Below are positions 1 through 50,512 of a stretch of 50,512 nucleotides of DNA, one piece after another. The position numbers were made by a program, and so were the translations under genes. Position 1 is the stretch's first letter, and each line of letters opens with the position of its first letter. Below the pieces are notes generated by a model, which was given only the letters and a program-made list of their open reading frames with translations, did not search any database and was not told where the DNA came from. Source of the stretch: Oscillospiraceae bacterium (lineage in GTDB: Bacteria; Bacillota; Clostridia; Oscillospirales; Ruminococcaceae); contig JAFUWN010000101.1 of assembly GCA_017483465.1 (NCBI GenBank), positions 1-50,512 on the forward strand, written 5' to 3'.

Positions 1-1020
1 GCTGACTGGAACGACTGTATCAATCTCTCCTGCTGGAGTGAAGAACCCGGCGAATCTTTCCAGACTTCCACATCTCCGAAGTACGGCGAAGATAAATACT
101 CCAAGATTGCGGAATCTCTCATGGTTGCCGGTCTGTTTACCTATGCAGGGCCTGCATTCGTAGATCTCTGCAAATATAAGGGCGATGAAGAAGGTGCAAA
201 GGCTGCACAGGCTGAAATCGACAAGATGAAAGACAATATCATGAAATACGGCTGGGACGGCGAATGGTTCCTCAGAGCCTATGACGATACCGGAGCAAAG
301 ATGGGTTCCAAAGAATGCGAAGAAGGCAAGATCTTTATCGAACCGCAGGGCTTCATGGTAATGTCCGAAGTCGGCAAAGATCAGGGTGCAGACATCAAGG
401 CTCTGGATTCTATTGATAAATATCTGAATTCTGAACATGGCCTGGTTCTGAACAATCCGGCATTTACAAAATATTATGTACAGTACGGTGAAATTTCTAC
501 TTATCCGGCAGGCTATAAAGAAAATGCAGGTATTTTCTGTCATAACAATGCATGGATTATCTGTGCCGAAGCGTATGCAGGCCGTGGCGATAAGGCATTT
601 GAATATTATTCTAAGATCGCTCCTGCTTACAGAGAAGAAAAATATTCCGATCTGCACAGAACAGAACCCTATGTATATGCACAGATGATCGCCGGCAAGG
701 ATGCCGCTCGTCACGGTGAAGCCAAGAACAGCTGGCTGACCGGTACTGCCGCATGGAATTTCGTAGCAGTTTCCCAGTATATTCTGGGTATCATGCCCGA
801 CTGGAACGGCCTGAAAGTAGATCCTTCCATTCCGAAGGCATGGGACGGCTTTACCGCAACCCGTCAGTTCCGTGGTGCTACTTATAATATCACTGTCAAT
901 AACCCGAATCATGTTTCCAAGGGTGTTGTTTCCATGACAGTGGATGGCAATGCTGTGGATGGCAATATCATTCCGGCTCAGGCTGATGGTGTTCATGAAG
1001 TGGTTGTCACACTCGGCTGA
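1..1020 (+). CDS. Cellobiose phosphorylase, GH94 (C-terminal part, 5' end outside window)
   Basis: The reading frame is open from base 1 and begins ADWNDC, the GH94 motif that holds the catalytic general-acid aspartate. About 340 residues of the (alpha/alpha)6 barrel and C-terminal beta-domain remain. GH94 cellobiose phosphorylases split cellobiose with phosphate into glucose-1-phosphate and glucose in the cytoplasm, saving ATP in cellulolytic anaerobes. No signal peptide can be judged because the N-terminus is missing. A cellodextrin or related beta-glucan phosphorylase is possible, but the DWNDC context and the tail favour cellobiose. The hairpin at 1056-1084 probably ends transcription. 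Confidence 0.85.
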
Positions 1021-1055
1021 TTCATGCATAAGAAATTAAATTAAATTTTATAGTT

Positions 1056-1084
1056 CGCCGCAGCGTTCCTGAATTGCTGCGGCG
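1056..1084 (+). terminator. Stem-loop after the GH94 gene
   Basis: A 9-bp GC-rich stem (CGCCGCAGC with GCTGCGGCG, 11-nt loop) lies 35 bases after the GH94 stop. The following T-tract is short (TTCTGT), so termination may be imperfect and could let the polymerase into the small gene at 1115. Confidence 0.6.
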
Positions 1085-1114
1085 TTCTGTCATTATCAGG
1101 AGAAAGCAGATTTT

Positions 1115-1351
1115 ATGGATAAGCATATTAAAATGTTAGGCAAAATTAAAACGAGAGAAAAATTTATAGAATTTATGAAGCTTTATATACCAACTGTCGA
1201 AGATTCAGCAGTCAAAGCATATTTAGAGTCTATTGCCGCCTGGACAGAGGATATGGATGGATATTATCATAATACTAAAAAAGAAATACCGCAAAATATA
1301 AACTGGGATTTTATTGCTTCTTTGTTATATATAGGCAGTATCTATGAGTAA
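1115..1351 (+). CDS. Small DUF7660-like protein
   Basis: 78 residues, no signal peptide or membrane segment. The pattern YLESIAAWTEDMDGYYHN followed by a conserved Trp (NWDF) and a final IYE matches my memory of the DUF7660 consensus, a small domain often met among immunity-type or polymorphic-toxin-associated proteins; no biochemical role is established. AGGAG lies 12 bases before the ATG. It is more AT-rich than the GH94 gene upstream, which fits an accessory gene. Function is unknown and the family call is from pattern memory only. Confidence 0.6.
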   Translation: MDKHIKMLGKIKTREKFIEFMKLYIPTVEDSAVKAYLESIAAWTEDMDGYYHNTKKEIPQNINWDFIASLLYIGSIYE

Positions 1352-1430
1352 ATCTTGATTCAGCAAATTTGTTGTCTAAACTGACTAATAATCATGAAAA
1401 AATTTTGTGAATCTTTTTTTCTGTGATATA

Positions 1431-1459
1431 TTGGCTTTTTCAGTGAATTATGTTAAAAT
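1431..1459 (+). promoter_or_regulatory. Promoter of the C39-like peptidase gene
   Basis: TTGGCT (1431-1436), 17-base spacer, TAAAAT (1454-1459), about 33 bases before the start codon at 1492. Confidence 0.65.
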
Positions 1460-1491
1460 AGAAGTATGAAAAAATTTGAAGGAGAATGTAT

Positions 1492-2355
1492 ATGCAAAAA
1501 AAAAATAACAGACTGCTCGGAATATTTCTGGCCGGAATCATGACAGTTTCTGCGTTCGGAATGCCGGCAGTTATGCCAAAAACAGAAACATCCGCCGTAA
1601 CACAGACAATTCAGGCACATGCCGCCCGTGGCAGACTCTATAATCAATTGGATCCGAAATGGAAAGAGAAAAAATATTATTATGGCGGCACAGGTGATAC
1701 GCTCTATAATTCCGGGTGCGGTCTGTTTTCGCTTGCGAATGCGATTTATGCCCTGAACGGACGGAAAGTCAATATGGATAATCTTGCAACATGGGCCTCT
1801 TCCAAAGGCTATTACAGACCGGGCGGCGGCGGTACGTTCCGTGACCCGTTTTATCCGCAGGCTACAGCGGTTTACGGTTCTGTATACAGATTTACATCCA
1901 ACGGCGGCTACTGGGGAAATGTGACAGATACCCGACTGATGAACTGGGTTGCTTCCGGAAAAGTGGCAGTCATTCATGTATCAGGACATTTTATGGCAAT
2001 GACCGGATATAATCCCAAAACTAAGAAATATCGTGTCATCGAGAGTGCCGTTTCGAGCACCCGTAGTCTTCCGGCAGAAAGCTGGGTGACTCCTGCAAAG
2101 CTCATGAGCGGCAAGAGTAATGTAGACTGGTATTATTTGATTAAAAATGCAGGGCCTGTAACGTATTTTCCGCAGTATACCGGTGATACAGAATCTTTGA
2201 TCGCCGCTTTGCAGGCAGTCGGAGCAGAAAGCAGTTATTCCTATCGTGGACAGATTTATGTAGCCAACGGCTTTACTGATACATTTTCAGGCAAAGCAGA
2301 GCAGAATCTTGCTATGCTGGCTCTTCTCAAACAAGGGAAACTGATCAAGCCGTAA
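1492..2355 (+). CDS. Secreted C39-like cysteine peptidase with C-terminal wall-binding-like module
   Basis: The ATG at 1492 is chosen because AAGGAG ends 7 bases before it; the in-frame ATG at 1486 is too close. 287 aa: lysine-rich start and hydrophobic segment (about 8-27) form a signal peptide. A peptidase C39-like (family 2) domain follows: nucleophile Cys76 in NSGCGLF and the histidine in VSGHFMAMTGYN. The last ~55 residues (YTGDTESLIAALQAVG...NLAMLALLKQGKLIKP) resemble a short repeat module found at the C-terminus of gut Firmicute peptidoglycan hydrolases; that is inference. Probably acts on wall peptides or secreted peptides outside the cell. No transporter domain, so it is not a bacteriocin exporter. 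Confidence 0.75.
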   Translation: MQKKNNRLLGIFLAGIMTVSAFGMPAVMPKTETSAVTQTIQAHAARGRLYNQLDPKWKEKKYYYGGTGDTLYNSGCGLFSLANAIYALNGRKVNMDNLATWASSKGYYRPGGGGTFRDPFYPQATAVYGSVYRFTSNGGYWGNVTDTRLMNWVASGKVAVIHVSGHFMAMTGYNPKTKKYRVIESAVSSTRSLPAESWVTPAKLMSGKSNVDWYYLIKNAGPVTYFPQYTGDTESLIAALQAVGAESSYSYRGQIYVANGFTDTFSGKAEQNLAMLALLKQGKLIKP

Positions 2356-2420
2356 ATTTAAAAATCCCTCTGTGATAGTGCGACACTGATATACCTGTTA
2401 GAAATACTATGGTGTTTCTA

Positions 2421-2449
2421 TTGACATTGCAGCGATGTCGGGCTATAAT
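2421..2449 (+). promoter_or_regulatory. Promoter of the 93-aa protein gene
   Basis: TTGACA (2421-2426), 17-base spacer, TATAAT (2444-2449): a consensus sigma-A promoter 42 bases before the start at 2492. Confidence 0.8.
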
Positions 2450-2491
2450 TGTTACTAAAATAAATCGGAATTTATAAGGAGTGACTTTGGT

Positions 2492-2773
2492 ATGCGACTT
2501 GAAAATGAAAAAGTCAACCGAGATAAATATTATTTCATCGGCTATTCTCCTGAATTAGACAAATATATCCTTGCTTGTGCAGTAGCTTGGATCGCTTGGT
2601 ATCATAGGTTTTACGAAATTTCAAAAGAAGAGTATGATTCGTTTGGTTCCGCTGAATTGGACGAATTAGCAGATACTTTATATAAACAAGGTTGTAATTC
2701 TGAACGATTTTTATTTTCTGAAAAGAAAGAAGAAAATAATCAAAATCAGCTTGATTTGTGGAACAAATTCTGA
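2492..2773 (+). CDS. Hypothetical 93-aa cytosolic protein
   Basis: Not recognised. The ATG at 2492 follows TAAGGAG by 10 bases and has its own consensus promoter, so it is very likely expressed. The protein is acidic and aromatic-rich (DKYYFIGYSPELDKYILACAVAWIAWYHRFYEI), with one short hydrophobic stretch that looks like a buried core strand rather than a membrane span, and a Gln/Asn-rich tail ending LWNKF. Base composition is more AT-rich than the neighbours. Size, isolation and strong promoter recall small immunity proteins, but no motif supports that. Confidence 0.6.
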   Translation: MRLENEKVNRDKYYFIGYSPELDKYILACAVAWIAWYHRFYEISKEEYDSFGSAELDELADTLYKQGCNSERFLFSEKKEENNQNQLDLWNKF

Positions 2774-2802
2774 TTTATCTCAATAGCCGAATAATAATTC
2801 AA

Positions 2803-2834
2803 TGCCCCGAAGTGCTTTGCAATGCTTCGGGGCA
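2803..2834. terminator. Strong GC stem-loop between convergent genes
   Basis: 10-bp perfect stem TGCCCCGAAG / CTTCGGGGCA with a 12-nt loop. It lacks a long T-tract on either side. It lies between the plus-strand 93-aa gene and the minus-strand ydbT-like gene. Confidence 0.55.
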
Positions 2835-2850
2835 AAACTTCTATATGGGT

Positions 2851-2880
2851 ATCTGTCTATAACAGCAGATGGATTTTTTT
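2851..2880 (+). terminator. Stem-loop with T-run, plus strand
   Basis: ATCTG / CAGAT short stem followed by GGATTTTTTT. It probably finishes termination of the 2492 gene and runs into the stop region of the convergent gene. Confidence 0.5.
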
Positions 2881-4369
2881 ATTTCAGATTTGTCATAAAT
2901 TCAGATAATAAATCTCTTGTTTCGGCATAATCCAGGCAGTAAAGATTGCATTTATAAGGAGTTTCGGCACGGAAATAGACTGTTAGATGACAGGTATTGC
3001 TTAATTTCTGCCAGATATGCTGATGAATCCGGATTTTCACAATGCTGTCGGTTTCGGCAACAATGGTATGAAACGTAAAGCCCTGGCAGTATCTCATGCA
3101 GATGCGGTTTTTGGAGATACTCACACCGCTTGTATTGAGAGAGACAATCTGAATGATTAATTTCCATAAGATGGGAATAACGATCGTAATCTGAATTAAA
3201 TTTGTGATTTCCTGAAAAGCCGGAAACAGACGTTCAACAGCTTCACCGCTCGGATAGATTGCCGCAAAGCCGGTAATACACCAGCAGATATAGCCCCACC
3301 ATGATTTTTTAGGAGGCTTCAGCTGATTTTTCAGAAATCTGCTGCCGGGAAAGATCATCGGCATGGTTTCGATTAATTCCGTCTTTGTCAGAATCGGCAG
3401 ACAGATCGGCAGAGTGCCCCGCTGATTGCCATATCCCGGACAGTTTACGGCGAGTGAATAGATTTTGAATAATTTTGTCAGAAGATTCTGACGAATATCT
3501 AAAAAATTAATTTTATGATTCTGCAAATAAAAATATCTTGTTGTCATCAGACCGCTTTTGACGAATAACTGTCTTTTATCGCTTTCCATATAGAAACCGC
3601 CGTACCGGATGAGATTGCTGATCATAGACAGCAGCCATGACGAGAGGATTAAAATTCCGACAGTGACAGCAATCGGCGGAATGCCGGCCAGATGATCGGC
3701 AACTTCCTGAGAAACGGTATTTAATTTTTCTCTGAGCTGGAATTCGTTAATTAAATCACGGGCGATTCTGCCGCTCTGAAACCAGAATAAGGCGATATAT
3801 AACGCTCCTGAAAAACTGCTGGAAAATATGACAGAGAATAATAAAATTTTCCAGAGTTTAACTTTTCGTTCATAGTGATGCCGTTTTCCCTGCCGGAGAC
3901 GAGGCAGGGCAGAGACAAACATCGGTTCGTCCTTGCGTCTGATCAGAAGTTTAATATCTGTAGAGTTCAATAATCCGGAGGCCGTGTCTGCATAGAGATA
4001 TGCCGCATGAAACGGCCGCAGAAACAGTGTATGTTCAATCGTCAGGGCAGAGAGATTTTTCACCGGCATAATTCTCTTGCGGGTGAAAATAAAACTGTCC
4101 TGTACATAGAGCTGTCCGTCTTCAACAGTGAATTTCCGGAAAAACCAGATACAGAAGCCATATCCCAGAATCATGGCCAGAATCAGCAGATCGAACCAGG
4201 CACCTTGTACCCAGTTCAGAGCCGCTTCCGGAGACAGCCGGAAACCCTGAATCTGTTTTCTGTTCCATGCCTTGAAGATATTCCAGACACCTCGTATCAG
4301 GGGGAAAATCAGCAGCCACAGCGTTTTGGTGCTGTATTTGAGAATTCTGAGCGGATGTTCACGGTGCAT
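2879..4369 (-). CDS. YdbT-like bacterial PH-domain membrane protein
   Basis: 496 aa, matching Bacillus subtilis YdbT (about 490 aa) in size and layout: several hydrophobic helix pairs (for example around residues 40-75 and 170-195) alternating with bPH2/DUF304 segments such as LYVQDSFIFTRKRIMPVKNLSALTIEHTLF. The ATG at 4369 has AAGGGGG upstream and overlaps the stop of the ydbS-like gene by 11 bp. In Bacillus, ydbST is a SigW-controlled membrane pair linked to resistance against antimicrobial peptides; a similar envelope-protection role is inferred here. No ECF-type promoter was identified upstream. Confidence 0.75.
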   Translation of the reverse strand: MHREHPLRILKYSTKTLWLLIFPLIRGVWNIFKAWNRKQIQGFRLSPEAALNWVQGAWFDLLILAMILGYGFCIWFFRKFTVEDGQLYVQDSFIFTRKRIMPVKNLSALTIEHTLFLRPFHAAYLYADTASGLLNSTDIKLLIRRKDEPMFVSALPRLRQGKRHHYERKVKLWKILLFSVIFSSSFSGALYIALFWFQSGRIARDLINEFQLREKLNTVSQEVADHLAGIPPIAVTVGILILSSWLLSMISNLIRYGGFYMESDKRQLFVKSGLMTTRYFYLQNHKINFLDIRQNLLTKLFKIYSLAVNCPGYGNQRGTLPICLPILTKTELIETMPMIFPGSRFLKNQLKPPKKSWWGYICWCITGFAAIYPSGEAVERLFPAFQEITNLIQITIVIPILWKLIIQIVSLNTSGVSISKNRICMRYCQGFTFHTIVAETDSIVKIRIHQHIWQKLSNTCHLTVYFRAETPYKCNLYCLDYAETRDLLSEFMTNLK

Positions 4370-4805
4370 GGAATACCCCCTTTCTTTCTAAAAATTCCGT
4401 CAGTTCCTGACGATCGGTTTTTTTCAGAAAAAAAATCATGAGACTGCCGCCGTAGACATATAATATAATAAAATTCAGTCCGAGAATACCGTTCCACGGG
4501 CCTGTGATCGTCTGGACAAACTGTACGGACTGCAACCGGATCGACTGTTCCCGCCGGAAAAACATACCCGTCCGGACTGTCACCTGATTCGCTGTGACAA
4601 TACAACGCAGATTTGAGAAATATAACGGCATACACAAAAAGCTCAGTATAATTGCTGTGACAGCAAACAGACCGATCAGAATCCACATGACAAGCGGCCA
4701 GCGGTAAAGAAATTTTGCACTTGCAAAAATCAGCACAGCCGCCAGCAGACAGACCATAATCTGTAATAACTTCATTGCCGACAGATCGGCAGAATATTCT
4801 TTCAA
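4359..4805 (-). CDS. YdbS-like bacterial PH-domain membrane protein
   Basis: About 148 aa: two adjacent transmembrane helices (LLQIMVCLLAAVLIFA and LVMWILIGLFAVTAIILSFL) and one bPH2 domain (LRCIVTANQVTVRTGMFFRREQSIRLQ). This is the YdbS half of the ydbS-ydbT pair and is translated first; its stop overlaps the ydbT-like start. No ATG is well placed. A strong AAGGAGG at 4816-4822 precedes several in-frame non-ATG codons; TTG at 4805 (10-base spacing) is preferred, while TTG at 4814 is only one base away. The exact start is therefore uncertain by three codons. Confidence 0.7.
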   Translation of the reverse strand: MKEYSADLSAMKLLQIMVCLLAAVLIFASAKFLYRWPLVMWILIGLFAVTAIILSFLCMPLYFSNLRCIVTANQVTVRTGMFFRREQSIRLQSVQFVQTITGPWNGILGLNFIILYVYGGSLMIFFLKKTDRQELTEFLERKGVFHAP

Positions 4806-4901
4806 AGACAGCAAACCTCCTTCCGGCTGAATGAATTGCTAGTATTATTATAACATAAAACACAGATACTTTTCAAGTGTATTATGCAGAAAGGAGCAAA
4901 T

Positions 4902-6194
4902 ATGATAAAATTTCTGACAGAGATCAATCAGATGCTGTGGGGCAGGGGACTGATCTGCCTTTTATTGGGAACCGGAATTTTCTGTCTGTTTTATCCTGAT
5001 CTGCAATGTCTGAAAAGTTTCGGATGTTTATTCCGGAAATCTCAGAAATCTGATCATAAAAATTCCGGACGGATTCCGGTCTTTCAGTCCTGTATGACCT
5101 CGCTTGCGGCCGCAATGGGAACAGGCAATATTACAGGAGTCGCCACAGCTCTGACACTCGGCGGAGCAGGTGCAGTTTTCTGGATGTGGATTTCTGCTCT
5201 GTGCGGTATGGGTCTGATCTATGCTGAAAATGTTCTGAGCTGCCGCTATCGGTCTGCACAGGCTTCCGGAGCGGCGGCATATCTGAGGTATGGTCTGCAC
5301 AGTCCGCTGATATCCGGAATCTTTGCGGTCTGCTGTATAGCGGCATCATTTGGGATGGGAAATATGACACAAAGTCATGCGATGGCAGAAATCTTATCAG
5401 CTTCTTTTCAGATTCCGGAATGGCTGACAGGCCTGATAATTATGATAGTATTATTTTTGATTATCTCCGGCGGTTCGGAACGGATTGCAAAATTTTCTTC
5501 TGTAATGATTCCAGTGATTACAGGAATCTATCTGCTTTGCAGTATGATTATTTTATTTATCTACAGAGAAAATATGCCGTCTGTCTGGTCAGGAATTTTC
5601 CGGAGTGCATTCGGCATACAGGCAGTCGGCGGCGGTATCAGCGGAACAGCGGTGAAATATGCAGTTTCGGTCGGAGTCCGGAGAGGTGTGTTCTCAAACG
5701 AAGCCGGACTCGGCAGCAGCGGACTGCTCCACGGACAGGCGGACTCTGATACACCGGAAGTATTAGGCTTATGCGGAATGCTCGAAGTCATTGCTGATAC
5801 ATTTATCTGCTGTACAGCGACAGCCCTGGTGATTCTCTCGACAGGTGCCCTGAAAACAGGGCAGAACGGTACAGTACTGGTATTATCTGCATTCCGTTCC
5901 GGAATGGGTGTATTGGCCGACTGGATTCTTCCCCCGATAATTGCTTTATTTGCGTTCTGTACGCTTGCCGGATGGAGTTTCTGCGGTATGAATGCTCTGC
6001 AATCGCTTATACAGAACCGGAAATATCTGAAAATTTATCAGATTTTATTCTGCATAGCGGCTCTGACCGGAACGGTCATGAAACTTGAAATTGTCTGGAC
6101 TCTTGCTGATATTGCCAATGCCTGTATGGCATACTGTAATCTTCCGACGGTGATGCTTCTGCTTCCGGAAACAAGAAACCGCTGTACTGCGTGA
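4902..6194 (+). CDS. AGCS-family sodium:amino-acid (alanine/glycine) symporter
   Basis: 430 aa, polytopic. Signature segments of the alanine/glycine:cation symporter family are clear: AAAMGTGNITGVATALTLGG with GAGAVFWMWISALCGMGLIYAE, and FSNEAGLGSSGLLHGQADSDTP. It imports a small neutral amino acid with Na+ across the cytoplasmic membrane. The ATG at 4902 follows AAAGGAG; the earlier in-frame ATG at 4884 has no ribosome site. The final codons and the TGA lie inside the terminator hairpin at 6176-6212, so the last residues (NRCTA) are encoded by terminator sequence. Confidence 0.88.
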   Translation: MIKFLTEINQMLWGRGLICLLLGTGIFCLFYPDLQCLKSFGCLFRKSQKSDHKNSGRIPVFQSCMTSLAAAMGTGNITGVATALTLGGAGAVFWMWISALCGMGLIYAENVLSCRYRSAQASGAAAYLRYGLHSPLISGIFAVCCIAASFGMGNMTQSHAMAEILSASFQIPEWLTGLIIMIVLFLIISGGSERIAKFSSVMIPVITGIYLLCSMIILFIYRENMPSVWSGIFRSAFGIQAVGGGISGTAVKYAVSVGVRRGVFSNEAGLGSSGLLHGQADSDTPEVLGLCGMLEVIADTFICCTATALVILSTGALKTGQNGTVLVLSAFRSGMGVLADWILPPIIALFAFCTLAGWSFCGMNALQSLIQNRKYLKIYQILFCIAALTGTVMKLEIVWTLADIANACMAYCNLPTVMLLLPETRNRCTA

Positions 6195-6212
6195 ACAGTA
6201 CAGCGGTTTTTA
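6176..6212. terminator. Terminator hairpin, copy 1 of an identical pair
   Basis: 12-bp stem ACCGCTGTACTG / CAGTACAGCGGT around loop CGTGAA, followed by TTTTT on the plus strand. It contains the symporter's stop codon. A 32-base core including the loop (6176-6207) recurs identically and in the same orientation at 7392-7423. Confidence 0.85.
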
Positions 6213-6214
6213 AT

Positions 6215-7003
6215 TTATTCCCAGATTTCTTTTAACTGATCGGCATTTTCTGTAAATTGATCAAGTGCAATCGTATCATTTACAGTCATTATCAGCACAT
6301 GATCTTCATCAGGATAGCAAAGCAGCTGCTCAATGACAATACTGTCCGAATCTATCCCATACTCTGGAGCAGGTTCAGTAAACATTTTTTTGACAGAATT
6401 TCCCATTCCTATAAAACCATCTATAAATGTATTGTAAGATTCTTCATCTAAGGCACGCAGCATACTAACATTGGCTGCGGTATCATCTGACATAGAATAA
6501 TATACAACAAATACGTTCAGACTTTCATGTTCTTTTATTTCTGTACGGAGACTTGTGTACAGCTGATCCTCTGCTGTTTCCAGCATTTCATGCAGTTTAA
6601 GGTCTACTACATGTGAATAATCCTGCAAATTCAGTTTTTCTTCTCCGCAGACTTTGCAAACAGAAGGTTCGGTTATTGTAGCATATTTCCAGTCATGTTC
6701 TCCGGGATCTCCTACAGTTTTGCCGCAGATTTCACAGGTTCTGGGGTTCAGACAGTCGGCTTCTTTCCATACATGATCACCGGTTTCTCCTTCGGTTTCA
6801 CCGCAGACTGTACAGATTTTCGGGTGCAGGCAGTCTGCGGATTTCCATGTATGACCAAGGGACGAGCCTTCAATTTCCCCGCATTTAGCACAGGTTTTCG
6901 GTTCTGTACAAGTAGCCTCTATCCAGTTTTCATGCTTGCAGCTGCATCCGGACAATAAAAATGCAATCAGCAATACAGGAAAAACTAACAGTATTTTCTT
7001 CGT
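6215..7003 (-). CDS. Lipoprotein with Cys-rich zinc-ribbon-like repeats (apparent ACG start)
   Basis: From codon 7003 the protein reads as a model lipoprotein signal: KKILLVFPVLLIAFLLSGC with lipobox LSGC. Then come about four ~25-aa repeats of the form C..P.TC..CG.T.G..GH.WK.A (residues about 22-120), which look like metal-binding or disulfide-rich knuckles, and a ~140-aa C-terminal domain I do not recognise. AGGAGGG (7010-7016) sits exactly 6 bases before codon 7001-7003, which is ACG rather than ATG. An in-frame GTG at 7054 lies inside the operator palindrome with no good ribosome site and would add 17 odd residues. Either ACG initiates or a start mutation has crippled the gene. Probably repressed by the divergent XRE regulator. 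Confidence 0.7.
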   Translation of the reverse strand, partial: TKKILLVFPVLLIAFLLSGCSCKHENWIEATCTEPKTCAKCGEIEGSSLGHTWKSADCLHPKICTVCGETEGETGDHVWKEADCLNPRTCEICGKTVGDPGEHDWKYATITEPSVCKVCGEEKLNLQDYSHVVDLKLHEMLETAEDQLYTSLRTEIKEHESLNVFVVYYSMSDDTAANVSMLRALDEESYNTFIDGFIGMGNSVKKMFTEPAPEYGIDSDSIVIEQLLCYPDEDHVLIMTVNDTIALDQFTENADQLKEIWE

Positions 7004-7048
7004 ATAATTCCCTCCTGATATTTTCCATCCTTTTGATATGTTGCATGT

Positions 7049-7068
7049 TTGCACCTATATAGGTGCAA
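7049..7068. promoter_or_regulatory. 20-bp perfect palindromic operator
   Basis: TTGCACCTATATAGGTGCAA is a perfect 20-bp palindrome just downstream of the lipoprotein gene's -10 box (7073-7078), covering the expected transcription start. Its position and the divergent XRE-family gene 86 bases away suggest it is that repressor's binding site. Confidence 0.7.
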
Positions 7069-7072
7069 TTAT

Positions 7073-7101
7073 ATTATAACACACCTTTATAATTAAGTCA
7101 A
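7073..7101 (-). promoter_or_regulatory. Promoter of the Cys-rich lipoprotein gene
   Basis: Minus strand TTGACT (7096-7101), 17-base spacer, TATAAT (7073-7078). The operator palindrome follows directly. Confidence 0.8.
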
Positions 7102-7153
7102 GGGTTTTTCGCTTTGAAAAAACGCTGAAATAATTTGAAAGGATTTGTTGAAT

Positions 7154-7387
7154 ATGAACAAAACTATTGAAAAAAGAATCGGAAATAATATCAGAATACT
7201 GCGTGAAAAGCATAAGATCACACAGGAACAGCTTTCGGCAAAACTACAGATCAACGGCTGTGATATTACCAGAAGTGCTCTTGCCAAAATTGAAGTAGGG
7301 CAAAGACATCTGTATCCGGACGAAATTATTCTGATTAAAAAGATTCTGAATGTCAGCTATGATGAAATTTTTCAGATGGATAACTGA
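7154..7387 (+). CDS. XRE/Cro-type helix-turn-helix regulator
   Basis: 77 aa from the ATG at 7154 (AAAGGA 10 bases upstream; in-frame TTG codons at 7145 and 7148 are less likely). It is a single HTH_3 domain: GNNIRILREKHKITQEQLSAKL...ITRSALAKIEVGQRHLYPDEIILIKKIL, covering almost the whole protein. It is transcribed away from the Cys-rich lipoprotein gene with the palindrome between them, so a local autoregulator/repressor is likely. The ligand is unknown; there is no extra sensing domain. Confidence 0.88.
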   Translation: MNKTIEKRIGNNIRILREKHKITQEQLSAKLQINGCDITRSALAKIEVGQRHLYPDEIILIKKILNVSYDEIFQMDN

Positions 7388-7388
7388 C

Positions 7389-7423
7389 AAAAAACCGCTG
7401 TACTGCGTGAACAGTACAGCGGT
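7389..7423. terminator. Terminator hairpin, copy 2 of an identical pair
   Basis: Same 12-bp stem and CGTGAA loop as the copy at 6176. Here the T-run (TTTTTTG) lies on the minus strand, so it serves the PFOR gene, and secondarily the XRE gene that ends at 7387. Confidence 0.85.
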
Positions 7424-7446
7424 CTGATAAATCATGATATTAGAAA

Positions 7447-10400
7447 TCAGTCATTATACATTTTAGTGAGTCTTGTCAGATAATCATATCTGTCCTTAGC
7501 GTTCTCAACAGCAGCATCGAACAGCATTTCAGCTCTTTCCGGATTCTGACGAGCCAGAGCGTTATATCTTACTTCACCCATGAGGAAGTTCTTGTATTCT
7601 TCTGTATTCGGAGCCTTGGAATCCAGAATGAACGGGTTCTTGCCTTCCTTCTTGAGATCAGGATTATAACGATACAGATGCCAGTAACCAGCCTGGACAG
7701 CTTTCTTTTCTTCTGCCTGAGCGGTGCTCATACCGGTCTTGATACCATGGTTGATACACGGAGCATAAGCAATGATGATGGACGGGCCGTCATAAGCTTC
7801 AGCTTCACGGATTGCCTTTAAGCACTGGTTCTGATCTGCACCCATAGCGATATGAGCAACATAGACATAGCCATAGCTCATAGCGATACCAGCGAGGTCC
7901 TTCTTCTTGACAACCTTACCGGCAGCAGCGAACTGAGCGATTGCACCGGTCGGAGTGGACTTGGAAGCCTGTCCGCCTGTATTGGAATAAACTTCGGTAT
8001 CGAATACCATAATATTGACATTCTTACCGGAAGCGATGACATGATCGAGACCGCCGAAGCCAATATCATAAGCCCAGCCGTCACCGCCGAAGATCCACTG
8101 AGATTTTTTACGCAGATAATCTTTTTCAGCGAGGATAGCCTTAGCAGAATCGCAATCGCAGGTTTCGAGAACAGCAATTAATTCTTCTGCGGCCGGAGTA
8201 TTCGCAGCACCGTCATTCTGAGTTTCGAGGAATTTTGCGACAGCGGCCTTGACATCATCTCTCTGAGCCTTTTCAGCGAGAGCTTCTACCTTAGCGATGA
8301 CACGCTTTCTGAGGGTTTCCTGACCGAGGAACATACCGTAACCGAATTCGGCATTATCTTCAAACAGGGAGTTGCTCCACGCAGGGCCATAGCCTTTCTT
8401 GTTAACTGTGTAAGGTGTGGACGGTGCGGAGTTGCCCCAGATAGAAGAGCATCCTGTAGCATTAGCGATATACATTCTGTCGCCGAACAGCTGAGTGATC
8501 AGTTTAGCATACGGAGTTTCACCACAGCCAGCACATGCACCGGAGAATTCGAGCAGCGGCTGCTTGAACTGAGAACCCTTGACAGTAGCTTCTGTGAATT
8601 TAGCAGTTACTTCAGGCTTGATGTCCTTAGTAGTACCGAAATCGAAAGCTGCCTGCTGGTCGAGCTGAGATTCGAGAGGCTTCATCACGAGAGTTTCAGC
8701 CTTCTTGTTAGCCGGGCAGATGTTAGCACAAACGCCGCAGCCTGTGCAGTCCAGAACAGATACAGTCATACCGAACTTGAGATCACCGATAGCGGGCTTC
8801 ATAGCAGCGAGCTTCATAGAAGCAGGAGCTTCCGCAGCTTCTTCGGGAGTCAGAGTAACCGGACGAAGTACAGCATGAGGACATACGTAAGCACACTGGT
8901 TGCACTGGATGCAGGTATCAGGATTCCAAACCGGAACGGTTACGGCGATACCGCGCTTTTCAAATGCAGCAGAACCGGAAGGTGTTGTACCGTCAGCGAG
9001 TTTCACGAATGTAGAAACGGGGAGTTTGTCGCCCTGCTGAGCATTGCACGGAATCTGAACGTTATTAACGAAATCTTCGAGTTCTTTATTGGCACAGGAA
9101 ACTTTCGGCATACCGATCGGAGTATCTTCGGCAGTTTTCCAGGATTCGGGAACGTTGATTTCAACAATGCCCTTATAGCCGGCATCGATTGCATTCCAGT
9201 TCTTTTCAACAACGTCCTGACCCTTCTTAGCATAAGAAGCTTCCGCAGCAGCTTTCATATAGCCGAGAGCATCTTCAAACGGGATTACATTAGCGAGCTT
9301 GAAGAAAGCAGACTGTAAGATGGTATTGATTCTTGTGCCCATGCCGGTTTCCTGACCGAGCTTGACACCGTTTACAGTATAGAATTTAATATTATTCTGA
9401 GCGATATATCTCTTGACCTGACCGGGCAGATGCTTTTCGAGACCGGCTTCATCCCAGATGGTGTTCAGCAGGAAAGTACCGCCGGGCTTGATGTCGGAAG
9501 TCATATCATATTTATCAATATAGCTCTGATTATGACAGGCAACAAAATCGGCCTTGTTGATCAGATAAGTAGACTTGATCGGAGTTTTGCCGAATCTCAG
9601 ATGAGAAACCGTAACACCGCCGGACTTCTTGGAGTCATATGCAAAATAAGCCTGAGCATACATGTCTGTATGGTCGCCGATGATCTTGATGGAGTTCTTG
9701 TTAGCACCAACAGTACCGTCAGAGCCGAGACCCCAGAACTTGCAGGAGATAGTACCTTCCGGAGCGGTATCCGGGCTGAAAGTATCATCCAGAGACAGAT
9801 TTGTGACATCATCAACGATACCGAGAGTGAATCTCTTCTTTTCAGTATTCTTGAATACTGCAATGATCTGGTTCGGAGTGGTATCTTTGGAACCTAAACC
9901 ATAACGGCCGGAGAAAATCTTCACATCATGGAACTTGCTGTCATTCAGAGCGGCAACAACATCCAGATAGAGCGGTTCACCGAGAGAGCCGGGTTCTTTG
10001 GTTCTGTCGAGTACGGAAATCTGCTTTACAGTGTCCGGAATGACTTCGATCAGCTTTTCAGCAACGAACGGTCTGTAGAGTCTGACACGAACCAGACCAT
10101 ATTTGCCGCCGTTGGCATTCAGATAATCAACAGTCTCTTCTACAGTGTCCATTACAGAACCCATTGCAATGATGATATGTTCTGCATCCGGAGCACCATA
10201 GTAGTTGAACAGCTTGTAATTTGTGCCGATCTTAGCATTGACCTTTTCCATGTATTTCTCGACAACTGCCGGCAGAGCATCATAATATTGATTACATGCT
10301 TCACGAGCCTGGAAGAAAATGTCAGGATTCTGTGCAGAACCTCTTTCAACAGGATGGTTCGGGTTCAGAGCCTGATCTTTGAAAGCCTGTACAGCTTCCC

Positions 10401-10989
10401 AGTTGAGCATATCTGCTAAATCTGCATCGTCCCATACTTCGATTTTCTGAATTTCGTGAGAAGTTCTGAAACCGTCAAAGAAATGCAGGAACGGTACACG
10501 GCCTTCAATCGTAGACAGATGAGCCACGGCACCTAAGTCCATAACTTCCTGCGGGTTGGAAGAACACAGCATTGCATAGCCGGTCTGACGACAGGCATAT
10601 ACGTCAGAATGATCACCAAAGATATTCAGTGCATGAGAAGATACACATCTTGCAGATACATGAATGACATTCGGAAGCAGTTCGCCGGCGATCTTGTACA
10701 TGTTCGGAATCATCAGCAGTAAGCCCTGAGATGCTGTGTAAGTTGTTGTTAACGCACCGGCAGAAAGAGAGCCGTGTACAGTACCGGCTGCACCGGCTTC
10801 AGACTGCATTTCTACAACAGTAACAGGATCACCGAACAGATTCTTCTTGTCCTTTGCAGACCACTGGTCAGTTACTTCTGCCATTACAGAAGAAGGGGTA
10901 ATCGGATAAATCGCAGATAAATCCGTGAACGGATAGGATGCCCATGCGGCGGCGTTGTTGCCGTCCATAGTTTTCATTTTTCTTGCCAT
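7447..10989 (-). CDS. Pyruvate:ferredoxin (flavodoxin) oxidoreductase, single-chain
   Basis: 1180 aa, the usual size for one-chain PFOR/NifJ. It oxidises pyruvate with CoA to acetyl-CoA and CO2, reducing ferredoxin, and is a central anaerobic glycolytic step. Order: N-terminal pyruvate/TPP domain (YPITPSSVMAE near residue 30), CoA-binding domain II, gamma domain, two ferredoxin clusters (CIQCNQCAYVCP near 695 and CTGCGVCANICP near 745), then the TPP domain with GACAGCGETPY and GGDGWAYDIGFGG (near 970) and VYSNTGGQASKSTPTGA. ATG 10989 has AAGGAGG 9 bases upstream; the longer in-frame start at 11064 is not needed. It has its own promoter with a dyad in the leader. Confidence 0.97.
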   Translation of the reverse strand: MARKMKTMDGNNAAAWASYPFTDLSAIYPITPSSVMAEVTDQWSAKDKKNLFGDPVTVVEMQSEAGAAGTVHGSLSAGALTTTYTASQGLLLMIPNMYKIAGELLPNVIHVSARCVSSHALNIFGDHSDVYACRQTGYAMLCSSNPQEVMDLGAVAHLSTIEGRVPFLHFFDGFRTSHEIQKIEVWDDADLADMLNWEAVQAFKDQALNPNHPVERGSAQNPDIFFQAREACNQYYDALPAVVEKYMEKVNAKIGTNYKLFNYYGAPDAEHIIIAMGSVMDTVEETVDYLNANGGKYGLVRVRLYRPFVAEKLIEVIPDTVKQISVLDRTKEPGSLGEPLYLDVVAALNDSKFHDVKIFSGRYGLGSKDTTPNQIIAVFKNTEKKRFTLGIVDDVTNLSLDDTFSPDTAPEGTISCKFWGLGSDGTVGANKNSIKIIGDHTDMYAQAYFAYDSKKSGGVTVSHLRFGKTPIKSTYLINKADFVACHNQSYIDKYDMTSDIKPGGTFLLNTIWDEAGLEKHLPGQVKRYIAQNNIKFYTVNGVKLGQETGMGTRINTILQSAFFKLANVIPFEDALGYMKAAAEASYAKKGQDVVEKNWNAIDAGYKGIVEINVPESWKTAEDTPIGMPKVSCANKELEDFVNNVQIPCNAQQGDKLPVSTFVKLADGTTPSGSAAFEKRGIAVTVPVWNPDTCIQCNQCAYVCPHAVLRPVTLTPEEAAEAPASMKLAAMKPAIGDLKFGMTVSVLDCTGCGVCANICPANKKAETLVMKPLESQLDQQAAFDFGTTKDIKPEVTAKFTEATVKGSQFKQPLLEFSGACAGCGETPYAKLITQLFGDRMYIANATGCSSIWGNSAPSTPYTVNKKGYGPAWSNSLFEDNAEFGYGMFLGQETLRKRVIAKVEALAEKAQRDDVKAAVAKFLETQNDGAANTPAAEELIAVLETCDCDSAKAILAEKDYLRKKSQWIFGGDGWAYDIGFGGLDHVIASGKNVNIMVFDTEVYSNTGGQASKSTPTGAIAQFAAAGKVVKKKDLAGIAMSYGYVYVAHIAMGADQNQCLKAIREAEAYDGPSIIIAYAPCINHGIKTGMSTAQAEEKKAVQAGYWHLYRYNPDLKKEGKNPFILDSKAPNTEEYKNFLMGEVRYNALARQNPERAEMLFDAAVENAKDRYDYLTRLTKMYND

Positions 10990-11046
10990 GGATAAAATCC
11001 TCCTTGAATTAATAATAGAATAAGAAAAATAAATTTGCTTGACAAA

Positions 11047-11063
11047 TGTTTGACAGTCAAACA
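11047..11063. promoter_or_regulatory. Dyad in the PFOR leader
   Basis: TGTTTGAC-A-GTCAAACA: perfect 8-bp arms around one base, between the promoter and the PFOR ribosome site. Candidate operator or leader hairpin; the regulator is unknown. It does not match the Rex consensus I know. Confidence 0.45.
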
Positions 11064-11077
11064 AGTTTTACATCTTT

Positions 11078-11106
11078 ATTTTATCACATAAAAAGAAATT
11101 TGTAAA
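11078..11106 (-). promoter_or_regulatory. Promoter of the PFOR gene
   Basis: Minus strand TTTACA (11101-11106), 17-base spacer, TAAAAT (11078-11083). This gives a leader of about 80 bases before the ATG at 10989. The stretch 11107-11277 beyond it holds no gene I can support; it contains an imperfect palindrome TTTGTCAATTGGCAAA. Confidence 0.7.
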
Positions 11107-11277
11107 TAGTCTTTTTGTGAAAAATATCTTAATTTTTTTGAACAATTTGCACAATTTTCTGAATCGGACAGAGAAGCCTCGGTTTTGTCAATTGGCAAAG
11201 TAGCCATAATCGCTCCGGGGCATTTAGCGACTATGTACAAAAATTTTGTTTTTCTTCGGCTTTTTTACGAAATTCTA

Positions 11278-11306
11278 TTGACGAAACTGCATTTTTGAGT
11301 TATAAT
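11278..11306 (+). promoter_or_regulatory. Promoter upstream of the ECF sigma gene / small RNA
   Basis: TTGACG (11278-11283), 17-base spacer, TATAAT (11301-11306). The expected start is near 11313, exactly the first base of the hairpin described next. Confidence 0.8.
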
Positions 11307-11312
11307 AATCAT

Positions 11313-11454
11313 AGTGTTAAATACGGATTTAAGTTGACGTATGATTAACACTCGTTTTGTTGTCTCCTTTCTTTTGTTCTACACAAAAACTTTTGATTTG
11401 ATTTGTATCTTATCTCCGGCAGGGCAGAATTGTGCCCTGCCATTTTTCTTTTTT
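11313..11454 (+). ncRNA. Candidate small RNA or attenuated leader before the ECF sigma factor
   Basis: Between the promoter at 11278-11306 and the sigma gene lies a self-contained unit. It starts with an 8-bp stem (AGTGTTAA 11313-11320 with TTAACACT 11345-11352). A pyrimidine-rich single-stranded stretch with TCTCCTTTCTTTT (complementary to a Shine-Dalgarno site) follows. It ends in a strong intrinsic terminator (GGCAGGGCA / TGCCCTGCC, 11418-11441, then ATTTTTCTTTTTT). The overlapping ORF at 11341 has no ribosome site. It could act in trans on ribosome sites, or be an attenuator controlling sigma-factor readthrough. No named family recognised. Confidence 0.6.
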
Positions 11455-11513
11455 CACGGAAAATGTCACATCTGCTCCGGAAATCCGTCTTATGAAACAA
11501 AGGGGGGCATTAT

Positions 11514-12071
11514 ATGGAGGATATACAGATTATAGAACTCTATTTCGCCAGAAATCAGAATGCCGTCAGGGAAACAGAAAAAGAATACGGAGCCTATTGT
11601 TTCAGCATAGCAGATCATATTCTGCATAATCAGCAGGACAGTGAAGAATGTGTCAGTGATACCTGGCTTCGGGCATGGCATTCGATACCGCCGAGCCGTC
11701 CGGCAAGATTAAAATTGTTTTTAGGGAAGATTACCAGAAATCTGGCATTTGATAAATATCGTCAGAAAACGGCTGACAAGCGGGGCGGCGGAGAATTTGA
11801 AGCGGTTCTGGATGAACTCGGAGAATGTGTCGCCGGTTCGGAAGATGTCGAACAGGCGTTCGATGCTAAAGTACTCCGGCAGAGTCTGAACAAATTCCTG
11901 AAAGATCTGCCGCAGAGAGACAGGCAGATTTTCTTAAAACGCTATTTCTATGCCGAGAGTGTCAAGAATATTGCCAGAGAATACCAGATCACAGCCAATC
12001 ACTGTACGGTGATCTTAAAGCGAGTCCGGAAAAAACTGCAAATCTACTTAGAGCAGGAGGGTTTTCTATGA
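11514..12071 (+). CDS. ECF-type RNA polymerase sigma factor
   Basis: 185 aa. Region 2 (EKEYGAYCFSIADHILHNQQDSEECVSDTWLRAWHSIPP) and region 4 (LKDLPQRDRQIFLKRYFYAESVKNIAREYQITANHCTVILKRVRKKL) are both recognisable, joined by a ~50-aa linker. The start ATG has AAAGGGGGG 7 bases upstream. The stop overlaps the start of the next gene (ATGA), a typical sigma/membrane-partner arrangement. A terminator lies between its promoter and the ATG, so expression is probably limited by attenuation or comes from a second unseen promoter. Target promoters unknown. Confidence 0.88.
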   Translation: MEDIQIIELYFARNQNAVRETEKEYGAYCFSIADHILHNQQDSEECVSDTWLRAWHSIPPSRPARLKLFLGKITRNLAFDKYRQKTADKRGGGEFEAVLDELGECVAGSEDVEQAFDAKVLRQSLNKFLKDLPQRDRQIFLKRYFYAESVKNIAREYQITANHCTVILKRVRKKLQIYLEQEGFL

Positions 12072-13690
12072 AAAAAGAAGAGTTATTTCAGATACTGGGC
12101 GAGGTCGATGAAGAATTTTTAGATGAAAATGTCACAGAAATCAAGCATTCCACAGGCTGGATTACGGCAGTTGTCAGCATTGCGGCCTGTATCGCCGTAT
12201 CAGCCGGATTGATTTATGTGATTCCGAAACCGTCAGAAAATCTCCGGAATCCGGCGGAACCGGCATTGCAGTCCGAAACATCCGTGACAACATCTGTGCA
12301 GACCGTGACAGAAACGGAACAGAAAACGGATTTTCAGGAAATTCCGCTGCATTTTGATTTATATACTGCTACAGATCCGGTTACTTCCTATGAACATCCT
12401 TATGATGCACATCCGATGATAGAAATCGAAATTTCAGAGAATCCGCATATAATATCTGTTCATGATTCACTGGATTCTTCCGGCCGACCGAAACAATATG
12501 AATTTACTGTTACAGATACTGGTTATCGTGCCAGAAATAATGATTTCACTCTTGAACGCATTGATGAAAATACACTGATTCTGCACAGTGCCAGCAACAG
12601 ATACAAAGTCTATGACGGTATGACACTTTCACGGCAGAATACAGCTTATTATCTGCTGAAAGACATTCAGCCGGAGGACATTGCCTATGTTTCATGGCAG
12701 CTTCCCGAAGAGTCTGAACCGGAGTTTTCTTATCCTGCCGAACAGGCATTCCCCGAAGAATTAGCCGGAATCCTGCAAAATATGCATATCTATGCCAGAT
12801 CCGGATGTGTAAGCTATTCTCGCTGGGTATTCACAGTCACCATGCAGGACGGTACAGAACATACCATTGCTCAGCCAGAAGGACTGCAAAACAGATTTTA
12901 TATAGACGATACACTTTATTATTCCGATACTGATTTTTATCCTTTCGCTGAATATATCGCAAAAATGGCAGAGCTGTCCGGAACTGTGCAGAATACAGAA
13001 AATATTCCGGAAACAACAGCTGTCAATACTACCACTGTTCCGGAAACGACAGCAACTACCACAACAGAAACTACGACTACTACAGAAGCGGCCACAGCAG
13101 AAACGAATCAGATCATGACAGGAAAATCCGGAGTACAGGTGCTTCCGTATGTCACAACTGAGAGTCAGCCCGCTCCTGAACCTGTTGTTCTGCCGGATGT
13201 CAAGCCTTCTTCTGAAACGCAGATCATCATGGAAGAACAGTATCCGGAAACGATCTCAGAAACTGTGACTACAGAAACAGCTCCAGAAACGACAATACAG
13301 ACAGAAGCTACGACAATTCCTGAAGTTATTCAGACCGGAATCATAGAAGAAATGGGTGTAATCTATGCGGCTGAATGGGAATATATTGACCCATGGGAAT
13401 TTACACAGGGAGTCGAGAAAGATTGGCTTCTGAGCAATGTCATGCAGTATTATCCGGATAAGAAATATTGTATCGCAGTACATCCGGCCACAGAACCAAT
13501 CGAAGCAGAAGAAGAATATCCCACGCCGGAAGAATTTCTGAATGATTTAGGCATTCAGATACTCGGCAGAAGATCAGGAGACAATGAACTGGTCATCATA
13601 GCAGATTCCGAACAGATAGAGAAAATGGGACAGTCTGACTATATGGGCTTTGTTGCGGTACTGAATCCCGTTATGGATTTCGATCAATAA
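12068..13690 (+). CDS. Membrane-anchored putative anti-sigma / sensor protein
   Basis: 540 aa. A short cytoplasmic N-terminus (about 1-30, MKKEELFQILGEVDEEFLDENVTEI), one transmembrane helix (about 32-52, ITAVVSIAACIAVSAGLIYVI), then a large extracytoplasmic part: a domain of unknown fold (about 95-310), a Thr/Glu-rich low-complexity linker (about 318-350 and again 395-420), and a ~100-aa C-terminal domain (from about IYAAEWEYIDPWEF). Topology and 4-bp overlap with the sigma gene make it the likely cognate anti-sigma factor. No ZAS zinc motif or known carbohydrate-binding module is visible. The external domains could sense substrate or wall stress; not proven. Confidence 0.7.
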   Translation: MKKEELFQILGEVDEEFLDENVTEIKHSTGWITAVVSIAACIAVSAGLIYVIPKPSENLRNPAEPALQSETSVTTSVQTVTETEQKTDFQEIPLHFDLYTATDPVTSYEHPYDAHPMIEIEISENPHIISVHDSLDSSGRPKQYEFTVTDTGYRARNNDFTLERIDENTLILHSASNRYKVYDGMTLSRQNTAYYLLKDIQPEDIAYVSWQLPEESEPEFSYPAEQAFPEELAGILQNMHIYARSGCVSYSRWVFTVTMQDGTEHTIAQPEGLQNRFYIDDTLYYSDTDFYPFAEYIAKMAELSGTVQNTENIPETTAVNTTTVPETTATTTTETTTTTEAATAETNQIMTGKSGVQVLPYVTTESQPAPEPVVLPDVKPSSETQIIMEEQYPETISETVTTETAPETTIQTEATTIPEVIQTGIIEEMGVIYAAEWEYIDPWEFTQGVEKDWLLSNVMQYYPDKKYCIAVHPATEPIEAEEEYPTPEEFLNDLGIQILGRRSGDNELVIIADSEQIEKMGQSDYMGFVAVLNPVMDFDQ

Positions 13691-13695
13691 AAAAT

Positions 13696-13718
13696 CGGCT
13701 GAGCAGAACGCTCAGCCG
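13696..13718. terminator. Bidirectional terminator
   Basis: 9-bp stem CGGCTGAGC / GCTCAGCCG with loop AGAAC. TTTTG follows on the plus strand and ATTTTTTATT on the minus strand, ending the sigma operon and the GH5 gene. Confidence 0.85.
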
Positions 13719-13733
13719 TTTTGATTTGTTTGC

Positions 13734-15758
13734 TTATGCGAAATTAGAGAGATCTTCAGCAGAAATCAGGCCTGCAATATATTTCAGCAGAGCAAGAGAT
13801 TCTTCTGATTCAGGCTTTCCGTTTTTATTGAAGTCAATATTTGACAAAGTCTGCGGGAGTAAGGTATCTTTACCCATAATCGCTCTGTTGATTGCAATAA
13901 CATCAACGATATTGACATTATCGTCACCGGTAGCATCACCGAGCGTTTTCACAGGCGGAAGAGATTCGGAAGAATCCTGAGATTCTGTTTCGGTAGCTTC
14001 TGTTTCTGTAATTTCAGCAGTTTCTGTTTCAGTTTCGGTTACTTCTGTAGCTTCTGTCTGGGATTCTGTTTCAGTAGCTTCGGTAGCCTCTGTCTGAGAT
14101 TCTGTTTCAGTAGCTTCTGTAGGAGTCTGTTCTTTTTGCTTGGCAGTGACAGAAACATCCATAGAAGTATAAGTAATTTCCTTATCGAATACCAGCGTTA
14201 CAGAGCTGAGAGTTGCATCATCAGGCCCCCACCACTTGGAGAACGTCATATTTCCGGCAAGGGAGAGTACATAATCTTCAGAGCCGTTATCGCCCTCGAA
14301 TACACCGTCAAGATCAATTGTGACAGAACCGTCAGCACCGACAGCACCGGCTTCGGAAGTCCAGCTTCTGTTAGAGCCGTCAGGATTGGTAGCAGGGAAA
14401 GAAACGCCCCAGCCGCCGCCGGATGTACCGTTCAGAATAACCTGCTTGATAGTAATGCCTTTTCCTGCATAAGTACCCAGATCTACATTATAATCTCCGG
14501 AACCGGAAAGGGTAACAGTTGCAGAAGAAGAAGTTTCTGTATTTTTGGTGATATTATATTCAAATTCGAGGGATGTGCCGTTTTCTCTGAGGTTCTTGTA
14601 GACATCAGCATAATCCTGATTGAACCATGTGAGATTTTTTCTGTCGAAATACTGCATATCGCCGGCATTTCCGGCATCCCACAGGAATGCGGTAACACCG
14701 TCAGTAGCGAGAGCAGAAGAAGCGATGGTATCAAGATAAGATACAATACTGTCATGATCTTTTCCGCCGTTTTCGTTGGTAACAACGCCGTATTCACCAA
14801 GAATAACCGGAACACCTTCATCAGCATAATAAGCTTTCATCTTAGCGAACAGATCATAGACGTTCTGTTTTTCGTCATCAGTCCCCCACTTGTCAGTGTA
14901 GCCCCATGTGGAATCTTTGGTAGCGACAGCAAAGATAGAAGGATAATAATAATGAATGGAAACAGCGATCATATTGTCATCCGGGAGCTTATATTCCGGA
15001 TTGCATGTTTTTGTGAGGTCATCATTGGCACCGGCGAGAAGCAGAAGTCTGTCAGCATTGCCGCTGCCTGTACCTCTGACGATATCCACGAATTTCTGAT
15101 TGAAAGTATTCAGAGTAGAATAATCAAACGGAACTTCGTTCATGCTTTCGAGTACAAGATGATTGTCATAATCTTTGAAATAATTGGCGATTTCCGTCCA
15201 CATGGTAGTGTAGCGGGGCAGAGCATCCATGCCGGCATCAAGCCAGTATTTGGAGTTATTGCCGCCGGAGCAGTCCCAGTGCATATTGACAATGACATAC
15301 ATATCATTTGCATAAGCATAGTCAACGACTTCTTTTACACGGGCGAGATAAGCATCGTCAATATCATAGGTATCGGGATCGGAATTCTCGAACCAGGTCA
15401 CAGGAATACGGATGGAATTGAAGCCCTCAGCATGAACGGCATCAATCATAGCTTTGGTAGTGATGGGGTTGCCCCACATGGTTTCTGTGGAAGTAACATC
15501 CCAGCTTGCTTTGTCAATCCAGCCTGTACCCATATTGCCGTTTTCGTCGGCAACCCAGCCAAGGCCGAAATACGTTTCCGAACCGCCGGAGCAGTCAAAC
15601 GTATTGCCGAGATTCCAGCCAAGACCCATTTCGTTTACAATGTCGATCGCCGTCTTATCCGCAGCGTTTGCAGCCGGAGCAAACAGAGAACCGGCAGCCA
15701 TAGAGCATGTCATTACAGCAGCGGTCAGAGCAGAGATCGTTTTCTGAAATTTCTTCAT
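13734..15758 (-). CDS. Secreted GH5 endoglucanase-type enzyme with dockerin
   Basis: 674 aa from ATG 15758 (AGAGGA 9 bases upstream; the longer ORF adds an unneeded N-terminus). Signal peptide 1-33 ending AANAADK. GH5 barrel about 36-370: acid/base Glu208 in ESMNEVP, nucleophile Glu322 in ILGEYGVV. Then a ~150-aa beta-sandwich (CBM-like, family not recognised), a Thr/Glu/Ser-rich linker of near-perfect TEATETESQ repeats, and a type-I-like dockerin with two calcium loops (GDATGDDNVNIVDV and DFNKNGKPESEESL). It acts outside the cell on cellulose, mannan or mixed beta-glucan and should dock onto a cellulosomal scaffoldin, which is not encoded here. Confidence 0.93.
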   Translation of the reverse strand: MKKFQKTISALTAAVMTCSMAAGSLFAPAANAADKTAIDIVNEMGLGWNLGNTFDCSGGSETYFGLGWVADENGNMGTGWIDKASWDVTSTETMWGNPITTKAMIDAVHAEGFNSIRIPVTWFENSDPDTYDIDDAYLARVKEVVDYAYANDMYVIVNMHWDCSGGNNSKYWLDAGMDALPRYTTMWTEIANYFKDYDNHLVLESMNEVPFDYSTLNTFNQKFVDIVRGTGSGNADRLLLLAGANDDLTKTCNPEYKLPDDNMIAVSIHYYYPSIFAVATKDSTWGYTDKWGTDDEKQNVYDLFAKMKAYYADEGVPVILGEYGVVTNENGGKDHDSIVSYLDTIASSALATDGVTAFLWDAGNAGDMQYFDRKNLTWFNQDYADVYKNLRENGTSLEFEYNITKNTETSSSATVTLSGSGDYNVDLGTYAGKGITIKQVILNGTSGGGWGVSFPATNPDGSNRSWTSEAGAVGADGSVTIDLDGVFEGDNGSEDYVLSLAGNMTFSKWWGPDDATLSSVTLVFDKEITYTSMDVSVTAKQKEQTPTEATETESQTEATEATETESQTEATEVTETETETAEITETEATETESQDSSESLPPVKTLGDATGDDNVNIVDVIAINRAIMGKDTLLPQTLSNIDFNKNGKPESEESLALLKYIAGLISAEDLSNFA

Positions 15759-15822
15759 GATAATCAGTCCTCTTTTCATAATTTTCATAGTATTAAGCTT
15801 ACGTTTTTCTATCTGTAATTTT

Positions 15823-15851
15823 ATGATAACATATTTTTCATGATTTGTCAA
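15823..15851 (-). promoter_or_regulatory. Promoter of the GH5-dockerin gene
   Basis: Minus strand TTGACA (15846-15851), 17-base spacer, TATCAT (15823-15828), about 65 bases upstream of the start codon. Confidence 0.75.
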
Positions 15852-15882
15852 TAACATTTGTGAAAAAAGGAATAAAATAAAT

Positions 15883-16710
15883 TCAGAAATTTGCAATGTC
15901 TGCATAGGACATATCGGGCTGTACAGCGAGGTTAATACCGCATCCGATCAGATGGGCGGCCTGTGTGATGAGTCTGTCAATATCACGGGGAGCAACTGTC
16001 ATATCCGGAGCATGTTCGGCAAGATATTTAGTATTGATGACGGTCGGCACACCGATGCCGATAACGGGAATGCCGAGTGTTTCCCGGTTCAGAGCCGTTC
16101 TGTGATTGGAAACACCGCTGCCGGGGGAAATACCGGTATCAGCGATCTGAATCGTCCTGCCAAGCCGTTCCGGAGCGGTACAGGCAAGGGCATCCACGGC
16201 AATGACAGCAGAGGGATGAATTTTTTCACAGACGGCCTGAATTAATTCTGCCGACTCGATTCCGGTTTGTCCGAGTACGCCTCCGGCGAGGGTACTCACC
16301 GGACGGAGCTGTTTTAAAAAATCTTCGTCTTCACAGGCAAGTTCTTTCTGTAAATGCCGGGTAGCAATAATTTTTTCCGTGACACGAACCCCGAGTGCAT
16401 CCGGTGTGATCTGCGGATTGCCGAGTCCGGCGATAAAGATCAGGCCAGTTTCCGGGAGCAGATTTTTTAATTCCTGAGCAAATTCTTCTGTCATTTCGGG
16501 ATAATGTTCCGAAAAGCCGGAGAGCGATTCGCCTGTCAGGGTGATATATCTGCCTTCCGGCTTATCCAGCATTTTTCCGGCTTCGGAATCTGTGATCTGA
16601 ATTTCCGTAATCTGAAAATAGTTTCCCCGCTGCTGCTGGATGATGCCGGAAGATTCCGGCATTTCTGAAACGCTTTCCAGTGCCAGGTCTGTTCTGTAGG
16701 GCATTGTCAT
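15883..16710 (-). CDS. gpr: GPR spore-germination endopeptidase
   Basis: 275 aa from ATG 16710 (AAAGGAGC 6 bases before it). The sequence MPYRTDLALESV at the N-terminus, VAGLGN-like FIAGLGNPQITPDALGVRV, VSTLAGGVLGQTGIES, AVDALACTAPERLGRTIQIADTGISPGSGVSNHR and IGIGVPTVIN are hallmarks of the A25 germination protease that degrades small acid-soluble spore proteins. Divergent pairing with rpsT is the common Clostridia arrangement. It implies a sporulation programme or its remnant in this fibre degrader. There is no sign of decay. Confidence 0.95.
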   Translation of the reverse strand: MTMPYRTDLALESVSEMPESSGIIQQQRGNYFQITEIQITDSEAGKMLDKPEGRYITLTGESLSGFSEHYPEMTEEFAQELKNLLPETGLIFIAGLGNPQITPDALGVRVTEKIIATRHLQKELACEDEDFLKQLRPVSTLAGGVLGQTGIESAELIQAVCEKIHPSAVIAVDALACTAPERLGRTIQIADTGISPGSGVSNHRTALNRETLGIPVIGIGVPTVINTKYLAEHAPDMTVAPRDIDRLITQAAHLIGCGINLAVQPDMSYADIANF

Positions 16711-16787
16711 AAAAAAGCTCCTTTCCGAATTATGCAATATGCCGAAAAAGTGGAGAAATTTTTATCAAAAAAACGTGAAAAAGATGC

Positions 16788-16816
16788 TTGCAATTCTTTT
16801 CCGGACATGGTATAAT
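16788..16816 (+). promoter_or_regulatory. Promoter of rpsT
   Basis: TTGCAA (16788-16793), 17-base spacer, TATAAT (16811-16816), giving a ~130-base leader. Confidence 0.8.
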
Positions 16817-16822
16817 AGTACT

Positions 16823-16950
16823 TAGGTGCGGTATATGATGTTTGGACGGTCGTACCGTCCGGAAACAGGCGGTGTCTCCCTGTTTTCTTATTCTGTACCG
16901 GAAAAGTGCTCGCTATGCACTTGAATATTTTTTTATTTCAAGGAGGTGTT
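16823..16950 (+). promoter_or_regulatory. Structured 5' leader of rpsT
   Basis: Within the leader a closing helix CGGTA (16829-16833) / TACCG (16896-16900) encloses two hairpins: GGACGGT/ACCGTCC with loop CGT (16844-16860) and AAACAGG/CCTGTTT (16863-16885, followed by a T-rich run). A third hairpin AAGTGC/GCACTT (16904-16922) precedes the ribosome site. Ribosomal-protein leaders of this shape are often autoregulatory; S20 binding is inferred. Confidence 0.5.
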
Positions 16951-16956
16951 TCCGGA

Positions 16957-17211
16957 ATGCCGAATATCAAATCTGCCAAGAAGAGAGTAAAAGTCAATAA
17001 GACCAAGGCTGCTGCCAACAAGGCAAGAAAGTCCAATCTCAAGACAGTCATCAAGAAAGCGGAATTAGCTGCTGCTAATAATGCTGCTGACAAAGAAGCT
17101 GTTATCAAGTTCGCAATCAAGCGTGTTGACCAGGCATGTGCTAAAAATCTTCTGCACAAGAACAACGCAGCAAGAAAGAAGTCCCATCTGGCAAAGCTGC
17201 TGAATGCGTAA
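16957..17211 (+). CDS. rpsT: 30S ribosomal protein S20
   Basis: 84 aa, starting MPNIKSAKKRVKVNKTKAAANKARKS and ending NNAARKKSHLAKLLNA: the classic lysine/alanine-rich S20 helical protein of normal length. ATG 16957 has AAGGAGG 10 bases upstream; the longer in-frame start at 16906 lies in the structured leader and is rejected. It assembles early into the 30S subunit by binding 16S rRNA. Single-gene unit with its own promoter and terminator. Confidence 0.97.
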   Translation: MPNIKSAKKRVKVNKTKAAANKARKSNLKTVIKKAELAAANNAADKEAVIKFAIKRVDQACAKNLLHKNNAARKKSHLAKLLNA

Positions 17212-17226
17212 TTTGCAAAAATAAAC

Positions 17227-17267
17227 GCCCTGTTCCCATCTCACCGGAACAGGGCATTTTATTTTTT
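17227..17267 (+). terminator. rpsT terminator
   Basis: 10-bp stem GCCCTGTTCC / GGAACAGGGC followed by ATTTTATTTTTTT. Confidence 0.92.
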
Positions 17268-17274
17268 TCAGGCC

Positions 17275-17511
17275 TTAGCCGATTGAGTGAATCTGATTCC
17301 GATTCTCATGGTCATCCAGACGGAATAACAGCGTTGTACACCATACCGCCGAGACGGCTACAAGAATGTAAACCGCCCTGCTGAGTACAGATGCTGAACC
17401 GCCTAACAGCCAGGCAACAAGATCAAATTCAAAAATACCGACCAGACCCCAGTTGATACCGCCGATAATCAGCAGTGTCAGACAAATTTTATCCCAGATG
17501 CTGTTGTTCAT
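17275..17511 (-). CDS. DUF378 (YuzA-like) small membrane protein
   Basis: 78 aa from ATG 17511 (AGAGGT upstream). Two transmembrane segments, the first containing the DUF378 signature LLIIGGINWGLVGIFEFDLVAWLLGG, the second VLSRAVYILVAVSAVWCTTLLF. Conserved, abundant in Firmicutes, function unknown. Its stop is close to the rpsT terminator, which serves both directions. Confidence 0.85.
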   Translation of the reverse strand: MNNSIWDKICLTLLIIGGINWGLVGIFEFDLVAWLLGGSASVLSRAVYILVAVSAVWCTTLLFRLDDHENRNQIHSIG

Positions 17512-17678
17512 GGTGATACCTCTTTCTGTGAAACGGCAGTCACCGTTCACGCAGATAGTATGTGCCGATTTTCAGAAAATCATACAGGAAAAATTCGGAA
17601 ATTTATTTCCGAAAATCTATGAATCTGACAGAAAGTTTATCTGTTTTTTGAAATTATTGCAGAAATTTACAAAACCTC

Positions 17679-17707
17679 TTGACAAACAGGATTTTATGAA
17701 TTATAAT
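17679..17707 (+). promoter_or_regulatory. Promoter of the SSS symporter operon
   Basis: TTGACA (17679-17684), 17-base spacer, TATAAT (17702-17707), about 80 bases before the start at 17786. Confidence 0.85.
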
Positions 17708-17785
17708 AATAATTACAATTGCTTTTATATAGAAAAGCGTTAAAGCTTTAAATCAGAAAAATAATTAAAGAGAGGTAAACGAATT

Positions 17786-19390
17786 ATGATCAAATGGCTT
17801 ATTCTGGTGCTGTATCTGTGTCTGATGGTAGGCATTGGCATTTACTGCAACCGGAAAACAAAAAGTGTCAGCGATTTCGTACTTGGCGGAAGAAGCATAG
17901 GCCCCTGGTTTTCGGCATTTGCTTTCGGAACATCTTATTTTTCGGCCGTTGTGTTTATCGGCTATGCCGGGCAGTTCGGCTGGAAATACGGCATTTCCGC
18001 AACCTGGATCGGACTGGGAAATGCTTTGATCGGTTCGCTGCTGGCATGGGTGATTCTCGGCAGAAGAACCAGAACCATGACAAAATTTTTAGACTGTGCG
18101 ACCATGCCGGAATTTTTCGAGAAACGCTATCAGAGCAAGGCTCTGAAAATTGCGGCATCTCTGATTGTATTTTTATTCCTGATACCCTATACAGCCTCGG
18201 TTTATAACGGTTTATCCAGATTATTTGAATCTTCTCTGGGGATTCCGTATATTTATTGTATTATTATTATGGCTGTTTTCACAGCGATTTATGTCATTGC
18301 CGGCGGTTTCCATGCTACGGCTCTGAATGACTTTGTACAGGGCATTATTATGCTGATCGGTATTTTGGCAGTTGTATTTACAATTGTGAATTATCAGGGC
18401 GGTTTTGGCAATGCTATGCAGAATCTCGGAAAAATTGCAGATGATTCCGGCAATACACAGACACTGAATTCCGTATTCGGCCCTTATCCGGCCGATCTGC
18501 TTGGTGTTGTGATTCTGACCTCTCTGGGAACATGGGGACTTCCGCAGATGATTCAGAAATTTTATTCCATTTCTGATGATGCGGCTATCCGCAGAGGCAG
18601 TATTATTTCCACTGTTTTTGCTGTGATTGTTTCCGGCGGATGCTATTTCCTGGGCGGATTCGGCAGACTGTTCGGTACAGCCGATGCTTCCGATACTTCT
18701 AAAATATTTATTAATACCGTCAACGGAAAACTGGAATATGATGCCATTGTTCCGGCAATGCTTCAGACGGCTCTGCCTGAATTCTTAATCGGACTGATTG
18801 TTGTACTGGTGTTATCTGCTTCGATGTCTACACTGTCTTCTTTGGTACTGACATCAAGTTCGACTCTGACACTTGACCTGATCAAGCCGGCAATGAAAAA
18901 CAAAATGGATGAGAAAAAACAGGTATTATGCATCAGAATTTTCATTGCTGTCTTTCTGCTGATTTCTGTTATTATGGCTGCGAATAAAAACGCTTATATC
19001 ACGACTCTGATGAGCATTTCATGGGGAGCATTATCCGGTTCGTTCTTAGCACCGTTTATGCTGGGTTTATTCTCGAAGAAAATCACCCCTGCCGGTGTAT
19101 GGGCATGTTTCGGTTTTGCAGTAATCTTCACGCTGACACATACGGCATTATTCATGCTCGGATGGTTCCCGGAACTTACAAAAGCAGCCGCAAGTCTGCC
19201 GATTCCGTTTACAGTTACTTCACCGCTGAATGCCGGTGCATTCTGCATGATTTTCTCTCTGATTCTCTGTCCTGTTGTGAGCAGCTTCACAAAAGTGAAA
19301 GACGAAAAAGAAGTTGACAGAATTTTCACCTGCTATGAAGAAGAAAAGAAGTCCGGAGCTGTCAGCAGTAAGCAGGAGGCTCTGTCTTGA
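17786..19390 (+). CDS. Sodium:solute symporter (SSS family)
   Basis: 534 aa with about 13 hydrophobic helices. The N-terminal pattern VGIGIYCNRKTKSVSDFVLGGRSIGPWFSAFAFGTSYFSAVVFIGYAG is characteristic of SSS (PutP/PanF-type) transporters, and LVVLVLSASMSTLSSLVLTSSS is the conserved Na+-site helix near residue 345. It imports an organic solute with Na+; the substrate cannot be told from sequence. GAGAGGT precedes the ATG. The next gene, a hydrolase, overlaps its stop (TTGA), so both likely act on one substrate. Confidence 0.9.
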   Translation: MIKWLILVLYLCLMVGIGIYCNRKTKSVSDFVLGGRSIGPWFSAFAFGTSYFSAVVFIGYAGQFGWKYGISATWIGLGNALIGSLLAWVILGRRTRTMTKFLDCATMPEFFEKRYQSKALKIAASLIVFLFLIPYTASVYNGLSRLFESSLGIPYIYCIIIMAVFTAIYVIAGGFHATALNDFVQGIIMLIGILAVVFTIVNYQGGFGNAMQNLGKIADDSGNTQTLNSVFGPYPADLLGVVILTSLGTWGLPQMIQKFYSISDDAAIRRGSIISTVFAVIVSGGCYFLGGFGRLFGTADASDTSKIFINTVNGKLEYDAIVPAMLQTALPEFLIGLIVVLVLSASMSTLSSLVLTSSSTLTLDLIKPAMKNKMDEKKQVLCIRIFIAVFLLISVIMAANKNAYITTLMSISWGALSGSFLAPFMLGLFSKKITPAGVWACFGFAVIFTLTHTALFMLGWFPELTKAAASLPIPFTVTSPLNAGAFCMIFSLILCPVVSSFTKVKDEKEVDRIFTCYEEEKKSGAVSSKQEALS

Positions 19391-20199
19391 ATTATATTGA
19401 TTTTCATGTCCATGCCTTTGCGGATAAAATCGCTGAAAGAACGGTAAAAGCATTAGCTGAAACCGCCGGAGAACCGCCGGAAACCAACGGAACGCTTTCC
19501 GATACAGAGCGAAAAATGCAGGAATGGCATGTTGATGGCTTTGTACTGCTTTCGATTGCTACGAAACCGACACAGCATCTTGTCTGCAATAACTGGGCGG
19601 CTTCCTGTAAATCTGATCATATTTTTCCGTTCGGAAGCGTTCACCCTGACGGGGAAGATGTCTTTCAGGAACTGGAACGCATTAAAGAATTAGGGCTTTA
19701 CGGAATCAAACTCCATCCGGATTATCAGCATTTTTTTGCTGATGAAGAACGCATGTTTCCGATTTACAGAAAATGCGGTGAACTGGGGCTTCCGATTCTG
19801 TTTCATGCCGGAGTCGATCCGGTTTGTCCTGACTGTGTGCATTGTTCTCCGAAAGCGGCTGTGAAAGCCTTGGAAGCCGCTCCGGATACGACTTTTATTC
19901 TGGCACATCTGGGAGGGAATCAGCTCTGGCAGGAAGTGGAAACGACCTTAGCAGGAAATTTCGGGAATCTCTATTTTGATACGGCTGTCATTGGCAGTCA
20001 TATGCATGATGACGAGTTATTATATAAAATTATCGAAAAGCATGGTTATGATAAAATTCTTCTTGCAAGTGACTGTCCCTGGGACAATACGGAAGTGACA
20101 GTTCAGAAAATCAGAAAGCTTGGTCTGACTCCTGAACAGGAACATGCTGTCTTTGCCGGAAATGCTGAAAAATTACTGCAAATATCCGGAGAGAGATAA
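19387..20199 (+). CDS. Amidohydrolase-2 family metal-dependent hydrolase
   Basis: 270 aa starting with TTG at 19387 (AGGAGG 8 bases before; overlaps the symporter stop). TIM-barrel metal ligands are visible: DFHVHAF at the N-terminus, GIKLHPDYQHF, LFHAGVD, FILAHLGG and LLASDCPWDN near the C-terminus, as in COG2159 amidohydrolases/decarboxylases. It contains an additional Cys pair (VCPDCVHC). It probably hydrolyses or decarboxylates the solute brought in by the upstream symporter; the substrate is unknown. Confidence 0.85.
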   Translation: MNYIDFHVHAFADKIAERTVKALAETAGEPPETNGTLSDTERKMQEWHVDGFVLLSIATKPTQHLVCNNWAASCKSDHIFPFGSVHPDGEDVFQELERIKELGLYGIKLHPDYQHFFADEERMFPIYRKCGELGLPILFHAGVDPVCPDCVHCSPKAAVKALEAAPDTTFILAHLGGNQLWQEVETTLAGNFGNLYFDTAVIGSHMHDDELLYKIIEKHGYDKILLASDCPWDNTEVTVQKIRKLGLTPEQEHAVFAGNAEKLLQISGER

Positions 20200-20218
20200 A
20201 ATTTGAATCAGACATAAA

Positions 20219-20246
20219 CAGCACGGCCGGAAACCGTGCTGTTTTC
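20219..20246 (+). terminator. Terminator of the symporter-hydrolase operon
   Basis: 8-bp stem CAGCACGG / CCGTGCTG with loop CCGGAAA, followed by TTTTC. Confidence 0.75.
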
Positions 20247-20296
20247 TGATAATTTGCATAAAATTATGTTAGAATTGTAAATTTTTTCAGATCTTA

Positions 20297-20325
20297 TTGA
20301 AAACGTTTAAGAAATATGTTATAAT
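20297..20325 (+). promoter_or_regulatory. Promoter of the GGDEF gene
   Basis: TTGAAA (20297-20302), 17-base spacer, TATAAT (20320-20325). Confidence 0.8.
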
Positions 20326-20357
20326 AAAGCTAAGTTTTTTCAGCGGAGGTCAGAACG

Positions 20358-21509
20358 ATGAATCTGCAAGCTATTATTACGACCAACTGTATTGGATTTG
20401 CTCTGCTTATTATCCTGTTGATCAGCAGTCATCTTGTTCGGCAGAGACAGCAGCTCAGTGACAACATGTTTACAGCAATGATTATTCTCACAGCCTCAGC
20501 ATGTATAACAGAAATGCTGACGTTTATCTTCGACGGAAATACCTCATATGCATGGATTCGTACTTTGAATATGGCCGGTACTTCATGGCTTTATCTTGTA
20601 AATGTACTGGATTCTTATCTGTGGTGTATCTATGTGGAGTTAAGATTATATCATGATGTCCAGCGTACCAGGAGAAGAGGCCCTTTTATCGGAATTCCCA
20701 TGTTGATGGCTGTAATTGCCGTGATTCTGAACTGTAGTTATCAGTTTTTATTCAGTATCAATGAACAGAATGTGTATCAAAGAGAGATCGGAGGATATAT
20801 TTATTATACGCTGACGACAGGGTATCTGTTTTACAGTCTGGTGATCAGATGGCAGTATAACAGGAAATTCGGAAAAGACAGATTTTTCCCGATCTATATG
20901 TTTATCGCTCCGATTATACTGGGAGCAACCGCACAGTTTTTTATATACGGCATTTCCATCGGATGGTGCTGTACGGCAATCGGGCTTGTCAGCATTTATA
21001 TGAGTCTGCAAAATGAGCTGTCTTATATCGACCCGCTGACTAAGCTCTATAACCGGAATTATCTGGATCATATGCTGAATCATATCAGCCGGAAAGAAAT
21101 CACAGCCGGCGGTATCATGATTGATCTGGATTATTTCAAATCCATCAATGATCAGTATGGACATACAGTCGGTGATGAAGCCCTTGTGGAAGCGGCACGG
21201 ATTATCCGGCTTTCCATACCGGAAAAGGCATTGCCTGTACGGTTTGCCGGAGATGAATTTATTATTCTCATCCGGAACGGTGAGGAAGAAACATTATTGC
21301 AGATCGAAGAAACTCTCAGAGAAGGTGTAAAAAATTTCAATCAGACCAGTCAGAAACCGTATCAGCTATCCTTTTCGCTGGGGCATAGTGTACATCATCC
21401 GGAAACGCTGACAGATGCGTTTCTGAATGAAATGGATCATCATATGTATGAAGAAAAAAATAAAAAGCATTGCCGTTCTTCGAGAAATACAGCAAAAATG
21501 CCTGCATGA
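20358..21509 (+). CDS. Membrane diguanylate cyclase with AGDEF active site
   Basis: 383 aa; ATG 20358 has CGGAGGT 7 bases upstream. Six or seven transmembrane helices (about 7-215) form a sensory module, followed by a GGDEF domain (about 222-375): DPLTKLYNRNYLDHML, GGIMIDLDYFKSINDQYGHTVGDEAL, and RFAGDEFIIL at 294-304. The signature is AGDEF rather than GGDEF; the first Gly-to-Ala variant is known in active cyclases. No RxxD inhibitory site is visible before the signature. It probably makes c-di-GMP from two GTP in response to a membrane signal. The stop codon lies inside the terminator hairpin. Confidence 0.9.
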   Translation: MNLQAIITTNCIGFALLIILLISSHLVRQRQQLSDNMFTAMIILTASACITEMLTFIFDGNTSYAWIRTLNMAGTSWLYLVNVLDSYLWCIYVELRLYHDVQRTRRRGPFIGIPMLMAVIAVILNCSYQFLFSINEQNVYQREIGGYIYYTLTTGYLFYSLVIRWQYNRKFGKDRFFPIYMFIAPIILGATAQFFIYGISIGWCCTAIGLVSIYMSLQNELSYIDPLTKLYNRNYLDHMLNHISRKEITAGGIMIDLDYFKSINDQYGHTVGDEALVEAARIIRLSIPEKALPVRFAGDEFIILIRNGEEETLLQIEETLREGVKNFNQTSQKPYQLSFSLGHSVHHPETLTDAFLNEMDHHMYEEKNKKHCRSSRNTAKMPA

Positions 21510-21528
21510 GCATTATGCAGGCAGATTT
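21499..21528. terminator. Bidirectional terminator
   Basis: 9-bp stem TGCCTGCAT / ATGCAGGCA with loop GAGCATT. GATTTTAG follows on plus, TTTTTGC on minus. It ends the GGDEF gene and the convergent acyltransferase operon. Confidence 0.85.
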
Positions 21529-21531
21529 TAG

Positions 21532-22617
21532 TTATTCTAAAATAATCCAGTCTTCAGCAAGCAGATCTTCCTGTGAAGGCTTCCAGGCAACAAGCTTGTC
21601 ATCCGCTGTTTTCATGGAAATCTGCATTTCTGTACCGGAAGAATCAATCCGGAGCTGAATTTCGGTATTTCCCCATGCAGTACGGGTCACAATATGATTT
21701 TCTTTCAGAGCACTGACAGCCTCGCTGAAAGAAACGAGAGTTTCTGTATCGGGAACGCTTTCTTCTGTGATGGTCTGAGTGCAGAGCCAGTCTGTCCAGC
21801 GGGCATAGTCATAGCCGGAAATATGGCTTCCGTCTCCGCTGTAATCTGCGGAAAGATAGCCGTTTTCGTCATCGAACAGAGGATTGACATCAATATAGAA
21901 ACTGTTCACACCGTCAGTCAGATTTTTAATATACTCGTTGGCCTGATTCAGATCGGCATTGCTGATACTGCTGCTTTCTTCAGAAAAAGTCTGTGTAATA
22001 TGCAGGTTTGCCATCATGAAAATCAAGGCATCCGGAGCTTCTTCCTGAATCATATTGTATAATTCCTGAATATGCGTACCAAATTCTTCCACACCGAATG
22101 CGATTTCATTCAGGCCGAGCATGACATAGATTTTTCCGTATTCGTTTTCAGAAAGCACTTCTCTGAGGGTACTGCCGTCTATTGTTTCACCGTCCAGAAT
22201 CTGATAGGCTGCCAGACCGCCGGTACAAAAATAATCTGCATTCGGAAGATTTCCGTAATTGCAAAGCCCGACAGTACGGGAATCACCGATAAACAGAGCA
22301 TCATCAAAATAAGACGGTTCACTGGTGACAAATCTGAGCGGCAGAGGTTCGGCAGGTTCGGGAACAGTTTCTGTAAGCAGTTCTGAATCTTGTTCCGGAA
22401 GTTCCGGAGCAGTTGTTTCGGTTTCCGGAGCGGTTTCTGTTTCTGCAGGTTCTTCGCTGACAGCAGCAGCCTGCGGCTTGTGACTGTTCCGGAGTTGGCT
22501 GAGCATAAACGGAGCAGAAATCAGATAGGCAATGCCAAACAGAAATGTAAAGCAATATCTTCTGATTTTATGGAGAGTCAGGCCTTTTTTGCGTTTTGAT
22601 CTGACTTGTTTTTTCAT
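21532..22617 (-). CDS. Membrane-anchored SGNH hydrolase/acyltransferase with C-terminal DUF2829 (Tad2-like) domain
   Basis: 361 aa. A very basic N-terminus (MKKQVRSKRKKG), one membrane helix (about 21-41), a Glu/Thr/Pro linker (51-92), and an SGNH domain (about 95-285) with Ser113 in IGDSR, Asn170 in GLNE and Asp262/His265 in DGSH, all catalytic blocks present. Residues about 297-361 match DUF2829: FSEAVSALKENHIVTRTAWG ... WKPSQEDLLAEDW. DUF2829 is the domain of phage Tad2 anti-Thoeris proteins that bind a cyclic ADP-ribose signal. An extracellular copy on an SGNH enzyme is unusual. ATGA overlap with the upstream paralog; last gene of the MBOAT operon, so probably moves acyl groups on an outer glycan. 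Confidence 0.8.
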   Translation of the reverse strand: MKKQVRSKRKKGLTLHKIRRYCFTFLFGIAYLISAPFMLSQLRNSHKPQAAAVSEEPAETETAPETETTAPELPEQDSELLTETVPEPAEPLPLRFVTSEPSYFDDALFIGDSRTVGLCNYGNLPNADYFCTGGLAAYQILDGETIDGSTLREVLSENEYGKIYVMLGLNEIAFGVEEFGTHIQELYNMIQEEAPDALIFMMANLHITQTFSEESSSISNADLNQANEYIKNLTDGVNSFYIDVNPLFDDENGYLSADYSGDGSHISGYDYARWTDWLCTQTITEESVPDTETLVSFSEAVSALKENHIVTRTAWGNTEIQLRIDSSGTEMQISMKTADDKLVAWKPSQEDLLAEDWIILE

Positions 22618-23708
22618 GAAGCATCACCGTTTCCGGTCAGGGAAACCCAGTCCTCGGCGAGCATATCTTCCTGTGAGGCAGTCCACGGAATGATTCTGTT
22701 ATCCGAAGTTTTCATTTCAATGGCATCAGAACTGCCGAGCTGAATCCAGACTTCTTCTCCCCAGTCTTTTCGGGAAAGATGACCGCCCTGTTTGAGAATT
22801 TCCACAGCCTGACCGAAATCAATTTCCGGCAGGGGAGCGGATTCATAGCTTTTTTCCGTAATAGTATGCTGACAGAGCCAGTCTGACCATTCCGGATAGT
22901 AAGTTGCATACGGATGAACACCATCGCCGGAGGCATCTGCCGGCAGACAGCCGTCTTCATCATCGAACAGAGGATTAATATCCAGATAGATGATATTTTT
23001 TCCGTCTGTCATTTCTTCGATTGCCTGATTGATGATATTCAGCCGTTCATTGCTTTCCGAGGGATTTTCAATAGAAGATTCCCAGGAAACATGCAGATTC
23101 GACATCAGATAGATCAGGGCATCGGGAGCACCTTCACGGACTTCATCCAGGAGTTCATTCATATTGATTCTGAAACTTTCGGCACTGTCGGCACATTCAT
23201 TCAGACCGAGCATAATATAGATTTTACTGTAATCACGATCATAGAATTTTCCGGCGAGGGTTTCACCCTCGACATACTTACCGCCCGTGACTTTATAAGT
23301 AGAAAGTCCGACCGCACAGAGATAATCTGCATTATCCAGTGTACCGTAATCACGGAGATCTTCCATTCTGGAATCACCGATAAACAGAGCATCATCAAAA
23401 TAGGACGGATCGCTTTCGACAAAGACAAGACCTGCTTTGGTTTTTTCCCGGGTATCGGGTTCGGTTTCAGATTCTGTTTCTGTTTCGGATTCCGTTTCAG
23501 AAAGTTCTGAACTTTCTGTTTCTTCCGGAGACTGAATTTCTTCTATGCTTTCAGCAACAGTTTCTGAGGGTTCTTCATATTTGGCATAGGCTTTGGAGAC
23601 TCTGGCATCCGGCGAGCCTTTCAGAACCTGACCGATAATCAGGGGGGAAGAAATCAGAAAACTGATACATAAAAGACCTGTATAGAGATATTTTGCATTT
23701 TTTCGCAT
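22614..23708 (-). CDS. Second SGNH protein with C-terminal DUF2829 (Tad2-like) domain
   Basis: 364 aa, a paralog of the next gene with the same layout: membrane helix about 9-28, acidic Ser/Glu/Thr linker 45-90, SGNH domain with Ser113, Asn170, Asp262 and His265 at identical positions, and DUF2829 at about 298-356 (FGQAVEILKQGGHLSRKDWG ... PWTASQEDMLAEDW). Weak GAGG ribosome site before ATG 23708. It sits between the MBOAT gene and the second SGNH gene, so the two probably form a relay for extracytoplasmic acyl transfer, as DltB-DltD or AlgI-AlgJ/X do. Divergence outside the catalytic blocks suggests distinct acceptors. Confidence 0.8.
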   Translation of the reverse strand: MRKNAKYLYTGLLCISFLISSPLIIGQVLKGSPDARVSKAYAKYEEPSETVAESIEEIQSPEETESSELSETESETETESETEPDTREKTKAGLVFVESDPSYFDDALFIGDSRMEDLRDYGTLDNADYLCAVGLSTYKVTGGKYVEGETLAGKFYDRDYSKIYIMLGLNECADSAESFRINMNELLDEVREGAPDALIYLMSNLHVSWESSIENPSESNERLNIINQAIEEMTDGKNIIYLDINPLFDDEDGCLPADASGDGVHPYATYYPEWSDWLCQHTITEKSYESAPLPEIDFGQAVEILKQGGHLSRKDWGEEVWIQLGSSDAIEMKTSDNRIIPWTASQEDMLAEDWVSLTGNGDAS

Positions 23709-23776
23709 ATGTGATCTGCCTCACTTTTATCTTTGAATTTGATTTTATGTTTCTGAGATAAATCAGAATATAATTA

Positions 23777-25186
23777 TTAAAATCTGAAATACAAAAACGG
23801 ATCGTTCAGCCCTTGATACATACAGTAGACACAGGCTGCAAATACCGCAAGACAGCCGATTGCTGTCAGAACAGGCTTATCTTTCAGTTTCGGAGCGAGC
23901 ATTTGCGGCAGAGGTGTACAGAACAGGATTGCCGCAAGGAAATATTTCCAGTAAGTATGCAGGGATTTGAGATAATCTCCGTCCATGATACGGCCGGTTT
24001 CATGCGGCAGAAACGGAAATAATCTGGTGAAAAACACGCCCAGAGAATGAATATCCGTAATGGCAAAAATCGTCCATGAAACAGGAATCAGAAACAGCAT
24101 ATAACAATGACCGAGAATTTTATGCTGATTTAAATATTTTCCTGTGAATAATTTTTCGCTCATCAGGATGACAAATAAAAACAAACCCCATAAGATAAAA
24201 TTCCAGCTTGCACCGTGCCAGAAGCCTGTCAGAAACCAGACAATAAAAATATTCCGGATTGTCTTAAATTTGCCTTTTCGGTTGCCGCCCAGAGGAATAT
24301 AAATATAATTCCGGAACCAGGAACCGAGTGTCATATGCCATCTTCTCCAGAATTCCGTCATAGTCAGAGAAAGATAAGGCTGATTGAAATTCTGCGGAAG
24401 ATGAAAACCCATCATCAGGCCTAAGCCGATGGCCATCAGGGAATAGCCGTAGAAATCAAAATATAACTGGAAAGAATAGGCTGCAATACTCAGCCATGCC
24501 AGAGGTGTGGAAATGCTCTTGAAACCGATTGTTCCAATATCTCTCCAGAGACCGCCCAGCTGATTGGCAATCAGGATTTTAAATCCCAGTCCGGCCGTAA
24601 AAATCTTGAGGCCTTTATCAATATGATATAAAGAATGTTTTCTGTCTTTGAGTTCTTCGGCTACTGTGGAATAAGTTACAATAGGCCCTGCAATCAGCTG
24701 CGGAAACATGGAGATATAAGCTCCGTAATCAATCAGATTTTTCGAGGCCTTTGCATTTTTCCGGTAGACATCGACCAGATAGGAAAGATTCTGGAATGTA
24801 TAGAAACTGATACCGATCGGCAGAATAATATTTCGCTCCGGTAAATCAAGATGAAAGGCATGGTTCAGATTTGTACTGAAAAATCCGGAATATTTGAAGA
24901 ACAATAACCAGAATACGTTATAGACAATTCCCAGAATCAGAAGCAGTTTAGAATGCTTCTGAGAATCCTGAATCAGTCTGCCAAGCAGATAATTGACAAG
25001 AATCGTCTGTATAAACAGGGGAATATAAATCCATGTTTTCGGGGTTTCCAGTACGCCAATGCTGTAAAATACAATACTCCCCAGCAGAATTGCGAGATTT
25101 TTCAGCCGGATATTCGGCATCAGGGCATAGCAGATAAAAAACACCGGCAAGAAAATAAAAATAAACTCCAGGCTGCTGAAAACCAA
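23777..25186 (-). CDS. MBOAT-family membrane O-acyltransferase (AlgI/DltB/PatA-like)
   Basis: 469 aa, about 11 transmembrane helices. Family motifs: FYTFQNLSYLVDVYRK, MFPQLIAGPI, FQLYFDFYGYSLMAIGLGLMMGF, NFNQPY...FWRRWHMTLGSWFRNYIYIPLGGNRKG and the catalytic-histidine segment LTGFWHGASWNFILWG (His near 320). It passes an acyl group (often acetyl) from a cytoplasmic donor across the membrane to a partner SGNH protein. The start is TTG 25186 after GGAGTG (9 bases); no ATG fits. First gene of a three-gene operon with two SGNH genes. The acceptor, wall polymer or capsule, is unknown. Confidence 0.93.
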   Translation of the reverse strand: MVFSSLEFIFIFLPVFFICYALMPNIRLKNLAILLGSIVFYSIGVLETPKTWIYIPLFIQTILVNYLLGRLIQDSQKHSKLLLILGIVYNVFWLLFFKYSGFFSTNLNHAFHLDLPERNIILPIGISFYTFQNLSYLVDVYRKNAKASKNLIDYGAYISMFPQLIAGPIVTYSTVAEELKDRKHSLYHIDKGLKIFTAGLGFKILIANQLGGLWRDIGTIGFKSISTPLAWLSIAAYSFQLYFDFYGYSLMAIGLGLMMGFHLPQNFNQPYLSLTMTEFWRRWHMTLGSWFRNYIYIPLGGNRKGKFKTIRNIFIVWFLTGFWHGASWNFILWGLFLFVILMSEKLFTGKYLNQHKILGHCYMLFLIPVSWTIFAITDIHSLGVFFTRLFPFLPHETGRIMDGDYLKSLHTYWKYFLAAILFCTPLPQMLAPKLKDKPVLTAIGCLAVFAACVYCMYQGLNDPFLYFRF

Positions 25187-25237
25187 TTTTTTTCACTCCA
25201 TTCCGAAAATTGTCATAATCTGACACTTACAGATAAT

Positions 25238-25266
25238 ATTATGACACAAATCCGGAAAAAAGTCAA
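25238..25266 (-). promoter_or_regulatory. Promoter of the MBOAT-SGNH operon
   Basis: Minus strand TTGACT (25261-25266), 17-base spacer, CATAAT (25238-25243). Confidence 0.75.
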
Positions 25267-25334
25267 TATGCAGAATTTTCTAAAAATTTGATTTTTTTAA
25301 AAAATTACTATGCATTTATACCTGAAAATACACA

Positions 25335-25361
25335 AAAAACCTGTCCTCCGGAGAGGACAGG
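25335..25361 (-). terminator. Terminator of the 345-aa LRR-dockerin gene
   Basis: 9-bp stem CCTGTCCTC / GAGGACAGG with loop CGGA, followed on the minus strand by TTTTTTG. Confidence 0.85.
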
Positions 25362-25371
25362 GCGGTTTCTG

Positions 25372-26409
25372 TCAGGCAAGTTCGGGAATCAGACCGACAA
25401 TATATTTCAGAATCGTAAGAGCTTCTTCGGAATCGGGCTTGCCGTTGCCGTTGAAATCAATCGCTTTGAGAGAATTTTCGGAGAGGGTTTCTTTTCCCAT
25501 GACAGCTTTGTTGAGAGTGATGACATCCAGAATATCAATTTTCTGATTGCCGTCAGCATCGCCCTGCTGATATGCTTCTGATGTTTCCGGAGCAGAGCCG
25601 ATTACTTCAAAATTTCGGCCGTATTTTTCAGCATAAGCCAAAGCTGTCGAATTTTCATAGCCGTAAATTGTGCCGTTAAACTCCGCTTTTTCCAGTTCGG
25701 CATCATAGGCATTGCAGATAGTGAGCGAAGTATCAGAAATTTCACAGTCCGGATTTTGAATTGTAACAGAGGACAGGCTCGTACAGTAGACAAATGCATA
25801 ATCTCCGATCGTGGTAACACTGTCGGGAATTGTAACAGAGATCAGGCTTGTACAGCTGGCAAATGCACAGAGTCCAATATCAGTCACACTATCAGGAATT
25901 GTGAAAGAAGTCAGGCCTGTACAGCCCGAAAATGTAAAATCTTTGATACTGGTGATACTGTCGGGAAGCGTGACAGAAGTTAATTTTTCACAGTCGCAAA
26001 ATGCACGGTCTCCGATGCTGGCAACACTGTTCGGAATTATGACAGAAGTCAGACTTGTACATTGATAAAATGCATCGAATCCGATATTGGTGATACTGTC
26101 AGGAAGCATAACAGATTTCAGATTTGTACAAAAAGAAAATGTACATTCTTGAATGCCTGTAACAGGAAGACCCTCAATTTCTGCCGGAATCACAATTTCT
26201 CCCTCCAGGTCTTCTGTATAACCGGAAATTTCAATATGATCTGCATATTTATAGTATGTCAGATTTTCATAAATACCTTCTGTATATTCTTCATATTCTT
26301 CTTCGGCAGATGCCTGAATCACAGCGATTTCCTGAGCCGGAAGAAACGGTATGACTGTACCCATCATACAAAAGGCAGAAACAACAGCCAGCATTTTTTT
26401 CAAGTTCAT
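25372..26409 (-). CDS. Secreted BspA-like leucine-rich-repeat protein with dockerin
   Basis: 345 aa. Signal peptide about 1-35 (MNLKKMLAVVSAFCMMGTVIPFLPAQ). A conserved N-terminal cap (EEYEEYTEGIYENLTYYKYADHIEISGYT), then about six 23-aa LRR_5 repeats of the form SITNIGFDAFYQCTSLTSVIIP (about 85-225), a closing strand (YGYENSTALAYAEKYG), and a dockerin (about 280-343: GDADGNQKIDILDV and DFNGNGKPDSEEAL). Non-catalytic; probably a binding or structural component attached to a cellulosome or surface cohesin. AAGGAG precedes the ATG. A 3'-ward paralog pair lies at 28.0-30.6 kb. The upstream region carries an unusual heptamer array. Confidence 0.9.
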   Translation of the reverse strand: MNLKKMLAVVSAFCMMGTVIPFLPAQEIAVIQASAEEEYEEYTEGIYENLTYYKYADHIEISGYTEDLEGEIVIPAEIEGLPVTGIQECTFSFCTNLKSVMLPDSITNIGFDAFYQCTSLTSVIIPNSVASIGDRAFCDCEKLTSVTLPDSITSIKDFTFSGCTGLTSFTIPDSVTDIGLCAFASCTSLISVTIPDSVTTIGDYAFVYCTSLSSVTIQNPDCEISDTSLTICNAYDAELEKAEFNGTIYGYENSTALAYAEKYGRNFEVIGSAPETSEAYQQGDADGNQKIDILDVITLNKAVMGKETLSENSLKAIDFNGNGKPDSEEALTILKYIVGLIPELA

Positions 26410-26433
26410 AAAAAATTCTCCTTACTCTTGAAT

Positions 26434-26494
26434 TTTCAACAGTTTCAACATTTCAACATAATTTCAACAATCTTTCAACGTGGAAAAGTTGAAA
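26434..26494. promoter_or_regulatory. Array of TTTCAAC heptamers upstream of the LRR-dockerin gene
   Basis: TTTCAAC occurs five times on the plus strand (starts 26434, 26443, 26451, 26462, 26473) and once inverted (GTTGAAA at 26488), spaced 8 to 11 bases, directly before the ATG at 26409. It could be a multi-site operator or, in the transcript, a run of UUGAAA elements. No clear -10 box is visible. Confidence 0.5.
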
Positions 26495-26510
26495 ACCTGA
26501 TTTTTATAAA

Positions 26511-26545
26511 AAATCCCTGCCCTTAAAAAGAACAGGGATTTTTTC
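26511..26545. terminator. Terminator of the ROK kinase gene
   Basis: 9-bp stem AAATCCCTG / CAGGGATTT with a 13-nt loop and T-runs on both strands. Confidence 0.85.
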
Positions 26546-26554
26546 AGTTCATGC

Positions 26555-27514
26555 TTATTTCTTCGCTGCACCTAAGAATGCCGCACCGATCAGACCGGCA
26601 TCGTTACCGAGTTCGGCAATGACAATCTTCGTATTTTTCGGAGAATTTCTGGTATAAACTTCCTTTTCTACGAGAGCTTTCATCGGCAGAAGCAGGGGAT
26701 CGCCTTCATTGCAGACACCTCCGCCGATACACAGAATATCCGGCTGGAAAATATTGATCGTATTGGTAATTCCGGCTGCTAAATATTTGATATAATCATC
26801 AACAACTTCTTTACCGGCCTGATCGCCCTGACGCATCGCATCAAATGCCGTTCTTGCCGAAACTTTGCCGTTTCTCTCTGCTGTGATCTTGTGCAGAGCA
26901 GATTCCGGGCAGAGTTCCATTTTTTCTTTGGTCATGCGGATTAATCCGGTTGCTGAAGAATATGCCTCGAAACAGCCCTTTCTACCGCAGGAACACTGAG
27001 CACCATCTACCTGAATGACAGTATGTCCGATTTCTGCACCGCCGAAATTCGAGCCGGCATAAATCTGACCGTCGATAATAATGCCTCCGCCTACTCCTGT
27101 TCCGAGTGTAATGCAGACTGCATTCTTTGCACCTTTGGCCGCACCTGCGACATATTCACCATAAGCGGCGGCATTGGCATCGTTCTCGATAAAGACAGGC
27201 TTGTCAATATGCTTCTTGATATATTCCGCAAGGGGCGTATTCTCAAAGCCTAAGTTATTCGAGAATTCTACAATACCGGTTTCACTGTTGGCAAGTCCGG
27301 GCGTGCCGACACCAACCCATTCAATCTGATCAATCGTCAGATTGGCTTCTTTCACGGCTTTTAAAGCCATTGCTGCCATATCGTCAGCGATTTCCTCCGC
27401 AGGACGGGGACGGTTTGTCTTAGTGCTGGCCTTAGTGAGAATCTTGTAATTCTCATCCACAACAGCCGCAACAATGTTGGTGCCTCCGAGGTCAATTCCG
27501 ATGTAGTACTTCAT
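26555..27514 (-). CDS. ROK-family glucokinase
   Basis: 319 aa, normal ROK length. ATP motif YIGIDLGGTNI at the N-terminus; sugar-binding NDANAAAYGE and the ExGH segment GGAEIGHTVI; zinc-binding CSCGRKGCFEAY; glycine-rich TLGTGVGGGIIIDG. It phosphorylates glucose with ATP in the cytoplasm, consistent with the glucose released by cellobiose phosphorylase. AAAAGGAGG precedes the ATG at 27514. No HTH domain, so an enzyme rather than a ROK repressor. Its upstream region contains the two structured elements described separately. Confidence 0.93.
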   Translation of the reverse strand: MKYYIGIDLGGTNIVAAVVDENYKILTKASTKTNRPRPAEEIADDMAAMALKAVKEANLTIDQIEWVGVGTPGLANSETGIVEFSNNLGFENTPLAEYIKKHIDKPVFIENDANAAAYGEYVAGAAKGAKNAVCITLGTGVGGGIIIDGQIYAGSNFGGAEIGHTVIQVDGAQCSCGRKGCFEAYSSATGLIRMTKEKMELCPESALHKITAERNGKVSARTAFDAMRQGDQAGKEVVDDYIKYLAAGITNTINIFQPDILCIGGGVCNEGDPLLLPMKALVEKEVYTRNSPKNTKIVIAELGNDAGLIGAAFLGAAKK

Positions 27515-27649
27515 AATAAAATTTCCTCCTTTTATTTTTATGCTGAAATCAGCATGGTTAGCTTATAAAATCCGGAATCAGTCTGGTAATATACATACAA
27601 TAAATCAGAATTTAGCAGTTTGACATGATAGAAAATTTTTCAGACTGCG

Positions 27650-27749
27650 TTTGTCAATGGGGAAAGACAGGGTTAAAGGTGGCTGGCTTTTAAGCCACCT
27701 TTACCTATTCCATGACAGGAAAATATATTTCTATATATTATATAGGGTG
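27650..27749. repeat. Structured element, copy A (covarying with copy B)
   Basis: Outer helix TGTCAATGG / CCATGACA (27652-27660 with 27710-27717). Inner hairpin: 10-bp upper stem TAAAGGTGGC (27674-27683) / GCCACCTTTA (27694-27703) capped by loop TGGCTTTTAA, a 2-base 5' bulge (GT) and 3 further pairs (AGG/CCT). It is followed 7 bases later by the 25-base block at 27725-27749 that is identical in copy B (starts ATATTTCTATATATTATATA). Coding strand unresolved: on plus, ATGACA-N18-TATTAT could be a promoter; on minus the block contains TATAAT. It lies in the gap between the LRR gene and the glucokinase. Confidence 0.6.
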
Positions 27750-27813
27750 ATTTCCCTATTTTTTTCCCTCTGTAGTAAAATGCTACTAACTGTTTTTTGA
27801 TTCTGAATCCGGA

Positions 27814-27916
27814 TTTGTCAAAACAGATCAGACAGATTTACAAAGAGGCGGCTTTTAAGCCTCTTTGTATCTGTCCTGTTGACTTGCAATCATATTTCTA
27901 TATATTATATAGGGTG
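27814..27916. repeat. Structured element, copy B (covarying with copy A)
   Basis: Same architecture 165 bases along: outer helix GTCAA..CAG / CTGTTGAC, inner 10-bp upper stem ACAAAGAGGC / GCCTCTTTGT, loop GGCTTTTAA, a 2-base bulge (TT) at the same place, and 7 lower pairs (GACAGAT / ATCTGTC). Then comes the same 25-base block (27892-27916). Plus-strand TTGACT-N18-TATTAT sits in the same positions as in copy A. Four of ten upper-stem pairs differ from copy A and all four are compensated. The rest of 27515-28011 shows no gene. Confidence 0.6.
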
Positions 27917-28011
27917 CTGCAACTCATTTTGCAACTCCTGACTTGATCACAGTATTATTTTTTTAAATAGCTGATTCTGAACTCTGAACTTTCGATTTAT
28001 CTCAGCAATAT

Positions 28012-29469
28012 TTATAATGCCTCAATCAGTCCGGTGATATATTTTAAAATCATCAGAGATTCTTCTGAATCCGGCTTGCCGTTCTGATTGAAATCAATTG
28101 CTTTGATCTGATTTTCTGTCAGAGTTTCTTTTCCTAAGATTGCCCTGTTGAGCGTGATGACATCCAGAATATCTACTTTTCCGGAAAGATCGGCATCGCC
28201 GGAAAGAAATTCTTCTGCCCGGGATTCTGTTTCCGGTTCTGAGCCGATCACTTCAAATTGATAGCCGTATTTTTCGGCATAGGCCTGTGCTGTCGAATTT
28301 TCATAGCCGTAAATAACGGCTTGCTCCGGAAGTGTATATTTATTTTCTATAATTTCACAGTCGGGATTTTCAATCCTGATAGAAAGTAAATGACTGCAGT
28401 CCCGAAAAGCATGAAATGCAATTCCAGTTACAGTTTCTGGTATTACATATTCCGTTTGTTCGTTTCCGGAAGGAAAACGAAGCAGAACAGTCTGTTCCTT
28501 ATTAAACAAAACACCGTCTTTGCTGGAAAAAACTGTATTCTCTTCATCTACATCAATAGAGACTGCCGCAGAACAGCCTTTAAGAAATCCGCTTGCAATA
28601 CTTGTTACACCTTTAGGAATAAAAACAGAAGTTAAAGCAGTACAGTCATCCAATGCCCATGATTCGATACTGATAAGAGTATCCGGCAGAGTAATAGAAG
28701 TCAATGATGAACATTCATAAAATGTATAAGGCAGAATGCAGGTAACACCCTCGGGAACAGCAATGGAAGTTAAAGCAGAACAGCCATAAAATGCTTCTTC
28801 TCCAATATTTGTAATGCTATCCGGAAGATTAACAGAAGTCAGGGAACTACAGTTGGAAAATGCTCCGCCTCCAATACTTGTTATGCCATCCGGAAGTGTT
28901 ACAGAAATTATATCAGAACAGTAATAAAATGCAGTTGCACTGATTGCGGTTACTCCCTCCGGAACAATAATTTCTCCTTTGCAGAGTGCTCCGTCTATTA
29001 AAATATGATTGATGATGACAAACGGATTTTCTTCCTGCTTTTGATACAGCCAAGGCGTATAATCAAATACATACCATCCAAAGCTCTGAACACTTTCCGG
29101 AATCGTAACAGAAGTCAGTGAAGTACAGCCAGAAAATGCCCTATTTCCGATTGTGGTTACACCATCCGGAATGATAACAGAAGTTAGCGAATAGAAGTTT
29201 GAAAATGCCAATGTTCCAATGCTCGTGACAGGCAGACCGTCAATTTCTGCCGGAATTGTAATTTCATTTTCTGCTTCATCCGTATAGCCGGAAATTTCAA
29301 TATAATCGGCATATTTTTTATATACTAAACTTCCATAGACATCTTCTGTATAGTCTTCATATTCTTCTTCAGCAGATGCCTGAATTACAGTTGTTTCCTG
29401 AACAGGAAGCCTCGGCACGGAAACAGTCAGCATTGTAAATGCTCCTAAAATAGCCAATATTTTTTTCAT
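28012..29469 (-). CDS. Secreted BspA-like leucine-rich-repeat protein with dockerin (485 aa)
   Basis: Start ATG 29469 (AAAGGG 10 bases upstream) rather than the GTG three codons earlier. Signal peptide, then the same cap as the 25.4-kb paralog (EEEYEDYTEDVYGSLVYKKYADYIEISGYT), about ten LRR_5 repeats interrupted near residues 130-160 by a WLYQKQEENPFVIINHILIDG segment typical of BspA-like proteins, and a C-terminal dockerin (GDADLSGKVDILDV, DFNQNGKPDSEESL). Presumed cellulosome- or surface-attached binding protein. Last gene of the long minus-strand series; an AT-rich gap with TATAAT-like sequence (29470-29505) may give it its own promoter. Its dockerin DNA is almost identical to that of the next gene upstream. 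Confidence 0.9.
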   Translation of the reverse strand: MKKILAILGAFTMLTVSVPRLPVQETTVIQASAEEEYEDYTEDVYGSLVYKKYADYIEISGYTDEAENEITIPAEIDGLPVTSIGTLAFSNFYSLTSVIIPDGVTTIGNRAFSGCTSLTSVTIPESVQSFGWYVFDYTPWLYQKQEENPFVIINHILIDGALCKGEIIVPEGVTAISATAFYYCSDIISVTLPDGITSIGGGAFSNCSSLTSVNLPDSITNIGEEAFYGCSALTSIAVPEGVTCILPYTFYECSSLTSITLPDTLISIESWALDDCTALTSVFIPKGVTSIASGFLKGCSAAVSIDVDEENTVFSSKDGVLFNKEQTVLLRFPSGNEQTEYVIPETVTGIAFHAFRDCSHLLSIRIENPDCEIIENKYTLPEQAVIYGYENSTAQAYAEKYGYQFEVIGSEPETESRAEEFLSGDADLSGKVDILDVITLNRAILGKETLTENQIKAIDFNQNGKPDSEESLMILKYITGLIEAL

Positions 29470-29505
29470 GCGATTCACACCCTTTATATTATATATTATA
29501 ATATG

Positions 29506-30603
29506 TTATAATGTATCGATCAGTCCGGTGATATATTTTAAAATCATCAGGGCTTCTTCTGAATCCGGTTTGCCGTTCTGATTGAAATCAATTGCTTTGA
29601 TCTGATTTTCTGTCAGAGTTTCTTTTCCTAAGATCGCCCTGTTGAGCGTGATGACATCCAGAATATCTACTTTTCCGGAAAGATCGGCATCGCCGGCCAG
29701 TACTGCTGAGATCTCTCCGAGAGAGACAAACCCCCAGTCACATTCCTCTGCGTAAGTCTGTGTTGTGGAATTTGTATAACCATGAAGTACAATCCCGTCA
29801 CAGCCTACAAAAATTTTATTTTCAATAAATTCACAGTACGGATTTTTAACTGTTACATTCTTCAGGGAAGTGCAGAAACAGAATGCATATGCTCCGATCT
29901 GAGAAGCCGAGCATTCTACAGTTTTCAGAGAAGTGCAGTCCGCAAAGGCAGATTCTCCGATTATCTTCACATTCTCCGGAATCGTCATCGAAGTCAGGGA
30001 AGTACAATAAGAAAATGCTCCTTCTCCGATCGTCTTTACACTGGACGGAATTACCACAGAAGTCATGGCTTCACAGTTGTCAAAGGCAGATTCTCCGATT
30101 GTGACAACACCGTCCGGAATCGTGACATCTCCGGAACAGGAAGTTGCATCGGCAAGAATCTGATTGATAATCAGAAAAGCTCCCTGCATTTGTGTATCTT
30201 TCCAGGGGGTTTCATCAAATGCTCCGTACCCGATAAAAGTCACTGTTCCCGGAACAGAAACGGAATTCAGCGATGTGCAGGATAAAAATGCACAGCTTCC
30301 GATGGAAGTCACTCCCTCCGGAATGCTCACAGAAGTCAGGGCTTCACAATCTGCAAAGGCATAATCATCAATGAGTGTTACAGGCAGACCGTCAATTTCT
30401 GACGGAACTGCAAATTCTCCGGAAATTGAAGCCGTATGACCGCAGATTTCAATATAATCTTCATATTTTCTGTATTCCAGATTTTCATTCTGAGATAAAA
30501 TATAATCTTCTTCCATATCGGTATCTTCTGCATAAACCGGAACCGCAGATACTGCCGGGAATGCCATGCAGACAGCAGTTAATAAAATAAGTAATTTCTT
30601 CAT
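29506..30603 (-). CDS. Secreted BspA-like leucine-rich-repeat protein with dockerin (365 aa)
   Basis: Signal peptide (MKKLLILLTAVCMAFPAVSAVPVYA), cap domain with NLEYRKYEDYIEICGHT, about seven LRR_5 repeats (such as GVTSIGSCAFLSCTSLNSVSVP), the interrupting segment TPWKDTQMQGAFLIINQILAD, and a dockerin (GDADLSGKVDILDV ... DFNQNGKPDSEEAL). The ATG overlaps the manA stop as ATGA, and its ribosome site AAGGAG lies inside manA, so it is translationally coupled to a cytosolic enzyme gene: an odd partner for a secreted protein. Confidence 0.9.
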   Translation of the reverse strand: MKKLLILLTAVCMAFPAVSAVPVYAEDTDMEEDYILSQNENLEYRKYEDYIEICGHTASISGEFAVPSEIDGLPVTLIDDYAFADCEALTSVSIPEGVTSIGSCAFLSCTSLNSVSVPGTVTFIGYGAFDETPWKDTQMQGAFLIINQILADATSCSGDVTIPDGVVTIGESAFDNCEAMTSVVIPSSVKTIGEGAFSYCTSLTSMTIPENVKIIGESAFADCTSLKTVECSASQIGAYAFCFCTSLKNVTVKNPYCEFIENKIFVGCDGIVLHGYTNSTTQTYAEECDWGFVSLGEISAVLAGDADLSGKVDILDVITLNRAILGKETLTENQIKAIDFNQNGKPDSEEALMILKYITGLIDTL

Positions 30604-31580
30604 AAAATAATATGCTCCTTAATTCTGATATTTTTGTCGGCCGGATTGCCTGTATGTGACATGAATGTTTTCAATGCCGTGCATTTTCCACGAATCGGAC
30701 AGAATACCCCTGCCGGAATAAAAATGCTGTCGCCTTTTTTGATCGGTACTTCCTGACCGTCAATCTCGATTACGGCATCTCCGTCAAGAATTAACAAATG
30801 CCGGAAACTGTCATAATATCCGACGCTGCTTTCCGAAGCTGTGATTTTCTGTACGGTAAAAAACGGACAGCGTTTCAGATATTGTGCTGTAAAGCCGTCA
30901 CGGATAACAGGTTCTTCCGGGGCGGGATTCTCGGCCGGTGTCAGCCTTGTGACATCCAGTGCCTTGTCAATATGCAGCTCCCGGCCTCTGTCATAATCAT
31001 AAATTCTGTAAGTCAGATTGGAACTTTGCTGGATTTCGGCCAATAGAATCCCTTTGCCGATTGCATGAACCGTTCCGGCAGGAATATAAAATACATCTCC
31101 GGCTTTTACAGGAACATGCTGTACCCAGTTCAGAATACTATGATTTTTGATTGCAAACTGAAACTGTTCTTTTGTGATAGAATCTTTAAAGCCATAAATA
31201 ATTTCGGCTCCCGGTTCTGCCTCGATAATATACCAGAGTTCTGTCTTTCCCCAGTCGTGTTCCTGTTTCATCGCATAGGCATTATCCGGATGTACCTGTA
31301 AAGAGAGATTCTCTTTGGCATCGATTAATTTGATCAATACCGGAAATCTGTCGAATTTCTCGCAGTAAACGCCCAGTGCATCAGGATTTTCTTCTAAAAA
31401 CGCTTTCAGTGTCATGCCCTCATATTCTCCGGAAGCAATCACACTTTCTCCGTCAGGATGACAGGAAAGCTCCCAGCTTTCAGCGATTCTGTCTTTATCA
31501 GATTCTTTTCCGTATTCTCTCAGGCGGTTTCCGCCCCAGATATAATCTTTACATGCCGCTTTCAGGAAAAATGGTTTCAT
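30600..31580 (-). CDS. manA: Mannose-6-phosphate isomerase, class I
   Basis: 326 aa. Zinc-site and cupin features: LQVHPDNAYA, TELWYIIEAEPGAEIIYGF, IPAGTVHAIGKGILLAEIQQSSNLTYRIYDY, typical of short Firmicute class I enzymes. It interconverts mannose-6-phosphate and fructose-6-phosphate, so mannose from glucomannan or galactomannan can enter glycolysis. AAGGAG 8 bases before the ATG. It overlaps the GH25 gene upstream and the LRR gene downstream by 4 bp each. Confidence 0.93.
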   Translation of the reverse strand: MKPFFLKAACKDYIWGGNRLREYGKESDKDRIAESWELSCHPDGESVIASGEYEGMTLKAFLEENPDALGVYCEKFDRFPVLIKLIDAKENLSLQVHPDNAYAMKQEHDWGKTELWYIIEAEPGAEIIYGFKDSITKEQFQFAIKNHSILNWVQHVPVKAGDVFYIPAGTVHAIGKGILLAEIQQSSNLTYRIYDYDRGRELHIDKALDVTRLTPAENPAPEEPVIRDGFTAQYLKRCPFFTVQKITASESSVGYYDSFRHLLILDGDAVIEIDGQEVPIKKGDSIFIPAGVFCPIRGKCTALKTFMSHTGNPADKNIRIKEHIIL

Positions 31581-32425
31581 GTCTTGCTCTCCTTTTCTTC
31601 TTTCTCATCAGTGTGATCCAGTGTTTCGGTTGTGACTTCCGGAAGGGAAAATTCTTCCAGAAATGATTCATAAGAACTGTGATATACATTCAGATCAATG
31701 CACATTTCTCTGCAATCCTGCTGTACACCGTCATAGCCATTTAATTTCCCCTTGTCGGAATACTGCCAGAAACTCCAGTTGACAAACGGTTCCTGATACG
31801 TATTCCTGAACCAGAGCGGATAGTCACTGTAACCGCCGCCGAGCATATAATGATAATATGCTTTTGTTGTGGTATAAATAATCGGCTTGACATGATAATA
31901 TTCTTCCAGCTGTTTTAATAACGCATCCAGAATCTCTTGTGTTTCTTTTCTGGAAAGCGGAGAATCGCTGTAATCTCCGTAAAATTCCAGATCAACCACA
32001 GGCGGCAGATTGGTATTTTCCAGATCACCGACTGTCTGAATAAAATTCTGTGCCTGTGTTTCTCCGGAACTTTCAAAACTGAAAAAATGATAGGCTCCGG
32101 AATAGATATTTGTCTTTTTGACTTCCTGCCAGTTTTCGGCAAAACAGGGATCCTGATGCGAACTGCCTTCAGTAGCCTTGATAAATGCAAACGTCACATT
32201 CTGCGAAGCAATCACAGACCAGTCAATTTTTCCCTGATACCGGGATACATCCACACCCATGACAGGATATTTTTCAGGGTCCGGAATATTGGCGATGATT
32301 TCACCGTTATAAATCTTTTTCAGCCGGATTGCATACGGTATGCCGAAACATACCAGAACCGCAATTATCACACAGCCGATTATCCTTCCGTATGCAGGCT
32401 TTCTGCCTTTCAAGAATCTGCTCAC
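31577..32425 (-). CDS. Membrane-anchored GH25 lysozyme (N-acetylmuramidase)
   Basis: 282 aa. Basic N-terminus, signal-anchor helix about 15-34, GH25 domain about 50-250: VMGVDVSRYQGKIDWSVI at the start, FAFIKATEGSSHQDPCF, YHFFSF, and the catalytic DxE in PPVVDLEFYGD. The tail is Glu/Lys-rich. Acts on peptidoglycan outside the membrane. Its place between GH74 and manA is unexpected for a wall enzyme; it may open the wall for surface machinery. 4-bp overlaps on both sides. Confidence 0.92.
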   Translation of the reverse strand: MSRFLKGRKPAYGRIIGCVIIAVLVCFGIPYAIRLKKIYNGEIIANIPDPEKYPVMGVDVSRYQGKIDWSVIASQNVTFAFIKATEGSSHQDPCFAENWQEVKKTNIYSGAYHFFSFESSGETQAQNFIQTVGDLENTNLPPVVDLEFYGDYSDSPLSRKETQEILDALLKQLEEYYHVKPIIYTTTKAYYHYMLGGGYSDYPLWFRNTYQEPFVNWSFWQYSDKGKLNGYDGVQQDCREMCIDLNVYHSSYESFLEEFSLPEVTTETLDHTDEKEEKESKT

Positions 32426-34680
32426 TGTGCAATATCACCCATCACAATCCCACGGCCGTTTGTGGCAAAATACACCCGTCCGTAAACATGGCTGTCTCCT
32501 GAAATATAACTTGTCAGATTGCCGAACAAATGCTGTTCGTCATTGATTCTCTCCCAGGTGATGCCCTTATCTACAGAACGATAGATTCCATCGCCCTGAC
32601 CGGCATTTCCCATTGCATACACAACGGGATAATCCTCTTCTGATTTCGGTGCTCCGAAACCGATTGCTCTGAAATCAATATCTTTTACAGAATTGAAATT
32701 CTGACCGCCGTCTTCGGAGTACATCAGAAGCGTTCCGCTGCAAAGCCAGATATGACCTTCTTTTCCGACCACAGTCTGTATTGCTGCTTTATCAGCGATC
32801 AATTGCCCGGTGGATTCAAATTTGATTCCGCCGTCTGTAGAAATATAAAACATGCCGTTATAGGCCGCATAGAATTTCTGCGGATTTACACTGTCTGCAC
32901 AGATCTGTGCTCCGTAGCCCAGACCCTCGACATAGTACCATTTATTATTTTTTATATCATATTGATAAATATTAGAATTCCCTGTATTGGCCGGACTCCA
33001 TAAAATCACCGTACCATCGGCATTCATGCAGACTCTGCCGCCCTCCACCTTTTCCGGCACATCCGGAACGGGATTCCAGGCTGCACCGCCGTCGAGCGTG
33101 TACCATAAGGGCTTCATTCTGTCCTGTACGGCATAGACTGCACAATCTGCATTGGCAGAAGCGGCATCCAGATCAGTCGGATTCTTTCCGGAAGCACTTC
33201 CCATAAAATGTGCATCGTCAGGGCCTTTTGTCACATCCAGATGGGCAAAGCCCGTCAGATCGCCCATGATAGAATATAACTGCGGCTGACCGTCTTTATA
33301 ATCCGGTGAAATCATCTGATAAACAGCAGTTTCTTCCAGCCCCTGTGCCGCAAAAGAAATCACTACTTCTTTCTCAGAGCCTAAATCTGTCATATTTTCC
33401 GTACAATAAACAGTCGCTCCTGTACCGTACATGACTTTATCAGAATCAAACGGATTGATATTAATATCTGCCGTCCACCAGCCTGTTTTGGCTTCTTCCC
33501 GACCCCATGTCAGCCAATCTGCCTCTTCGACATTCATTTTATAATGCTTCTCGTGATTTTTAATATTAAATAACCCCTGCCATGTCTGACCGCCGTCTGT
33601 CGAACGATAAATATTATCTCCGTTATCCGACCAGTACCCCAGCGTGCAGACAACCAGTGTATCAGGATTCTGCTTATCTGCCGAAACTGCTCCGAATCCT
33701 CCGTAGCGATCATCTTTCAAATCCGGTGTAATATCTGTAAACTGATTATTTTCATACACACAAACTGCTCCGTTCTGCGGACTCATATTAGGCCCGCAGT
33801 TATCCGAATAAGCAAGATATAATTTCCCGTCTGCCGAGAAATCCGCCTGCAAAGGATACATGCCTTTCAGATTCTCCGGCAGAGCCGTCCAGGAAGCACC
33901 GTGATCCGAAGAAGTATAAATACACTTTCCGTCTTTATCCGCTACTCCGACATAGACATCATGATTCACCGGATTGAATTCGACCCACATGATACCAATC
34001 GCATTATTTTCCTGTGTATAATTCCCCTTTGTCGGGAAACTTTCCACTTCATTCCATGTTTTGCCGAAGTCTTCCGATTTCCAGAGTCCGGCATTTCTTG
34101 TGCCCATGTAGATCACATTATTTTCTGCCGGATTTACCATCAGGCGTTCACCGACTCCACGGCCGGAGTTATTCGCTCCGCAGTCGAACGGCATATCATG
34201 CTGTTCCCAGGTTTCTCCGTAGTCTTCCGAAACCAGGACTGCTCCGTGATTTCCCATATAAGTTCCGCCGAGTGCATAGACTCTGTTTGCTTCTACAGGA
34301 TCGGCGGCGATGCTTTCAATGCCGATCAGATTCCAGTTTTCAGAACCAAGATGATCGGTAATAGCTTTCCATCTCTGTTCGGATTCTACCCATCTGTAGG
34401 CACCGCCGATATCAGTCCGGGCATAAATCAGATTTTCTTCGGCTTCGCTGTATACAATGCCTGTTACATAACCGCCGCCGCCGATTGCGACATTTCCCCA
34501 TGTATAGGCCTCTTCTGAAATTTTAGCATTCATGGCTGCATTCTCCGGGCCGGAATCTCCGGATTGTTCCGAAACGGCCTGTTCTGTAGTGTCAGAGCTG
34601 CTTTCTGCCTGACTGCATCCGGCAAGCATCATCACCGCACACAGGCACAGTGCGGAAAGTATATGTTTCTTTCTGATCAT
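32422..34680 (-). CDS. Lipoprotein GH74 xyloglucanase
   Basis: 752 aa. Lipobox LAGC (Cys near 22), Ser/Glu-rich spacer, then two seven-bladed propellers typical of GH74: WGNVAIGGGGYVTGIVYSEAEENLIYARTDIGGAYRW holds the first catalytic Asp, and SIMGDLTGFAHLD in the second half corresponds to the second catalytic region. BNR-like blades (SEDYGETWEQ, SEDFGKTWNE, SSDHGASWTA, STDGGQTWQG) recur. It cuts the xyloglucan backbone at the cell surface. Unlike the GH5 enzyme it has no dockerin but a lipid anchor. It follows GH36 by 31 bases and overlaps the GH25 gene by 4 bp. Confidence 0.93.
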   Translation of the reverse strand: MIRKKHILSALCLCAVMMLAGCSQAESSSDTTEQAVSEQSGDSGPENAAMNAKISEEAYTWGNVAIGGGGYVTGIVYSEAEENLIYARTDIGGAYRWVESEQRWKAITDHLGSENWNLIGIESIAADPVEANRVYALGGTYMGNHGAVLVSEDYGETWEQHDMPFDCGANNSGRGVGERLMVNPAENNVIYMGTRNAGLWKSEDFGKTWNEVESFPTKGNYTQENNAIGIMWVEFNPVNHDVYVGVADKDGKCIYTSSDHGASWTALPENLKGMYPLQADFSADGKLYLAYSDNCGPNMSPQNGAVCVYENNQFTDITPDLKDDRYGGFGAVSADKQNPDTLVVCTLGYWSDNGDNIYRSTDGGQTWQGLFNIKNHEKHYKMNVEEADWLTWGREEAKTGWWTADININPFDSDKVMYGTGATVYCTENMTDLGSEKEVVISFAAQGLEETAVYQMISPDYKDGQPQLYSIMGDLTGFAHLDVTKGPDDAHFMGSASGKNPTDLDAASANADCAVYAVQDRMKPLWYTLDGGAAWNPVPDVPEKVEGGRVCMNADGTVILWSPANTGNSNIYQYDIKNNKWYYVEGLGYGAQICADSVNPQKFYAAYNGMFYISTDGGIKFESTGQLIADKAAIQTVVGKEGHIWLCSGTLLMYSEDGGQNFNSVKDIDFRAIGFGAPKSEEDYPVVYAMGNAGQGDGIYRSVDKGITWERINDEQHLFGNLTSYISGDSHVYGRVYFATNGRGIVMGDIAQ

Positions 34681-34711
34681 AAATCTGTCTCCTTTTTTTA
34701 TTTTTCTATCA

Positions 34712-36883
34712 TTATTCTTTATTTTCTGCTGTCAGATATAAAAGACTGCTGACACCGTCTCCCCACATCAAAGGCACAGGAATGCCGATTCTCATCAGCT
34801 GACTGCCGGTATAGACTTTCCCGTCAAAAATATAAAAACTATCCGGAAGCAGCCCTTGTAATTTCAGATGCATTCTGGGCTGATTAGCTTTGTTCCGAAT
34901 CTGAATGACAGTTACAAGAATTTCTGTCCGGTTCGGGCTTGCAAATTCCCATGCAATATGACAGGCATTCTGCAATAATCTATAAAAACTGCCCTCTCTG
35001 GTGAGATGAGAATATTCATGATATAATTCAATCTGTGTCTGAATCTGCTGAATTTCTGACTGCCGCATCCGCATCAGATCCAGTTCATAGCCGAATGTTC
35101 CGGCAAGAGCGACATGTGCTCTGGTCATGAAATCCGTCTTTCTGCCGATAATATGATTCGGACAGGCCGATATATGTGCCCCCATGCAGGACGGCGGATA
35201 ACAAAGCGATGTTCCAAGCTGAATTTCTGCTCTGTCACAGGCATCCGTATTGTCAGAACACCAGATCTGCGGACTGTAATATAACATGCCGCAGTCGAAT
35301 CTTCCGCCGCCTCCGGCACAGTTTTCAATCATCAGATCAGGAAATGTTTTTAATAATCTCTCCTGAATCTCATAGACAGCCAGAATATATCTATGAAAAA
35401 ATTCTTTCTGCCGGTGTGCCGGAAGTGACGGCGTATATGCCTCGGTGATCTGCCGGTTCATATCCCATTTGATATAAGAAATATCGGCTTCGTGAATCAC
35501 ATCTGCCATAGACCTGAAAATATAGCTCCGGATTTCCGGCCGGGTTAAATCCAGAACATATTGATTTCTGGACATTGTTATACTCCTGTCAGGAATCTGC
35601 ACAGCCCAGTCAGGATGTGCCTGAAACAATTCGCTGTCCGGAGAAATCATCTCCGGCTCGAACCATAGCCCCAGTTTTAAATTTCTCTCCTGAATCTGTT
35701 CACCGAGCCATTCCATTCCCTGCGGAATTTTCTTTTCATTCACAAACCAGTCACCCAATGAGCTGTCATCACTGTCCCGGTGTCCGAACCAGCCGTCGTC
35801 AATCACAAGCATATCCAGTCCGCAGGCTAAGGCCGTATCTGCCAGATGAAGCAGTTTTTCAGAATCAAAATCAAAATAGAAAGCCTCCCAGCTGTTGACC
35901 AGCACCGGCCTTTCCTGATACTGATACTTGCTCCGGATAATATGATTTCTGATAAAATCATGATAATTCCTGCTGAATCTGCCTAACCCACGGCAGGAAT
36001 AATTCAATAATACCTCAGGTGTATAAAAAGACTTTCCGGATTCCAGTTCCCAGCAGAATGTGTCCGGATGAATGCCCATCATGATCTGTGTCTTATCCTG
36101 AAAATCTTTCTCTGCACAGGCATAGAAATTCCCGGAATATACAAAAGCCATTCCCCATGCTTCGCCCTGTGTTTCTGTTGTCTCCGGACGGACTGCCGCA
36201 ATGAACGGATTATGTGTATGCGAGGAAGCTCCGTTGATACTGCCAATACTCTTCACGCCATAGCCAACCGGCTCACGCTGCATATATCTTTCCCGTGCCC
36301 ATGTGCCGTTGAGGGTAATCAATTCCAGCTCACCTTCCAGACACAGACAGGAAGACAACACCCTCCGGAGCATGACAGGATATTCCCCCTGATTCTGAAT
36401 CCGGACACTCTGGGCGATTATATCACTGTCCTGAAACAGTGTATATATCACTTCTGCCAGTACACCGGCCTGTTCATCATGCAGATACAGAATCAGTGTT
36501 TCTGTATTGCAGTTTTTCGTGAAACTCTGCGGCAGCTGCGGAATCTTCGGCTTCTGCTTATACATACTGCACCCGATATATTTTAAGCAGCATGTGTCTG
36601 AGCCGTCCTGCTGTTCCGCACGGAAAGCCGGTTCTCTGAAATTTCCGCATCCATAAAACGGGTATGCATGTGGAAAGGCACTGTGAAAACTCACAGCTTC
36701 ACCGGGGAGCTGTTCCGGTGTGAAAGGTCTGATATCTGTCCGGCACAGATAATCTGTCTCGGCAAGACGAATCTTTTCGCCATAATACGGCATACCGACA
36801 AATCCGTCCACAACTTGCAGAATCATGACAGTATGCTTTGTATACAATGCGAAAATTCCCGTTTTCTCATCAATTCTAATCAA
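34712..36883 (-). CDS. GH36 alpha-galactosidase
   Basis: 723 aa, standard length, no signal peptide, so cytoplasmic. GH36 motifs: VNSWEAFYFDFD, MLVIDDGWFGHRDSDDSSLGDW, LGLWFEPEMISPDSELF, nucleophile Asp in YIKWDMNR, ENCAGGGGRFD, acid/base Asp in WCSDNTDACDR, and PPSCMGAHISACPNH. It releases terminal alpha-galactose from melibiose, raffinose or galactosylated hemicellulose oligomers. The start is TTG 36883 with AGGGGG 8 bases upstream. It stands 19 bases after an unknown gene in the long series. Confidence 0.95.
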   Translation of the reverse strand: MIRIDEKTGIFALYTKHTVMILQVVDGFVGMPYYGEKIRLAETDYLCRTDIRPFTPEQLPGEAVSFHSAFPHAYPFYGCGNFREPAFRAEQQDGSDTCCLKYIGCSMYKQKPKIPQLPQSFTKNCNTETLILYLHDEQAGVLAEVIYTLFQDSDIIAQSVRIQNQGEYPVMLRRVLSSCLCLEGELELITLNGTWARERYMQREPVGYGVKSIGSINGASSHTHNPFIAAVRPETTETQGEAWGMAFVYSGNFYACAEKDFQDKTQIMMGIHPDTFCWELESGKSFYTPEVLLNYSCRGLGRFSRNYHDFIRNHIIRSKYQYQERPVLVNSWEAFYFDFDSEKLLHLADTALACGLDMLVIDDGWFGHRDSDDSSLGDWFVNEKKIPQGMEWLGEQIQERNLKLGLWFEPEMISPDSELFQAHPDWAVQIPDRSITMSRNQYVLDLTRPEIRSYIFRSMADVIHEADISYIKWDMNRQITEAYTPSLPAHRQKEFFHRYILAVYEIQERLLKTFPDLMIENCAGGGGRFDCGMLYYSPQIWCSDNTDACDRAEIQLGTSLCYPPSCMGAHISACPNHIIGRKTDFMTRAHVALAGTFGYELDLMRMRQSEIQQIQTQIELYHEYSHLTREGSFYRLLQNACHIAWEFASPNRTEILVTVIQIRNKANQPRMHLKLQGLLPDSFYIFDGKVYTGSQLMRIGIPVPLMWGDGVSSLLYLTAENKE

Positions 36884-36902
36884 GACGCTTTCCCCCTGCT
36901 CA

Positions 36903-37310
36903 CTAAAGATTGGATTCGATTACTATTATATTTCTCTGTTCCAATGCATGTTTCAGCCAGTGCAGAAACAAATCATAAAATTCTTTCTGTTCCGGAAGAA
37001 TCTGATCTTCCTGAATTAATTTTATCAATTTCTGATAATCTGTTTCAGAAAGCCAGTTATCAAAACAAAAATCAAATTCTGTCAGTTCCGTTCCGTCACA
37101 GGCATCTGCTGTCGGGAATAATGCTGAAATATATTTTTTCAGTAATCTTTCAAAATCCGTCTGATAGATTCTTAAAGGCCCGGTATAGCTGTGCCATTCT
37201 TCCCACTGCGGATTCCAGTCCGGTGCTGAATTTCTTCTGACCGGCTGGAATTCATAACAGATTTTTTCTTTCTGATCTGCATAGAGCCTTAATTCTATAA
37301 AATTCTGCAT
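36903..37310 (-). CDS. Hypothetical 135-aa protein between metH and GH36
   Basis: Not recognised. From ATG 37310, one base after the metH stop, so likely translated by coupling (no good ribosome site). The protein is soluble, aromatic and acidic: an N-terminal beta-type part (FIELRLYADQKEKICYEFQPVRR, WNPQWEEWHSYTGPLRIY) and a helical C-terminal half (ETDYQKLIKLIQ, EFYDLFLHWLKHALEQ). No cysteine pattern, signal or membrane span. It may be an accessory/immunity-type gene like those at 40.3-41.5 kb. Confidence 0.6.
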   Translation of the reverse strand: MQNFIELRLYADQKEKICYEFQPVRRNSAPDWNPQWEEWHSYTGPLRIYQTDFERLLKKYISALFPTADACDGTELTEFDFCFDNWLSETDYQKLIKLIQEDQILPEQKEFYDLFLHWLKHALEQRNIIVIESNL

Positions 37311-37311
37311 G

Positions 37312-39675
37312 TTAATTCTGAAATACTTTCTTTGCGATATCAACCGTTTCTTTCGCATCTTTTGCATAGAAATCCGCACCGATCTGCTCGGCATAATCAG
37401 CAGTTAAAACCGCTCCGCCGACAACTGTCTTACACCATGGACAACGCTCATGCAGTAACTTGATTGTATTCTCCATTGACGGCAGAGTGGTCGTCATCAA
37501 TGCCGATAATCCTACCAGCGGTGCATGAGATTTTTCCGTTGCCTCTGCAACTGCTTCATAAGATACGTCTTTTCCTAAATCTATTACCTGATAGCCGTAA
37601 TTCTCCAGTAAGATCTTTACAATATTTTTACCGATGTCATGAATATCGCCCTTGACAGTCGCCAGTACGATTGTCCCTCTGTTGACGGTCTCTGTACTGT
37701 GTTCGCACAGATAACTCTTGATGACTTCAAATGCCGCCTGTGCCGCACTCGCTGACGAAATCAACTGCGGTAAGAAAATTTTTCCTTTCTCGAATTCCAT
37801 TCCGGCTTTGTCCAGTGCCGGAATCAGATATTGATTCACAATATGCATCGGCTCGGTATTCTCTAATAATACTCCCGTAATCGCTCCGGCTTCGGATTTT
37901 AATCCTGCTGATACTGCCGCTTCAAGTGTCATATCCGCATTCTGAGGCTTTACCGGTGTATTCTGCTGGGCATTCTCTCCTCCGTAATGAGCAATAAAAT
38001 CAACAGCATTCTTATCAATATTCGCTAATAATTTATATGTCCGTACTGCCGAAGTCATGCTTTCAGTATTGGGATTGATAATCGGCAGATCAAGCCCTGC
38101 ATACAGAGCCATCGTCAGAAAGTTTCTTGTAACAAGCTCTCTGCTTGGCAGTCCGAACGAAATATTCGATACACCTAAGACTGTCTTTAAGCCTAATTCC
38201 GTCTTGACTCTCCGGACGGCTTCCAGTGTCTGCATCACTCCGGCCTGTTCTGCCGAGGCTGTCAAAGTCAGACAATCAATATAAACATCTTCTCTCCGGA
38301 TTCCTAATGCTAATGCTCTGTTTAATATCCGCTCGGCAATCTCAAATCTTCCCTGAGCTGTCTTGGGAATCCCGTTCTTATCCAGAGTCAGCCCGACAAC
38401 AGCTGCTCCGTATTTCTTTACCAACGGCAAAACTGTATTCATAGAATCTTCTTCGCCGTTGACTGAATTCACAATCGGCTTGCCGTTATAAATCCTCAGT
38501 CCGGCTTCAAGGGCATCCGGCTTCGTTGTATCTAATTGTAAGGGCGTGTCTGTAATCCCCTGAATCGCCTTGACTGCCGTCTGCATCATTTCCGTTTCAT
38601 CAATTTCCGGAAGTCCGACATTGACATCTAAAATATCCGCTCCGGCTTCAATCTGCTGAATCGCCTGATTTAAAATATAATCCGTATCATGTTCAATTAA
38701 GGCCTGCTTGAAACGCTTTTTCCCGGTCGGATTGATTCTCTCACCGATAATCCTCGGCTGATTGATGATAACGGTCTTGTTCGCCGAACAGACAGCCGCC
38801 GGAATTTCCGGCTTTCTCAGCACAGGTTTCTGTTTTTTCAGCATATCTGCCAATGCTCTGAGATGTTCCGGAGTCGTTCCGCAGCAGCCGCCTAAAATTA
38901 CGGCTCCCATTTTTACAAATTCTTCACAGCAGTTTCCGAACCTGTCGGCATCAAAATGATATTCATTCGTAACCGGATCAGGCAAGCCGGCATTCGGCTT
39001 GACAATCACAGGCAGATTTGTCCATTCACAAAGCTGTTTTACGATCGGAGTCAGTTCTTCAGGCCCTAATGAACAATTCACTCCGATTGCATCCACGCCA
39101 AGGCCTTCCAGTGTCAGAGCCATCGCCGGAATTTCACAGCCTGTGAAAGTTCTTCCGTTTTCTTCAAAACTCATCGTCACAAAAATCGGCTTGTGATTTC
39201 CATGCTCTTTCGCCGCTAAGACCCCGGCTCGGACTTCGAGCAGATCGGTCATTGTTTCAAAAATATACAAATCCGCATCCTGTCCGGCTTCGATCTGTTC
39301 TCTGAATATCTCATAAGCCTCTTCAAATTTCAGTGTTCCGGTCGGTTCTAATAACTGTCCGATCGGGCCTATATCTAAAGCTACATACTCCGGATTTGCT
39401 TTTTTGGCGTTCGCTATCGCCGCCCTGATAATCTGCTGTACGGATTTATGCGTTTTCGCCATTTTCAGGCGATTCGCTCCGAACGTATTCGTATAAATCA
39501 CCTGTGAACCAGATTCTACATATTTCCTGTGAATTCCTGTGATCAGTTCCGGATTTGTGAAATTCAGCATCTCCGGGATTCCGCCTAATTCCAGTCCGGC
39601 TGACTGTAACATCGTACCCATACCGCCGTCAAGTAAAATAAATTCATGATTTTTAATTCTCTCTCTGATATTCAA
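37312..39675 (-). CDS. metH: Cobalamin-dependent methionine synthase lacking the reactivation domain
   Basis: 787 aa. Homocysteine methyltransferase domain (about 1-290; ILLDGGMGTMLQ, NCSLGPEEL, zinc Cys pair GGCCGTTPEH); pterin/methyl-THF domain (about 315-560; GERINPTGKKRFKQAL, DVNVGLPEIDE); cobalamin domains (about 590-787; DIHDIGKNIVKILLENYGYQV with the base-off His). It moves methyl from methyl-THF to homocysteine. The ~330-aa AdoMet-binding reactivation domain of full MetH is missing; the preceding gene supplies a related protein. The TTG start at 39675 overlaps the preceding stop (TTGA); TTG at 39681 is an alternative. Confidence 0.93.
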   Translation of the reverse strand: MNIRERIKNHEFILLDGGMGTMLQSAGLELGGIPEMLNFTNPELITGIHRKYVESGSQVIYTNTFGANRLKMAKTHKSVQQIIRAAIANAKKANPEYVALDIGPIGQLLEPTGTLKFEEAYEIFREQIEAGQDADLYIFETMTDLLEVRAGVLAAKEHGNHKPIFVTMSFEENGRTFTGCEIPAMALTLEGLGVDAIGVNCSLGPEELTPIVKQLCEWTNLPVIVKPNAGLPDPVTNEYHFDADRFGNCCEEFVKMGAVILGGCCGTTPEHLRALADMLKKQKPVLRKPEIPAAVCSANKTVIINQPRIIGERINPTGKKRFKQALIEHDTDYILNQAIQQIEAGADILDVNVGLPEIDETEMMQTAVKAIQGITDTPLQLDTTKPDALEAGLRIYNGKPIVNSVNGEEDSMNTVLPLVKKYGAAVVGLTLDKNGIPKTAQGRFEIAERILNRALALGIRREDVYIDCLTLTASAEQAGVMQTLEAVRRVKTELGLKTVLGVSNISFGLPSRELVTRNFLTMALYAGLDLPIINPNTESMTSAVRTYKLLANIDKNAVDFIAHYGGENAQQNTPVKPQNADMTLEAAVSAGLKSEAGAITGVLLENTEPMHIVNQYLIPALDKAGMEFEKGKIFLPQLISSASAAQAAFEVIKSYLCEHSTETVNRGTIVLATVKGDIHDIGKNIVKILLENYGYQVIDLGKDVSYEAVAEATEKSHAPLVGLSALMTTTLPSMENTIKLLHERCPWCKTVVGGAVLTADYAEQIGADFYAKDAKETVDIAKKVFQN

Positions 39676-40313
39676 GAACAATGCACTCCTCTCATACGAT
39701 ATGGACATGTTTTCGATAAATTACAGATTCCACAGCCTTTTTTTGACTTCGGCAAAGGTTCATCTGACAGGCCGATCATCGCCGTCACGGATTTGGTCGG
39801 GATTAATAATCCGCCTTCACTCACACAGATTCCGAGCCGTTTTTCTGCATTGATCACCCTAAGAAAATCAGGCTGAACCTCTAACGGCATATCTCCATAA
39901 CCAGGACTGAACCGCCATGTTGAAAATTTTTCCGGAAACTGCGATAAAATTTCTTTTTCCACTTCATCACATAACTGTTCTGTCAGGGCACTCGCCATCG
40001 CATCCGTCATCATGCCGGATAAAATATCTGCTGTCTGTGCCTGCCGGATACAGAGATCTGTACTCTGTGACAGGGTTGCACAGAACAGAATCACAGAAGC
40101 ACAATTTTCTAAATGCTTCTGAATATCCTGTCCGATCAGAATCGTTTTCAGATTTTCTTTCTGAAAAATATTCCAGCAGTATCGGGGTCTGACTGCGGAT
40201 AATAATTTTTTTTCACAGTTGTCTGCTGTCTCCAGCATCTGTGCATCTGGCTCGCCATGCAGTCCCATATAGCGAAATGCCTGTTTTCTGTCTATTTCTG
40301 ATAGGGAAATCAT
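39672..40313 (-). CDS. Stand-alone methionine-synthase reactivation-like protein
   Basis: 213 aa from ATG 40313 (TGGAG 7 bases before). The segment FSPGYGDMPLEVQPDFLRVI and the N-terminal RKQAFRYMGL fit the short family annotated in Clostridia as vitamin B12-dependent methionine synthase activation domain. A Cys-rich tail GCGICNLSKTCPYR might bind metal. The gene overlaps metH by 4 bp. Likely role: binds S-adenosylmethionine and re-methylates oxidised cobalamin on the truncated MetH, i.e. a split enzyme. The family call rests on motif memory and on context. Confidence 0.75.
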   Translation of the reverse strand: MISLSEIDRKQAFRYMGLHGEPDAQMLETADNCEKKLLSAVRPRYCWNIFQKENLKTILIGQDIQKHLENCASVILFCATLSQSTDLCIRQAQTADILSGMMTDAMASALTEQLCDEVEKEILSQFPEKFSTWRFSPGYGDMPLEVQPDFLRVINAEKRLGICVSEGGLLIPTKSVTAMIGLSDEPLPKSKKGCGICNLSKTCPYRMRGVHCS

Positions 40314-40332
40314 AAAGTTTCTCCATATATTG

Positions 40333-41151
40333 TTAATAACATGCGTTTTCGATTTTTTCGAGCTCTTCCAGAGAAATCCAGCTGATTTTTTCAGATGGCT
40401 TTCCCGTTTCCAGAAAATCTTTGATCGCAAGCCATGCAGACTCTTTCGGCAGGAATAATCCGGCAGAATATTCATCTCCGATCAATGACATCTTTGGTAC
40501 AGAAAGTTTTGTGTCATCATACAGAGAATAGAAATCTTTTTCTTTGTTAAAATATTCCAGAAAAATCATTTCGTCATCCGTACAATCCGCTTTAGCGATC
40601 AGTTCACAGAAATCCCGTTTACTCCAGGCGGCTTTACCTTGATAATATCTTGTAATAGTTTCACCATTATTATCATACCAGAAATTCTTATAATCTACTA
40701 TCATTGCCTGATATAATGCATTCAAATCCGGATTCTGCCAATCTTCGCCGTTCGGGCATTCCATCATAAAATGTTTCAGCAGATTTCCTTCGAGCCATTC
40801 GATTTCTTCGGACATTGTTCCGGTTTCCATGAATTCCCGAATGATTTTCCATGCAAGCTCTTCCGGCAGAAATAATTCTTCTGGAAGCGAGCGGAATGAC
40901 ATCTTCTTTATGATTTCTGAAATATCTGCTTTCTCGGAAAGTGAATACCAGAAGCCTTCACAGGTGTTGAAATAAATCAGTGCAGTCCTGCCGTTTCGGA
41001 ATAGCATTTTCAGTTCCGCATCATCGTTGGAAGTCTCTGTTGTATATTGCAGGAGATATTCAGCATCCGGCATAATTTTCTGACGGAGTTCCTCAAAATC
41101 AGAAATCTCATAGTTCTGACCATCAAGCATTGTAAGAATAAACTGTTTCAT
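40333..41151 (-). CDS. Hypothetical protein with two Imm1-like halves
   Basis: 272 aa from ATG 41151 (GAGGT upstream). It appears to be an internal duplication: each half ends with the same pattern, LPEELAWKIIREFMETGTMSEEIEWL (about 100-125) and LPKESAWLAIKDFLETGKPSEKISWI (about 240-265). That ending resembles the Imm1 immunity-protein family. Soluble, acidic, no signal. It sits within the met operon between metF and metH with short spacing, so it is co-transcribed. No toxin gene is nearby. Imm1 identity is tentative. Confidence 0.6.
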   Translation of the reverse strand: MKQFILTMLDGQNYEISDFEELRQKIMPDAEYLLQYTTETSNDDAELKMLFRNGRTALIYFNTCEGFWYSLSEKADISEIIKKMSFRSLPEELFLPEELAWKIIREFMETGTMSEEIEWLEGNLLKHFMMECPNGEDWQNPDLNALYQAMIVDYKNFWYDNNGETITRYYQGKAAWSKRDFCELIAKADCTDDEMIFLEYFNKEKDFYSLYDDTKLSVPKMSLIGDEYSAGLFLPKESAWLAIKDFLETGKPSEKISWISLEELEKIENACY

Positions 41152-41158
41152 AGATACC

Positions 41159-41485
41159 TCAAAGAAATATATAGTTTCCGCCTTCGGAAAGTTCACTTTC
41201 CTCAAAAAGTGACAGTTTTACCATACCTTCTATACCAGCAGAAGAATTTCTTCTCCATTCCGTTTCATCAAAGAATGCTAAAGAAATTTCCCTTCCCGGT
41301 ATTTCATCTGCATTGAAAATCTGCATCACAGAAGAACTTTCTGCTTTTTCATCTTCATAAAATTTCAGATAAATTTCACAGTCGCTTTCATAAACAGTTT
41401 CTGCAATCCGTTTATGCAGTTCCTCTGGGCAAATATTCCTAATTTTTTCACGGGTGCTTTCACAGATAAACTGTGTATAACTCAT
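41159..41485 (-). CDS. Hypothetical 108-aa protein
   Basis: Not recognised. ATG 41485 overlaps the metF stop by 4 bp and has GAGAGGA upstream, so it is expressed with metF. Predicted soluble and acidic: helical N-terminus (SYTQFICESTREKIRNICPEELHKRIAETVYES) and a strand-rich C-terminus (REISLAFFDETEWRR, EGMVKLSLFEESELSEGGNYIFL). The stop is 7 bases before the Imm1-like gene; the two may work together. Confidence 0.6.
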   Translation of the reverse strand: MSYTQFICESTREKIRNICPEELHKRIAETVYESDCEIYLKFYEDEKAESSSVMQIFNADEIPGREISLAFFDETEWRRNSSAGIEGMVKLSLFEESELSEGGNYIFL

Positions 41486-42336
41486 GTAGTTCCTCTCCCC
41501 AGAATTCCGGAAACGGCTTCCGTAATTCTTCTGGCAACATAGGGATTATTCATCGTATACAAATGAATCCCGTCCGCACCGTTTGCAGCTAAATCTACAA
41601 TCTGATCAACTGCATAGGCAATTCCGGCATCCCGGATCGCTTCCGGACTGTGACCGAATCTCTGCATCATGACTGTGAATTTTCTCGGCAGACTCGCTCC
41701 GCATAAGCTGACCATCCTCTGAATCTGAGCCGCATTCACTACCGGCATAATTCCGGCTTCGATCGGTACGTCAATCCCGATAATCTCGCATTTCTCACGG
41801 AAATCATAGAAACTCGCATTATCAAAAAATAACTGCGATATTAAATGCTTTGCCCCTCTGTCAACTTTCTCTTTCAGATGTTTCAGATCAGAGGCCGCTG
41901 AAAGGGCTTCCGGATGAATCTCCGGATAACATGCCCCGTAAATCCTGAAATCTCCCTGACTCCGGATAAAGCTGATCAGATCGCTTGCATATTTAAAATC
42001 ATTTTTTTCAGGTCTGTCAGGACTCCTGTCACCCCGGAGAGCTAAAATATCGGTAATACCGTGAGCTTTGAAATCGGCCAGGACTTCTGAAATTTCCTCT
42101 CTTGTATAAGAAATACAAGGCAGATGGGCTACGGATTTGATATGATATTCATCCTGTAAGCGTGAGGCTAACTCACATGTGATTTTTCCGCCGTTGATGC
42201 CGCCGCCTGCTCCGTAGGTTACACTGATAAAATCCGGCTTCAGGGCGGAAAGACTCCCGAAACAATCAGAAACGCTCTCGACAGGAGCTGTTTTCTTCGG
42301 CGGAAAGACTTCAAAAGAATAAATTATTTTTTTCAT
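41482..42336 (-). CDS. metF: 5,10-methylenetetrahydrofolate reductase
   Basis: 284 aa, normal MetF size. Motifs YSFEVFPPKKT, FISVTYGAGGG, VAHLPCISYTREEI, ILALRGDRSPDR, FRIYGACYPEIHPEA, KHLISQLFFDN, IEAGIMPV and GIHLYTMNNP. It makes 5-methyl-THF, the methyl donor for the MetH encoded downstream. Only 3 bases separate it from the ung stop and its ribosome site is weak, so coupled translation is likely. The YGACYPEIHPE form with Cys suggests the clostridial, possibly ferredoxin- or NADH-linked, variant; electron donor not determined. Confidence 0.95.
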   Translation of the reverse strand: MKKIIYSFEVFPPKKTAPVESVSDCFGSLSALKPDFISVTYGAGGGINGGKITCELASRLQDEYHIKSVAHLPCISYTREEISEVLADFKAHGITDILALRGDRSPDRPEKNDFKYASDLISFIRSQGDFRIYGACYPEIHPEALSAASDLKHLKEKVDRGAKHLISQLFFDNASFYDFREKCEIIGIDVPIEAGIMPVVNAAQIQRMVSLCGASLPRKFTVMMQRFGHSPEAIRDAGIAYAVDQIVDLAANGADGIHLYTMNNPYVARRITEAVSGILGRGTT

Positions 42337-42339
42337 AGT

Positions 42340-43008
42340 TTATTTTACCGTCCAGTCAATAGGTGTCATTCCATGTTCTTGTAAAAACTGATTTGTCTGT
42401 GAAAAATGTCTGCATCCTGAAAATCTGTCTCCGGCCATCGGACTCGGATGAGCGGCTTCTAAAATCAGATGTTTCGGATTTGTCACAAGTTCTTTTTTGG
42501 CTCTTGCATGTGCTCCCCATAATAAAAAGACAATCGGATCTTCTCTGATATTCAGCAATCTGATAATTTCATCCGTGAAGATCTCCCAGCCCCTGCCCTT
42601 ATGGGAATTCGCCTCATGTGCCCGTACTGTCAGAACCGTATTCAGCATCAGAACACCCTGTTCTGCCCAGCAGGTCAGTTCTCCGTCAGCTTTCATGTTA
42701 TCAATGCCCGTATCAGCAAGAATTTCTTTATAGATATTTTTCAGCGACGGCGGCACTCTGACTCCCTTTCTGACAGAAAAGCTCAGTCCGTGTGCCTGTC
42801 CCGGATTATGATACGGATCCTGTCCGAGAATCACAGCTTTGACATCACTGTAATTCGTCAGTTTCAGGGCATTGAAAATATCATACATATCCGGATAGAT
42901 TGTCTGGGTACTGTATTCCTGTTTCAGAAACTGCCGCAGATTCTGATAATATTCTTTCTTCATCTCATCGGCTAACAGGACATCCCATTCATTTCCGAAA
43001 TTTACCAT
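42340..43008 (-). CDS. ung: Uracil-DNA glycosylase, family 1
   Basis: 222 aa from ATG 43008 (AAAGGGGA 10 bases upstream); the longer ORF to 43101 runs into the promoter. Motif A GQDPYHNPGQAHGLSFSV with the catalytic Asp, VLMLNTVLTVRAHEANSHKGRGW, and motif B HPSPMAGDRF are all present. It removes uracil from DNA in base-excision repair. First gene of the long minus-strand series leading into metF and beyond. Confidence 0.96.
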   Translation of the reverse strand: MVNFGNEWDVLLADEMKKEYYQNLRQFLKQEYSTQTIYPDMYDIFNALKLTNYSDVKAVILGQDPYHNPGQAHGLSFSVRKGVRVPPSLKNIYKEILADTGIDNMKADGELTCWAEQGVLMLNTVLTVRAHEANSHKGRGWEIFTDEIIRLLNIREDPIVFLLWGAHARAKKELVTNPKHLILEAAHPSPMAGDRFSGCRHFSQTNQFLQEHGMTPIDWTVK

Positions 43009-43048
43009 AATCTTGAAATCCCCTTTCATAAAAAACTCGTATATTTCT

Positions 43049-43077
43049 ATTTTATCATAGTTTTGATAATATTGCAA
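43049..43077 (-). promoter_or_regulatory. Promoter of ung and the met series
   Basis: Minus strand TTGCAA (43072-43077), 17-base spacer, TAAAAT (43049-43054). Confidence 0.75.
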
Positions 43078-43095
43078 GTGCTTTTCAAAAAACTC

Positions 43096-43124
43096 TTGCA
43101 TTTCTCTGCAAGATATGCTAAAAT
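43096..43124 (+). promoter_or_regulatory. Promoter of the GGDEF/EAL gene
   Basis: TTGCAT (43096-43101), 17-base spacer, TAAAAT (43119-43124). Back to back with the ung promoter; the -35 boxes are 18 bases apart, so the two may compete. Confidence 0.75.
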
Positions 43125-43161
43125 AGAGTATAGAAATTATATAACAGAAAGGGTGAAACTA

Positions 43162-45882
43162 TTGGGAATATTTTCTTTTACCAGACAAAACAAAATGTCC
43201 GTTTCTTCTGACTGGAAACTTTTTGCAGATATGTTCCAGCAAATCGGAGCTTTTGTCTACCGTGAACCGATTCAGACCGTCTTTTTTGATGAAAATGCTC
43301 AGAGAATCCTCGGCGTTCCGAAAACGCTCCCAAAAGACGAATATCAGGCTTTTCTCAAAAAAATGTCAGAATCTGCCGTTCCTGATGAACAGAGTCTCTA
43401 TCTGCTCAAAACCGGTGCAGAAAAACGTTTCCTCCGGATGCAGGTCACACACCGCACAGGCGAAGAAATCGGCTTTATCGAAGAAATGACTAATCGCTTG
43501 TCCAGAATCGGCACCAATCAGGCGGAATATGATACTGTTACCAATATGCTCAATTTTCCGGCATTTTCCGGAATCGTCCAGAGAAAGCTGCAATCTGCTG
43601 AAAAACTCTGCCTTGCGGCTGTCCGGATTACCGGCCTTGACAAAATCGCTGACTTTTCCTCGGCAGGAGATACCAATAACTGTATGGCCTCTGTTGCCGA
43701 AGTCCTGAACCGTTTTGCAGATGAAAAAATTTTATTCGCCGTCAAGGGCTTTCAGGAGTTCTATGCCTGCTTTGTCGATACTGAAGAACAGGGCGTTCTG
43801 ATGCAGCTGGAACAAATGCGGGAAGCCGTGACAGAATGTAAGATTTCGGACGATTTCGGCCAGTCTCTCCAGAATGAAAAACATAACAGCATTGATTTAC
43901 ATGCCGGACTTGCATTTTTTCCGTCCGAAGGCAGTACCGTCCGGGAACTGATTACCTGTGCGGAATTCGCTTTGTTTGAAACCAGACATGACAGTCATAA
44001 TGCCATTATCAAATTTTCCAATGACGATTTTGAACGCAAAAAAGATGAATACCGGGAAGAACAGCTTTTCGATACGATCATGAAAGAAAACCAGCTTTCT
44101 TATCATTTCCAGCCCATTGTGGATGCTCATACCGGAGAAGTCGCAGGCTATGAAATTCTGATGCGTTCGGAGCATTTCGCTCCGGAACAGATGCTGAATC
44201 TGGCGGAAAAATACGGCAGACTCTATGAAATCGAAAAAGCAACGCTGTTCAATGCCCTGAAATTCCTCAGTGAACATCAGAATACTTTCTCAAACCGGAA
44301 ATTGTTTATTAATTCTATCCCGACTTCTCAGCTCAGTGAAAGCGATTTCAATGAACTGCGGGTGATCTATGAAGATTTATTTGAAAAAGTCGTCATTGAA
44401 ATTATCGAACAGTCCGAAGGTTCCGAAGAAATGCTCGATCTGCTCAAACGCAGATGTCAGGAACTCAAGTCACAGCTCGCTATTGATGACTACGGCAGCG
44501 GTTATGCCAATACCGCAACTCTGCTCAAGAATATGCCCCAGTATGTCAAGATTGATATTGAATTAATTACAGATATCTGTAAAAATACCAAAAAACAGCA
44601 GCTGGTTGCCGGTATTATTGATTATGCCCATGAAAATCAGATTACCGTACTCGCCGAAGGGGTCGAAACCGAAGCCGATATGAAAACACTCATCCGTATG
44701 GGTGTCGATCTGATTCAGGGCTTCTATACCGCAAGACCAAAACCCTATCTTCTCGAAGAAATTTCCAAAGAAATCCGTGATGTCATCATTACGACTAATC
44801 TGGAAAATTCTGCCGGACAGAAAAAAATCTACAATGTCCATAACGAAGAAACTCTCGATCTGGTTGATCTGGCTCTCCAGAACTATACAGATATTCATAT
44901 CTACCGCCATCAGGTGACTATCATAGGCGATCCTGAAAAAACAGTGCCTATGCATATTGCAATCATGGAAAATCACAGCTGTGAAGTACGTCTTAAAAAC
45001 GTCAATATCATCTCTCAGGACAAGCCCTGTATCTCCATCGGCAGCTATGCACAGCTCACCCTGACAGTAGAAGGTGTCAATACCTGCAATTATATGGGCA
45101 TTCGTGTCCCTGAAGGTGCTTTCTTCCATCTGCTCGGCAGCGGTGATCTTAAAATTGACTGCTATACCAAATTAGGCTATGGCATCGGCGGTGACTGCGA
45201 CAGCTCCTATGGCTGTATTACTCTGGAATCCAACGGCAATGTCGATATTATCTGCAACAGTGACAGAAGCATCGGCATCGGCGGCGGCTCCAATCCGGAT
45301 GATTCTGAAATCTGTCTGGAATCCGGTTCCGTTCATGTGGATGTCGGCTCGCCAAACGCTCTGGCGATCGGCTGTTCCGAAGGTAATTCCCTTATCTATG
45401 CCAATCCCGGCTGTGAACTGGATCTCGAAGTCAACGGCATCAGCAGTGTCGGAATGGGCAGTCTCTCCGGAGAAACCCATATCAAATGCTATTCTGATCT
45501 CAAATTCACAGGCGGCGGCAGTAAAGTCGTCGGAATCGGCGTACTCAACAAGGGTGAAGGCGAAATTTTTGTCGCAGATTCTAAATTAAAATTCTATCTC
45601 CGGACAAATTTCGGGACTTGTATCGGAACTATCGGCGGCTGTGTCAATGTCGAGACAAATCACTGTAAAATCGAAGTCAACGCCGAAGGCGGCGAAATTA
45701 CCGGTATCGGTGATGCCAAAGGCAGCGGCGATGTCACGCTTGATCATACGGAATTAAAAGCCTATATCTTAGCCGCCAAACCTCATGAAGCAGGCTCGAA
45801 ATCCGGAAAATTCAGCATGAAAAGCAGCAGTATTATTGCTGATATTAATGATAAACACAATACTCAGGAAACAGGAGAATAA
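43162..45882 (+). CDS. Cytosolic degenerate-GGDEF/EAL protein with C-terminal glycine-rich repeat domain
   Basis: 906 aa from TTG 43162 (AGAAAGGG 8 bases before). PAS-like N-terminus (about 15-115), GGDEF-like domain (about 120-290) whose signature is GFQEF (196-200), so probably not a cyclase. EAL domain (about 300-540) looks complete: EIL at 331-333, FINSIPTSQLSE, VVIEIIEQSE, IDDYGSGYAN (441-450), YVKIDIELI, LAEGVETE and QGF (519-521), so c-di-GMP hydrolysis is expected. Residues about 671-870 hold seven 27-31-aa repeats with a GIG or GMG core (YGIGGDCDSS, IGIGGGSNPD, VGMGSLSG, VGIGVLNKG, CIGTIGG, TGIGDAKG), probably a beta-solenoid. No signal or membrane helix. Five bases before ychF. Confidence 0.85.
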   Translation: MGIFSFTRQNKMSVSSDWKLFADMFQQIGAFVYREPIQTVFFDENAQRILGVPKTLPKDEYQAFLKKMSESAVPDEQSLYLLKTGAEKRFLRMQVTHRTGEEIGFIEEMTNRLSRIGTNQAEYDTVTNMLNFPAFSGIVQRKLQSAEKLCLAAVRITGLDKIADFSSAGDTNNCMASVAEVLNRFADEKILFAVKGFQEFYACFVDTEEQGVLMQLEQMREAVTECKISDDFGQSLQNEKHNSIDLHAGLAFFPSEGSTVRELITCAEFALFETRHDSHNAIIKFSNDDFERKKDEYREEQLFDTIMKENQLSYHFQPIVDAHTGEVAGYEILMRSEHFAPEQMLNLAEKYGRLYEIEKATLFNALKFLSEHQNTFSNRKLFINSIPTSQLSESDFNELRVIYEDLFEKVVIEIIEQSEGSEEMLDLLKRRCQELKSQLAIDDYGSGYANTATLLKNMPQYVKIDIELITDICKNTKKQQLVAGIIDYAHENQITVLAEGVETEADMKTLIRMGVDLIQGFYTARPKPYLLEEISKEIRDVIITTNLENSAGQKKIYNVHNEETLDLVDLALQNYTDIHIYRHQVTIIGDPEKTVPMHIAIMENHSCEVRLKNVNIISQDKPCISIGSYAQLTLTVEGVNTCNYMGIRVPEGAFFHLLGSGDLKIDCYTKLGYGIGGDCDSSYGCITLESNGNVDIICNSDRSIGIGGGSNPDDSEICLESGSVHVDVGSPNALAIGCSEGNSLIYANPGCELDLEVNGISSVGMGSLSGETHIKCYSDLKFTGGGSKVVGIGVLNKGEGEIFVADSKLKFYLRTNFGTCIGTIGGCVNVETNHCKIEVNAEGGEITGIGDAKGSGDVTLDHTELKAYILAAKPHEAGSKSGKFSMKSSSIIADINDKHNTQETGE

Positions 45883-45887
45883 ATTTT

Positions 45888-46982
45888 ATGAAATTAGGAA
45901 TGGTAGGACTTCCGAATGTCGGAAAAAGTACGTTGTTCAATGCTCTTACAAATGCAGGTGCTCAGTCGGCAAATTATCCGTTCTGTACAATCGAAAAAAA
46001 TATCGGCGTTGTTTCAGTACCGGACAGCCGGCTTGATTATCTCGCCAAAATGTACGATCCGGACAGCTTTAAACCCGCTACACTCGAATTTGTCGATATT
46101 GCCGGGCTGGTCAAGGGTGCTTCCAAAGGCGAGGGCTTAGGTAATAAATTCCTTGCCGATATCCGGGAAGTGGATGCAATTGTCCATGTTGTCCGCTGTT
46201 TTGAAGATATGGATATTATCCATGTTGACGGCAGTATCAACCCCGCAAGAGATATTGAAACAATTAATCTGGAATTAATTTTCGCTGATCTTGAAATGGT
46301 GCAGAGAAGAATTGACAGAGCTAAAAAATTACTCAAAGGCGATAAAAAAGCTCAGATTCAGGTCGATTTCTTTGAACGTCTCGCCGCTCACCTCGAAGAC
46401 GGCAAGTCCGCAAGAAGCTTTGAAATCTCCGAAGAGGAACAGGCCTTTATGCATGATACCCCCTTGCTCTCTGCAAAACCTGTGATCTATGCCGCTAATC
46501 TCTGTGAAGCCGATTTTACCGGCGATCTCGAAAAGCAAGAGCATTTTCAGGCTGTCAAGAAAATCGCTCAGGAGGAAAATGCCGCTGTTCTGCCGATCTG
46601 TGCTCAGACAGAGGCCGAAATTGCCGATATGTCCGATGATGACAAAGCCATGTTCCTAGAAGAACTCGGCCTCGAAGAATCCGGTCTGAACCGGATTATC
46701 CAGACAGGCTACAGCCTCCTGGGACTGATTTCGTTCCTCACTGCCGGAAAACAGGAAGTCCGTGCATGGACAATCATCAAAGGCACCAAAGCTCCTCAGG
46801 CCGCCGGAAAAATTCATACTGACTTTGAAAAAGGCTTCATCCGTGCTGAAATTGTCGCTTTTGCTGATCTTGAAAAATGCGGTTCTATGGCCGCTGCCCG
46901 TGAACAGGGTATGCTGCGGCTCGAAGGAAAAGACTATATCATGCAGGACGGTGATATTGTTGAATTCAGATTTAACGTATAA
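45888..46982 (+). CDS. ychF: YchF/Ola1-family GTP/ATPase
   Basis: 364 aa, exactly the family length. P-loop [15 protein letters not shown], switch region [11 protein letters not shown], DxxG in [21 protein letters not shown], coiled-coil insert, and C-terminal TGS domain ([31 protein letters not shown]). A ribosome-associated, redox-sensitive translational NTPase. CAGGAG 10 bases before the ATG. Immediately follows the EAL gene, and cdd starts inside its 3' end. Confidence 0.97.
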
Positions 46983-47361
46983 TCCGGAACATCTTTTGCA
47001 GATCGCTGTACAGGCCAGAAAAAATGCCTGCTGCCGGTATTCCGGCTTTGCTGTCGGAGCCGCTTTGATAACAGAATCCGGTGTGATCTACACCGGATGC
47101 AATATCGAAAATAAATCCTATCCGGTCGGCATCTGTGCCGAACGTGTCGCTTTCAGCAAGGCAATTTCCGACGGACACAGAAAATTCAAGGCAATTGCCA
47201 TTGCCGGTGCTCCTGAACAGCAGACTCCCGAAAAGCCCTGCTATCCGTGCGGTATGTGCAGACAGTTTATCAGTGAATTCTGCGATGATGAGTTTCAGAT
47301 TATTTTATCTGATAAAATTTATACTCTGCAAGAGCTGTTTCCGCTTAAATTTGAAATATAG
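46957..47361 (+). CDS. cdd: Cytidine deaminase
   Basis: 134 aa, the usual homotetrameric size. Motifs YSGFAVGAALITESGVIYTGCNIENKSYPVGICAERVAF (catalytic CAE zinc motif) and PCYPCGMCRQFISEF (PCxxC zinc motif). It deaminates cytidine/deoxycytidine to uridine/deoxyuridine. The start is TTG 46957, 26 bases inside ychF, with AGGA 8 bases upstream; the longer frame to 46762 is the ychF shadow. Transcription ends at the bidirectional hairpin 47396-47416. Confidence 0.93.
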   Translation: MLNSDLTYNPEHLLQIAVQARKNACCRYSGFAVGAALITESGVIYTGCNIENKSYPVGICAERVAFSKAISDGHRKFKAIAIAGAPEQQTPEKPCYPCGMCRQFISEFCDDEFQIILSDKIYTLQELFPLKFEI

Positions 47362-47384
47362 TCAAATCATAATTTCGGAATAAG

Positions 47385-47542
47385 ATAAAAATAAACTCCC
47401 CGGTATTACCGGGGAGATTTTTGAATACTTAAAGAGATTTCACTTGGAGGAATGAAATCTCATGTGAACAAAACAATTACCGGAAAGGGGTCCAGTCTTT
47501 CTGATACTGTTAGAACCTCCTGAGAGATCCTTCCTTGTTCGT
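47385..47542 (-). ncRNA. Candidate structured small RNA (~158 nt)
   Basis: A consensus promoter (47550-47578) and the terminator at 47396-47416 define a minus-strand transcript with no ORF longer than a few codons. Folding by eye: a 5' domain closed by GAACAA / TTGTTC (47535-47540 with 47466-47471) and GGAAGG / CCTTTCC, containing AGGAGG. Then an isolated 9-bp hairpin GAGATTTCA / TGAAATCTC (47434-47461), whose loop carries TTCCTCC in the RNA sense, and then the terminator. The CCUCC loop could pair with the internal GGAGG or with ribosome sites of targets. Not recognised as 6S, SRP, tmRNA or RNase P RNA. Confidence 0.6.
47396..47416. terminator. Bidirectional terminator between cdd and the minus-strand RNA
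   Basis: 8-bp stem CTCCCCGG / CCGGGGAG, loop TATTA. ATTTTTG follows on plus and TTTATTTTTATC on minus. Confidence 0.88.
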
Positions 47543-47549
47543 AAATAAT

Positions 47550-47578
47550 ATTACACCACTTTTTTAATAAAATGTCAA
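47550..47578 (-). promoter_or_regulatory. Promoter of the candidate small RNA
   Basis: Minus strand TTGACA (47573-47578), 17-base spacer, TGTAAT (47550-47555). Confidence 0.8.
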
Positions 47579-47604
47579 GTGTTTTTTGAAATAAAATAAA
47601 AATA

Positions 47605-47628
47605 TGCTGTATCAATTCAGATACAGCA
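47605..47628. terminator. Stem-loop, copy 1 of a second identical pair
   Basis: TGCTGTATC / GATACAGCA with loop AATTCA, extended by TA/TA and followed by TTTTTTA. The 24-base core, loop included, recurs identically at 48233-48256. Confidence 0.75.
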
Positions 47629-47661
47629 TATTTTTTATCAGCAAAAAAGATAAAAATTCAC

Positions 47662-47690
47662 TTGATTTCTTGAGAAAAATATGATAAAAT
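47662..47690 (+). promoter_or_regulatory. Promoter of the 157-aa protein gene
   Basis: TTGATT (47662-47667), 17-base spacer, TAAAAT (47685-47690). Confidence 0.7.
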
Positions 47691-47704
47691 AAAATTGCAA
47701 AAGC

Positions 47705-47722
47705 GTAAGATTATAATCTTAC
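47705..47722. promoter_or_regulatory. 18-bp perfect palindrome in the leader of the 157-aa protein gene
   Basis: GTAAGATTATAATCTTAC, a few bases after the predicted transcription start: an operator-like position, equivalent to that of the palindrome at 7049-7068. No regulator gene is adjacent. Confidence 0.55.
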
Positions 47723-47748
47723 AAAATTACAAAGGAGATGTTTTGATC

Positions 47749-48222
47749 ATGAATGAAGAAGTACTGAAATATCTGAAAGAAGCCCGCTTGGCTCTGGATG
47801 CCGCTATTTCTGTTATGGAGCATGAAAACAGCGAGAGCCGCAGCAGCAGATTTAAACAGGAATATGCACTCAATGTTCCGGAACTTAACCTCAAAGGAAA
47901 ACCTATTGCTGTTATTCTGCCTGACGGAACTAAAAAAACTGCACCTGCATGGAAAACTGTCGTTGTTACACTTCTTACCGAACTGCTTAAATCTCCCGAA
48001 AATCTCCAGAAAGCAAGAGAACTTTGCGGGGCAATCGTAGGAAATACCAGAATTCTGCTCAATAATACCAGCGAAGACATGAGAAGCCCCAGAACAATTG
48101 CGGATAATATCTATATAGAAACCCAGATGTCTGCAAAAGAACTGCTCCGCTTTCTGGGAAAAGTACTCGATGCTATGGATATCAGTCCCGCAGAAATTAA
48201 AGTCGAAATCAGTAACGCCTGA
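47749..48222 (+). CDS. Hypothetical 157-aa protein in a hairpin-flanked cassette
   Basis: Not recognised. ATG 47749 follows AAAGGAG by 11 bases. Two parts: an N-terminal helix (MNEEVLKYLKEARLALDAAISVMEHEN, probably a coiled coil) and a C-terminal compact domain (about 40-157) starting LNLKGKPIAVILPDGTKKTAPAWKTVVVTLLTELL and ending FLGKVLDAMDISPAEIKVEIS. The layout of an N-terminal coiled coil followed by an alpha/beta domain suggests DNA or protein binding. Soluble and slightly basic. It stands alone with its own promoter and palindrome, between two copies of the same hairpin. Confidence 0.65.
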   Translation: MNEEVLKYLKEARLALDAAISVMEHENSESRSSRFKQEYALNVPELNLKGKPIAVILPDGTKKTAPAWKTVVVTLLTELLKSPENLQKARELCGAIVGNTRILLNNTSEDMRSPRTIADNIYIETQMSAKELLRFLGKVLDAMDISPAEIKVEISNA

Positions 48223-48232
48223 TAAAAATATC

Positions 48233-48256
48233 TGCTGTATCAATTCAGATACAGCA
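48233..48256. terminator. Stem-loop, copy 2 of the second identical pair
   Basis: Same 9-bp stem and AATTCA loop as at 47605-47628, in the same orientation. It ends the 157-aa gene and the convergent solute-binding-protein gene. Confidence 0.75.
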
Positions 48257-48278
48257 GATTTCTGTTTATTATCAGATT

Positions 48279-49676
48279 TTACTGAATTGCGGCATTATAA
48301 GTCTCCAGTACAGAGTCAATTGCTGCTGACCAGTTGTCACGCAGTACTGCCCAGGAATCTACCTGATCCGGATAGCTTAATAAACCATCCATCAGGTTAT
48401 TCATAATGCCTCTGGTCTCATAAGTATAATCGCCGTCACCGTACATGGTACTGCCCATGCCATAGCCGAAATCAAATACTGTCACAGTATCATTCTTGTA
48501 TGCCTGAATCGCATCATACTGCTCTTCTGTCACATAGCCCAGTACCAGGCCGGAAGCCGATTTTTCTACGATCAGAGCTTTTTCCTTTGCAGCTGCTTTG
48601 TAAGCTTCTTCTGTTTCAGCAAGTCTTTCACAATAGATATATCTTGCGACGGCATCGCCTTTCTCAGAGTTCTTGACAAGCATTTTTGCTGCATAGTTGC
48701 CGCACAGATAATATTTATCCGAATCCGGAGATTTCGGGAACGGTACAACCATCAGATCTGCATCCTGATTTGCCGCATTCGAGCCGGCTAATGACCAGTC
48801 TGCCATGCCGTAGAACAAGACATCATGTGTATCAGGGAAATTGCCGAACCAGCCGGGTTCATACAGATTCAGACTCTGCATTTCAGCCATCAGGTTTTCA
48901 GCGGCTTCAATATCAGGGTCGGAGATATTATTTGTAAACTGCTTGCCGTCAAAATTGATGACTGTCTTGCCGGTGGACTGTACCATTGCCTGACCGAACC
49001 AGCCGCAGATACCATATCTGTCATCGCCGTTCTTGACAAATTTTTTCATCATTTCCATGAAGGCATCCCAGTCCCAGTCACCGTCCTGATAGAGTTCATA
49101 CGGGTCATCCAGACCGTTTTCTTCGCACATCTGACGGCTGTAAGTGATCAGCAGGGGATCGGAGACTGCATACGGAACTACATAGTGCTGGCCGTTATAT
49201 TCATACATATCAATCGCATCTTTCATGCCGTCCCAGATCGGGTCACTCAGATCAATATAGTCATCAAGCGGCTCATACTGATTTTTATATACACCGTTCG
49301 GCAGGGCATCCCATTCATAAGGGAACATATCCACAGGGTCGCCGCCGAGGATTCTGTTTGTCAGAGTATCGAATTTGTTTTCCGAGGTACACTGAATCCA
49401 GTTGATCTTTCCGCCGAACTGATCTTCAAACAGAGTCAGTGCAACAGAACGGTCATTATTATTTGTCGGATTGATGTCATAAGTAGCGAGCCAATAAATT
49501 TCCTGTCCGTTGATGTCTTTCATATTGTCATTGACAGCGGCAGTTTCAACAGCAACGTCATCAGTTTCTTTATAATGACTGCTGTCCTCAACGGTTTCTT
49601 CTTTAGAGCAGGCAGTCATAGCGAATACGAGAGACAGGCTCATAATGCCTGCAAAAATTTTGATTAACTTCTTCAC
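48279..49676 (-). CDS. ABC-transporter extracellular solute-binding lipoprotein (family 1)
   Basis: 465 aa. Start GTG 49676 (weak ribosome site). Signal MKKLIKIFAGIMSLSLVFAMTAC with lipobox MTAC. Family 1 (MalE-like) fold: TLFEDQFGGKINWIQCTSENKFDTLTNRILGGDPVDMFPYEWDALPNG, the cleft segment YNGQHYVVPYAVSDPLLITYSRQMCEENGLDDPYE, and repeated Trp (DGDWDWDAFMEMM) typical of oligosaccharide binders. It captures a sugar at the cell surface. No permease or ATPase gene is in the window, so partners lie elsewhere. Alone between terminator and promoter. Confidence 0.92.
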   Translation of the reverse strand: MKKLIKIFAGIMSLSLVFAMTACSKEETVEDSSHYKETDDVAVETAAVNDNMKDINGQEIYWLATYDINPTNNNDRSVALTLFEDQFGGKINWIQCTSENKFDTLTNRILGGDPVDMFPYEWDALPNGVYKNQYEPLDDYIDLSDPIWDGMKDAIDMYEYNGQHYVVPYAVSDPLLITYSRQMCEENGLDDPYELYQDGDWDWDAFMEMMKKFVKNGDDRYGICGWFGQAMVQSTGKTVINFDGKQFTNNISDPDIEAAENLMAEMQSLNLYEPGWFGNFPDTHDVLFYGMADWSLAGSNAANQDADLMVVPFPKSPDSDKYYLCGNYAAKMLVKNSEKGDAVARYIYCERLAETEEAYKAAAKEKALIVEKSASGLVLGYVTEEQYDAIQAYKNDTVTVFDFGYGMGSTMYGDGDYTYETRGIMNNLMDGLLSYPDQVDSWAVLRDNWSAAIDSVLETYNAAIQ

Positions 49677-49736
49677 AACACATCACACACTTTCTGTAAG
49701 ATTTTTTTGCATAGCCGGGCTTATGCAGTTATATTC

Positions 49737-49765
49737 ATTATACCTGTTTTTTGTCATATTGTCAA
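49737..49765 (-). promoter_or_regulatory. Promoter of the solute-binding-protein gene
   Basis: Minus strand TTGACA (49760-49765), 17-base spacer, TATAAT (49737-49742). The leader contains an inverted repeat TGCATA / TATGCA just before an A-run. Confidence 0.88.
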
Positions 49766-49820
49766 TAGCTTTGCAAAATTTTTTCGTTTATTCTATGGAT
49801 AACCCGTGAATTGATTCGAT

Positions 49821-50261
49821 TTATTTACTATAGCTATCTCTCTGTATGACAGCTAACCGGTCACAGCGTTCGTTCTCCGGATGTCCGGCATGGCCTTTCA
49901 CCCAGATGAAATTTACATCATGAATCTCCAGTAATTTCAGCATTTCTTCCCATAAATCAATATTTAAAGCCATCTTGCCGTCAGATTTCTTCCAGTTCTT
50001 CTTCTTCCAGGAATACACCCATTTTTTCGTAATACTGTCTACGACATATTTACTGTCAGTCGTAACAGTCACAGAACATGGTTCTTTTAACTTTTTCAAG
50101 CCTTCGATCACGGCCGTCATTTCCATCCGGTTATTTGTCGTATCGGCTTCACCGCCGGAGAACTCTTTTTCATAATTTCCATAGCGGAGAATCGTTCCCC
50201 ATCCGCCTGCTCCCGGATTGCCGGAACAGGCTCCGTCCGTAAACATTTCAATATGTTTCAT
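49821..50261 (-). CDS. rnhA: Ribonuclease HI
   Basis: 146 aa. Catalytic pattern EMFTDGACSGNPGAGGWGTILRY, NNRMEMTAVIEGL, VTTDSKYVVDSI and ENERCDRLA: the D-E-D-D set is complete. It removes RNA from RNA:DNA hybrids. Start ATG 50261 (a TTG precedes it). There is no Shine-Dalgarno match upstream (CCGCCTTTTG), because the base pairs before the start belong to the IS-like hairpin at 50268-50310. Confidence 0.95.
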   Translation of the reverse strand: MKHIEMFTDGACSGNPGAGGWGTILRYGNYEKEFSGGEADTTNNRMEMTAVIEGLKKLKEPCSVTVTTDSKYVVDSITKKWVYSWKKKNWKKSDGKMALNIDLWEEMLKLLEIHDVNFIWVKGHAGHPENERCDRLAVIQRDSYSK

Positions 50262-50267
50262 CAAAAG

Positions 50268-50310
50268 GCGGCAGGATACCCCGACCTCTTAGGTCGGGGA
50301 GGAATGCCGC
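50268..50310 (+). mobile_element. Hairpin resembling an IS200/IS605 (TnpB) element end
   Basis: Outer GCGGCA / TGCCGC and inner CCCCGACCT / AGGTCGGGG (loop CTT) with unpaired GGATA and AGGAA between them. The GGATACCCC...GGGGAGGAAT layout is what I know from subterminal hairpins and omega-RNA ends of IS200/IS605 elements. No transposase gene is visible up to the window edge, and the hairpin directly abuts rnhA. Confidence 0.4.
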
Positions 50311-50326
50311 TCCCTCCTTTCGTTTC

Positions 50327-50355
50327 TTGACAAATAAAAATAAATATGCTATACT
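50327..50355 (+). promoter_or_regulatory. Promoter at the right edge
   Basis: TTGACA (50327-50332), 17-base spacer, TATACT (50350-50355), reading out of the window. Confidence 0.75.
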
Positions 50356-50512
50356 GTAATCAGACAGATTTGTGAGAAAACCGTTACTGACAGAAAAGGC
50401 ACTCACACGCATCTTGAAAAGTTAAGATATGAGGTTTTACTGTCTAATCGTACAGTATGTAAAATCTTAAACGTAAGTATGAAAAATATTGCTGCAAAAA
50501 AGCAGTTGTGTA
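50356..50512 (+). other. Open frame running off the right edge
   Basis: From the promoter to the window end one frame stays open for 52 codons (includes THLEKLRYEVLLSNRTVCKI). Its only ATG is near 50481, without a ribosome site. It may be the start of the gene belonging to the adjacent IS-like end, or a non-coding leader; too short to decide. Confidence 0.25.

Follow-up and report, generated by a model that had tools for sequence, protein, structure and literature searches.

Tad2-like domains on two neighbouring SGNH proteins of an MBOAT acyltransferase locus: a candidate role for a phage fold outside the membrane

Introduction

The closest described systems are phage Tad2 on the one hand and envelope acyltransferases on the other. 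Phage Tad2 is a homotetramer, and a review (PMC12043709) assigns its dimer contacts to helix alpha2 and sheet beta2, its gcADPR pocket to loops beta1-beta2, beta3-beta4, and beta4-alpha3 together with strand beta4 and helix alpha3, and its cyclic-dinucleotide site to the beta2-beta5 insertion. Pfam today names the corresponding family, PF11195 (DUF2829), Thoeris anti-defense, and phage proteins with a match appear in sequence records as Tad2, anti-CRISPR, or DUF2829 protein. Among acyltransferases, a 2025 paper (PMC12148441) reports that PatA acetylates the tyrosine of its FXYXXF motif, which serves as its acyl carrier, and that PatB accepts the acetyl group from the acetylated motif peptide. 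AlgX, in turn, is an SGNH protein with a C-terminal carbohydrate-binding module (CBM), and its system also needs a second SGNH protein (PMC4148444).

Here, we describe a locus in which these two worlds meet. The window, by which we mean the whole 50,512-nucleotide stretch that was analysed, is contig G000:C82 of a 2.9 Mb Oscillospiraceae genome. A first-pass annotation, made from the letters alone, had claimed that two SGNH proteins encoded in it end in a DUF2829 domain. A small set of Ruminococcus-like gut bacteria carries the fusion, and in them the domain apparently has a new job outside the cell.

Gene Layout and Acyl Chemistry

The open reading frames of the window include a three-gene unit on the minus strand, consisting of MBOAT, SGNH-A, and SGNH-B (Table 1). 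The start of SGNH-B overlaps the stop of SGNH-A (ATGA), an arrangement of four bases that is also present in G035 and G017, and the spacing between A and B ranges from -4 to +8 bases across the six genomes with the fusion. Given this overlap, the promoter-like site before MBOAT, and the flanking terminator-like stems, the unit looks like a single transcript. Matches of these kinds exceed those in shuffled sequences (17 promoter-like sites on both strands of the stretch versus a mean of 8.4, and 11 terminator-like stem-loops versus a mean of 3.5), yet they fall short of proof. The order MBOAT-A-B is kept in five of the six fusion genomes, namely those with contig coverage, with differing neighbours; the genes around the unit in G029 have matches in the window itself.

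Table 1. Features of the MBOAT-SGNH unit in the window
Feature	Position	Strand	Basis
Terminator-like stem-loop after SGNH-B	21499..21523	-	consensus match only
SGNH-B, 361 aa, anchored SGNH protein with Tad2-like C-terminus	21532..22617	-	Pfam, catalytic residues, hydropathy
Tad2-like domain of SGNH-B	21541..21732	-	PF11195, 58.2 bits (profile search of genome)
SGNH-A, 364 aa, anchored SGNH protein with Tad2-like C-terminus	22614..23708	-	Pfam, catalytic residues, hydropathy
Tad2-like domain of SGNH-A	22644..22820	-	PF11195, 59.6 bits (profile search of genome)
MBOAT O-acyltransferase, 469 aa, TTG start	23777..25186	-	PF03062, 94.7 bits; WHG histidine in sequence
FLYFRF, C-terminal FXYXXF acyl-shuttle motif of MBOAT	23780..23797	-	sequence; motif as described in PMC12148441
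Promoter-like site TTGACT-17-CATAAT, TG ahead of second hexamer, upstream of MBOAT	25238..25266	-	consensus match only
Terminator-like stem-loop separating the MBOAT-SGNH unit from the preceding LRR/dockerin gene	25340..25361	-	consensus match only

Two other features of this genome may be mentioned here. Near the unit, a leucine-rich-repeat protein with a dockerin-like end is encoded at 25372-26409 of the window (Pfam), without a match in the stretches retrieved from G014, G017, and G035, and a further leucine-rich-repeat protein with a dockerin-like end can be seen by eye at 28012-29478. The genome also carries a second MBOAT gene (G000:C21:21232-22659), 41% identical to that of the window.

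The first-pass annotation had the SGNH proteins encoded with an MBOAT, and the PF03062 match agrees with this. The WHG histidine is present in 75/75 MBOATs of the fetched loci, and the last 14 residues hold F-x-Y-x-x-[FY] in all of them, two of the 75 being the same locus fetched twice; the LTA_dltB model reaches 156 bits on the window's MBOAT, under its cut-off of 375. An MBOAT with a catalytic-type histidine and a C-terminal FXYXXF motif thus stands beside SGNH proteins, and on account of the histidine and the motif we consider it very probable that the products of the three genes form an MBOAT-SGNH acyltransferase acting on an envelope polymer. In such a system, the MBOAT would draw an acyl group from cytoplasmic acyl-CoA and place it on the tyrosine of the FLYFRF motif at its own C-terminus; Ser113 of the anchored SGNH proteins would then accept the group for delivery to an acceptor polymer outside the membrane. 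We infer this route, as well as the topology, from known families.

Both SGNH proteins match Lipase_GDSL_2 (PF13472), with 48.5 and 54.4 bits against a cut-off of 32.9, and have the serine, glycine, asparagine, and Asp-x-x-His pair of the family (S113, G134, N170, D262, and H265). As the annotation had noticed, residues 113, 170, 262, and 265 are at identical positions in the two copies. In an alignment of 12 homologues, 11 with the Tad2-like domain and one without, the serine, aspartate, and histidine are kept in all 12 and N170 in 11. Each of the 12 also has just one strongly hydrophobic stretch, which lies close to the N-terminus (from residue 72 in one long gene model) and is preceded by net positive charge. 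This arrangement, judged by hydropathy only, predicts that the C-terminus is out, so that the catalytic and Tad2-like parts would both lie outside the membrane, where the annotation had also placed the domain.

Identity of the C-Terminal Domain

PF11195 matches residues 297-355 of SGNH-A (58.0 bits, E 1.4e-15) and 296-359 of SGNH-B (54.8 bits, E 1.4e-14), well above the Pfam cut-off of 25 and close to the 298-356 and 297-361 of the first-pass annotation, whose claim of a C-terminal DUF2829 domain on both proteins is thereby upheld. A single-sequence search of the PDB finds SPO1 Tad2 from either protein (E 4.6e-8 for SGNH-A and 6e-7 for SGNH-B), and a profile of the 12 fused domains finds SPO1 Tad2 at E 8.6e-18 and AcrIIA7 at E 3.6e-16. 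The conserved core, made up of RxxW, W73, and LAxDW, is present in 12/12 fused domains. By these sequence matches, both C-terminal domains are confirmed as genuine Tad2-like domains, and chance similarity is ruled out by the Pfam, single-sequence, and profile searches alike. A recent accidental fusion or an assembly artefact is likewise ruled out, as the fused pair occurs in six genomes, across which the Tad2 parts are 29-63% identical to the SGNH-B domain. The window's genome has a third Tad2-like gene elsewhere (G000:C76:3989-4216, L003), which is stand-alone and divergent.

Distribution and History

A survey of SGNH-DUF2829 fusions beside MBOAT genes, which the annotation had suggested, finds the fused pair in 6 of the 38 genomes of the genus, the window's own included, and this is a lower bound because many of these genomes are incomplete. 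In all six, the domain is carried by two neighbouring genes, the first fused copy of G026 being cut by the contig end. PF11195 matches were found in 7 of 391 genomes of a class sample and 7 of 398 of a phylum sample, the window's own in both. Of the other PF11195 frames in these two samples, ten were read, and none is an SGNH fusion; four further matches lie in frames of 39-76 aa. The longest of the other frames (255 aa) appears by eye to consist of two Tad2-like repeats. In a family sample, the fused-domain profile matches 9 of 396 genomes, and frames longer than 221 aa occur solely in G000 and G014.

Loci of the SGNH family in named records mostly bear Ruminococcus labels. Among the best 80 of 433 loci with SGNH relatives, five are fused, with two Tad2-like domains each, and 68 combine an MBOAT with exactly one SGNH protein and no Tad2, some of these being near-copies of each other; two have the MBOAT only, two the SGNH only, and in three neither was detected. 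The underlying count also took in L041, which is the same locus as L125. Unfused SGNH proteins end shortly after the SGNH domain or in low-complexity tails, and all tails of 20 or more residues are of the latter type. On the SGNH tree, the MBOAT-SGNH units of L059 and L099, contigs with Alistipes labels, hardly differ from those of Ruminococcus, which points to mislabelling or mixing of metagenome bins.

In a rapidly built tree of 82 SGNH rows, A (5 rows, SH-aLRT 95) and B (6 rows, 97) each form one side of a branch, and a single branch (99) separates fused from single proteins; the root of this tree is not fixed, and one A row is long-branched. G034, from the same genus, has a single unfused SGNH protein that is placed among the singles. 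Since the unfused form is widespread and G034 falls among the singles, the simplest scenario for this unrooted tree is that the Tad2-like domain was gained once, followed by duplication and then by speciation. The same observations, with fused and single separated by one change, leave unsupported the possibility raised in the annotation that we are seeing the ancestral use of the fold. In a tree of 93 Tad2-like domains, built on a short alignment with several long branches and an unsettled bootstrap, the 12 fused domains form one side of a branch (95/89), and separate acquisitions by A and B are therefore unsupported. The best version of this tree does not keep A and B apart, but topologies that do so are not rejected (p-AU 0.215 and 0.252).

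Relatives of the fused proteins were not found among the pattern stretches in viral contigs (0/56). Together with the neighbours in G029, which match the window's own genes, this leaves the idea of a prophage gene unsupported. A Tad2 sponge is carried by a phage or prophage and is cytoplasmic; the fused proteins differ in both respects, given the viral count and the C-terminus-out topology predicted from hydropathy in 12/12 homologues.

The Ligand Site

We aligned the 12 fused domains with 80 other Tad2-like domains (77 viral, two host stand-alone, and SPO1 Tad2), using SPO1 numbering and mapping positions to structural elements by sequence, not by coordinates. Several residues are shared: R22 is found in 79/80 of the others and 12/12 fused domains, W25 and W73 in all members of both sets, and D79 in 11/12 fused domains. 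The loop between them is not. G24 is present in 77/80 of the others versus 0/12 fused domains, N26 in 79/80 versus 2/12, G27 in 76/80 versus 2/12, and K28 in 69/80 versus 0/12, with glutamate in six of the fused domains. At the start of helix alpha3, T78 is present in 75/80 versus 0/12, and its place is taken by E78 in 12/12 fused domains and in 0/80 of the others, a set limited by the search pattern. In addition, SPO1 residues 40-52 are missing from 12/12 fused domains, and the beta2-beta5 insertion is deleted.

How the viral domains were collected affects some of these counts. The pattern of the first viral scan fixes D79, L81, A82, D84, and W85 and restricts position 78 to E, T, or K, so agreement of the viral rows at these positions is partly by construction, while the loop 22-28 lies outside the pattern. 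The patterns of the second and third scans included part of the loop, and the complete motif was therefore counted on the first scan alone, where GWNGK is present in 63 of 79 distinct domains, compared with 0/12 fused domains, and GWNG in 71. Conversely, the later scans used patterns without position 78, and their 122 distinct domains have T in 78, A in 33, S in 8, M in 2, N in 1, and E in none. By eye, the stand-alone cellular homologue of G631 also appears to have E at position 78.

The fused domains are thus domains with a remodelled ligand site, lacking both the GWNGK beta1-beta2 loop and the T78 of a Tad2 sponge, for which the pocket-bordering role rests on the loop description in PMC12043709, not on coordinates. 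With GWNGK lost, E78 in 12/12, and the beta2-beta5 insertion deleted, nucleotide sequestration by the fused domains is unlikely, and the nucleotide-like ligand that the annotation had considered becomes less likely. The glutamate at the start of helix alpha3 could alternatively be a neutral helix-capping change. These pocket changes are shared within a single clade and do not count as independent events, yet they have persisted through the duplication.

Selection was estimated with NG86 on six orthologue pairs, for which dS is near saturation and the values are consequently rough. The Tad2 part has a dN/dS of 0.20-0.43 (six pairs), compared with 0.055-0.17 for the SGNH part (five computable pairs) and 0.35-0.59 for the linker (three computable pairs). 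It is below the linker in 3/3 computable pairs and two to four times the SGNH part in the five computable pairs. Within these limits, the estimates agree with the annotation's view that the duplicated fusion is under selection, and they indicate that this selection is purifying.

Possible Roles of the Domain

We lean towards the view that a domesticated phage sponge fold, now outside the membrane, with its nucleotide loop lost and an invariant glutamate gained, either pairs two acyltransferase subunits or grips a surface polymer, which would be a new, non-nucleotide function of the Tad2 fold. A domain whose fold is otherwise mostly found in phages would then have become a non-catalytic accessory module of an acyltransferase, as is suggested by the conservation of the MBOAT-A-B order amid differing neighbours and by a Tad2-part dN/dS below that of the linker. 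As for its job, the most likely single one, which we propose tentatively, is that it would keep the acceptor polymer, a glycan of the wall or surface, close to the SGNH active site, by analogy with the role proposed for the C-terminal CBM of AlgX; wall glycan is a candidate ligand. GH25 lysins with C-terminal Tad2-like domains in two lineages offer a lead in the same direction, but they fail to single out wall binding, as they keep the ligand motif and could be phage proteins of dual function whose Tad2 part acts as a sponge in the cytoplasm; we have accordingly downgraded them from proof of wall binding to a lead. The fact that the dN/dS of the Tad2 part is two to four times that of the SGNH part also counts against an acceptor-holding module.

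The main rival, which we see as possible if less likely, is that the domain serves assembly: the Tad2-like domains of A and B would bind each other or themselves and so bring two SGNH subunits onto one MBOAT. Phage Tad2 protomers form a homotetramer (PMC12043709), and the association of the domain with two SGNH copies fits such pairing at least as well as acceptor holding, since domain-bearing genes come as two neighbours in 6/6 fusion genomes (the first one cut in G026), while the 68 loci with an MBOAT and an unfused SGNH among the best 80 of 433 yielded no second SGNH. The four-base overlap of A and B in the window, G035, and G017 suggests coupled translation, and R22, W25, and W73 were kept even though the ligand loop was lost. 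On the other hand, all fused loci belong to one clade, and the link may thus reflect one historical event; moreover, if helix alpha2 lies within the SPO1 residues 40-52 that are absent from 12/12 fused domains, as we would place it, the alpha2 contact is gone.

It is improbable that the domain is a passive spacer or relic, captured by chance and tolerated without ligand or partner. It does stand where relatives have low-complexity tails or none, with a dN/dS above that of the SGNH part, but all 12 known copies have kept it across a duplication and six genomes, its dN/dS is well under 1, and it has a new invariant residue in E78. More doubtful still is a sensor or scavenger of extracellular nucleotide signals that binds ADP-ribose-type or cyclic nucleotides and regulates acylation: despite the homology to a nucleotide-binding family and the retention of R22, W25, and W73 (12/12) and D79 (11/12), the fused domains have no GWNGK or K28, have E78 throughout, lack the insertion that binds cyclic dinucleotides (PMC12043709), and are predicted to lie outside the membrane, in genomes of which 0/6 have a ThsB_TIR match. 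With such matches in none of the six fusion genomes and in 5 of the 38 genomes of the genus, Thoeris seems irrelevant to the fused proteins.

If the accessory-module reading is confirmed, MBOAT-SGNH acyltransferases would have a new accessory domain, and a counter-defence fold would be seen to have turned to envelope biology. For annotation, the fused SGNH proteins are a counter-example to the PF11195 label, being predicted-exported host enzymes with an altered ligand site, and the lack of GWNGK, E at position 78, and an N-terminal anchor may serve as marks for sorting such proteins.

Comparison with Known Systems

Our literature search found no SGNH-Tad2 fusion and no Tad2-like domain together with a lysozyme, absences that are not firm, as most subscription papers lie outside its coverage. 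Our own viral scans gave 244 Tad2-bearing frames in 238 loci. In 126 of these frames the domain simply stands alone, and the majority of the others have fewer than 100 residues ahead of it, some of these extensions possibly being false starts. L139, L149, L151, L158, L160, L161, and others have similar N-terminal extensions some 75 residues long (YIGTK, PM, YN, GYISWSPK, AY), with no Pfam match in L149, the one scanned, and L353 and L357 appear by eye to have a helix-turn-helix N-terminus before the Tad2-like domain, with perhaps a degenerate second copy between.

The GH25-CW_7-Tad2 and GH25-Tad2 lysins resemble the fused SGNH proteins in having a Tad2-like C-terminus on a cell-wall enzyme, but they are phage-type muramidases in which the Tad2 ligand motif is kept or nearly kept (GWNGK or GWNGT, and SQTD or SQAD). 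The GH25-CW_7-Tad2 protein is encoded at the end of a 6.6 kb contig (L042:5501-6610, G027:C292), where an assembly error is possible; by eye, the contig end appears low-complexity and the other frames appear unlike those of phages. The GH25-Tad2 muramidase is nearly identical in three viral contigs (L211:2139-2972, L248:2386-3219, and L249:2386-3219), and in L211 and L249 it is directly followed by a small frame resembling a membrane protein by eye, holin-like by position only.

Phage Tad2 and AcrIIA7 (PF11195, DUF2829) share the RxxW, W, and LAxDW core with the fused domains, whose profile matches 8sme/8smf/8smg and 9kzr over the whole domain. In contrast to them, the fused version is the C-terminal part of a non-phage host enzyme that is predicted to be exported, and it has lost GWNGK, T78, and the beta2-beta5 insertion.

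Among acyltransferases, the unfused Ruminococcus MBOAT-SGNH pairs (for example R. flavefaciens, L064, L066, and L096) belong to the same MBOAT and SGNH families, with 32-45% identity to SGNH-B over the best segment, but they have one SGNH protein with a low-complexity tail or none and without a Tad2-like domain. The peptidoglycan O-acetyltransferase PatA/PatB likewise combines an MBOAT that has the histidine and the FXYXXF shuttle with an anchored SGNH protein; it differs in having one SGNH protein and a known acceptor, and the available part of PMC12148441 mentions no Tad2-like domain. The AlgX system (PMC4148444) is alike in joining an SGNH protein with a C-terminal accessory domain to an MBOAT and a second SGNH protein; its accessory domain, however, is a carbohydrate-binding module, and the likeness to our locus is one of domain order and gene partners only.
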